Source of the DNA: Phreatobacter sp. | GTDB taxonomy: Bacteria; Pseudomonadota; Alphaproteobacteria; Rhizobiales; Phreatobacteraceae | Assembly: GCF_030691135.1 (NCBI RefSeq) | Contig: NZ_JAUYFA010000051.1 | Location: 1-41,609 of the forward strand | DNA length: 41,609 nt | Direction: 5' to 3' | In this document: piece by piece, positions 1 through 41,609 of the stretch | Layout: each line of letters opens with the position of its first letter | How positions within the stretch are numbered: the first letter of the stretch is position 1 | The notes under the pieces: model-generated | The model's input: only the letters and a program-made list of their open reading frames with translations | The model's database searches: none | What the model was told of the DNA's origin: nothing | Translations under genes and position numbers: made by a program

Positions 1-1420
1 CGGAGACCTGGGTGAAGACCTGGCCGTTCGAGACGAAGGACCGGACGAAGTAGTTCGACCGAGCCCCCTCCCACAGCGCGGTGTCGTAGCCCGCACCGCC
101 ATCCATGTTGTCGTTGCCGGCCGCGCCCGACATCGTGTCGCCGCCGATCTCGCCGAACAGCATGTCATGGCCGGCCCCACCCGCCATGGTATCGTTGCCG
201 TCGCCGCCGAACATGACGTCATCGCCGCCGAGGCCGAACATCGTGTCGTTGCCGCCGAAGCCGGAGATCTGGTCGCCGCGGAAATCGTTGCCATAGAGCG
301 TGTTGGCGTTGACGTCGCCCGAGACCACGCCGTCGCGCGGGTCGAGAATGCGCGTGAAGACGCCCGTGCCGGAGCCATCGGCCGCGGCCGTGCCGGCCCA
401 GGTCACTGCGATGCGGCCATCCGGGAGCGTCGACACGTCGACCACGTTAGAGTTCACAACGGAGTCGGCGATGCGGATGCGGACACCCTCCGTGACTCCG
501 AGGCTGTTGAAGGCCTGCGCCACCACGGACCCCGCCGTGGTGCGGTAGACCACGACGAAGCCGCCCTCCTGCGTCGCCGCGACGGCAGCCACATCACCGC
601 TGGTGGCGTCCAGCGCCACCAGGAACTCCGACCCGATCCTGTTGCCCGCGGAGTCGACGATCTGTCCGCGTAGCGCCGCACCGTCCGACCAGATAACGAC
701 GTGGTCCTGCGTGGTGAGCAGCGCAACTGGCGAGAACACTTGAAATCCCGTCGTCGTGGTATTGACCGTGACCTCCGCCGTCGGCGAGCCGCCGGTGAGC
801 GAGAAGCGCCGTGCCTGGATGTCGCCACTGTTGGCAGAGCCATCAAACCAGGTCACGAGGATGTTGCTGGCCGTGGCGGAGAGATAAGGCGTGCTTTGGC
901 TCGACCCCGCCAGGTTGTCCACCACGATCTCGCCGCCGACGACCCCCGCGCCCGAGATGACGCGCAGCGCGACGTCACGTTCACCCACGGTCTGCGACGC
1001 ATAGACCAGGGCATAGGTGTTGTTGGCGAGCCCGATGACGTCGAACGGAACGGAGGTGAAGGCAAAGGCATTGCTGGTGACGACCATCGGCCCCCCATCC
1101 AGCGCGCCGTTCGCCTGGAAACGCTGAAGCGAGATCTCCGGGCCCGACGACATCCAGGCAACGGCGTAACGCCCATCGGGCAGGACGGCGATCTGAGGGC
1201 TGCCGCTGCTGCCGGTAGCCGTGCCGATGGTCGTCTCGCTACCGACCGGGGTCCCGAAGGCGTCGAAGCGCTGGATGCGGACAACTTCGGGATTGGGGCC
1301 GATGTCGGTCCAGGCCACCACCGTTCCGCCATCGGGCAGCACCGCGATGGTGGGCTCGAACTGAGAGCCTGATGTCGTCGTGTTGGCGAGGCGCTCCTGG
1401 TTCCAGAAGGTGATCGGCAT
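1..1420 (-). CDS. RTX calcium-binding secreted protein, 3' end beyond window edge
   Basis: The frame is open from an ATG at 1418-1420, preceded by an AAAGGGAA ribosome-binding site, to the window edge, so only the first 473 codons are seen. The first 370 or so residues contain repeated strands of the type 'LPDGG-VVAW' (near residues 28, 75 and 340), which suggests a beta-propeller-like or adhesin-like N-terminal region. Residues about 380-450 are glycine/aspartate-rich RTX nonapeptides (GGNDTMFGL, GGDGNDTMAGG, GAAGNDNMDGG), the family's Ca2+-binding beta-roll. There is no N-terminal signal peptide, which fits type I secretion through a C-terminal signal lying outside the window. The last visible stretch (RSNYFVRSFVSNGQVFTQV) closely matches the segment after the RTX block in the neighbouring protein at 1633-4389, so the two are paralogues. 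No transporter gene is visible here. The exact role (adhesin, surface layer or enzyme) is not known. Confidence 0.85.
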   Translation of the reverse strand, partial: MPITFWNQERLANTTTSGSQFEPTIAVLPDGGTVVAWTDIGPNPEVVRIQRFDAFGTPVGSETTIGTATGSSGSPQIAVLPDGRYAVAWMSSGPEISLQRFQANGALDGGPMVVTSNAFAFTSVPFDVIGLANNTYALVYASQTVGERDVALRVISGAGVVGGEIVVDNLAGSSQSTPYLSATASNILVTWFDGSANSGDIQARRFSLTGGSPTAEVTVNTTTTGFQVFSPVALLTTQDHVVIWSDGAALRGQIVDSAGNRIGSEFLVALDATSGDVAAVAATQEGGFVVVYRTTAGSVVAQAFNSLGVTEGVRIRIADSVVNSNVVDVSTLPDGRIAVTWAGTAAADGSGTGVFTRILDPRDGVVSGDVNANTLYGNDFRGDQISGFGGNDTMFGLGGDDVMFGGDGNDTMAGGAGHDMLFGEIGGDTMSGAAGNDNMDGGAGYDTALWEGARSNYFVRSFVSNGQVFTQVS

Positions 1421-1632
1421 CGGCGTTCCCTTTCGGTAGCGGCCAGGAGCGGCCGGAGGCGCATGGGCCGTCGCGGTCCAGCATCAGCCTTGGTTCCCTT
1501 ACGGCAGACTCAGTGGCGAATGTTTCCGGGCGATGTCATGACCGCGTTTGCGCGCATGTCGCCACGCGCTGTCGCCGCGCCAAATGGGCGCCACCATGGC
1601 CGTTCATCCAGCGGGAAAATGGCCAGGCGTCC

Positions 1633-4389
1633 TCACGCCACCGCCAGCCACTGCGTGCCGAGCGCGCCTGAGACCGTGCCCCACCCGCCGAAGGCGCCGG
1701 CGTTCATGTCGGCGAAGTAGGTGGTGCCGTTGGACTGGTTCTGGACGATGACGTCGCGCCAGCCGTCATTGTCGACATCCGCCGAGCCGCGCACGTCCCA
1801 GCCGGCGAGACCGTTGGCCACCACGCCCCAGCCTGAATTGGAGCCGCCGAGCATGTTGACCCACCAGATGTCGGACGTGCTGGTGTTGCGGAAGACCACG
1901 TCGGCAAAGCCATCACCGTTGATATCGGCGGATTCCCGTGCCACCCACGGGGATCCCACGGCGCCGGAGACGAAGCCCCACTGGCTGTTGGCGACATCAC
2001 GATAGTAGGTGGTGCCGTCGGCGATGTTCTGGACGAGGACATCCGAGGCGCCGTCGCGGTTGAAGTCGCCGAGCCCGACGGTGCGCCAGCCCGTGCCGAG
2101 ATTGGGCCCGAGCACCCAGCCGCCGAAGGTGCCGCCGGCATTCATGTCGGCGATATAGTTGATGCCGGTGGCGGTATCACGCACCAGCACGTCGGCGGTG
2201 CCGTCGCGGGTGACGTCGCCGGAGGCGATCGCCTGGAAGGCGCTGGTGAGCCCCGTGCTGACCACGCCCCAGACCGGAGCGCCGGAGGCGATGTTCACCG
2301 TGTAGATCGACCCCGTGTTGGTGTCCTGCACCAGCGTGTCGGCCCGCCCGTCGCCGGTGAAGTCGTCGCTGCCGACGAGCCGCCAGCCGGCGGGCAGCGA
2401 TCCCAGCACGTTGGCGAAGCCGGATCCGGTGCCAGCGGTCATGTTCTGGAAGATGATCTGGCCGGTGGCGCTGTTCTGGAACAGCACGTCGTCGAAATAG
2501 GACCCGTCCATGTTCGACGAAAGGTTTTGCTGAACGCCGGCGAGCCCAAAGGCACCGCCGCCAAAGCCAAGAGCCTCGACACCGGCAAGCGTGTCGATCC
2601 CATCGGTTCCCGCGATTGCCGTCACCTGCGTGGAGAATTGGCCATTCGAAAAGACGGTCCGCACGTAGTAGCTCGCTCGATCGAGCGAAAAGAGCGCGGC
2701 GTCGCTGCCCGCGCCCCCGTCGATAATGTCGTTGCCGCCCCCCCCCGTGAAGAGGTCGGCATCGTCACCTCCAGTTAGTCTATCGTTTCCAAGGCCGCCG
2801 CTGAGCATGTCAGCTCCGGCGCTGCCAGAAATGATGTCGTCGCGCGACCCACCAATAACGTGCATCGACCCGAACTGTCCGGAATTCTGCCCAAGTTGCA
2901 GGACCGCAGCAGCTGTAGAGGTCGGCCTCAATATCACGGAGGAACTGGTAGCCGTCACAAACATAGCCGAGGCGGAGAAATCCGCTTCAAGACGCTCGAA
3001 GCTAAAGAACGTTGCAAATCCTCGCGACGGGCTGTCCACAAGGAGGCGATCCGTGCCGGCACCGCCAAGGATGGTGGAACCATTGCCGGAAACGGACACG
3101 TTCCCGCCACTACCACGAAGGTCGAATACATCATCCCCCGCAGTCAAGCGCAGATCACTAAACGCCTCGAAACCAGACACCGAGGTCAACCCGTTCGCAT
3201 TGCTCCCAACGAGCTGCTGTCCGGCCGCCACAGTGAAAGTCACCGGCCCTGCCAATGCCGTAAGGTCGAGCGTGAGTACATCTCTCCCTTCGCCACCGAT
3301 CAGTGTGTCACCGATCCCTCCCGACATGGTGTCATTGCCACCGCCACCGTTGAGCACATCCGCACCGGCGCTACCCGAAATGAAGTCGTCGCTCGACCCG
3401 CCGATGACATTCATTGAGCCGATCGTGCCCGAATACTGCCCCAGTTGCAGGACCGCAGCTGCTACGGAGGTCGGCCTTAAGCTCACGGAGGAACTGGTAG
3501 CCGTCACAAACAACGCCGAGTTCGAAAAATCTGCTTCAAGACGCTCGAAGTCAAAGAACGTCGCAAAGCCTCGCGACGAGCTGTCCACCATCAGCAGATC
3601 CGTGCCTGCACCGCCCGTGATGTTAGAGCTATTGCCGGAGACGGACACGTTCCCACCGCTACCGCGCAAGTCGAATACATCGTTTCCGGCCGTCAAGCGC
3701 AGGTCGCTGAAAATTTCGAACCCAGACACTGAGGTCAGGCCGCTTCCGGTGTTCGCTATTAGTTGCTGTGCACCCGCCACGGTGAACGTCACTGGGCCTG
3801 CCAGCGTCGTCAGGTCCAGGCTCAGGGTATCCCTACCCTCGCCACCAATCAGCGTATGGCCGATGCGGCCTGTCATGAAGTCGTTGCCGCCGCCTCCATC
3901 AGCCGTACCGCCAGATAAAAAGTATAGAACCCCGCCCGAGGACCTTGGCGTCAAATCCACATAGTCTGTTTCGCCTGTTCCCGTATAATAATAGGACATC
4001 CCATTGATGTATGATGCCATATTTACAACCGGAGATAGATTTGGAAGCGACCCCGGATTTGACTCCAGAACGTAACTTCCACTATCGCTGAAAACTACAT
4101 CATCAAAATCCAATGTGAATTCGGGCGATAGACGTATGTACTCGACGGTGTATGCCCAGCTCCAGTTTACTCGATAATCTGTATCGATAATTGCGCCAGA
4201 TGTATTACGTTCATAAATTTCAGTTACAGTTTGACTTTCTACAAAAGACCCAACCGCCACCGGCGTTCCCGAAGCCAAAAGACCGGCTAGATTAGCCCCA
4301 TAGCCGTTCCAAATGCTGTTGTTGAACATGCTCCAGTACGTCTGTCCGTCGTTGTTTGCGTCGATGGCGGTGATGCGTAGCTGGGTCAT
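1633..4389 (-). CDS. RTX calcium-binding protein with FG-GAP/VCBS-like repeats
   Basis: The protein has 918 residues. The ATG is preceded by GGAG (CTCCGGAGCCTC), and no Sec signal is visible. Residues 1-170 are an unrecognised, AT-richer N-terminal domain. Residues about 170-545 hold two tandem 183-residue units, each beginning with an RTX-like turn (TLIGGEGRD) and including a 'DVFDLRGSGGNVSVSGN' stretch and a 'RGFATFF-FERLEADFS' stretch. RTX nonapeptides (GGLGNDRLTGGDDADLF, GGGGNDIIDGGAGSD) follow at about 545-580. Residues about 650-918 are FG-GAP/VCBS-like beta-propeller blades with Ca2+-loop motifs such as DFTGDGRAD, DVTRDGTAD, DFNRDGASD, DINGDGFAD and DVDNDGWRD. The architecture is that of a large secreted, Ca2+-stabilised protein exported by a type I system. 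It lies 212 bp upstream of a paralogue on the same strand, and the two probably arose by duplication. Substrate or partner is unknown. Confidence 0.9.
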   Translation of the reverse strand: MTQLRITAIDANNDGQTYWSMFNNSIWNGYGANLAGLLASGTPVAVGSFVESQTVTEIYERNTSGAIIDTDYRVNWSWAYTVEYIRLSPEFTLDFDDVVFSDSGSYVLESNPGSLPNLSPVVNMASYINGMSYYYTGTGETDYVDLTPRSSGGVLYFLSGGTADGGGGNDFMTGRIGHTLIGGEGRDTLSLDLTTLAGPVTFTVAGAQQLIANTGSGLTSVSGFEIFSDLRLTAGNDVFDLRGSGGNVSVSGNSSNITGGAGTDLLMVDSSSRGFATFFDFERLEADFSNSALFVTATSSSVSLRPTSVAAAVLQLGQYSGTIGSMNVIGGSSDDFISGSAGADVLNGGGGNDTMSGGIGDTLIGGEGRDVLTLDLTALAGPVTFTVAAGQQLVGSNANGLTSVSGFEAFSDLRLTAGDDVFDLRGSGGNVSVSGNGSTILGGAGTDRLLVDSPSRGFATFFSFERLEADFSASAMFVTATSSSVILRPTSTAAAVLQLGQNSGQFGSMHVIGGSRDDIISGSAGADMLSGGLGNDRLTGGDDADLFTGGGGNDIIDGGAGSDAALFSLDRASYYVRTVFSNGQFSTQVTAIAGTDGIDTLAGVEALGFGGGAFGLAGVQQNLSSNMDGSYFDDVLFQNSATGQIIFQNMTAGTGSGFANVLGSLPAGWRLVGSDDFTGDGRADTLVQDTNTGSIYTVNIASGAPVWGVVSTGLTSAFQAIASGDVTRDGTADVLVRDTATGINYIADMNAGGTFGGWVLGPNLGTGWRTVGLGDFNRDGASDVLVQNIADGTTYYRDVANSQWGFVSGAVGSPWVARESADINGDGFADVVFRNTSTSDIWWVNMLGGSNSGWGVVANGLAGWDVRGSADVDNDGWRDVIVQNQSNGTTYFADMNAGAFGGWGTVSGALGTQWLAVA
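2795..3861 (-). repeat. Two tandem intragenic units, period 549 bp (183 codons)
   Basis: The DNA at about 2795-3312 is repeated at about 3344-3861 with a constant offset of 549 bp. The offset was checked at 2806/3355 and at 3301/3850. It is an exact multiple of three, so the reading frame is kept. The copies differ by scattered substitutions, so the duplication is not brand new. It encodes two successive repeat domains of the RTX protein. Confidence 0.85.
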
Positions 4390-4722
4390 TCATGAGGCTC
4401 CGGAGAGTTATACGCAGCGGTATAGCGCGCTTGGTGAAACCAAAAGGGGCGACATTTAGTCGCTCGCTCATGAAGCGCAGCGTTTCATTCAGCGGGACAA
4501 ATTCCCAGAGATGCCGACGGCGGAGGAGCTGACAGCTCCCTTTACAACCACCGGCAGCGATAGTGTCACGGAGATCTCGAACACCATATGCGGCTCACTA
4601 GGGGACTCATAGAAGTCAGTAGTTTCAAAGGGGTAGACTGTCGGCCGCAGTACCAGTTTTCCTGATGTGTTCGCGGCCCTTGTCTACTGACAGGTCGCGA
4701 CCAGCCCGCGCGCTCGCGTATC
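4390..4722. other. Gene-free stretch upstream of the RTX gene
   Basis: No convincing gene was found on either strand. The end next to 4389 should hold the promoter of the minus-strand RTX gene, but no clear -35/-10 pair was recognised. A 33-codon plus-strand frame from 4513 has no recognised similarity and no good ribosome-binding site. The base composition is lower in GC than the flanks, and the stretch abuts a decayed gene at 4723-4872, so it looks like old insertion or deletion debris. Confidence 0.4.
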
Positions 4723-4872
4723 TCAGGTGAAAACTTGTTCGCGGTCTCGTTCGATATGGCTCCATCCCACTTGGAAGTTGGAGCCTACGGCAGACCCGGC
4801 GCGGTCAACCATGGCCCGGGCGAGATCGAGGATGGCCTTCTCACCCCTGGTAAGGCTGTAGAGATTGCACAC
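4723..4872 (-). pseudogene. SRAP (YedK/HMCES-like) peptidase gene, N-terminal fragment
   Basis: Reading minus from a GTG at 4870-4872 gives V-C-N-L-Y-S-L-T-R-G-E-K-A-I-L-D-L-A and continues to D-R-A-G. This is the characteristic N-terminus of alphaproteobacterial SOS response-associated peptidases (usual form MCNLYSLT...AI..L), in which Cys2 is the catalytic residue that crosslinks to abasic sites. The expected continuation (GNLPPLPGIFPDY-like) is absent. After about position 4795 the sequence diverges, and the frame stops at 4723 after about 49 codons, against more than 200 for the family. The frame upstream of the GTG is open to 4977 but does not look like SRAP. I read this as a remnant left by a rearrangement, not a working gene. 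The identification rests on about 25 residues. Confidence 0.6.
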
Positions 4873-5000
4873 GCTGCCGTCGACCGTCTGAACCAGTAAG
4901 GAAGAAGACTGATAAGCGCACGTAACCGTTGCGACGACAAGAAATTCGGCGCCAACTCGCTGCTGATGAACGGTCAACGTTCACTTCGGGGAGCGACGCA

Positions 5001-6590
5001 ATGTTCATTCGCAGTCTTTTGGTCGGCCTTCTTGCTACCTTGGCCACGCCGACCTTGGCGCAGACCTCCTATCCCGCGCCTTGCGACAACACCTATTGCG
5101 TCGGGGACCTCACCAGACCCGATTCAGTCAGGAACAGCGAAGCGGTCAGCCGAGGCTTCAACGTCTCGCGCGTGACAGGCGCGCCGCTAGACCCGACCAA
5201 ACTGTATGTCATCTCGGTCACTTCGACGGCCTCCCGAGACGCGACGCCGTTGGTGCGGCAGGGGCTCTTCACGAATCAAACGACATACCTTTCGCTGAAC
5301 ATCTTCTTTGACACGGATGCGCCTGGGGTGGTTGTGCCAGCCAACCCGGCAAGGATCGCGGTCTCCCCCTACACGATGAGCAAAGATGCCAGCGGGGCAA
5401 CTATCCGCATTGAGGAAATGAGCGCCGTCCGCTTCGTAACCCGAGGCGACCTGCGCCGCCTTCGGGTGGAAGTGGCCTCAGTCGAGGACACCGCACCCAA
5501 CGACACCACCAAGGCGCTCAAGCTGTTCCTCTCGCTGCTATCGCCCATCAACGCGCTCTTGAACGTCGGCTCCGGAACCTTCTTCGGCAAGCTCGCCGCA
5601 CAGGGCTCCAGCATCACGTCGGTGGTGAACGATCTCTCCGCCGCCCAATCAGCCAAGGTGACAAGGACGGGATCGACCGCCCTCAATATCCGTCCGCGCG
5701 GCGTCACCACCTACACGATTAGTTCCCCGATCTCCCAAACCACGATCTCGATTCAAGCGGTGGCCTCATTGGGCGAGGTCCTGAACAACGACGCTCTCTA
5801 CCCCCAGATCCGCAGCGTCATGGACCTCCTCGCTGACACCAAAGTCGGGAATGACCTGGCCGCGTGTTCGCGCATCGCAGGGGATCTGGGGCTGGAGTAT
5901 GCGGGCCTTGCACTGACCGACAAGGCTCTGATCCTCGGCTATGTCGGCACAAGGCGCGCCGGCGACAATGTGTTCGCCAAACTGGATTGTGTCGGCGAGG
6001 ACCTGGTTCAGCGCAGTGAAGTTCAGACCGCTCTGATTGGCGCGCGCTACAATGCGGGCCTCGTGCGAGCGAGGATCGATCGCGCTGGCATAGACGACTA
6101 TCTCAGGCAGCGCGAAGTTGGAGATTTTTTCGAAACACTCGCGGCGGACTACATGGCTGCTGCAGGGGCCACTGATGGAGATCGTGCGGCAAGGACCGCG
6201 ACGGTCCTGCAGCATTTCGATCCGTCCATCGCGCTGTCAGACCCTCCCCGAACTCTGGGCCTCCCCGCAGCCCAAGTGAGCTCTCAAGAGTTAGTCCAGG
6301 CGATGATCGGATCCGGAATTTATTGGCTTGGCTGCAGGTCGTCCGTTCCTCTACGGCCGGGATATGCACACTTCATTGCAGGATTGCCGAGAGAACCGCG
6401 GCCGGAGGCCAATGGGGCCGCTGGTGCCAACTTCCCTCTTGCAGACGTAAGAGGGATTCAGCTGGCGTTGGCTAAGCGAGACAACCGGCACGTGATCTCC
6501 TCGCTCTTCATAACGCGTTCACCTTCTGCGACCGGCAGCTTTCACAGCCAGCGGTGCCACCCAGATGCGAAGGCCATCGGCCCCAGCTGA
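5001..6590 (+). CDS. Exported protein of unknown function
   Basis: The protein has 529 residues from the ATG at 5001, chosen because GGGGAG lies just upstream and a classical Sec signal peptide follows (MFIRSLLVGLLATLATPTLA, cleavage before QTSYP). An upstream in-frame start at 4929 would bury that signal. The mature part has few cysteines, including a CDNTYC pair near the N-terminus, which might form a disulfide in the periplasm. It is beta-rich by appearance in the first half and more helical after about residue 260. I recognise no family. It stands alone on the plus strand between the SRAP remnant and the small zinc-ribbon gene, so context gives no function. Confidence 0.8.
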   Translation: MFIRSLLVGLLATLATPTLAQTSYPAPCDNTYCVGDLTRPDSVRNSEAVSRGFNVSRVTGAPLDPTKLYVISVTSTASRDATPLVRQGLFTNQTTYLSLNIFFDTDAPGVVVPANPARIAVSPYTMSKDASGATIRIEEMSAVRFVTRGDLRRLRVEVASVEDTAPNDTTKALKLFLSLLSPINALLNVGSGTFFGKLAAQGSSITSVVNDLSAAQSAKVTRTGSTALNIRPRGVTTYTISSPISQTTISIQAVASLGEVLNNDALYPQIRSVMDLLADTKVGNDLAACSRIAGDLGLEYAGLALTDKALILGYVGTRRAGDNVFAKLDCVGEDLVQRSEVQTALIGARYNAGLVRARIDRAGIDDYLRQREVGDFFETLAADYMAAAGATDGDRAARTATVLQHFDPSIALSDPPRTLGLPAAQVSSQELVQAMIGSGIYWLGCRSSVPLRPGYAHFIAGLPREPRPEANGAAGANFPLADVRGIQLALAKRDNRHVISSLFITRSPSATGSFHSQRCHPDAKAIGPS

Positions 6591-6846
6591 TGGAGGCTAA
6601 ACGCAGAGAACGTCGCCTCCAGCGGCGGCACCCGCCGGGAGGGACCAGGATTGGGCAGCGGACGTAACGCCCCTTCGGGATAGCGAGCCGGCGTGACAGG
6701 CCCCACAATTCACCTGCAGTCGCCGGCAGGGGTAAAAGACCCGTCGCGCCGACGCGGGCCATAAAAGCTATCGATTACCAACCGCCTAGACGGGCCTCGC
6801 CGTTACCAATAACCTTTAACAAGCGCTTACTAGGTGAGGGGTTCAG

Positions 6847-7125
6847 ATGCCGGTCACATGCCCACACTGCAAGTCTGAAAAAGTCAAACTGGACAAGAGT
6901 GCCAGTGGCCTTGGAATAATGGTGGGAGGATCATTGGGCGTGGGAGCAAGCATGGCAAAAGGTGCTACGGTTGGCATGGTAGCTGGCGGACCTGCTGGAG
7001 CATTAATCGGGGGAGCTGTCGGCTGGCTTGCAGGAGCCGTTGCAGGCCAGCAAATAGGAAAATACATAGACGAAGAGCGCAGCATGTACGCTTGCAGTGA
7101 TTGCGGAAAAAACTTCAAGGAATAG
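6847..7125 (+). CDS. Small zinc-ribbon protein with glycine-zipper membrane segment
   Basis: The protein has 92 residues. The ATG is preceded by GGTGAGGGG. Two CxxC knuckles, CPHC at residues 5-8 and CSDC near residue 84, flank a glycine/alanine-rich hydrophobic core (GIMVGGSLGVGASMAKG..., then GGPAGALIGGAVGWLAGAV). The core has the GxxxG spacing of glycine zippers and could span a membrane twice as a hairpin. The cysteine pairs could close one zinc ribbon across the hairpin. Similar small proteins are found scattered in bacteria without known function. The gene is AT-richer than the chromosome around it, which suggests it was acquired together with the adjacent prophage region. Confidence 0.75.
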   Translation: MPVTCPHCKSEKVKLDKSASGLGIMVGGSLGVGASMAKGATVGMVAGGPAGALIGGAVGWLAGAVAGQQIGKYIDEERSMYACSDCGKNFKE

Positions 7126-7353
7126 TTAGTCTAAGACACTATCCCCTAGGCCAAGGTCGTCGCCGAGGCGCGGAGGAAGGCACCGCTGCGAATGCCCATA
7201 CGCGCGCGAATGAATTGGCAGTCGCCGCCTCAAACCTACGCGCTGAGCCTCGGGGCCCACAACCAAAAGTTATGCTAAACGAAATCTCGATCTCGGCTGC
7301 TTGGCTGACGGAAACGATCTTCGCGATAGTCGACGCGATGGCGGAAGAGGCAA

Positions 7354-8202
7354 TCAGTCAAACAGCCCCAACGTCGCCGCCTCTCGCGGAAGACCCTTCG
7401 ACGCCACGATGATCTCCTTCGCCGACGTCCCCTGCCCGCCGGCGATGGTGTACGTCAGGTCCACACCCTCGATATCGAAGGCAGCGAAGGCCTCGCGGGT
7501 ACCGGGCACGTCGTTGACGGATAGGATGAAGCGGCCGGCGATGCCGGCGAGCTGGGCCGCCAGGCGCGCGAAGTCCTCGCGGCCGAAGACGCCGGCGCCA
7601 TAGTCGGTCTCGTTGCCCCAATAGGGTGGGTCGAGATAGAAGAGTGTGTCAGGCGTGTCATAGCGCGCGATGAGATCGGCATAGGGCAGCCGCTCGACGA
7701 TCACGCCGGCGAGGCGCTCGTGCAGCTCGTCGAGGATGGGCGCCAGGCGGCCGACGTCGAAGCGGCCGGGCGTGCCGGGCGAGACGCCGAAGCTGCGGCC
7801 GGCGACCTTGCCGCCATAGGCCGTGCGCTGGAGATAGAGGAACCGGGCGGCGCGTTCGAGGTCCGTCAGGGTCGACGGATCGGTGGCCATCAGCCGCTCG
7901 AACTCGGCGCGGCCCGTGACGCGCCAGCGCAGCATGTCCATGAACGGCTCATAGTGGCGCTGGAGGATCCTGTAGAAGGTCGCGACGTCGCCGGAGATGT
8001 CGTTGATGACCTCGCATTTCGGCGCGCGCTCCCGGCGCAGGAAGACGCCGCCCATGCCGATGAAGGGCTCGGCATAGGTCTCATGTGGCACGGCCGCGAT
8101 CATGGCGACGAGGCGCCGCGCCAGCTGCTTCTTGCCGCCGATATAGGCCGCGGCGGGGTGGACCGGGCGCACCCGGCGGGTCGAGTCATTCACAGGGATC
8201 AT
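7354..8202 (-). CDS. D12-class DNA adenine N6-methyltransferase
   Basis: This enzyme transfers a methyl group from S-adenosylmethionine to adenine in DNA. In the 282-residue form from the ATG at 8202 the motifs are YIGGKK (about residues 20-25, D12-class N-terminal motif), EPFIGMGG (about 45-52, SAM-binding motif I) and DPPYW (about 191-195, catalytic motif IV). The length matches the Dam/D12 family. Upstream in-frame ATGs at 8211 and 8268 are possible. I prefer 8202 because a GGA lies at usable distance, but the signal is weak. No restriction endonuclease gene is adjacent, so it is probably an orphan phage methylase that masks or regulates phage DNA. The target sequence cannot be read from the protein. 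Confidence 0.9.
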   Translation of the reverse strand: MIPVNDSTRRVRPVHPAAAYIGGKKQLARRLVAMIAAVPHETYAEPFIGMGGVFLRRERAPKCEVINDISGDVATFYRILQRHYEPFMDMLRWRVTGRAEFERLMATDPSTLTDLERAARFLYLQRTAYGGKVAGRSFGVSPGTPGRFDVGRLAPILDELHERLAGVIVERLPYADLIARYDTPDTLFYLDPPYWGNETDYGAGVFGREDFARLAAQLAGIAGRFILSVNDVPGTREAFAAFDIEGVDLTYTIAGGQGTSAKEIIVASKGLPREAATLGLFD

Positions 8203-8374
8203 TGAGAACATTCCGGGAACGATATAGCGTCCGCCTGCGCACCGGTGCGTACGGCGGGTCGCTTTCACGGAACGTGGTCAGGCGACGCGGGGATGGCTTG
8301 CCGGCTTGTCCCGCGGTGGGTGGCGCTCGCGCGCCGCCGCCCCGCCTGCCCGGTCACGATGTCAGGGCAGAGCG

Positions 8375-8800
8375 ATGGGCGGAAAGGTCGACCACCCGTT
8401 CAAGGTGGAGGTCTGGGAGGGCGACAAGGTCGCCGAGACGCTGGCGGTGGCCGGCAGCGTCATCGTCGCCGGCGCGGCCTATGAGGCGGCCGTCGGCGAG
8501 CGGCCCGGCCGGGTAGTGACCCTGCGCCACGGCGCGCGCGTCATCCGGACGAACGAACCTGCGAAGCCGCCGCCGGCAACGCCGCCCACCATCGGACAGC
8601 TGCGGGCCCTCGGCGTTACGGGCGTCCGGCTCTGGTGCGTCGGCTGCGGCCGGCACGCCGTCCTGACCTGGGAGGCCCTGAAGGCGCGTGACGAGGAGCC
8701 CTTCCCCACTGCGGGTCACCGCCCGGCCTGCACAGCCTGCGGCGGGCGGCAGGTGCAGCGGATGCCAGATTGGCCGCGACAAGGAAACAACGCGAAATGA
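8375..8800 (+). CDS. Phage-associated hypothetical protein with CxxC pairs
   Basis: The frame gives 141 residues from the ATG at 8375 (AGGG about 10 nt upstream). The in-frame start at 8306 would add low-complexity residues read through GC-rich sequence. The N-terminal half (HPFKVEVWEGDKVAETLAVA and onward) looks like a small beta domain. It is followed by a proline-rich linker (KPPPATPPT) and a C-terminal region with CVGCGRH and CTACGG, which together could bind one zinc ion. The gene is transcribed away from the methylase at 7354-8202, with about 170 bp between them. Similar proteins are seen in alphaproteobacterial prophages as far as I recall, but I cannot name a function. Confidence 0.7.
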   Translation: MGGKVDHPFKVEVWEGDKVAETLAVAGSVIVAGAAYEAAVGERPGRVVTLRHGARVIRTNEPAKPPPATPPTIGQLRALGVTGVRLWCVGCGRHAVLTWEALKARDEEPFPTAGHRPACTACGGRQVQRMPDWPRQGNNAK

Positions 8801-8900
8801 AGACCGATCGTCTGACCGTTCGGGTTCCGCTCGTCGGCTTCGTGCCATCGCGGGCGCCTGTCCTCGGCCAGGAAAGTCGCTGCGTCTCCTCCGCTCAGCC

Positions 8901-9608
8901 CTATTGAAGCCGGCCGGCCAGAGCCAAAAGGTACGTCTGTATTTCAGCGGCCGGCTGAGACCCGACTAGGAAGCCACAGCGCAGCGATTCTGCTCTGTAT
9001 TCTGCGAGGAAATGATCCGTGAGGACGCCCAGGCCCAAGCGCCGGGCGATCTCCTGCTCTAGTGCCAACAATCGCGGCAGGTAATTTCTCTGAAAATCAG
9101 CTGTCTCGCGATCTCTCTTGTGTTTCTCATCGCTCATGTACTGCTGGAGTTGCTCACTATATTTCTCGGGGTTTGTTCCCATTAATGCTGGCAACGGAGA
9201 CCGTCCAGCATCCCTGCGCAGATCGAACTGGAACACCTCGGTGCAGACTTCGATGATCTTCTCGCGGAGTTCGGAGGGCGATAGGCGAGGAATGGAAGCC
9301 ACAAAATCGGGAACGTCGGCCAGTCGTTCAGCCAGCTTCTCCCTGATATCCTTGAAGTGGGGCTCGTAGGAATCAAGTCTGCTTTGCAAGGCCGCCAGCG
9401 CGAACTGGTTTTCCTCCGACTTTCTTGCAGTGCGAGCACCGATGAACCATGTGATGAGGCACGCGGCAAGAGCACCCATGACAGCGCCTCGCATCGCTCC
9501 TGAAGTGACGCCCCTGTCGTACATTGCCCATATGGCCCAGATTGAGCCGAGGGACGCAGTTATCGCCGCCCCAATGGCCGAGACATTGAACCAATGACTG
9601 AGTTTCAT
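8901..9608 (-). CDS. Membrane protein with cytoplasmic helical domain, unknown function
   Basis: The protein has 235 residues from the ATG at 9608. Two hydrophobic segments (about residues 9-29 and 38-57) are followed by a charged, mostly helical region of about 175 residues (SRLDSYEPHFKDIREKLAER and onward) that could form a coiled coil. The frame is open upstream to 9881, but the extension is arginine/proline-rich shadow sequence with no good start. I recognise no family. Its lower GC and less biased codon use compared with the lysis genes suggest that it is cargo within the prophage remnant. Confidence 0.7.
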   Translation of the reverse strand: MKLSHWFNVSAIGAAITASLGSIWAIWAMYDRGVTSGAMRGAVMGALAACLITWFIGARTARKSEENQFALAALQSRLDSYEPHFKDIREKLAERLADVPDFVASIPRLSPSELREKIIEVCTEVFQFDLRRDAGRSPLPALMGTNPEKYSEQLQQYMSDEKHKRDRETADFQRNYLPRLLALEQEIARRLGLGVLTDHFLAEYRAESLRCGFLVGSQPAAEIQTYLLALAGRLQ

Positions 9609-9779
9609 CGCCAGCACCCCGTGGACGCAAAATCCTGCGACGGTAGCGTGAAAATGAACAGGCCCCGCGCTGCTCTCTCGCGCCTGGCCAACTAGACAAG
9701 CAGGAGGGAGGTCCCCGCCCTCCGGCGGATACGCCAAAGCCAGGACGGGCGGAGCAGGCGCAGGATCTATTCGGAGCCT

Positions 9780-9960
9780 GCGGTGGGGGCGGGTCGGAAA
9801 GCCGGCCCAGGGCCTCGGCCAGGAAGGCGGCAAACTGCGCCGCCATGCGCGGCGCGAAGACCCGCTCGATCTCGATGGCATCGGCGGGGATGCTGACGCC
9901 GACCACGCCGCCCCCCCCGCGGGCCGTGGCGAGCTGCACCTTGAGCGGCGGGGCTGTCAC
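9780..9960 (-). pseudogene. Phage small gene B, degenerate copy
   Basis: It starts with GTG at 9960, overlapping the stop of the upstream gene-A copy (GTGA). The first 55 codons look genuine (TAPPLKVQLATARGG, then IEIERVFAPRMAAQFAAFLAE). After 'GRLSDPPPP' the frame runs on through low-quality sequence and into DNA that codes for the 8901-9608 protein in another frame. The natural stop is therefore probably lost through a frameshift or junction. A much shorter relic of the same gene follows the second gene-A copy at 12198-12242. Confidence 0.55.
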
Positions 9961-10106
9961 CGCGTCGGCACCCCGGTCTTGGCCGTGAAGGCGATCTGAA
10001 AGCTGATCCAGAGGATGCCCCGAAGCCCGGCCATCACAGCCAGGATGGCAACACCACCAACCTTGGCGGCACCGCCATCGAAGGCCTTGCGCCAGCGTCG
10101 GATGAA
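9957..10106 (-). pseudogene. Phage small membrane gene A, 5'-truncated copy
   Basis: The last 49 codons (FIRRWRKAFDGGAAKVGG, ending TAKTGVPTR) match the C-terminal half of the intact gene at 12239-12544 (FIRKWRRAVEGAAAKVGG, ending TAKTGVPTR) residue by residue, including the single membrane segment. The N-terminal half of the intact gene, with its LEKLIEKACEKAV helix, is missing. The frame is open upstream to 10178 but unrelated. This is a broken paralogue. Confidence 0.7.
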
Positions 10107-10372
10107 CCCGCACCCGAATATCCCCCGACAGAGCCCTCGCCAAGCCTGCCGGCCTCTCAACCGGCGGACAGTCTGCATCAGCCCTATGGCGAACTGGGAG
10201 TTTCTGACGATTCAGTCCGCTAGAAATCTGCCTTCAGCAACGAGGCAGATCGCGAACTTGCACACGACGTCCCAGTGCGTAGATTAGAAGTCGCGACCGG
10301 GGCTCCTCAATCCTAAACCCCGGCCTCAAACCCGAGGGATCACCCCGCCTTAAACGAAGTTCGAAAGGCAAA

Positions 10373-11137
10373 ATGATGTTTTCCCGGAGACTGAATGCTA
10401 ATAAATGGCTGAGAGGGTCTCTGTTATTTATTGTATTCGCTTCTTGTATATCAATTTCACTATTTCCTGCATTTGCACAGAGTACGGATTTCGCACGAAA
10501 GACATTGCTAACGCCAATTTCTTCATTTGGGGGAATCAGGACCTACGTTCACTGGAATGAGCAAACGTGTGCGAGATCTATTGATATATATGCATATGTT
10601 TACTCCAAGAAAATCGCAGAAACAATAATCTCTGATGAAACCCTGCGAACAGCATTCGCTCCAATCTTTATTTATGGACCACGCGTAGGCCGCGATGGGG
10701 CTTTCGGATGTGAGTTTAAGTGGCGTGACTTTGATGAGAGAAGAAATATTTCTTCTTTAAACATGCTAGAAATAAATCTTCATTTATACTACAGTACGAC
10801 AAGTCTTATCAGAGCGAAATTATCTCGTCGCATGGGCGCCAATAGAAACGTCCTAAGTGTTGTAGATAGCAGCACTGTTCGAGAAGGGCAGCGTCCGTTC
10901 CGGTCCCTTTTGAGTGAAAGTCCATTGAAAGATGCGGCGCTTCCAGCTTTGGAGCTGCTTTGGAGCCAAGGATCAATAAACAATGGGAATCGAGAACGTG
11001 GCTTGCAAATGATCAGAGACCTTGGGCCTTCCTTCGTGCATTTTCTAACGCAAATTGAAAATCCACTTGTTCACATGGAAGACATAGAGGCCGCACGGCA
11101 GTTTCCGTTTCTCCTAAACTTGGCGTATTTAGATTGA
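10373..11137 (+). CDS. Exported hypothetical protein, AT-rich cargo gene 1
   Basis: The protein has 254 residues, starting at two consecutive ATGs (10373, 10376). It has a signal peptide: a basic start (RRLNANKWLRG), a long hydrophobic core and a likely cleavage after FPAFAQ. No domain is recognised. The mature protein is basic and mixed alpha/beta by appearance, with three cysteines. It is clearly AT-richer than everything around it, with A/T-ending codons, so it was acquired from a different background. The next gene starts 6 bp after its stop, so the two form an operon. They lie between two copies of the phage small-gene pair, in the place where phages often carry morons. Confidence 0.75.
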   Translation: MMFSRRLNANKWLRGSLLFIVFASCISISLFPAFAQSTDFARKTLLTPISSFGGIRTYVHWNEQTCARSIDIYAYVYSKKIAETIISDETLRTAFAPIFIYGPRVGRDGAFGCEFKWRDFDERRNISSLNMLEINLHLYYSTTSLIRAKLSRRMGANRNVLSVVDSSTVREGQRPFRSLLSESPLKDAALPALELLWSQGSINNGNRERGLQMIRDLGPSFVHFLTQIENPLVHMEDIEAARQFPFLLNLAYLD

Positions 11138-11143
11138 AGAAAG

Positions 11144-11989
11144 ATGCTCGGGAGAAAGAAAATGCAAAGGGGCGGCTTTTTTTCAGTCTTTATCATCTGG
11201 TCCTTTCTAAGCCTTCACGGGTTGGTGGGTGAAACAAAAGCCCAAACCGGAATCGTGACGTCGCCGTCGAGTCAGGCTGCAAGAGAGCAGTTCGTCGAGA
11301 AATTCAGGCCTGAAATTCCATTGGATCGTCAAGGCGAGTTGCTTGCGGACTTACGGAGATGGGCTCGTGCGGGAGATAGTGAATCTCAGTTTATGCTTGG
11401 GGTTGTGCTGAAGAAGCACGGGGCGGATGCTCAGAGCCGACAAGAATCAACGAGCTGGCTTGCTCGTGCGGGCGAACAAGAGCATCCTGAGGCTCGCGTC
11501 GAGTTGGCCTTGTCGATTATCGCGGGTCTTGTTCAAGCACCCACGAGCTCGTTCGCGCGGTCTCTCCTAGAGAATTCCCGTAGCCATACGGGCCGAGCTC
11601 AGCTCGCCCTTGGGATCATGGCATTGGAGCGCGCACGCACAGTAACGGGGTCAGCGCTCCTTCGCGATTCTGCTTACACTTATGCTGTTCGCTTGTTTGA
11701 CCAGGCTGGGAATGGGTCTGACCAGACACTGAAGCCGATATCAGTGGACTTCATCCGTCGGGCACAACAAGAGAAGGCTGCTGCCGAACGGGCCGATAGG
11801 GATATGATGATCGCAATTATTGCGGGCGTCGCCGCTGCGGTGATTTTAGCACCTCGCAGTCGAGGCGCTTCCAGTTCACAATCGGGCTATCGAGGACCGG
11901 ACCCGTGCGCTCAAGCACGAATGTGGGTTCAAGCTGACCGTAGTTATGCACCTGTGGTAGGCCTTTTTGGCTGTAATCCATACTGGTGA
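11144..11989 (+). CDS. Sel1-repeat-like membrane-anchored or exported protein, cargo gene 2
   Basis: The protein has 281 residues. The ATG at 11144 has GAAGAAAG immediately upstream. The N-terminus has a signal or anchor segment (FFSVFIIWSFLSLHGLVG). Residues about 70-190 carry Sel1/TPR-like helix pairs (ARAGDSESQFMLGVVLKKHG, WLARAGEQEHPEARVELAL), a scaffold for protein contacts. A second hydrophobic segment (MMIAIIAGVAAAVILAP) lies near residue 230. The tail contains two cysteines (PDPCAQARMW, FGCNPYW). It follows the AT-rich gene at 10373-11137 in one operon, with an intrinsic terminator behind it. Function is unknown. The pair may act in the envelope of the host. Confidence 0.75.
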   Translation: MLGRKKMQRGGFFSVFIIWSFLSLHGLVGETKAQTGIVTSPSSQAAREQFVEKFRPEIPLDRQGELLADLRRWARAGDSESQFMLGVVLKKHGADAQSRQESTSWLARAGEQEHPEARVELALSIIAGLVQAPTSSFARSLLENSRSHTGRAQLALGIMALERARTVTGSALLRDSAYTYAVRLFDQAGNGSDQTLKPISVDFIRRAQQEKAAAERADRDMMIAIIAGVAAAVILAPRSRGASSSQSGYRGPDPCAQARMWVQADRSYAPVVGLFGCNPYW

Positions 11990-12014
11990 TATTGCCCTGC
12001 CGCAGCGTTTGGTA

Positions 12015-12060
12015 GAGGCCACCCAGATGATCCCATTTTCAGATGGCGGCCTTTTGTTTT
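12015..12060 (+). terminator. Intrinsic terminator after the cargo operon
   Basis: An inverted pair GGCCACC ... GGCGGCC (one mismatch, loop about 24 nt) is followed by TTTTGTTTT, 26 bp after the stop at 11989. It fits the end of the 10373-11989 operon. The loop is long, so the fold is plausible rather than certain. Confidence 0.55.
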
Positions 12061-12197
12061 GCGCTCGTAAATGCAGGACTATCGAAGACATCCCCCGTCC
12101 CGGGCCATGTGTTAGACCCGCCCGAGAGGGCCATCACAATCGAGGGAACGAACTCAAGGCAAGATAACAACCTGGACAACGTCTCCAGCCACAAGGG

Positions 12198-12242
12198 TTA
12201 GCGGGCCGCGGCGAACTGCACCTTGTGGGGCCCGGCCTTCAC
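12198..12242 (-). pseudogene. Phage small gene B, 14-codon relic
   Basis: A GTG at 12242 overlaps the stop of gene A as GTGA, exactly as in the other copy at 9957-9960. The codons read V-K-A-G-P-H-K-V-Q-F-A-A-A-R followed by TAA. They align with V-T-A-P-P-L-K-V-Q-L-A-T-A-R of the longer copy, which continues. The stop right after this conserved start indicates truncation. Confidence 0.5.
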
Positions 12243-12544
12243 CGCGTCGGCACGCCGGTCTTGGCCGTGACGGCAAGCTGGAAGCCGAGCCACAGGATGC
12301 CGAGCGCGCCGGCCACGATGGCGAGGATGATGGCCCCGCCCACCTTCGCCGCCGCGCCCTCGACGGCCCGCCGCCACTTGCGGATGAACATGAAATCCGC
12401 CCGCGCCTCGTCGACCAGTTGCGGCTCGTCATTGCGAAGCCCGAGGTCATGGAAAGCCCGCTGCACGGCCTTTTCGCAGGCCTTCTCGATCAGCTTTTCG
12501 AGCTCGTCGCAGCACAGGGTGACGACACGATCCTTGCCCGTCAT
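12239..12544 (-). CDS. Phage small membrane protein A
   Basis: The protein has 101 residues. An N-terminal amphipathic helix (CDELEKLIEKACEKAVQRAF) is followed by a basic stretch (FIRKWRR) and one membrane segment (GGAIILAIVAGALGILWLGF), ending TAKTGVPTR. It is the last intact gene of the lysis cassette and starts just downstream of the outer-membrane spanin stop at 12546, so the genes are probably co-transcribed. A holin- or lysis-regulator-like role is possible from position and topology only. A broken paralogue lies at 9957-10106. Confidence 0.75.
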   Translation of the reverse strand: MTGKDRVVTLCCDELEKLIEKACEKAVQRAFHDLGLRNDEPQLVDEARADFMFIRKWRRAVEGAAAKVGGAIILAIVAGALGILWLGFQLAVTAKTGVPTR

Positions 12545-12545
12545 G

Positions 12546-12767
12546 TCAGCCTCCCTGCGGGGCCTGCCAGCCGCAGGCGGCTTGGCCGGAGCGGTTATGG
12601 GCCGTCACCTCGCGGCGGGTCTGCGGCGTGTCCTGGACGCTGGAGGTGATGGGCCGGAAGATCCGGCACTCACCTGTCACCGTCGCGGGTCCAGCCGTCG
12701 CGCAGGCACTGAGGCTCATGGCGAGCACAGGCAAGATCATGAGCCTCACGGGCTTTGCGAGCGGCAT
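12546..12767 (-). CDS. Rz1-like outer-membrane spanin lipoprotein
   Basis: The product is 73 residues. The start at 12767 is fixed by a perfect AGGAGG 7 nt upstream. A short signal ends in a lipobox (MSLSAC, Cys about residue 21), giving a small periplasmic lipoprotein. Its first 98 bp lie inside the 3' end of the inner-membrane spanin gene in a different frame, the classical Rz/Rz1 arrangement. With its partner it would fuse inner and outer membranes at the last step of phage lysis. The mature part is not proline-rich as in lambda, so the assignment rests on lipobox, size and overlap. Confidence 0.75.
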   Translation of the reverse strand: MPLAKPVRLMILPVLAMSLSACATAGPATVTGECRIFRPITSSVQDTPQTRREVTAHNRSGQAACGWQAPQGG

Positions 12768-12927
12768 CGGACGCCTCCTGATTGGTCCGGTTGACATCGG
12801 AGAGCACTTCACGCCTGCCCTCATTTTTCACGCCCTCGCGGACCTGCCAGACGGCAAGGCCAGCAAGGAGGACGAGACCGCCGATCCCGGCAGCCTTCCA
12901 TGGGAAAGGGATCAGGGACCACATCAC
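12670..12927 (-). CDS. Rz-like inner-membrane spanin
   Basis: The protein has 85 residues. One N-terminal membrane anchor (AAGIGGLVLLAGLAVWQV) is followed by a charged helical periplasmic region (RREVLSDVNRTNQEASDAAR) with two cysteines near the end (LACARHEPQC). Size, topology and the overlapping lipoprotein gene identify it as the i-spanin of a two-component spanin system. The ATG overlaps the muramidase stop by 4 bp (ATGA), so translation is probably coupled. It is short for the class, as in many alphaproteobacterial prophages. Confidence 0.75.
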   Translation of the reverse strand: MMWSLIPFPWKAAGIGGLVLLAGLAVWQVREGVKNEGRREVLSDVNRTNQEASDAARKAREAHDLACARHEPQCLRDGWTRDGDR

Positions 12928-13784
12928 GCGGCCTCCTCATCCATCCGGCGCTTGCGCCAGAACCAGATGGCCGCGGCGATCGCCACCAGCGCCACCAGCG
13001 CCAGCGTGACCGGGTTCATCAGCGCCTCGGCAAGGCCCGTCGCGGTGTCGGAGGCTTCCTTCACCTGCTTGCCGATTTCGGCAGCGGCGGTGACGGAGGC
13101 GATGGCCCCGCCGGCCACCGCCGCATTGCCTTCCTTCGAGGTCGCCATGGTCCGCGCCGGCGCCTCGGCCTGCGCCTCGCGGGCGACGGGCGGCGCCGGC
13201 CGCGCCTCCCATTTGCGCCAGGCGGCGCGGATCTTGGTGTGGTAGCCGTCGCGGGCGAAGCCGGCGCCATTGTATCGGCGCGCAAAGGTCTCGGCCTCGC
13301 CGCGCTTGAGCGCGCCGATCAGGCCCCATTTGCGAATGAGCGCCCCCATCGCGCGCAGCTGCTCGGTCTCCGAGCGCATGGCCGCCTCGACCATGGCCTG
13401 CGCCGACCGGTAGCCGGCATCGGCGAAGTTGAAGCCCATGATCTGCCCGCGCCCCCAGGAGGCGGATTCCAGCGCCGCGACCGGGTCGATCTCATAGGCG
13501 ATGGCGAGGCGCGGATAGCTGTCGGCGGGATATTCGCCGCGCCCGGGCCGGTTCTTCTGCGCCACGCCGCGGCGAACGGCCTCGTCGCGCCTGTTGGCCC
13601 GCACGCGCTTGTAGAAATGGTGCGGCTCGAACAGCATGGCCGGCCGGCCCTGGCGGTCATAGGGGCCGCGGGGCGCCTCGATCTCGACCACGCCGCGCAG
13701 CCGGGCATAGGGCACACCCAGCTCGGCCGCGATGACGGCGATCGAGGCCTCGGTGGCGCGGATGGCTTCACCCTGGAAGTTCAT
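12924..13784 (-). CDS. Phage endolysin, N-acetylmuramidase family (DUF3380-like) with C-terminal anchor
   Basis: The enzyme has 286 residues and should cleave peptidoglycan glycan chains during lysis. Residues about 1-190 match the N-acetylmuramidase (PF11860) pattern: a helical start followed by VVEIEAPRG with candidate catalytic Glu34/Glu36, then 'PAMLFEPHHFYK', 'SYPRLAIAYEIDP', 'ASWGRGQIMGFN' and 'FARRYNG'. After an alanine-rich linker the C-terminus has a membrane segment (TLALVALVAIAAAIWFW) and a basic tail. A C-terminal anchor is unusual for a soluble endolysin and may tether it to the inner membrane. Its start overlaps the stop of the 49-residue membrane protein (ATGA), and its stop overlaps the Rz-like start. 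Confidence 0.9.
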   Translation of the reverse strand: MNFQGEAIRATEASIAVIAAELGVPYARLRGVVEIEAPRGPYDRQGRPAMLFEPHHFYKRVRANRRDEAVRRGVAQKNRPGRGEYPADSYPRLAIAYEIDPVAALESASWGRGQIMGFNFADAGYRSAQAMVEAAMRSETEQLRAMGALIRKWGLIGALKRGEAETFARRYNGAGFARDGYHTKIRAAWRKWEARPAPPVAREAQAEAPARTMATSKEGNAAVAGGAIASVTAAAEIGKQVKEASDTATGLAEALMNPVTLALVALVAIAAAIWFWRKRRMDEEAA

Positions 13785-13930
13785 GCCCGGTCCTTTCCCG
13801 TTATGGTTAGGCGGAGGAAATCGACGGCGAACACCGCCAGCCCGGCGCCCATGGCGAGGCCGGCGAAGACGACAAGCGCCATCAGCGGCGGCTCGGTGAC
13901 GAGCGCCTGGGTGATGTCGAGGGGCGGCAT
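13781..13930 (-). CDS. Small one-TM holin-like protein
   Basis: The product is 49 residues starting at 13930, 4 bp after the stop of the preceding broken phage gene. It is a short polar start (PPLDITQALVTE), one membrane segment (PPLMALVVFAGLAMGAGLAVF) and a charged tail (RLTITGKDRA). It overlaps the endolysin start by 4 bp (ATGA), the usual position of a holin or antiholin. Assignment as holin is by context only. Confidence 0.6.
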   Translation of the reverse strand: MPPLDITQALVTEPPLMALVVFAGLAMGAGLAVFAVDFLRLTITGKDRA

Positions 13931-13934
13931 CGGG

Positions 13935-14168
13935 TCACGCCGGCCAGGCGATCGCCGGCAGCTCGGCGACGAAGGCGGCGACCGTCGGCAGCGGCCGTTC
14001 GCCGGCCTGCACCTTGGCCAGCTCGGCATAGGCGTAGGTCCAGACAGCGGTGCGCCAGGCCTTGGCAGCGGCGCCCTCGGCGCCGAAAACCGGGTCGCCG
14101 TCATAGCTGGCGGCCGACAGGATGCTGGAATAGCCGCGCCCGGAGACGACGACGACGAGGCGCGGCTT
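13935..14168 (-). pseudogene. Phage gene, C-terminal fragment at deletion junction
   Basis: The downstream part of the frame looks genuine (YSSILSAASYDGDPVFGAEG, then WRTAVWTYAYAELAKV, ending ELPAIAWPA) and continues directly into the lysis cassette. Upstream of about 14168 the same frame is simply the antisense of integrase codons. The N-terminus of this phage protein has therefore been lost at the same point where the integrase loses its own start. The function of the original gene is unknown. Confidence 0.6.
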
Positions 14169-15224
14169 GACGCCTGCCGCCGCTACAATGCCGAGGCGCT
14201 GGAATGGCTCTGCGGTGATACCGAGCGCTCGTCGAAGCCCGTCTTCGACGGCACGATCGGCTCGGTAGCGCGCCTGTTCCAGACCCACCCGCAGAGCCCC
14301 TACGCAACGAAGCGGCGGGCCACCCAGATCTTCTACGACCGCTACATCCGGAAGCTCGCCTATGTGGCGAAGCGCCGGATCGACAGCATCGACGGCCTGG
14401 ATGTCCAGCGCTGGTATGAGAAGTGGTCAGAGCCCAAGACGCCTGGCGCGCCAAAGCGCCTGCGCGAGGGAAAGGGCTGCATCCAGACCCTGCGTCGCGT
14501 CGTCTCCTTCGCCGTGACCCTCCGGTTGAAGGGGGCCACGGATCTCGCCGCGGTCCTCGCCGAAATGCGCTTTGAGACGCCGCCGGCTCGGACCTCGGCC
14601 TTTAGCGCCGAGCACCTCGCGGCGCTTGTGCCTGCCGCCCTTGCCGCTGGCCGGCCCTCGCTGGCCCTTGCCGTCGCGCTGCAGTTCGAGACCATGCTGC
14701 GGCAGAAGGACGTGATCGGCGAATGGGTGCCGGCGACGGAAGAGGGTGGCATCACCCGACCAGGTCTTCGCGGCCTCACCTGGCGCTCACAATGGGCATT
14801 GGACTGGACCCAGATCGATCGCGAACTGGTCATGCGCAAGCCGACGTCGAAGTCGAACGGCAAGCGCGTCGCCGTCCATGACCTGAAGCTGATGCCGACA
14901 ACGTTTGCCCTGATCGCCGCCATCCCACGCGAGCAGAGAATTGGGCCGGTCGTGGCCGACGAAGAGACCGGCCAGCCCTACTTAAGAGAGCGCTTCGTCA
15001 GGCAGTTCCGCGCGATTGCCGACGCCGCGGGCATTCCGGCGGGCGTCTGGAATATGGACTCCCGCGCCGGCGCCCTCACCGAGGCACGCGAGGCTGGTGT
15101 CGTGGTCGATGACCTCATGCCTGCAGCGACGCATAACGAACGACGGACAACGCTGGGCTATGTGCGGAACGACCTCCCGGCGACGCAGCGCGTAGCCAGA
15201 GCCCGATTTGGCGACCAGAACTAG
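14166..15224 (+). pseudogene. Tyrosine-family phage integrase, 5'-truncated
   Basis: From about 14166 the plus frame reads as a genuine integrase (LDACRRYNAEALEWLCGD, then a SAM-like core-binding domain, then the catalytic domain). Catalytic candidates are Arg in 'FETMLRQKDV', Arg in 'NMDSRAGALTEA', His in 'AATHNERR' and Tyr in 'TLGYVRND'. About 350 codons remain. The N-terminal arm-binding part and the start codon are missing: in frame with 'LDACRR' there is only antisense of a lysis-side gene. The integrase ends 72 bp from the 3' end of tRNA-Phe, the usual attachment layout. The remnant may still be translated from internal starts but is unlikely to be a normal integrase. Confidence 0.75.
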
Positions 15225-15296
15225 GCGTGATCAAGTGTTTCCAACGCTATTTCCAACGCCGTCCAACACACGATGCGCTAAGTGTTTGAAAAAAAA

Positions 15297-15372
15297 TGGT
15301 GCCCGGGGACGGAGTCGAACCGCCGACACTGCGATTTTCAGTCGCATGCTCTACCAGCTGAGCTACCCGGGC
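15297..15372 (-). tRNA. tRNA-Phe (GAA)
   Basis: The reverse strand folds as a complete cloverleaf of 76 nt with the CCA encoded. The acceptor stem is GCCCGGG/CCCGGGC. The D arm contains AGCTCAGCTGGTAGAGC. The anticodon stem-loop is GCGACTGAAAATCGC with anticodon GAA. The T arm contains GGTTCGACTCC. Its 3' end points toward the integrase remnant, so it is the likely phage attachment site. Confidence 0.97.
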
Positions 15373-15513
15373 GACCGCAGCATGTGACCGTCTCACGACG
15401 ATCAGCAGCAGTGCGGGCCGGCTTATAGAGGCTCCCGCGGGGGCTGTCCACCCTCTCCCTGCCGGGTGATCCACAGGCCCGGCGCGGCGGCAGCGGGAGG
15501 CTGTTGCGGGCCG

Positions 15514-15549
15514 CAAGAAAAAGCCCCGACGGCGAGGCCATCGGGGCGA
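15514..15549 (-). terminator. Intrinsic terminator after the L,D-transpeptidase gene
   Basis: On the minus strand a GCCCCGA ... TCGGGGC stem with an 11-nt loop is followed by TTTTTCTT. It lies 38 bp past the stop at 15587 and should end the 16535-15587 transcription unit before tRNA-Phe. Confidence 0.8.
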
Positions 15550-15586
15550 GGTGGAGGTCATGCGGGATGCACGGCAGGAGAGGAGT

Positions 15587-16174
15587 TCAGCGCAGGACGA
15601 CGACCCGCGTGCCGACGCGGACGCGGTCGTAGAGGTCGACGACATCCTCGTTGAGCATGCGGATGCAGCCGGAGGAGACGGCCTGGCCGATCGTGTGCGG
15701 CTCGTTGGAGCCGTGGATGCGATAGAGCGAGGAGCCCAGATAGAGGGCGCGGGCGCCGAGCGGGTTGTCCGGACCACCGGCCATGAAGCGCGGAAGGTCG
15801 GGGCGACGCTGCAGCATCTGCACGGGCGGGCGCCAGTCCGGCCATTCCTGCTTGCGGGTGATGGTGGGGCTGCCGGCCCATTCGAAACCGGGGCGGCCGA
15901 CGCCGATGCCGTAGCGCATGGCGCGGCCGTCGGCGAGGACGAGATAGAGGCGGCGCTCGGCGGTGTTGACCACCACGGTACCGGGCGCATAGGCGCCCTG
16001 GAAGGCGACGATCTCGCGCGGGATTGCGGGGGCGCGGGCCGTCGCGGCATGGGGCCGGGCGATCAGCGGCTCGCGGGTGTCGGGATCGAACATGATCGTC
16101 TGGGCGAAGGGATTGGCGGAGGCGGCCGAGGCGGCGAGCGACAGGGCGGCGGCGAGGACGAGGCGGCGGTTCAT
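15587..16174 (-). CDS. L,D-transpeptidase (YkuD domain)
   Basis: The protein has 195 residues with a Sec signal peptide (MNRRLVLAAALSLAASAASA), which fixes the start at 16174. The YkuD domain spans about residues 65-193 and has the signature HGSNEPHTIGQAVSSGCIRM, with catalytic His154 and nucleophile Cys170. These enzymes make 3-3 peptidoglycan crosslinks or attach proteins to peptidoglycan in the periplasm. The short single-domain form is common and multi-copy in Rhizobiales. It follows the small membrane protein gene at 16209-16535 by 34 bp and ends at a clear terminator. Confidence 0.95.
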   Translation of the reverse strand: MNRRLVLAAALSLAASAASANPFAQTIMFDPDTREPLIARPHAATARAPAIPREIVAFQGAYAPGTVVVNTAERRLYLVLADGRAMRYGIGVGRPGFEWAGSPTITRKQEWPDWRPPVQMLQRRPDLPRFMAGGPDNPLGARALYLGSSLYRIHGSNEPHTIGQAVSSGCIRMLNEDVVDLYDRVRVGTRVVVLR

Positions 16175-16208
16175 GGCGGGCTCCGGACGGGCGGGAGAGT
16201 TGAGTGGA

Positions 16209-16535
16209 TCAGCGGCTGGTCTGGTCGAGGGCGACCAGGCGAACGGGGCGCCGGTGCTCGCCCTGCGGCGAGGTCTGGCAGCTCTGCGGGATGTGCGGCC
16301 AGGCGAAGCGGGCGCAGTCGCCGTCGAGGGTGGCGGCGCGGCGCGGCGCGGCGTCGAGGCGGTTGCGGAACCGGTCGAAAGCCCTGTGGGCGTGATCGAT
16401 GTCATCGGCCGTGTGGGACACGGCGAGGGCGGCGCTCGACACCGCGGCGCGGCCGTCGGGAGCGATCACCACGGCCAGGGCGAGGCCGAGAGCCGCCACA
16501 CCGCCGAGAGCCAGAAACTGCGATATCCGGTTCAT
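16209..16535 (-). CDS. Small membrane-anchored or exported hypothetical protein
   Basis: The product is 108 residues from the ATG at 16535. A GGGGGA motif lies upstream. An alternative start at 16562 would add nine residues. The N-terminal hydrophobic segment (FLALGGVAALGLALAVVIAP) could be a signal peptide or anchor. The remainder is polar, with two cysteines (LDGDCARFAWPHIPQSCQ), so a periplasmic disulfide is possible. No family is recognised. It sits directly upstream of the L,D-transpeptidase gene in the same direction and may be co-expressed. Confidence 0.65.
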   Translation of the reverse strand: MNRISQFLALGGVAALGLALAVVIAPDGRAAVSSAALAVSHTADDIDHAHRAFDRFRNRLDAAPRRAATLDGDCARFAWPHIPQSCQTSPQGEHRRPVRLVALDQTSR

Positions 16536-16792
16536 CTGCCATCCCCCATCACGGCCCTCCATGGGCCGGTCTCCCCTCTGTGTCGTGGCGGCGGCCGAAA
16601 AGGTTCATCGGCTCGGTGCGCCCGGCGTCATCGGGTTGAAGAGAACCTAGGGGCGAGGATTTTCATGGTGGTGTCTCGCGGGGCGGGCCCGCGTTTCAAT
16701 GTTGCACGGCCTGTTTCAAGCCTTTCCCGCCGGTGTCGGCATCCCGCGGCGATTGTTGCGGGAAGGTGGCCATTGTTTCCGGCGACCGGGAT

Positions 16793-17515
16793 TCAGCCCT
16801 TCTCGCCCTCGGGCATGAACATGTAGCCGGCGCCGCGCACGGTGCGGATATAGACGGGGGCGTCGGCGTCGGGCTCGATCTTGCGGCGGATGCGGGTGAT
16901 GCGCACGTCGATGGCGCGATCGAAGGCCTCGGGGTCGCGGGCGCCGGCGAGATCGAGCAGGCGGTCACGCGACAGGACCCGGCGCGGATTATCGGCGAAG
17001 GCCTTCAAAAGGTTGAACTCGGAGCCGGTCAGGGGATGCTCGGCCCCGGCATCGTCGCGCAGCACCTGGGCGCCGAGGTCGAGGATCCTGGTGCCGAAGC
17101 GCACGAGATCGCGGGTTCCGCCCGCCCCGGCCGGCCGGGCCGGCGCCACGGCGCGGCGCAGCAGAGAGCGGATCCGCGCCAGCAATTCGCGCAGCTCGCA
17201 CGGCTTGGCGAGATAGTCGTCGGCGCCGAAGTCGAGGCCGGCGATGCGGTCGTCGGGGCTGGCGGTGGCGGTCAGCATGATCACCGGCACGGGCAGCCGC
17301 TGCTTCAGGTCGCGCAGGATGGTGAGCCCGTCCTCCCCGGGCATGTTGAGGTCCAGCACGACGATGGCCGGCCGCTCCGCCTCCAGCGCCCGGCGCAGCG
17401 CCGCGCCGCCGTCGCAGAGCGTCACCCGGAAGCCGTGCATCTTGAGATAGTCGCCGACCATGTCGCGGGCGGCGGCCTCGTCGTCGACGACGATGACGAG
17501 CTGGCCGGCGATCAT
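16793..17515 (-). CDS. OmpR/PhoB-type response regulator
   Basis: The protein has 240 residues. The receiver domain (about 5-118) has acidic pocket Asp11/Asp12, phosphoacceptor Asp55 (VVLDLNMPG), Thr82 and Lys104. The winged-helix DNA-binding domain (about 140-235) ends in the typical 'VRTVRGAGYMF'. Once phosphorylated it should bind tandem DNA sites and control transcription. Its ATG overlaps the stop of the DUF3369 kinase gene by 4 bp, and it is the last gene of a four-gene signalling operon. The long antisense-like extension of the frame to 18130 is a shadow. Target genes are unknown. Confidence 0.95.
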   Translation of the reverse strand: MIAGQLVIVVDDEAAARDMVGDYLKMHGFRVTLCDGGAALRRALEAERPAIVVLDLNMPGEDGLTILRDLKQRLPVPVIMLTATASPDDRIAGLDFGADDYLAKPCELRELLARIRSLLRRAVAPARPAGAGGTRDLVRFGTRILDLGAQVLRDDAGAEHPLTGSEFNLLKAFADNPRRVLSRDRLLDLAGARDPEAFDRAIDVRITRIRRKIEPDADAPVYIRTVRGAGYMFMPEGEKG

Positions 17516-19290
17516 GACGGGCCGCGCTGCACGAGGGGCGGCAGCGTGAAGGCGAAGGTCGCGCCGCTGCCGGGACCGTTGTCCGTGGCGGTGATGCGGC
17601 CGCCGTGCAGTTCGACGATGCGCCGGCAGATGAACAGGCCGAGGCCGGTCGAGCTCTCGCCCCCGGTCGGCTTGGCGGAGAGGCGCTGGAAGCGCCCGAA
17701 CAGGCGCTGCTCGTCCTCCAGCGTCAGGCCGGGGCCGGAATCGCTGACCGCGATCCGCAGACCCGCCTCGCTGGCGGCGAGCGATACGCTGATGCGGCCG
17801 CCGGGCGGCGAGTATTTCACGGCATTGGAGACGAGGTTGTCGATCGCCTCGCGCAGCCGGTCGGGATCGGCGCGGCCGGGCAGCGCGTCCGGCCCGCTGT
17901 AGACGAGCATCTGGCCCTTGCGTTCGGCCAGCGGCGCATTGGCGTCGATCACCGCGCCGACGATGGCGGCGGCGTCGATGTCGGCGAGGCGCAGCACGAT
18001 GTCCTCGGCGTCGAGCATGGCGTCGTTGATCAGTTCGTCGACCATCGAGGTCATGCGCGCGACGGAGGCGCGGATCTGCTCGATCTGGCTGCGGGCGCGG
18101 TCGATGTTCGGCGGATCGAGGCAGAGCCATTCGTTCATCATCTCGGAGCGGCCGAGAATGACGCCGAGCGGGTTCTTCAGGTCATGGGCGACGGTGCCGA
18201 GCACATCGGCCTTGTGGTCGTTGGTGCGCTTCAGGCGCTGCCACTGGGCCGTCAGCCGCTCGTTGGCGAGGGTGAGCTGGCGGGTGCGGTCGGCGACGCG
18301 CCGCTCGAGGGTGGCGTTGGCGGCCTGCAGCTGCTCGTAGAGGATGACATTGTCGAAGGCGGTGGAGAGGCGGCCGCAGAAGACCGCGACCAGGGTCTGG
18401 TCGGTGTCAGAGAGCGGCCGGTCGGAGGTCAGCGCGACGACGACCTCGCGGCCGCTGGAGGTCTTGATGTAGAGGGCGGTCTCGGTCGCCTCGAAGGCAT
18501 GGCGGCGGCGCTCGAAGGCGCGCTGGACGAGCTGGTCCATCGCGGCGTCGAGGAGGGCGGCGCCACCGGCCGCAACCGGGGCGTAGACGCCCGAGCCGGC
18601 CAGCACGGCGAAATGGTCGCGGCCATCCTCGCGCAGCACCAGGATGCCCTCGCAGGAGGCCTGGACCAGCCCGGCGATCTGGGTGAGCACGCCGGCGGCG
18701 AGCTTCTTGATGGATTTCAGGTCGAAGAGCTCGGAGGCCGCCTCGACGATCAGTTCGAGGCCGCGCCGGGTCTCCACCAGGCGCATCAGCTGCTGGTAGG
18801 AGCGGATGGCGGCGGTGAGCGACGTGAAGAGCTTGTCGCCGGTCAGCTCGGTCTTCGCCTTGTAGTCATTGATGTCGTAGTCGACGATCACCTGCCGCTC
18901 GGGCGCCTGGCCAGGCTGGCCGGTGCGCAGGATGATGCGCACCGTGTCGTTCTTCAGCTCCTTGCGGATATACTCGACCAGGTCGAGGCCGGCCCCGTCG
19001 CTCTCCATGACGACGTCGAGCAGCACCACCGCCATGTCGGGATGGCGGGCCAGCAGCGTGCGGCCCTCGGCGGCGGAGAAGGCGGAATAGAGGTCGAGCC
19101 TGTGGCCGGCCAGCTGGTAGTCGGACAGCGCATATTTGGTGCCGGAATGGATCGCGGCATCGTCGTCGATGATGGCGACCTTCCAGCGGCCTGCTTCGGT
19201 TACGGCGTCGCCGGGGCCATCGTCGAGGATCGCGACGAGATCGTCGTCGTCCTCGGGTCGCGGCGCATCCTGGTTCGGGTCGGACATCAT
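17512..19290 (-). CDS. Hybrid histidine kinase, REC-DUF3369-HisKA-HATPase
   Basis: This soluble kinase has 592 residues. The N-terminal receiver domain (about 36-155) has Asp42-44, phosphoacceptor Asp92 (LLDVVMES), Thr123 and Lys144. DUF3369 (about 160-325) follows, then a coiled coil (LQAANATLERRVADRTRQL), HisKA with phosphorylated His369 (VAHDLKNPLG) and an HATPase domain with N485/N489, DSGPG and STGLGLFI boxes. It has no membrane segment, so its input is probably phosphoryl transfer to Asp92 from the membrane kinase encoded immediately upstream. Stop and start codons overlap at both ends (ATGA), so the operon is tightly coupled. Confidence 0.95.
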   Translation of the reverse strand: MMSDPNQDAPRPEDDDDLVAILDDGPGDAVTEAGRWKVAIIDDDAAIHSGTKYALSDYQLAGHRLDLYSAFSAAEGRTLLARHPDMAVVLLDVVMESDGAGLDLVEYIRKELKNDTVRIILRTGQPGQAPERQVIVDYDINDYKAKTELTGDKLFTSLTAAIRSYQQLMRLVETRRGLELIVEAASELFDLKSIKKLAAGVLTQIAGLVQASCEGILVLREDGRDHFAVLAGSGVYAPVAAGGAALLDAAMDQLVQRAFERRRHAFEATETALYIKTSSGREVVVALTSDRPLSDTDQTLVAVFCGRLSTAFDNVILYEQLQAANATLERRVADRTRQLTLANERLTAQWQRLKRTNDHKADVLGTVAHDLKNPLGVILGRSEMMNEWLCLDPPNIDRARSQIEQIRASVARMTSMVDELINDAMLDAEDIVLRLADIDAAAIVGAVIDANAPLAERKGQMLVYSGPDALPGRADPDRLREAIDNLVSNAVKYSPPGGRISVSLAASEAGLRIAVSDSGPGLTLEDEQRLFGRFQRLSAKPTGGESSTGLGLFICRRIVELHGGRITATDNGPGSGATFAFTLPPLVQRGPS

Positions 19291-21326
19291 GCAGGTTCCT
19301 GCCGGTCGCCGGGCTCCTGCGGCGCGGTCAGCGGCAGGACGATGCGGAAGCTGGTGCCGACGCCCGGCGTCGACGCCAGCGAGATACGCCCGCCGAGGCG
19401 GCGTGTCACGATGTTGAAGACGATATTGAGACCGAGCCCGGTACCGCCCTGCCCGCGCCGCGTGGTGAAGAAGGGATCATAGGCCTGACGCTGCACCTCG
19501 GCGTTCATGCCCATGCCGTCGTCGCGGAAGGTCATGACGACGTGGTCGCCCTCCGGCACCGCCTCGATGACGAAGGTCCCCGGACGGCCGTCCGGGAATG
19601 CATGGGTCAGCGCATTGATGAAGAGGTTGGTGACCACCTGCCCGTAGGGGCCGGGATAGCTGTCGAGGACGATGTCGGGCGGGACATGGACCTCCAGCTT
19701 GACCGGCGCCCGCCTGAGCGTCGGCCGCAGGCTGGCGACGATCTGGTCGGTGGCCTCGGCCAGGTTGAAATGGCGCCGGTCGGCATGGCTGCGGTCGACA
19801 GCCACCTGCTTGAAGGCCTGCACCATCTCGCCGGCGCGCTGGAGATTGAGCGAGAGCTGGCTCGCGGCCTCGCGGCTGCCCCGGACGAATTCGTTGAGGC
19901 GCGAGCGGCGCAGCTCGCCGCGCTCCACCTCGCCGGCGAATTCGTCGATGCGGCGCGACAGCGTCGAGGCGACCGTCAGGGAAATGCCGATGGGATTGTT
20001 GACCTCGTGGGCGACGCCGGCGACGAGGCCGCCGAGGGCGGCGAGCTTCTCCGCCTCGACCAGGCTCTGCTGCGTCTCGCGCAGGTGATCGAGCGCGGTC
20101 TCGGCGCGGTCCTTGGCGGCGACGAGATCCTGCTCGGCCCGCTGCTTCTCGATGGCGTTCTGGCGGAACACCTCCACCGCCCGCGCCATGCGACCGATAT
20201 CGTCGGTGGTGGTGAGGCCGGAGGGCGGGCGTTCGAGATCGCCGGCGACGATGGCGTTCATGCTGCCGGCGAGGTCGTCCAGCGGCACGCGGATGGACCT
20301 GGCGATGAGGGTCCAGACGATCGCCGCGATGACGAGGAAGATGCCGGCGATCCCGGCCGCCTGGACGAAGACGATGCGCAGCGTCTGGTCGAGCCGCTGC
20401 TGGGCCGCGTCCTCCTTGGCGCGCACCCGATCGGCCACCTCCTGGATCACGGTGGCCATCACCGCCTGGTTGCCGTCGATCTCGACCTGCAGCAGGCGGT
20501 TCTGCATGCCGAGAACCTGGATCATCCGGCCGAACCCGGCCCGCAGCGCATTGGTGCGCTGGGCGAGCGTCGTCAGCGCGGCACGCTGGAAATCGGTCTC
20601 CGCGAGATCGACCATGACGGGCGCCGTCTGCCGGATCACCTCGATCGACCGCGAGGCCTCCTGCTGCGCCTGCACCGACTGGGTCAGGTAATAGTCGTTG
20701 ATGGCGACCAGGAAGACGGAAAAGGCCTCGCGCGACTTGGCGAGCGAGGGCCCGACGAGGGCGGCGCGGTCGGCCATGGCGGTCTCGACCACGGCATAGA
20801 GCTGGGACAGTTCGCTCGCCGGCTTGCGGATCTCGTTCTCGTAGATGGAGGAAATGGTCTCTCGCACGCTGCGCAGCTCGTCGAAACCCAGCATGAAGCG
20901 CTCGGTGACATTGGTGACCGAGCGCGCCGGGTTCTTCAGCGCGAGGTCGATCTCCTGCTCGATGGCGAGCTTGGCCAGCAGGGCCTTCCGCCGCTGCTCG
21001 ATCTCGTTCAGCACCGCTTCGTTGGGCAGGGCGAAATAGCGGTGGATGAGGGTCTGCAGGCGGCCCGCATCATTCTCGATCGCGGCGAGCAGCCGGTCGA
21101 TGCGGCGTGCCTCCTGCAGGTCGCCCCAGGCCGAGCGGATGGCGCCGGCGCCGGAGGCGATCAGCAGCATGAGAAGGGAGATGAAGGCGAGGTTGAGGAT
21201 CACGACGGTGACGATGCGCCAGCGCACCGGGATGCGCCGCAGCTGCTCGGAGGCCCTGTCGAGCCGGCCGCGGATCGTCCGCAACGTCGGCCGGACCGTC
21301 ACCCGTCGTGCCGTGGTCGCATCCAT
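19287..21326 (-). CDS. Membrane sensor histidine kinase with large periplasmic helical domain
   Basis: The protein has 679 residues from the ATG at 21326. TM1 is at about 38-60. A long helical periplasmic sensor spans about 62-318. TM2 is at about 319-343, HAMP about 344-395, and a coiled coil precedes the HisKA box with His440 (VAHEVNNPIG). The HATPase has N571 (LFINALTHAF), DDGMGM and GGTGLGLNI boxes. It should autophosphorylate on ligand binding and pass phosphate to the following receiver-bearing proteins. Its ATG overlaps the stop of the DctP-like gene (TGATG), which suggests that the periplasmic binding protein is its sensory partner. The frame upstream of 21326 is shadow. Confidence 0.95.
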   Translation of the reverse strand: MDATTARRVTVRPTLRTIRGRLDRASEQLRRIPVRWRIVTVVILNLAFISLLMLLIASGAGAIRSAWGDLQEARRIDRLLAAIENDAGRLQTLIHRYFALPNEAVLNEIEQRRKALLAKLAIEQEIDLALKNPARSVTNVTERFMLGFDELRSVRETISSIYENEIRKPASELSQLYAVVETAMADRAALVGPSLAKSREAFSVFLVAINDYYLTQSVQAQQEASRSIEVIRQTAPVMVDLAETDFQRAALTTLAQRTNALRAGFGRMIQVLGMQNRLLQVEIDGNQAVMATVIQEVADRVRAKEDAAQQRLDQTLRIVFVQAAGIAGIFLVIAAIVWTLIARSIRVPLDDLAGSMNAIVAGDLERPPSGLTTTDDIGRMARAVEVFRQNAIEKQRAEQDLVAAKDRAETALDHLRETQQSLVEAEKLAALGGLVAGVAHEVNNPIGISLTVASTLSRRIDEFAGEVERGELRRSRLNEFVRGSREAASQLSLNLQRAGEMVQAFKQVAVDRSHADRRHFNLAEATDQIVASLRPTLRRAPVKLEVHVPPDIVLDSYPGPYGQVVTNLFINALTHAFPDGRPGTFVIEAVPEGDHVVMTFRDDGMGMNAEVQRQAYDPFFTTRRGQGGTGLGLNIVFNIVTRRLGGRISLASTPGVGTSFRIVLPLTAPQEPGDRQEPA

Positions 21327-22327
21327 CAGCGGGCCTGGCGGATGCGCGCCACCAGCGCGGCGAGAGGAGGATCGGCGGAGAACCGTTCGACGATGGGCCC
21401 GACCGCCCGCTCGAAGCCGTCGCGGTCCTCGAGGGTGACGACGGTGACCCCGGCGGCCTCGGCCTGGCGCCGCGAGGTCTGCTCGAGCTTCAGCCATTGC
21501 TCGCGCATGGCGCGGGCGGAATCGCGCGCCGCGCCGCGAAAAATCTCCCGGTCGGCGGCGGAGAGTTCGTCCCAGGCCTTGCGCGAGACCACCAGCACCT
21601 CGGGGCTCATCGTGTGCTCGGTCAGCGTGATGTGGCGCGCCGCCCGGTAGTGGTCGGTGGTGACATAGGACGGCCAGTTGTTCTCCGCCCCGTGGATGAG
21701 CCCGGTCGCGAGACTGACACTGACCTGGCCATAGGGCAGCGCGATGGGGTCGGCGCCGAGCGCGCGCATCATCTCGACCATCATGTCGGACTGCTGCACC
21801 CGGATGCGCAGGCCCTTGAGGTCCTCGACCCTGCGGATCGGCCTGACGGAATTGTAGATCGAGCGGGCGCCGGAATCGTAGAAGGCGAGCCCCACCAGGC
21901 CATAGCGCGCGAAACCCGCGAGGATGTCCTCGCCGACGGGGCCGTCCAGCACCCGGTGCAGGTGGTCGACCGAGCGGAACAGGAACGGCAGGGCGAGGAT
22001 GTTGGCCTCGGGGATGAAGCTGGCCAGCGGCGCGACATTGGTGCGGTTGATGTCGATGGCGCCGATGCGCGTCTGCTCGATGGTTTCCTTCTCCTCGCCG
22101 AGCTGGCGGGAATGGAAGATGCGCAGCCGGTGACGGCCGCCGGTGCGCTCGGCGATGAGCGCGCCCATGAGCTCAACCGCCTTGACCGTGGGATAGTCGG
22201 CAGGCTGGGTGTCGGCGACGCGGAACTCGCGCGCCGCGAGGTCGCCCCCGCACGGCAGCAGCGCCAGAACGAAAGCCAGCGCGAGCGCCGACGCCCTGCC
22301 TGAAGCGATGCGAACCAACCCGCTCAT
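21326..22327 (-). CDS. TRAP-type periplasmic solute-binding protein (DctP family)
   Basis: The protein has 333 residues with a signal peptide (about 1-32, FVLALLPCGGDLAA). The DctP fold is clear: 'LRIFHSRQLGEEKETIEQTR', 'DINRTNVAPLASFIPEANI', 'DLKGLRIRVQQSDMMVEMM' with the conserved Arg that binds the substrate carboxylate in this family, and 'HGAENNWPSYVTTDHY'. Family members bind organic acids for DctQM permeases. Here no dctQ or dctM gene is nearby. Instead the stop overlaps the start of a membrane histidine kinase, so it probably serves as an extracytoplasmic ligand receptor for signalling, which is my inference. It is the first gene of the operon, and the promoter should lie in 22328-22615. 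Confidence 0.92.
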   Translation of the reverse strand: MSGLVRIASGRASALALAFVLALLPCGGDLAAREFRVADTQPADYPTVKAVELMGALIAERTGGRHRLRIFHSRQLGEEKETIEQTRIGAIDINRTNVAPLASFIPEANILALPFLFRSVDHLHRVLDGPVGEDILAGFARYGLVGLAFYDSGARSIYNSVRPIRRVEDLKGLRIRVQQSDMMVEMMRALGADPIALPYGQVSVSLATGLIHGAENNWPSYVTTDHYRAARHITLTEHTMSPEVLVVSRKAWDELSAADREIFRGAARDSARAMREQWLKLEQTSRRQAEAAGVTVVTLEDRDGFERAVGPIVERFSADPPLAALVARIRQAR

Positions 22328-22615
22328 GTCGAGCCCTTGCGCGTTCCGGGCGCCGCCGGAGGCTCCCCCCGAAATCATGCCACAGATTGCGCGCCCTTCG
22401 CCATCGCCGCTCCGGGCAGGGTGCGCGACCGTGCGTGCATGGTGAAGAGGACCGCTCTGTTTCATTTCCATGTCGTAGCGACCGCAGGTTGTCCGCGCCG
22501 GCGGCAGGCGGGCGACATCACGCCGAAACCGCCACGCCCGATCCTGCCGGCGATCGAGGGTGTGGCCGGCGACGGCTGCGCCGGCTCCGCCGTGAGCGGC
22601 AGCGGGAGATTGCGC

Positions 22616-22930
22616 ATGAACCCCATTCGGACGATCGCCGTCACCATGGTCCTGGCCGCCGGACTGCTGGGCGGCGCCGGTGTGGCGCTGGCCCAGGAGG
22701 ATATCGGGATCCCGGAATGCGACCGTTTCATCACCAGCTATGAGATCTGCGTCACCACCAGGGTTCCGGCGACGCACCGCGTCACCTTCGCCCAGCAGGT
22801 GGCGCAGCTGCGCACGACCTGGCGGTCGCTCGCGCAGGACCCGCAGACACGCCAGCAGCTGGAACTCATCTGCCGCACCCAGGGCGAGCAGATGCGACGC
22901 GGCCTCGAGCCCTTCGGCTGCGCCTTCTAG
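22616..22930 (+). CDS. Small exported protein of unknown function
   Basis: The protein has 104 residues from the ATG at 22616, with GGGAG upstream. It has a signal peptide (TIAVTMVLAAGLLGGAGVALAQ) and a mature part of about 77 residues with four cysteines (IPECDRF, YEICVTT, LELICRTQG, PFGCAF). These probably form two disulfides in a small helical periplasmic protein. It is divergent from the signalling operon and shares the 288-bp intergenic region. No family is recognised with confidence. Confidence 0.75.
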   Translation: MNPIRTIAVTMVLAAGLLGGAGVALAQEDIGIPECDRFITSYEICVTTRVPATHRVTFAQQVAQLRTTWRSLAQDPQTRQQLELICRTQGEQMRRGLEPFGCAF

Positions 22931-22960
22931 GAGACCGGCGCGCCGGGCAGGCGGCCCAGC

Positions 22961-23566
22961 CTAGCGCGAACAGGCCGACAGCATGCGCTGACGGACCTCG
23001 GCGATGCCGTCGAGCTGATAGGTGCCCTCGAAGCGCCAGCGTCGCGAACCTTCGAGGCGGATCGCCAGCGTGCCGGTCGTCGGGAGACGGTCGATAAACT
23101 CGCGGACATCGCCGGGAAAGAGCGCCTCGTGCAGGTTGCGTGTGCCCTGCCAGATGTCGCTGGGCGCCAGCCGGTCGTTGATGCGCACCGTGGCGAAGAT
23201 GTTGGCGGTCGCCATGACGGGCCTGTCGCGGCCGACGGACAGGGCGACGCGATCGTTGCTGCAGGTGATCTGCAGGATGATGCTTTCCTCGCCCCATGGC
23301 TCCATCGGCCGCTGGTCGGCGACGATGACTCGGCCCGACGGCCCGGTGCTGGTGGTCACCTGCCAGCGTCCGAACGTGACCGTTCCCTGCTCGCCCGGGG
23401 CTGTGAGGGAGGAGGCGAGCCGGTCGAAACAGGCGAGCCGTTCCGCCTCGACGGCGATGGAGCCGCATCGCCTGATGGCGTCCGGCAGCGCGGATTCGGT
23501 GGCACTGGCGGCGGGAGACAGGACGAGGCCGGCGAGAAGGGCCGTAAGGACCACGATGGCTTTCAT
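22961..23566 (-). CDS. Exported hypothetical protein, possibly VasI/TagO-like
   Basis: The product is 201 residues. A signal peptide (AIVVLTALLAGLVLSPAASA) is followed by 'CGSIAVEAERLACFDRLA', a cysteine-pair motif of the kind that opens VasI/TagO-like and related periplasmic proteins. A beta-rich body follows ('FGRWQVTTSTGPSG', 'ILQITCSNDRVALSVG') and a last cysteine. No type VI secretion genes are in the window, so a secretion role is not supported by context. It converges with the small exported protein at 22616-22930, with only 30 bp between the stops. Family placement is tentative. Confidence 0.7.
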   Translation of the reverse strand: MKAIVVLTALLAGLVLSPAASATESALPDAIRRCGSIAVEAERLACFDRLASSLTAPGEQGTVTFGRWQVTTSTGPSGRVIVADQRPMEPWGEESIILQITCSNDRVALSVGRDRPVMATANIFATVRINDRLAPSDIWQGTRNLHEALFPGDVREFIDRLPTTGTLAIRLEGSRRWRFEGTYQLDGIAEVRQRMLSACSR

Positions 23567-23736
23567 GGGCGTGAACGTAGTGTCGCAGGGTCAGGAGACA
23601 ACCCGCCAGGTGGTCGCAGGGCGACTTTCCGCCGCGGCGCGGCGGTTGCTGCAGGCCAGAATTGCAGGATCGCGGGGGCGGGCGGCCGCGGGCGAACCCA
23701 TATCGGGGCGCTGACACCGCCAGGGAGACGCAGACG

Positions 23737-23994
23737 ATGGCCGACGCATTCCGTGACGACACCGCAGCCGGGCGGTTCGAACTCGACGTCGACGGCCGCA
23801 GGGCCTTCGCCGTCTACCGCCGTGACGGCGGCAACCTCGTCATCGACCATGTTGAGGCCGAACCGGCGCTGCGCGGCACCGGGGCCGCCGGCCGGCTGAT
23901 GGAGAAGGTCGTCGCCGTCGCGAAGGCCGAGGCTTTGCCCATCGTGCCGCGCTGCGGCTACGCGGCGAGCTGGCTCCGGCGCCACCAGGGCTGA
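23737..23994 (+). CDS. GNAT-like N-acetyltransferase (YjdJ type)
   Basis: The product is 85 residues. This is the minimal GNAT-fold form: 'GRFELDVDGRRAFAVYRRDG', then 'HVEAEPALRGTGAAGRLMEKV', where the RGTGAAGRL loop is the acetyl-CoA pyrophosphate-binding motif, then 'LPIVPRCGYAASWLRRH'. The family (COG2388) is widespread and its substrate is unknown. The ATG at 23737 is preceded by GGGAGAC. The gene stands alone and converges with the FAD-linked dehydrogenase gene at 24007. Confidence 0.88.
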   Translation: MADAFRDDTAAGRFELDVDGRRAFAVYRRDGGNLVIDHVEAEPALRGTGAAGRLMEKVVAVAKAEALPIVPRCGYAASWLRRHQG

Positions 23995-24006
23995 GTCCAC
24001 CCCGAC

Positions 24007-25404
24007 CTAGCCCGCCATCTTGCCCGGGTTCATGATGCCTTTGGGATCGACGGCGTGTTTCAGCGACACCATCAGCGCCAGGGCGGCGTCGCCATGCTCG
24101 GCGGCGAGATAGTGCATCTTGCCCTGGCCGACGCCGTGCTCGCCGGTGCAGGTGCCCTCCATGGCGAGGGCCCTTTCGACGATGCGGCCCATGAAGGCCT
24201 TGCAGGCGGCGACGCTGGCCGGATCGCTCTCGTCCATCAGCGGCAGCACATGGAAATTGCCGTCACCGACATGGCCGACGATCGGAGCGAGAAGGCCGGT
24301 CTCCTCGATGTCCTTCTTGGTGGCGTCGATACACTCGGCGAGGCGCGAGATCGGCACGCAGACGTCGGAGGACTGGCCCTTCCAGCCCGGGCGCAGCGCC
24401 ATCGCCGCCCAATAGGCGTCGTGGCGGGCCTGCCACAGCCGCGTGCGGTCCTCGGCCCGCGCCGCCCACTGGAAGTCGCCGGCGCCATAGTCGTCGGCGA
24501 TGGCGCGGAAGCGTTCGACCTGTTCGGCGACGCCGGCCTCGGTGCCGTGGAACTCCAGCAGCAGCAGCGGCTTTTCCGGCAGGGTCAGCTTCGAATAGGC
24601 GTTGACCGCGCGGACCTGCACCTCGTCGAGAAGCTCGATCCGGGCCATGGGAATGCCGGTCTGGATGGCGACGATGGTGGCGTCCGCCGCATCCTTCACC
24701 GTCGGGAAGGAGCAGGTGGCCGCCGAGATCGCCTCGGGGATGCCATGAAGTTTCAGCGTGACCTTGGTGATCACCCCGAGCGTGCCCTCGGAGCCGACGA
24801 AGAGGCGGGTGAGGTCATAGCCGGCGGAGGTCTTGCGGGCTCGGCGGGCGGTGTCGATCACCTCGCCGCTCGGCAGCACCACTTCGAGGGCGATGACATT
24901 GTCCTTCATCGTGCCGTAACGCACCGCATTGGTGCCGGAGGCGCGGGTCGCCGCCATGCCGCCGATGGAGGCGTCGGCGCCGGGGTCAATGGGGAAGAAC
25001 AGCCCCATGTCGCGCAGATATTCGTTGAGCTGCTTGCGGGTGACGCCGGGCTCGACCACCACGTCGAGGTCCTCGGCATGGACGGCGATGATCCGCTTCA
25101 TCAGCGAGGTGTCGAGGGAGATGCCGCCGAAGGGCGCGTTGACATGGCCTTCCAGCGAGGACCCGGTGCCGAAGGGGATGACCGGCACGTCGTGCGCGGC
25201 GGCGATCTTCATCACCGCGACGCAGTCCTCGGTCGTCTCGGCGAAGACGACCACGTCGGGCGGCTGGTTCTCGATCCAGGTGAGGGTGTGGGCATGCTGC
25301 TGGCACACCGCCTGGGAGGTGACGGCCCGGTTGCCGAAACGGGCCTGCAGTTCGGCGACCACGGTGGCGACGACGGCCGGGCTCGGGCGGGTACGGGTGG
25401 GCAT
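24007..25404 (-). CDS. FAD-linked oxidase, D-lactate/glycolate dehydrogenase type (GlcD-like)
   Basis: The enzyme has 465 residues. The PCMH-type FAD-binding domain spans about 35-215, with 'PVIPFGTGSSLEGHVNAPFGG' split motifs and 'DPGADASIGGMAATRASGTN' where FAD diphosphate binds. The C-terminal cap domain ends in 'GEHGVGQGKM' and 'DPKGIMNPGKM', the family hallmark. 'GHVGDGNFH' supplies the metal/substrate-site histidines. It should oxidise a 2-hydroxy acid, most likely D-lactate, and pass electrons to quinone or cytochrome c. The start at 25404 was chosen because the family begins here; the frame upstream to 25530 is arginine/proline-rich shadow. It is monocistronic. Which 2-hydroxy acid it uses is not certain. 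Confidence 0.93.
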   Translation of the reverse strand: MPTRTRPSPAVVATVVAELQARFGNRAVTSQAVCQQHAHTLTWIENQPPDVVVFAETTEDCVAVMKIAAAHDVPVIPFGTGSSLEGHVNAPFGGISLDTSLMKRIIAVHAEDLDVVVEPGVTRKQLNEYLRDMGLFFPIDPGADASIGGMAATRASGTNAVRYGTMKDNVIALEVVLPSGEVIDTARRARKTSAGYDLTRLFVGSEGTLGVITKVTLKLHGIPEAISAATCSFPTVKDAADATIVAIQTGIPMARIELLDEVQVRAVNAYSKLTLPEKPLLLLEFHGTEAGVAEQVERFRAIADDYGAGDFQWAARAEDRTRLWQARHDAYWAAMALRPGWKGQSSDVCVPISRLAECIDATKKDIEETGLLAPIVGHVGDGNFHVLPLMDESDPASVAACKAFMGRIVERALAMEGTCTGEHGVGQGKMHYLAAEHGDAALALMVSLKHAVDPKGIMNPGKMAG

Positions 25405-25522
25405 GGCGCGGATCCTCGGTCGCTCCGGCCGGACGGGCGGCGGAGGGTGGGACGCGGACATTAGGGATTGTGGCGCGGAAGGCCAAGGGCAGGGCGAGGT
25501 TCCTGTACGACGGAGCTCCCTC

Positions 25523-25674
25523 CCCCTCACCCGACGCGCTCTCGCGCGCCGACCTCTCCCCGCCGGGGAGAGGTGAGGCGGCTCGGCCGTCGCACCCTTC
25601 TCCCCGAAAATGGAAGAGGCTCCCCTTGACCTCTCCCCGGCGGGGAGAGGTCGGCCGCAGGCCGGGTGAGGGGG
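25523..25674. repeat. Compound palindromic intergenic repeat
   Basis: Two near-identical GC-rich hairpins (CTCTCCCCGCCGGGGAGAG at about 25551-25573 and CTCTCCCCGGCGGGGAGAG at 25628-25652) sit inside an outer inverted repeat (CCCCTCACCCG at 25523-25533, CGGGTGAGGGG at 25663-25674). The unit fills the gap between the dehydrogenase start and the thioesterase gene. Repeats of this CTCACCCG/CTCTCCCC type are common multi-copy intergenic elements in Rhizobiales genomes. Only one copy of the unit is seen in this window. Confidence 0.8.
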
Positions 25675-25767
25675 CGTGACCGCAAGGCAACGGCGTGATC
25701 GGCGGCTTGCCCCCTCCCCCGGCCGGCGGCATTGCCGGGCCGGCGGGCCATAGGCTAATCGGGAGGC

Positions 25768-26274
25768 ATGACCTCATTCGACCTCTGCCCCGATACGGGC
25801 CTGCCGATCTCGTCCCGGATGGCGATCCGCCCGGAGATGATCGACTACAATGGCCACGTGAACGTCGCCTTCTACGTCAAGCTCTTCGACGAGGGGCTGG
25901 ACATGCTGTTCGAGCGTATCGGCCTGTCGGAAAGCTACGTGCGCACGCGCAACATGAGCTTCTTCGCTATGGAACTGCATGTGCGCTACCTGCGCGAGGT
26001 GCACCTGACGGACCCGGTACAGGCGCGCATCCGCATCCTCGACGTCGATGCCAAGCGCATCCACTACTGGATGGAACTGATCCATGCCGAGGAACGCTGG
26101 CTGTCGGCGACGATGGAATCGATCTCGATCCATATCGACATGGCGACGCGCAAGCCAGCGCCCTTCCCCGACGACATCATGGCGCGGCTCGCGGCCTGGC
26201 ATCAGGACAGCCAGGGCCGGGAGCGGCCGGAAGGGGTCGGTCAGGTGATCGGCATCCGGCGCAAGGCGACTTGA
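25768..26274 (+). CDS. Hotdog-fold thioesterase (4HBT/CdhB-like)
   Basis: The protein has 168 residues. The hotdog signature 'MIDYNGHVNVAFYVKLFDEG' is present near residues 24-43, with the conserved Asp/Asn-Gly-His-Val-Asn of 4HBT-family thioesterases. The body 'MELHVRYLREVHLTDPVQAR' and 'WMELIHAEERWLSATMES' matches the stand-alone thioesterases related to carnitine-catabolism CdhB. It should hydrolyse an acyl-CoA thioester, but no carnitine dehydrogenase is near, so the substrate is open. GGGAGG lies very close to the ATG at 25768. A second ATG at 25819 is possible but would remove the first strand. Confidence 0.85.
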   Translation: MTSFDLCPDTGLPISSRMAIRPEMIDYNGHVNVAFYVKLFDEGLDMLFERIGLSESYVRTRNMSFFAMELHVRYLREVHLTDPVQARIRILDVDAKRIHYWMELIHAEERWLSATMESISIHIDMATRKPAPFPDDIMARLAAWHQDSQGRERPEGVGQVIGIRRKAT

Positions 26275-26290
26275 TGCCGGCGCGCGGCGC

Positions 26291-26452
26291 TCAGCGGGCG
26301 AAAGGCAGCGTGTAGGAGCCGCCGAGGGTCGACATGATGCCGGCGCGGCGCAGTTCGTCCGCCGAGACGACGGTCAGGGCCTCACGCGCCATGCGCTCGG
26401 CGCGGCGGCGGCGGAGATCGTTCAGGTAGCGGGCGACAGTGGCGAAGAACAT
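26291..26452 (-). CDS. DUF1127-like small protein
   Basis: The product is 53 residues. The ATG at 26452 has GGAGGG upstream. The sequence FFATVARYLNDLRRRRAERM followed by 'LTVVSADELRRAGI' has the arginine-rich helix and the 'L..L...ELR..GI' core of the DUF1127/YjiS type. These small basic proteins are linked in other alphaproteobacteria to RNA metabolism and phosphate or carbon status. It lies 91 bp downstream of another DUF1127 gene on the same strand, with a perfect hairpin between them. It ends 14 bp from the convergent thioesterase stop. Confidence 0.75.
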   Translation of the reverse strand: MFFATVARYLNDLRRRRAERMAREALTVVSADELRRAGIMSTLGGSYTLPFAR

Positions 26453-26487
26453 GGTGCCCTCCGGGGGGCGTGCGGGGTGACGCCGAC

Positions 26488-26516
26488 GGCCGGTCCTGCG
26501 GGGTGCAGGACCGGCC
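26488..26516 (-). other. Perfect 12-bp hairpin between the two DUF1127 genes
   Basis: GGCCGGTCCTGC and GCAGGACCGGCC form an exact 12-bp stem with a 5-nt loop. No T-run follows on either strand, so it is not a classical terminator. It could act as an RNA-stability or partial-termination element that sets the ratio of the two gene products. Confidence 0.65.
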
Positions 26517-26543
26517 CTGTCATGCGGCGCGTGATGTGAGCTG

Positions 26544-26777
26544 TCAGATGCTCGACATCATGCTGCGGGTACGGCGGACCATCTGGTCGCGGGTCAGGCC
26601 GTGGCGAGCGAGTTCCTCGTCCGACAGATGGGCCAGGTAGCCGTTGACATAGGTGGCGGCGCGCAGTTCCTGGGCCTCGACGATGGCGTCGTAGATGGAA
26701 CCCCAGAAGCCGCGCTTGCCCGTGGCCTTCTCGGCCGGGGCGGCAGAAGCGATCTTGTCGAGTGCAATGGTAGCCAT
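26544..26777 (-). CDS. DUF1127 family small protein
   Basis: The product is 77 residues. The start at 26777 is supported by AGAGGAGAGACC just upstream. The N-terminal half is a variable lead (ATIALDKIASAAPAEKATGK). The second half is the DUF1127 core: 'FWGSIYDAIVEAQELRAATY', then 'LAHLSDEELARHGLTRDQMV', where 'LSD.EL...GL.R..I' is the family hallmark. It is the first gene of a probable two-gene unit with the DUF1127-like gene at 26291-26452. The AT-rich leader upstream holds a palindrome that may be its operator. Confidence 0.92.
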   Translation of the reverse strand: MATIALDKIASAAPAEKATGKRGFWGSIYDAIVEAQELRAATYVNGYLAHLSDEELARHGLTRDQMVRRTRSMMSSI

Positions 26778-26864
26778 GGTGGTCTCTCCTCTGAAAGAGC
26801 GGACGACCTCGAGGCTTCCTCCCTTTACACTCCCCTATTTTGTTGCAGTGCAGCGATTTTACAA

Positions 26865-26883
26865 GATTGTGCGATGCACAATC
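26865..26883 (-). promoter_or_regulatory. Palindrome, putative operator upstream of the DUF1127 unit
   Basis: GATTGTGC and GCACAATC form a perfect 8-bp inverted repeat with a 3-nt centre, partly extended by CTTG/CAAG arms. It lies about 90 bp before the DUF1127 start in unusually AT-rich DNA. Position and symmetry suggest a dimeric regulator site. No regulator is identified. Confidence 0.5.
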
Positions 26884-26942
26884 GTCTTGCATTCCGCGCA
26901 TGGCTTGTGGAAACGATCTGTTAACGATCTGGATTCGCAAGA

Positions 26943-28067
<1,125 letters not shown>

Positions 28068-28096
28068 TCAGACGATGATGCACTCAAAGATCGCAG

Positions 28097-31466
<3,370 letters not shown>

Positions 31467-31507
31467 GCGGCGACCTCACGCGCCAAAGCCGGCAATCCGA
31501 TGACGGC

Positions 31508-33163
31508 TCATCCGACCGTGAGCAGCTTCTCGGCGGCGGCGCGCGCCTCGTCGGTGATCGTCTCGCCGGCCAGCATGCGGGCGAGTTCCTCGCGGCGCAG
31601 CTCGAAGCCGAGCGGCTTGACGCGGGTGGCGACACGCTGGCCCGTCGTCTCCTTGGCGATGAGATAGTGCCGGGTCGCCCTGGCCGCGACCTGCGGCGCG
31701 TGGGTGACCGAGAGCACCTGGACCTTGCCGCCGAGGCGGGCGAGGCGCTGGCCGATGGCATCCGCCACCGCGCCGCCGACACCGGTGTCGATTTCGTCGA
31801 AGACGAGTGTCGGCGCCGAGCCCTGATCGGCCAGCACCACCTTGAGCGCCAGCATGAAACGGGAGAGTTCGCCGCCCGAGGCGACCTTCATCATCGGGCC
31901 GGGCCGTGTACCGGGATTGGTCTGGACCCAGAATTCCAGCCGGTCGATGCCCTCGGCGCCGGATCCGTCGGCGGCATGTTCGGTCATGAAGCGGGCGCGG
32001 TCGAGCTTCAGCGGCCCGAGTTCGGCATTGACGGCGGCATCGAGTTTCTTCGCCGCCGCCTTGCGCCTGACCGACAGGCCGGCCGCGGCCTTGCCATAAG
32101 CGGCCTCGGCGGCGCCGGCGGCCTTCTCCAGCGCCACCAGCCGGTCCTCGCCGGCATCGAGCGCCGAGACGTCGGCGAGGTAGCGGGCGGCGAGGTCGGC
32201 GAGACCTTCCACCGGCACGGCGAATTTCCGCGAGGCGGCGCGCAGCGTGAACAGTCGCTCCTCGATGCGTTCGAGCTCGCGCGGGTCGAACTCGGCCGAA
32301 CGCTGGGCGGCCTCGACCGCGGCCCTGGCGTCCTCGATCCGGTCGAGGGCCTCGCCGAAGGCCCGGACGATCGGCTCGACGAGGTCGGGCGCCTGGCCGG
32401 CGCGGCGCTCCAGCCGGCGCCAGGCGGCGGCGAGCGAGGGGACGGCGGAAGCCGGTCCCGCCAGCACGTCCATCGCCTCGGCGAGGTCGCTGGCGATCTT
32501 CTCGGAGGCCATCATCGCCTGCCGGCGGGCCGCGAGATCGGCCTCCTCGCCGGGCTCGGGCTTCAGTTTCGTCAGTTCCTCCACCGCATGGCGCAGGAAG
32601 TCGCCGTCGGCGCGGGCCTTGGCGAGGCGGGTCTGCGCCTCCTCGACCGCCTTGCGGGCCTCGCGCCAGCCTTTCCAGACGGCGCGGACCGCCTCCACCT
32701 CGCCGGTGAGGCCGCCGAAGGCGTCGACGACGCCGCGATGGCTCTCGGCATCGATCAGCGCCCGGTCGGCATGCTGGCCGTGGATCTCGACCAGCGAGCC
32801 GCCGATGGCGCGCAGCACCTGCACGCTCACCGCCTGGTCGTTGACGAAGGCGCGGGTGCGGCCGTCGGCGAGCTGGACGCGCCGCAAGATCATGTCGCCT
32901 TCGGTGTCGATATCGGCCTCGGCGGCGATGCGGCGGGCGGGATGGGCGAGCGGCACGTCGAAGACCGCCGTCACCTGGCCCTGGTCCTGGCCGTGGCGGA
33001 CGAGGGCGGCGTCACCGCGGGCACCGAGGGCGAGGGAGGTGGCGTCGAGGAGAATGGACTTGCCGGCGCCGGTCTCGCCGGTGAGCACGGAGAGACCCTC
33101 GGCGAAGGTCAGATCGAGCCGGTCGATCAGGACGATGTCGCGGATCGAAAGCTGGACGAGCAT
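31508..33163 (-). CDS. recN: DNA repair protein RecN
   Basis: The protein has 551 residues, the usual length. It is an SMC-like ATPase that acts on double-strand breaks. Walker A is GETGAGKS at 29-36. The middle part forms the coiled-coil arms. The C-terminal ABC signature is 'ASGGELSRFMLALKVVL' and Walker B is 'LVFDEIDTGVGG'. It follows bamD by 104 bp, an arrangement conserved in many alphaproteobacteria. No LexA box was recognised in front of it. Confidence 0.97.
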   Translation of the reverse strand: MLVQLSIRDIVLIDRLDLTFAEGLSVLTGETGAGKSILLDATSLALGARGDAALVRHGQDQGQVTAVFDVPLAHPARRIAAEADIDTEGDMILRRVQLADGRTRAFVNDQAVSVQVLRAIGGSLVEIHGQHADRALIDAESHRGVVDAFGGLTGEVEAVRAVWKGWREARKAVEEAQTRLAKARADGDFLRHAVEELTKLKPEPGEEADLAARRQAMMASEKIASDLAEAMDVLAGPASAVPSLAAAWRRLERRAGQAPDLVEPIVRAFGEALDRIEDARAAVEAAQRSAEFDPRELERIEERLFTLRAASRKFAVPVEGLADLAARYLADVSALDAGEDRLVALEKAAGAAEAAYGKAAAGLSVRRKAAAKKLDAAVNAELGPLKLDRARFMTEHAADGSGAEGIDRLEFWVQTNPGTRPGPMMKVASGGELSRFMLALKVVLADQGSAPTLVFDEIDTGVGGAVADAIGQRLARLGGKVQVLSVTHAPQVAARATRHYLIAKETTGQRVATRVKPLGFELRREELARMLAGETITDEARAAAEKLLTVG

Positions 33164-33267
33164 GGGCGGTTCGCGAGTTCCCGGCAGCGACGTGGCGCGG
33201 GGGCCGAGAGATTCGGCCGGGCCCGCGCCCTCAAGGGCTTATCGCGAACGGAGACGGAACGGAAGGG

Positions 33268-34185
33268 TCAGCCGGTGATGCGGCGAAAGGCGCGGCTGAT
33301 CCACGAGCCGGTATCCTCGCGCGGAGTCAGGCCCTGGCCCTGGATCAGCGCGTAGCTGTCACGGTACCACTGGCTGTCCGGGAAGTTGTGCCCGAGAACG
33401 GCGGCCGCTGTCTGCGCCTCGTTGACGATGCCGAGCGCCATGTAGCACTCGACGAGGCGGGCGAGGGCCTCCTCGACGTGGCGGGTCGTCTGGAACTGCG
33501 AGATGACCGTGCGGTAGCGGTTGATGGCGCCGGCGAACTGGCGGCGGTCGAGATAGTATTTGGCGACCGACATCTCGCGTCCGGCGAGCTGGTCACGGGC
33601 GACCTCGACCTTGCGGCGGGCGGCGATGGCATATTCCGACTGCGGCCATTTGCGCGTGACCTCCTCGAGGACGACGAGGGCGCGCTCGGTGCGGCCCTGG
33701 TCGCGCTGGACGTCGGGGATCTGGTCATACTGGGCGGCGCCCATCAGGTACTGGGCATAGGCGGCGTCGTTCGAACCGGGATGCAGCTGGAGATAGCGGC
33801 GCGCCTGGTTGATCGTCTCCTCGTAGTCCTGCGCCTCGTAATAGGAATAGGCGGCCATGACGAGCGCCCGCTTGGCCCATTCCGTGTAGGGATGGGTGCG
33901 GTCGATCTCCATGAACTTGAGCGCAGCGCGCCGCCAGTCGCGGCGGTTCTGCAGGGCGATGCCCTCGTTGTAGAGCTTCTCGGCCGGCTCGTCGGGCAGA
34001 TTGGCCGAATCGGTGTTGCCACCGAACAGATTGCCGAGGGAAGGCGCGTTGGCGCAGGCACCGAGCGGGAGGGACACCGCCAGAACCGCTGCCAGAATCA
34101 CCGCACGCGACGAGGCGCTGCGGGCCGGACGCTCCGAAAGGGGCTGAGAAGGCTGCCCATCCACGGGATGCTTCTGCACGGTCAC
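33268..34185 (-). CDS. bamD: Outer-membrane protein assembly factor BamD
   Basis: The lipoprotein has 305 residues, starting with GTG at 34185 (GGGAAGG upstream). The signal ends in a lipobox (SLPLGAC, Cys near 44), and the long N-terminal lead before it is unusual. The mature part carries TPR-like repeats ('EKLYNEGIALQNRRDWRRAA', 'RTHPYTEWAKRALVMAAYSY', 'YYLDRRQFAGAINRYRTVI'). BamD is the essential lipoprotein of the BAM complex that inserts beta-barrel proteins. It lies between lpxC and recN, which is typical for Rhizobiales. Confidence 0.97.
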   Translation of the reverse strand: MTVQKHPVDGQPSQPLSERPARSASSRAVILAAVLAVSLPLGACANAPSLGNLFGGNTDSANLPDEPAEKLYNEGIALQNRRDWRRAALKFMEIDRTHPYTEWAKRALVMAAYSYYEAQDYEETINQARRYLQLHPGSNDAAYAQYLMGAAQYDQIPDVQRDQGRTERALVVLEEVTRKWPQSEYAIAARRKVEVARDQLAGREMSVAKYYLDRRQFAGAINRYRTVISQFQTTRHVEEALARLVECYMALGIVNEAQTAAAVLGHNFPDSQWYRDSYALIQGQGLTPREDTGSWISRAFRRITG

Positions 34186-34314
34186 GACCTTCCCACTCGA
34201 CGTTATGACACGGGCCCCGAGGCCCGGGACGGCTCATAACCGAATTTGCACGGTGGGGCTATCACCCCGTCGCCACGTTCTGAAGCGGAGTTGAGGCCCA
34301 ATTGGGGCAAAGCG

Positions 34315-35247
34315 TCAGTTGGCGTCCGGCCCGTAAGCGGCGACGGCGACGCCGAGATCGGCATGGCCACGCTCGCGCCGGGGCGCCTGATCGACGATCG
34401 CATAGGCGCTCGGGTCGGCGAAGAGCGCTTCCAGCAGCTTCACATTCATGCGATGGCCGCCGCGATAGGAGCGGAAGCGGCCGATCAGCGGCGCACCGGC
34501 GAGCGACAGGTCGCCCACCGCATCGAGCAGCTTGTGCCGGACGAACTCGTCGCGGAAGCGCAGGCCCTCGGGGTTCAGGATGCGGTCGTCGCCGACGACC
34601 ACGGTGTTCTCGAGCGAGGCGCCGAGCGCCTTGTTGACGGCCCAGAGCTTGCTGACGTCCTGCATGAAGCCGAAGGTGCGGGCGCGGGCGACGTCGCGGC
34701 GGAAGGCGCCGGGTTCGAGGTCCATGCCGAAGACCTGGCGGCCGATCATGGCATTGTCGAAATCGATCTCGACCTCGAGGCGCAGGCCGCGGTCGTGGGG
34801 ATGGAGCTCGACGACGCCACGCTCGGTCTCGAGCACGACGGATTTCAGGACTTTCACCATGCGGCGGGGCGCATCGAGCGCCGCGATGCCGACCTGGTCG
34901 ATGGCGGCGACGAAGGGAGCGGCCGAACCGTCGAGGATCGGCATTTCGGGGCCGTCCACCTCGACGAGGCAATTGTCGATGCCGAGACCGGCAAGAGCGG
35001 CCATCAGATGCTCGACGGTGGCGACGCCGCCGCGCTCGGGCTTGCCGATGACGGTCGACAGGTCGGCCGAGGAGACATTGCGGAAGACTGCGGGAATTTC
35101 AGCGTGGTCCTGGTCGGACCGGAGGAAGGAGATGCCAGCGCCGGCCTCGGCGGGATGCAGCGTCACGGATACGGCGGCGCCGGAATGGACGCCGATCCCA
35201 TCGAGCTGGACCGCGTCGCGTATCGTCGTCTGCCTGGCAGTCTTCAT
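34315..35247 (-). CDS. lpxC: UDP-3-O-acyl-N-acetylglucosamine deacetylase LpxC
   Basis: The enzyme has 310 residues. It removes acetate from UDP-3-O-acyl-GlcNAc, the committed step of lipid A synthesis, using zinc. Signatures are 'VATVEHLMAALAGLGIDNC' (first zinc His), 'HKLLDAVGDLSLAG' (second zinc His and Asp) and 'GGHRMN' (general His). Two adjacent ATGs at 35247 and 35250 are equally possible. The rest of the upstream frame to 35397 is shadow. It lies between ftsZ and bamD, and the terminator at 35521-35553 separates its transcription from the division genes. Confidence 0.98.
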   Translation of the reverse strand: MKTARQTTIRDAVQLDGIGVHSGAAVSVTLHPAEAGAGISFLRSDQDHAEIPAVFRNVSSADLSTVIGKPERGGVATVEHLMAALAGLGIDNCLVEVDGPEMPILDGSAAPFVAAIDQVGIAALDAPRRMVKVLKSVVLETERGVVELHPHDRGLRLEVEIDFDNAMIGRQVFGMDLEPGAFRRDVARARTFGFMQDVSKLWAVNKALGASLENTVVVGDDRILNPEGLRFRDEFVRHKLLDAVGDLSLAGAPLIGRFRSYRGGHRMNVKLLEALFADPSAYAIVDQAPRRERGHADLGVAVAAYGPDAN

Positions 35248-35520
35248 CATCGACCGTCTCTGCCACCCGGCAACGAGGTCCGGAGACCTCATCGGAGCGG
35301 GATGGCTCCATTCGTGACCTGACGAAGCGGTGCCGGATCCTGGGGGCGATCCGGAATTTTGTTGCGGTGAAGCAGATCGCCGCACCGATTCATCCAACCT
35401 CGTCGTGCCGGGACCATAGACACCGCCCAGCAGAGGGCCAAGTCACGGTTTGTGTCCGACTGTTACCGGAATTCCGACGCATTCTCGCAACGGTGTTAAC
35501 ACCATAAAAATTCCGCGTTA

Positions 35521-35553
35521 ACAAAAACTTACCCGGGTGGTTCACACCCGGGT
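35521..35553 (-). terminator. Intrinsic terminator downstream of ftsZ
   Basis: An exact 9-bp stem (ACCCGGGTG, 5-nt loop, CACCCGGGT) is followed on the minus strand by AAGTTTTTG. It lies 55 bp past the ftsZ stop. A smaller hairpin (TTCCGC/GCGGAA, 35584-35601) lies between it and the stop. Confidence 0.85.
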
Positions 35554-35607
35554 AAATTGAACCGCTGCAAGATTTGGTAACAATTCCGCCCGAAAGCGGA
35601 ACCGGCC

Positions 35608-37296
35608 TCAGTTGGCCTGCCGGCGCAGGAAGGCCGGAATGTCCAGATGGTCGTCGTCGACGCGCTGCTGCGGCGCTGCGGGACGGCCGTGGATGTCGAG
35701 GCCGGTGGGCTCGCGCCGCATCTGCGGAGCGGGCGCGGCCGGCATGCGCGGCGCCTGGGCGAGCGGCCGGGCGGGCTGCAGCGGCGGGGCGGCGCGCGGC
35801 GCCGGGGCGGGAACCTCGGCGACCTCGGGCTTGCGGGTGAAGCCGATCGACTGCAGCTTCTCCATCAACGAGGTGCGCTTGCGCTCCACCGGATTGTCCT
35901 CGGCCCGCGGGGCAACGGCCGGTTCGGCGCGCATCTGCTGGCGGACGATCGGCGGCAGTTCGTCCTGGGTCGGCATGCGGACGGGGCGCATCGGCTTCTC
36001 GGCGGCCGGCGGGATGAAGTCGCGCGACGGGATCGGCTCGTCGCGCGGCGGCATCAGCGGCTGGTCGAGTTCCACCGGGGCCTCGCGGAAGAGGGCCGGC
36101 TTGGTGGCCAAGGGCTGCAGGACCACTTCGCTCTCGGTGAAGACGGTGGCCGGGGCCGGCATGTCGGCGGGCGGCAGGTCGTAGATCTGCGGCTCGGCCT
36201 CGACCGGCGTCTGGGCGACCGGCTGCGGTGCGGCGGCCGGGGCGGGCTGCTGGAGCTGTGCCATGCGCTGGGCGCTCTGACGCAGCCTGGCGGTCATCTC
36301 GGCGATGGTCTGGGTATTGGCGGCCTGGGCCGACAGGTCGATGCCGGTGGCGACGACCGAGACGCGGATCGTGCCGTCGAGCGCCGAATCGAAGGTGGCG
36401 CCGAGGATGATGTTGGCTTCCGGATCCACCTCCTCGCGGATGCGGGTCGCCGCCTCGTCCACCTCGAAGAGGGTGAGGTCGTTGCCGCCGGTGATCGAGA
36501 TGAGGAGGCCGCGGGCGCCCTTCATCGAGGTCTCGTCGAGCAGCGGATTGGCGATGGCGGCCTCGGCGGCGGTGATGGCGCGGCGCTCGCCGGTGGCCTC
36601 GCCGGTGCCCATCATGGCCTTGCCCATGTCGCGCATGACGGCGCGCACGTCGGCAAAGTCGAGGTTGATCAGGCCTTCCTTGACCATCAGGTCGGTGATG
36701 CAGGCGACGCCCGAATAGAGCACCTGGTCGGCCATGGCGAAGGCGTCGGTGAAGGTCGTCTTCTCGTTCGCCACCCGGAACAGGTTCTGGTTGGGGATGA
36801 CGATCAGCGTGTCGACCGACTTCTGCAGTTCGATGATGCCGGCATCGGCCGTCTTCATGCGCCGCACGCCCTCGAAGTGGAAGGGCTTGGTGACGACGCC
36901 GACGGTGAGGATGCCGAGCTCGCGGGCGATGCGGGCGATGACCGGGGCAGCGCCGGTGCCGGTGCCACCGCCCATGCCGGCGGTGATGAAGGCCATGTGC
37001 GAGCCGGAGAGCTGGTCACGGATCTCGTCGATCACCTCCTCGGCCGCCGCGGCGCCCACTTCCGGGTGCGATCCGGCACCGAGGCCGGAGGTCACGGCCA
37101 GACCCATCTGGATGATTCGCTCGGCCTTGGCGGAGGACAGCGCCTGGGCGTCGGTGTTGGCGACGACGAAGTCGCAGCCCTGAAGGCCGCCCTCGATCAT
37201 GTTGTTGACGGCATTGCCGCCCGCGCCGCCGACGCCGAATACGGTGATCCGGGGCTTCAGTTCCCGAATGTCGGGCATCTTAAGGTTGATGGTCAT
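35608..37296 (-). CDS. ftsZ: Cell division protein FtsZ
   Basis: The protein has 562 residues in the typical form starting [16 protein letters not shown]. Two ATGs at 37296 and 37299 are adjacent; a further upstream start at 37317 is less likely. The GTPase core (about 15-320) has '[11 protein letters not shown]', the tubulin signature [10 protein letters not shown] and '[11 protein letters not shown]'. A long proline/alanine-rich variable linker of about 200 residues follows, typical of Rhizobiales. It ends in the conserved tail '[11 protein letters not shown]'-like '[13 protein letters not shown]' that binds FtsA and other partners. It is the last gene of the dcw unit and precedes the terminator. 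Confidence 0.98.
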
Positions 37297-37419
37297 CATG
37301 AGCCTCGTTCGAATCACTCACGCGACTGCCACGTCGCTGTTCTACTGTCGGTGCTTCGCCGGCGGCAACCGGCTTTGCGTTGTGGTGCCCGGGCCGCATT
37401 GCCGCGGCCGGGTATGGGT

Positions 37420-38745
37420 CTAGAAACTGTCCCTGATCCAGCGGCCGACCCGGGTGAAATAGCCGTCCGTCCCGGTGGCGCCGAGATGGCGACGCTGCGG
37501 TTCGAAATGCTCGGCACCCGCGATCTGCGGATAGACGGTGAGCCCGACCGCGGCGGCGAAGGGCGGACCCTTGGCGCTGTCGGGCAATCCGGTGATGCCG
37601 ACAGGCCGGGCGACCCGGACCTGGCGACCGAAGACCTGGGCGGCGAGATCGGCGAGGCCGGGCAGCTGGGCCCCGCCGCCGGTGAGCACGAGGCGACGGC
37701 CGACTTCGGCGGCGGACCCCGCAGCGACCAGCCGGTCGCGGACCATTTCGAGGATCTCGTCGATGCGCGGGCGGATGATACGGATGATCTGCGCCCGCGA
37801 GACCGAATGCGGGATGTCGCGCTCGTCCTCGGAGATCGAGGGCACGTTGACGATGTCGCGCTCGTCGGACTTGGCGGCGAAGCAGGCACCGTTGAGCACC
37901 TTGATGCGCTCGGCGTCGGACAGCCGCGTCGAGAGGCCGCGGGCGATGTCCATGGTGACGTGGTGGGAGCCGACGGCCACGGCATCGGCATGGACGAAAT
38001 GACCGCCGGCGAAGACCGACAGCGTCGTCGTGCCGGCGCCCATGTCGAGGCAGACCGTGCCGAGTTCGGCCTCGTCGTCGGTCAGCACCGCCAACCCGGA
38101 CGCGAAGGGCGCGGCGACCAGCGCCTCCACCGTCAGGTGGCAGCGCTCGATGCAGAGCATGAGGTTGCGGGCGGTGGCGGCATCGCAGGTGACGACGTGC
38201 ATGTCGACGCCGAGCGAGGAGCCGAGCATGCCGCGCGGATCCCTGATGCCGCGGGTGTCGTCGAGGCGGAAGCCGATCGGCATGGAATGCAGCACCGCCC
38301 TGCCCTGCCGCACCGAATGATCGGACGCGGCCTGCAGCACGCGGTGCAGGTCCTGTTCCTCGACGCGCGGCGAGGGGCAGGTGACGCGGGCCTCGTATTG
38401 CTCGGAGCCGAGGCGGCCGGCGGAGACCGAGACGATGACGCGGTCGACCTGGACCTCGGCCATGCGCTCGGCGGCATCCACCGCCTGGCGGATCGCGGCC
38501 TCGGCCTTGGCCATGTCGGCGATGGCGCCGGCCTTCATGCCGCGGGCGCGGGTGTGGCCGATGCCGAGGATCTCGGCCTTGTGGGTGCGGTTCGGCAGGA
38601 TGTCGGTGCCCTCGCGCGGCCGCAGCCGCACGATCATGCAGACGATCTTCGAGGTGCCGATGTCGAGGACGCACATGATCGCCGAGCGCCGCGGCGAAAT
38701 CGGACGCATCTTCGGTGTCAGGCCGTGGCGGAATGAAGTGGTCAT
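37420..38745 (-). CDS. ftsA: Cell division protein FtsA
   Basis: The protein has 441 residues. It is an actin-fold ATPase that tethers FtsZ to the membrane. Actin-fold signatures are 'VLDIGTSKIVCMIV' (phosphate 1), 'CLDMGAGTTTLSVF' (phosphate 2) and 'LTGGGAQLPGL' (adenosine). The C-terminus ends in an amphipathic helix 'FTRVGRWIRDSF', the membrane-targeting sequence. The start at 38745 overlaps the ftsQ stop as ATGA. The frame upstream to 39198 is antisense-like shadow. It lies 123 bp before ftsZ. Confidence 0.97.
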   Translation of the reverse strand: MTTSFRHGLTPKMRPISPRRSAIMCVLDIGTSKIVCMIVRLRPREGTDILPNRTHKAEILGIGHTRARGMKAGAIADMAKAEAAIRQAVDAAERMAEVQVDRVIVSVSAGRLGSEQYEARVTCPSPRVEEQDLHRVLQAASDHSVRQGRAVLHSMPIGFRLDDTRGIRDPRGMLGSSLGVDMHVVTCDAATARNLMLCIERCHLTVEALVAAPFASGLAVLTDDEAELGTVCLDMGAGTTTLSVFAGGHFVHADAVAVGSHHVTMDIARGLSTRLSDAERIKVLNGACFAAKSDERDIVNVPSISEDERDIPHSVSRAQIIRIIRPRIDEILEMVRDRLVAAGSAAEVGRRLVLTGGGAQLPGLADLAAQVFGRQVRVARPVGITGLPDSAKGPPFAAAVGLTVYPQIAGAEHFEPQRRHLGATGTDGYFTRVGRWIRDSF

Positions 38746-39761
38746 ATGCGCTGGCCCTGCAGGGCGCGACGGCGGGCGCGCTCGCGGTCGCGCTCCTTGA
38801 TGGCCGCCTCGTGGGCCTTCATCGCGTCCTCCGACAGGCGGGCGGTGACGCGGCCGGGCACGCGCATGTCGATCATGGTCAGGTCGCGCGTCATCAGCCG
38901 GCGGTCGCCGTCGAGGCGGGCGAGGTCGATCATGGCGCGGTCGAGGTCGGTGTCGGGCAGGCGCACGTCGATTCCGTTCTTCAGGACGAGGGTCCAGCGG
39001 CGCTCGGCGACGAGCACGGCGGCGCGCACGGACCGGGCGACGTCGGCGTGATCGCCGAGCAGGCCGACGATCTCGCGGGCACGGGTCTCGGCGCCCTTGC
39101 CGACGATCAGCGGCAGGTGCTGGAAGCGGGCGTCGAGGTGGTCGACGATGACGCGGCCGTCGGCGGCGATGACCTGGATGCGGCCGTCGCGCTGCCACAG
39201 CGCGAAGGGTTCGCGCTCGACCACGGAGATCATGATCTGGTCGGGATAGAGCTTCTGGACCGTGGCGTCGGCGATCCAGGAATTGGCCTTGAGGCGGTCG
39301 CGGGCCTCGTCGGCGTCGAAGAACAGCACCGAGGTCTCGGGATGGACGCCGGCGACCTCCAGGACCTGGGCGTGGCTCATCTGGCTGTTGCCGGTGAGGC
39401 GGACGCCGCGGACCTGCAGGCCGGCCGCATTGGCGGCGCGGTCACCGACCGAGAGCAGCGCCTGGTTGACGACCGGCCAGTGACCGCCGCGCTGAACTCC
39501 ATAGAGCCCGGTGACGGCGAAGAGGGCGAGCGTGGCGACGAGGCCTGCGCGGCGCGGCAGGCGGAGGCTGACGACGCGGCTCCACAGCCGGCGCAGGCGA
39601 ATCCCGGCGGCGCTCGGCCGGGAATACCCATCGAACGCGGCTTCCCGGCGCGACGGGGCGGCGGAGGACCGCAGCCTGTCGCTGGCCTGGGCGAGCGCGT
39701 CCGCCCCGGCTCCGGCGAGCCTGGCGGTCAACGATCGAGAGACGCGTCCAATACCATCCAT
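38742..39761 (-). CDS. ftsQ: Cell division protein FtsQ
   Basis: The protein has 339 residues. A long basic cytoplasmic tail (1-74) precedes one membrane segment (AGLVATLALFAVTGLYGV). A POTRA domain follows ('AGLQVRGVRLTGNSQMSHAQ'), then the FtsQ domain ('VDHLDARFQHLPLIVGKGAE'). It links early and late divisome proteins in the periplasm. It overlaps ddl by 34 bp and ftsA by 4 bp, so translation is coupled across the cluster. The extra C-terminal helix 'EAAIKERDRERARRRALQGQ' is very basic. Confidence 0.97.
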   Translation of the reverse strand: MDGIGRVSRSLTARLAGAGADALAQASDRLRSSAAPSRREAAFDGYSRPSAAGIRLRRLWSRVVSLRLPRRAGLVATLALFAVTGLYGVQRGGHWPVVNQALLSVGDRAANAAGLQVRGVRLTGNSQMSHAQVLEVAGVHPETSVLFFDADEARDRLKANSWIADATVQKLYPDQIMISVVEREPFALWQRDGRIQVIAADGRVIVDHLDARFQHLPLIVGKGAETRAREIVGLLGDHADVARSVRAAVLVAERRWTLVLKNGIDVRLPDTDLDRAMIDLARLDGDRRLMTRDLTMIDMRVPGRVTARLSEDAMKAHEAAIKERDRERARRRALQGQRI

Positions 39762-40651
39762 TCGACCAGCTCGGCGAACGAGACACCTTCGTGAGCGGCC
39801 ATGTCGGGGACGAGCGAAGTCCCGGTCATCCCGGGCTGCGTGTTGACTTCGAGGCAGACGAGCTGCCCGGTTCCGCCGGGCGTATCGTCAAATCTGAAGT
39901 CCGCACGGCTGACCCCTTTACAGCCGAGCGCATGATGCGCTGCGAGGGACAGTCTTTGGACCTCAGAGTAAATATTTGGTTTAAGCGGCGCAGGAATCAG
40001 GTGCTGTGATCCACCCGGCGCATATTTCGCCTCGTAGTCATAGAAGGTTCCCGCAAAGGTGATCTCGATGACGCCGAGGACGCGGTCGCCCATGACGGCG
40101 CAGGTCAGTTCCTTGCCGGCGATGAAGGGTTCGACCAGAACCGTGTCGCCCAGCGTCCAATCCGACGCGTGCAGTTCCTGCGGCGGGTGTTCGTGGTCCC
40201 TGGTGACGATGAAGACGCCGAGCGACGACCCGTCGGTATTCGGCTTGATCACATAGGGGCGCGGCAGGAGATGTTCGCGCGCCGCCTCGCGGCGGGAGAC
40301 GACGAGGCCGCCGGGGACCGGCACACCCGCCGCCGCCATCACCTTCTTGGCCATGGCCTTGTCCATGCAGAGCGCCGAGGCCATGACGCCGGAATGGCTG
40401 TAGGGGATCTGCATGACCTCGAGGATGCCGGCGAGCGTGCCGTCCTCGCCCGGCCGCCCGTGGGTGACGTTGAGCGCCACGTCCGGCTTCAACTCGGCGA
40501 GCCGGAGCGCGATATCGCGGCCGACATCGACCCGCGTCACCCGGTAGCCGCGGCTTTCCAGGGCATCGGCGCAGGCGGTGCCGGAGGCGAGGGAGACCTC
40601 GCGCTCGGCGGACCAGCCGCCATAGAGGACGGCGACGTGGGGTTTGGTCAT
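39728..40651 (-). CDS. ddl: D-alanine--D-alanine ligase
   Basis: The enzyme has 307 residues. It joins two D-alanines with ATP for peptidoglycan precursor synthesis. The start region has 'VAVLYGGWSAEREVSLASG'. The ATP-grasp body has 'YVIKPNTDGSSLGVFIV' and 'LVEPFIAGKELTCAVMGD'. The C-terminal 'CLEVNTQPGMT' carries the metal ligands. Its ATG overlaps the mazF stop (ATGA) and its 3' end overlaps ftsQ. Canonical dcw clusters have murB directly before ddl; here mazE and mazF lie between them. Confidence 0.97.
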   Translation of the reverse strand: MTKPHVAVLYGGWSAEREVSLASGTACADALESRGYRVTRVDVGRDIALRLAELKPDVALNVTHGRPGEDGTLAGILEVMQIPYSHSGVMASALCMDKAMAKKVMAAAGVPVPGGLVVSRREAAREHLLPRPYVIKPNTDGSSLGVFIVTRDHEHPPQELHASDWTLGDTVLVEPFIAGKELTCAVMGDRVLGVIEITFAGTFYDYEAKYAPGGSQHLIPAPLKPNIYSEVQRLSLAAHHALGCKGVSRADFRFDDTPGGTGQLVCLEVNTQPGMTGTSLVPDMAAHEGVSFAELVEWMVLDASLDR

Positions 40652-41034
40652 GGTCGGGAACTCCGGGCGGTGCTGGCGCTGGCGCGGCCGATAAAAGTGT
40701 GCAGACGATCGATGACGGCCGCCATATCTCCCGGCGGCAGTGCGCCGACGACCCGCAGAATACGCGCCGGCTCGATGCAGGCGATCTTCGACGGCCGCAC
40801 GAAGGAACGGTGGGACAGGCCGGTTCCATCCAGTTCCGAGATGGGAACGATGGCGTCGGGATCGCCGCGGCCGATGCTGGTAATCATGGCGACCCAGAGA
40901 TAACCGAGAGCCGTCAGCCGGTCGCTGGAGACCACGACGGCAGGGCGACGCCTCTCGGCGAGGCGATCAGTGAAGGGAAACGGCACGACGACGACCATGC
41001 CGGCCTCCACTTGCGATGGTTCAGAGGTCGGCAT
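40648..41034 (-). CDS. mazF: MazF/PemK-type endoribonuclease toxin
   Basis: The protein has 128 residues from the ATG at 41034. The SH3-like MazF/PemK fold is indicated by 'VVVVPFPFTDRLAERRRPAV', 'VVSSDRLTAL' and 'MITSIGRGDPDAIVPI', and ends 'LPPGDMAAVIDRLHTFIGRA'. MazF toxins cleave mRNA or tRNA when the antitoxin is lost. The gene overlaps the antitoxin by 14 bp and the ddl start by 4 bp, so the toxin is translated as part of the dcw unit. Family is clear; toxicity of this copy is not shown. Confidence 0.88.
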   Translation of the reverse strand: MPTSEPSQVEAGMVVVVPFPFTDRLAERRRPAVVVSSDRLTALGYLWVAMITSIGRGDPDAIVPISELDGTGLSHRSFVRPSKIACIEPARILRVVGALPPGDMAAVIDRLHTFIGRASASTARSSRP

Positions 41035-41254
41035 AGGCCGCGTCATCCTCCGGGCTCGCCCATTCGGTGAAGGTGATGAAGGGATCGTCGACGAAATCGT
41101 CATCCTTCTCGATGACGACGGCCTTGTCGGTGATCACGTAGCGCACCTTGTCGCCCGGACCGAGCTTCAGTCGCTCGCGGACGGCCCGCGGCAGCACGGT
41201 CTGGCTTTTCGAGGACAGCTTGGAGACATGCACCTTCGCAGCAGCCTTCGACAT
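41021..41254 (-). CDS. mazE: AbrB/MazE-type antitoxin
   Basis: The protein has 77 residues. The N-terminal swapped-hairpin DNA-binding domain is clear: 'VSKLSSKSQTVLPRAVRERL', then 'KLGPGDKVRYVITDKAVVIE'. The acidic C-terminal tail (EKDDDFVDDPFITF, EWASPEDDAAYADL) would wrap and block the toxin. The operon-order antitoxin-toxin with a 14-bp overlap is standard. It probably represses its own promoter in the 64 bp after murB. Confidence 0.88.
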   Translation of the reverse strand: MSKAAAKVHVSKLSSKSQTVLPRAVRERLKLGPGDKVRYVITDKAVVIEKDDDFVDDPFITFTEWASPEDDAAYADL

Positions 41255-41318
41255 GGTGTCCTCCTCTTCGGCGGGCTCGCATGAGACATAGGGACGGATC
41301 GACCTACAGTAAAGCGTC

Positions 41319-41609
41319 TTACGTCTTACCGCCGCTGACCCCCACCCGTTTGATCTCCCAGTGCAGGTCGATGCCGCTGGTCTCCTTCACCCGCCGCCGC
41401 ACCTCCTCGCCCAGCGCCTCGATGTCGGCAGCGGTGGCGGTGCCGGTGTTGATGAGGAAGTTGCAGTGCATCTCGGAGACCTGGGCGCCGCCGAGCCTGA
41501 GGCCGCGGCAGCCGGCGGCGTCGACCAGCTTCCAGGCGGAATGTCCCGGCGGGTTCTTGAAGGTGGAACCGCCGGTCTTCTCGCGGATCGGCTGCACCGT
41601 CTCGCGGTG
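41319..41609 (-). CDS. murB: UDP-N-acetylenolpyruvoylglucosamine reductase MurB, C-terminal part
   Basis: The last 96 residues are visible and the 5' part is beyond the right edge. The visible region has '[20 protein letters not shown]', '[20 protein letters not shown]' and '[20 protein letters not shown]', the C-terminal domain of type I MurB, with the Ser/Glu region of the active site. MurB reduces enolpyruvyl-UDP-GlcNAc with NADPH to make UDP-MurNAc. It begins the run into mazE-mazF-ddl-ftsQ-ftsA-ftsZ. Confidence 0.95.

Follow-up and report, generated by a model that had tools for sequence, protein, structure and literature searches.

Layout of the locus

The window analysed here is a 41,609-nucleotide stretch of contig NZ_JAUYFA010000051.1 from Phreatobacter sp., and four genes with overlapping ends on its minus strand encode a DctP-family solute-binding protein (SBP), a membrane histidine kinase (HK), a soluble hybrid kinase (HYB) and an OmpR-type response regulator (RR) (Table 1). 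The overlaps at the SBP/HK, HK/HYB and HYB/RR junctions are 1, 4 and 4 nt. Profile matches confirmed this gene content, which an earlier note had read from the letters, as well as its statement that the locus is free of a permease, since a profile search found neither DctQ nor DctM on the window's contig.

Table 1. Features of the cassette and its surroundings (window coordinates).
Feature	Position	Strand	Basis
DctP-family binding protein (SBP), 333 aa with signal peptide	21326..22327 (incl. stop)	-	PF03480 DctP, 262 bits (cut-off 23.4)
Membrane histidine kinase (HK), 679 aa: TM, periplasmic domain of about 255 aa, TM, HAMP, HisKA (H440), HATPase	19287..21326	-	Pfam, model
Soluble hybrid kinase (HYB), 592 aa: REC (D92), DUF3369, HisKA (H369), HATPase	17512..19290	-	Pfam, residues
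OmpR-type response regulator (RR), 240 aa, D55	16793..17515	-	Response_reg and Trans_reg_C
Small secreted protein, motif C-x4-WP-x-I-x3-C	16209..16535	-	Synteny
YkuD L,D-transpeptidase, adjoining the cassette	15587..16174	-	PF03734; cluster c6
Box conserved upstream of the cassette, CGACAYGGAARTGAAACA; candidate site for a regulator	22458..22475	-	Inference

In HK, two hydrophobic stretches enclose the periplasmic domain, which spans residues 60 to 318 approximately; HAMP and HATPase_c scored above cut-off, and HisKA scored weakly, below its cut-off, yet the H-box AHEVNNP is present. HYB carries an N-terminal receiver with a full phospho-site (Response_reg 27.1 bits, slightly below the cut-off of 30.2) and DUF3369 (145 bits) ahead of an intact kinase core, which consists of HisKA and HATPase_c, both above cut-off, and is not of the HWE type. 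The best match of the predicted REC-DUF3369 model was a dual-sensor REC-containing histidine kinase. The active residues are conserved among the aligned homologues: HYB Asp92 in 54/54, HK His440 in 49/49 (5 of the 54 loci had no HK match), RR Asp55 in 50/50 (4 of the 54 had no RR match) and HYB His369 in 51/54, the other three being unaligned at that position.

Among 12 aligned loci, the upstream box was clear in seven, partial in four and not seen in L072. Its only exact match in the genome is its home site, and allowing up to 3 mismatches gave 8 matches compared to 4 for a backward control. On the other side of the cassette, the small secreted protein gene follows RR at a distance of 203-790 bp and in the same orientation in 10/10 same-genus loci scanned and was also found near RR in loci with an SBP_bac_5-type receptor. 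It had no Pfam or NCBIfam match, and its product is possibly a target or an accessory of the cassette. A YkuD L,D-transpeptidase gene also lies beside the cassette in L057.

Conservation and receptor differences between families

The earlier note had proposed a check of gene order in related genomes. The order SBP-HK-HYB-RR was found in all 12 distinct same-genus loci, one of which ends inside RR at a contig end, and the genes overlap by 1-4 nt in the 10 of these loci that were measured. Outside the genus, 20 loci of other families were compared, and 14 of them have the complete set of four genes. Taken together, these counts argue that the cassette order is not due to chance. In the remaining six loci the DctP gene is missing or decayed and HK-HYB-RR remain: it is truncated in L057, reduced to a 42-residue remnant in L060 and was not found in L064, L065, L066 and L069. 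The idea of a dedicated TRAP-type receptor is thereby weakened beyond the genus. When 385 genomes of the class were searched with the sensor domain, the single match beyond the Phreatobacter genome itself and one genome of the same order was weak and belonged to a chemoreceptor, so the DctP-type kinase seems confined to Hyphomicrobiales in this sample. Two further loci retrieved by kinase similarity, L016 and L019, were unrelated systems and were set aside; in L019 a DctP gene is divergent from a dCache kinase gene.

Unexpectedly, the same HYB core was found in other Hyphomicrobiales families beside kinases with a different receptor. Of the 20 HYB-core loci fetched, 10 have an orphan SBP_bac_5 gene abutting the kinase gene, and in six HYB-core loci an unnamed secreted protein is encoded beside the kinase. 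The two-kinase design downstream of a TRAP receptor, which the earlier note had singled out, is too narrow as a description of the system. In the best explanation, the pair of kinases stays constant and the periplasmic receptor is what can be exchanged. We give an even chance to the broader proposal that one inherited Hyphomicrobiales core (HEVNNP kinase, REC-DUF3369 kinase and OmpR regulator) was repeatedly given a new periplasmic receptor, either through duplication, with TRAP DctP and ABC SBP_bac_5 as sources in unrelated transporters, or out of an unnamed family of secreted proteins, with the sensor domain changing along.

Sensor domain and the two kinases

Our main reading, with a probability of about 0.5, is that SBP is a dedicated receptor that gates HK in a two-kinase cascade through HYB to RR. 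The periplasmic domain of HK was predicted as a helical bimodular fold (pLDDT 85.5, pTM 0.56). Foldseek matched this model to McpS (E 1.2e-4, target TM 0.74) and, modestly and less well than to McpS, to TorS from the TorS-TorT complex (E 6.5e-3, probability 1.00, target TM 0.48, rmsd 7.6). HK thus shares a predicted bimodular helical fold with McpS and other HBM chemoreceptor domains; it differs in being a histidine kinase and in having no Pfam HBM match, as was the case in 35/35 sensor sequences. In a PDB sequence search with the sensor alignment, most matches were HAMP domains, and one was an aromatic-acid chemoreceptor. Direct ligand binding by HBM domains is known, McpS being an example. 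It is therefore conceivable, though we consider it improbable, that HK itself detects a small ligand with this domain and that DctP does no more than hitch-hike or scavenge the ligand. The best fold match is indeed a ligand-binding protein that needs no SBP, and the kinases persist in the six of 20 loci that lack an intact DctP; against this, the SBP and HK genes overlap translationally and stay together throughout the genus, and direct sensing would leave the different orphan SBP beside the corresponding kinase in other families unexplained.

HYB-type H-boxes (HDLKNP) pair with OmpR regulators more often than HK-type H-boxes (HEVNNP), and this family knowledge argues against a second alternative, slightly less probable than direct sensing by HK, in which both kinases feed one regulator side by side as separate inputs, the role of Asp92 being limited to tuning HYB. 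The cores of both kinases are intact and HYB has a GAF-like input domain of its own, which speaks for this alternative; however, the intact HYB receiver points to an upstream kinase, and HK is the only kinase gene coupled to HYB.

For the favoured cascade, a soluble REC-kinase as mediator is already known from a published precedent, BphP1-ExsG-ExsF. In Agrobacterium, BphP1 phosphorylates Asp62 of the ExsG receiver, and the ExsG histidine transfers phosphate to ExsF rather than back to the ExsG receiver (PMC3899027). ExsG is the one characterised relative of this design, and its receiver phosphate inhibits the second kinase instead of being transferred. As in BphP1-ExsG-ExsF, the cassette would have an upstream kinase that phosphorylates a receiver at the N terminus of a soluble REC-kinase, which in turn would hand its own His-phosphate to a third protein; BphP1-ExsG-ExsF differs in its phytochrome input and HWE kinase core and has neither DUF3369 nor a binding protein. 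The earlier note had regarded HYB as a relay that receives phosphate on Asp92. The arrival of phosphate at Asp92 is retained, by residues and precedent only, and the relay is not, because a cascade with allosteric control fits the ExsG precedent better.

Ancestry of the binding protein and the proposed cascade

The closest solved structures to SBP are 4n8y, 4ovr, 4mhf and 4x8r, the nearest being the galacturonate-bound 4N8Y. The ligand reported for 4N8Y is galacturonate and for 4X8R it is glucuronate (PMC11668362), and Bpro_3107 and STM3169 are reported as hexuronate TRAP binding proteins (PMC7660916). The contact residues of SBP are Q41, E79, R155, R176, N216 and E243, and this Q/E/R/R/N/E set is kept in the 25 intact SBP homologues listed. 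Q41, E79, R155, R176 and N216 match STM3169, and E243 stands for its Asp237 (mapped by spacing, not structure). The sensory SBPs form a single clade (support 100/99) near 15 of the 21 transport SBPs examined and adjoining the hexuronate TRAP SBPs, and 11 fixed differences, e.g. Q41 for H41, separate them from the transport SBPs. SBP thus has its sequence family and contact residues in common with 4N8Y, Bpro_3107 and STM3169, but these come from transporters whereas SBP has no permease. Judged from its sequence, hexuronates would be our guess for the putative ligand. The fixed Q41, where the transport paralogues have H, predicts that SBP would prefer another ligand than 4N8Y does.

In the genome, all 15 DctQ matches have a DctP within 5 kb, and 9 of the 24 DctP matches have no DctQ within that distance; since orphan DctPs are this common, orphan status alone is weak evidence for a receptor role. 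The nearest SBP paralogue in the genome, about 50% identical, belongs to its own dctPQM-kduI operon (kduI: NCBIfam equivalog, 430 bits, cut-off 250) with a divergent GntR-type (GntR-FCD) regulator gene, and 20/20 fetched paralogues sit in complete dctPQM sets. A co-regulated dctQM pair elsewhere in the genome, which the earlier note had named as a refutation, did not turn up: the operon of this paralogue proved to have an unrelated upstream site, which differs from the cassette box and is conserved in 5/5 same-genus loci. With no shared upstream site seen, the uronate operon was rejected as a shown RR target via a common DNA site. No HK/HYB/RR-like genes were found in 27 stretches around the remaining DctP genes and the lone DctM genes in the genome, a search that detects only similar kinases.

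An intact sensory DctP co-occurs with a transport DctP of 47% identity or more in 19/24 versus 1/9 genomes (Fisher p 0.0007, uncorrected for kinship, with the 47% threshold chosen after the data had been seen), and within the largest family in 6/11 versus 0/4 (p 0.10). This co-occurrence was not taken as proof. The claim that SBP is a dedicated, non-transport receptor is supported by its pairing with the kinase, as an orphan, at all same-genus loci seen, by its own clade and by the finding of no DctQ without a nearby DctP. Although the genome does contain a DctP of 50% identity together with DctQM, it is very unlikely that SBP is a transport protein borrowing the DctQM of another TRAP system with signalling secondary, because the paralogue operon has its own DctP and regulator, every DctQ has a nearby DctP, and the sensory SBPs stand apart with their fixed differences.

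In the cascade that we favour, SBP would go back to a TRAP binding protein for hexuronates of the glucuronate/galacturonate type and would have ceased to work with a permease, and ligand-loaded SBP may alter its contact with the helical bimodular domain of HK, as TorT does with TorS. HK would then phosphorylate HYB Asp92 through His440. The Asp92 phosphate and the GAF-like DUF3369, possibly a second, cytoplasmic input, would set the activity of the HYB kinase, whose His369 would phosphorylate RR Asp55. The design would be a cascade of two kinases, the middle one integrating its inputs, rather than a pass-the-phosphate relay. We infer the ligand, the SBP-HK contact, the direction and sign of phosphotransfer and the targets.

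TorT-TorS, which senses TMAO, resembles the cassette in having a permease-less periplasmic binding protein next to a kinase whose periplasmic domain is long and helical, as is predicted for HK, but TorT does not belong to the DctP family. Receiver and Hpt are part of TorS itself, whereas in the cassette the middle step would be taken by a second, soluble kinase. DctB of Bacillus subtilis is DctP-like. In BctC-BctDE (Bordetella) and DctB-DctS-DctA (B. subtilis), secondary-transporter binding proteins are kinase co-sensors (PMC5812351, PMC6978683); the TctC-type BctC still transports, DctB works with the transporter DctA and a PAS-type kinase, and, unlike the cassette, neither system has a second kinase. 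A 2022 survey (PMC9602780) puts the number of characterised binding-protein-activated kinases at only about ten. With its constant cytoplasmic part and varying receptor, the cassette forms a natural series that makes it directly testable how kinases gain new senses, and this series also allows the origin of the sensory SBP by duplication from a transporter to be tested. For a system that would otherwise stay anonymous, it further provides hexuronates as a ligand guess, along with a putative role for DUF3369.

Conservation of the cassette and absence of a permease

Gene and domain analysis of the window bore out the four-gene anatomy proposed in the earlier note, including Asp92 in the receiver of the hybrid kinase: a DctP-family binding protein (SBP), a membrane histidine kinase (HK), a soluble REC-DUF3369-HisKA-HATPase hybrid kinase (HYB) and an OmpR-type regulator (RR) are encoded with overlaps of 1, 4 and 4 nt at the successive junctions. 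Homologue alignment showed that active-site residues are retained in HK, HYB and RR. Across the order, a profile of the HK sensor domain hit 35 of the 397 genomes (12 of the same genus, own genome counted, 20 full-length from other families and 3 weak); in genomes sampled from elsewhere in the class, the only match was weak and fell on a chemoreceptor. The order SBP-HK-HYB-RR was kept in all 12 distinct same-genus loci, in one of which RR ends at the contig edge. Outside the genus, HK, HYB and RR were kept in 20/20 loci and an intact SBP in 14; SBP is truncated in L057 and a 42-residue remnant in L060, each preceding a kinase gene that appears intact, and was not found in L064, L065, L066 and L069, where HK, HYB and RR are all present. 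The loci with weak sensor matches (L080-L082) have HK-HYB-RR without DctP. In three same-genus loci (L011, L074, L075) the DUF3369 region of HYB is markedly diverged, with 66% identity to the window versus about 78-95% for the other aligned same-genus loci, while the remaining parts are kept; a changed cytoplasmic input is possible.

The own genome comprises 4.2 Mb in 116 contigs, and the window is the entire contig C24. The claim that no permease accompanies the cassette held, as searches of this genome for DctM and DctQ gave no match on C24. Each of the 15 DctQ matches in the genome has a DctP match nearby: the distance is at most 1.5 kb for 14 of them and 3.7 kb, on the opposite strand, for the one on C80, all inside the 5 kb limit applied. 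No DctQ pair is therefore visibly awaiting the cassette SBP. Since 9 of 24 DctP matches lack DctQ within 5 kb (one being a contig-end fragment), orphan DctPs are not unusual in this genome; no HK-, HYB- or RR-like genes were found beside the other orphans examined.

A small secreted protein with the motif C-x4-WP-x-I-x3-C, which fits no known family, is encoded behind RR, a placement shared by several families. It lies 203-790 bp after RR on the same strand in 10/10 same-genus loci scanned; the pattern also matches unrelated places, and the argument rests on distance and strand. A YkuD L,D-transpeptidase gene recurs beside the cassette, and a small secreted-looking ORF without a family match, divergent from the SBP gene, is conserved in several same-genus loci.

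Features of the cassette and of related loci
Feature	Location	Strand	Remark
Cassette SBP, HK, HYB, RR	window 16793-22327	-	four genes
Small secreted protein, C-x4-WP-x-I-x3-C	window 16209-16535	-	behind RR
YkuD L,D-transpeptidase	window 15587-16174	-	
YkuD L,D-transpeptidase	L057 5491-6108	+	
Small secreted-looking ORF	window 22616-22930	+	
Truncated SBP	L057 7283-7747	+	
SBP remnant	L060 7524-7649	+	
Secreted protein by kinase	L082 8793-9740	-	one of six loci
Secreted protein by kinase	L144 3596-4480	+	one of six loci
UgpB-like binding-protein gene	L052 5294-6634	-	divergent from cassette

Probable ancestry and possible ligand of the binding protein

In a tree of 53 DctPs with long outgroup branches, the 26 sensory SBPs form a single clade (support 100/99) that groups with 15 of the 21 transport SBPs (92/93), the unity of those 15 being weak (81/51). 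All 20 transport paralogues fetched sit in dctP-dctQ-dctM sets, the L115 paralogue being almost identical to 4n8y along its full length. Behind the own-genome paralogue on contig C92, which is about 50% identical to SBP, come dctQ, dctM, kduI (430 bits to the NCBIfam equivalog, cut-off 250) and a cupin gene; kduI was also present in 4/4 other same-genus paralogue loci inspected. Upstream are a divergent GntR-FCD regulator gene and a block conserved in 5/5 same-genus loci, which was not seen upstream of the cassette. From this ancestry and operon, the cassette SBP seems to descend from a duplicated transport protein and to have been handed to a kinase, while the transporter retained its own regulator.

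The closest solved structures to SBP are the hexuronate binders 4n8y (E 1e-102), 4ovr, 4mhf/4mij and 4x8r. PMC11668362 places galacturonate in 4N8Y and glucuronate in 4X8R, and PMC7660916 reports both bound by Bpro_3107 (4MHF) and describes STM3169 as employing Arg150, Arg170 and Asn210, plus Asn35, Gln36, Glu74 and Asp237. Mapped by spacing and not by structure, these correspond to R155, R176 and N216, and to T40, Q41, E79 and E243 of SBP; Q41, E79, R155, R176, N216 and E243 do not vary among the 25 intact sensory SBPs compared. A hexuronate-like ligand is slightly more likely than not. Fixed differences from 15 transport paralogues number 11 in the sensory clade and include Q41 for H and T40 for I, so a shift of ligand inside that range is possible.

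Predicted sensor fold and proposed signal flow

The HK periplasmic domain, modelled from an alignment of 35 sequences (pLDDT 85.5, pTM 0.56), is predicted to be a set of long helices; in Pfam, HAMP was the sole match in 35/35 of the sensor sequences. Foldseek matched the model to the ligand-binding domain of the chemoreceptor McpS (E 1.2e-4, target TM 0.74), to PilJ, and to TorS bound to the binding protein TorT (E 6.5e-3, probability 1.00, target TM 0.48). The modelled fold is thus compatible both with SBP binding, as in TorS, and with direct ligand binding, as in McpS. SBP is probably the receptor of HK.

The REC-DUF3369 part of HYB was modelled with pLDDT 80.1 and pTM 0.55. Its best match was a dual-sensor histidine kinase (6oaq, 6oap, 6ob8; E 2e-13), which we take to be a REC-GAF protein, at an rmsd of 12, so the domains are alike and their arrangement is not. 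From the model we infer that DUF3369 is GAF-like, and it may take a cytoplasmic signal. As a model for HYB we took ExsG of Agrobacterium, a soluble REC-kinase controlled via its receiver phosphate: according to PMC3899027, BphP1 phosphorylates the ExsG receiver, this phosphate inhibits ExsG kinase, and the ExsG His-phosphate goes to ExsF and not to its own receiver. Because BphP1-ExsG-ExsF works so, we favour by analogy that Asp92 would control HYB rather than pass phosphate on. Predicted transfer from HYB to RR is fairly likely, and that from HK to Asp92 somewhat likely. The whole chain, with SBP as receptor of a hexuronate-like ligand, HK acting on Asp92 and HYB on RR, is put at about 0.5, since its single odds are not independent.

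Apparent receptor exchange and relation to known designs

A search of 394 genomes across the order found DUF3369 in 59, namely all 35 with an HK sensor match and 24 more, of which 20 were surveyed. In ten (L145, L149, L152-L156, L158-L160) an SBP_bac_5 gene follows a kinase near HYB whose sensor region is longer than, and different from, that of HK; the two genes overlap in L149 and L154 and are about 7 nt apart in L156. The SBP_bac_5 Pfam match was obtained in 3/3 of these proteins tested, and that of L145 is DppA-like below the NCBIfam cut-off. Two peptide-permease queries of the 20 stretches gave a single match, in L152, adjoining a second, 53% identical SBP_bac_5 paralogue. The C-x4-WP-x-I-x3-C pattern recurs 147-591 bp behind RR in 8/10 of these loci, and a ninth such protein, in L152, was read by eye; in the largest other family the pattern scan found none close to RR, and there an ECF sigma gene follows RR in 15/15 loci (identity scanned in one).

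In L065, L080-L082, L144 and L147 a secreted protein without a Pfam or NCBIfam match is encoded directly upstream of the kinase in place of SBP; in L065 it lies in frame behind a glycosyltransferase. Five more of the 20 loci (L146, L148, L150, L151, L157) have full-length HYB and no HK match within the stretch fetched, and in L143, L161 and L162 the DUF3369 protein is longer and no kinase core aligned. The HYB tree follows families, with weak deep forks, and requires four changes for the DctP type, three for the SBP_bac_5 type and one for the secreted-protein type. Since the tree tracks families while receptor types differ, the two-kinase core appears to have been inherited and its receptor to be exchangeable.

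In 15/15 loci of the largest other family (identity scanned in one), even where DctP is lost, a gene for a UgpB-like binding protein is oriented divergently from the cassette, and its product could be an alternative receptor. In L052, a phosphotransferase gene and an SBP_bac_5 gene lie beyond it.

Literature searches found no description of the cassette; DUF3369 together with a histidine kinase came up in 2 papers, whose consulted or listed content is about HD-GYP and c-di-GMP proteins. SBP-driven kinases and soluble REC-kinases are both known already, and the cassette is a variant arrangement of these two separately known designs.
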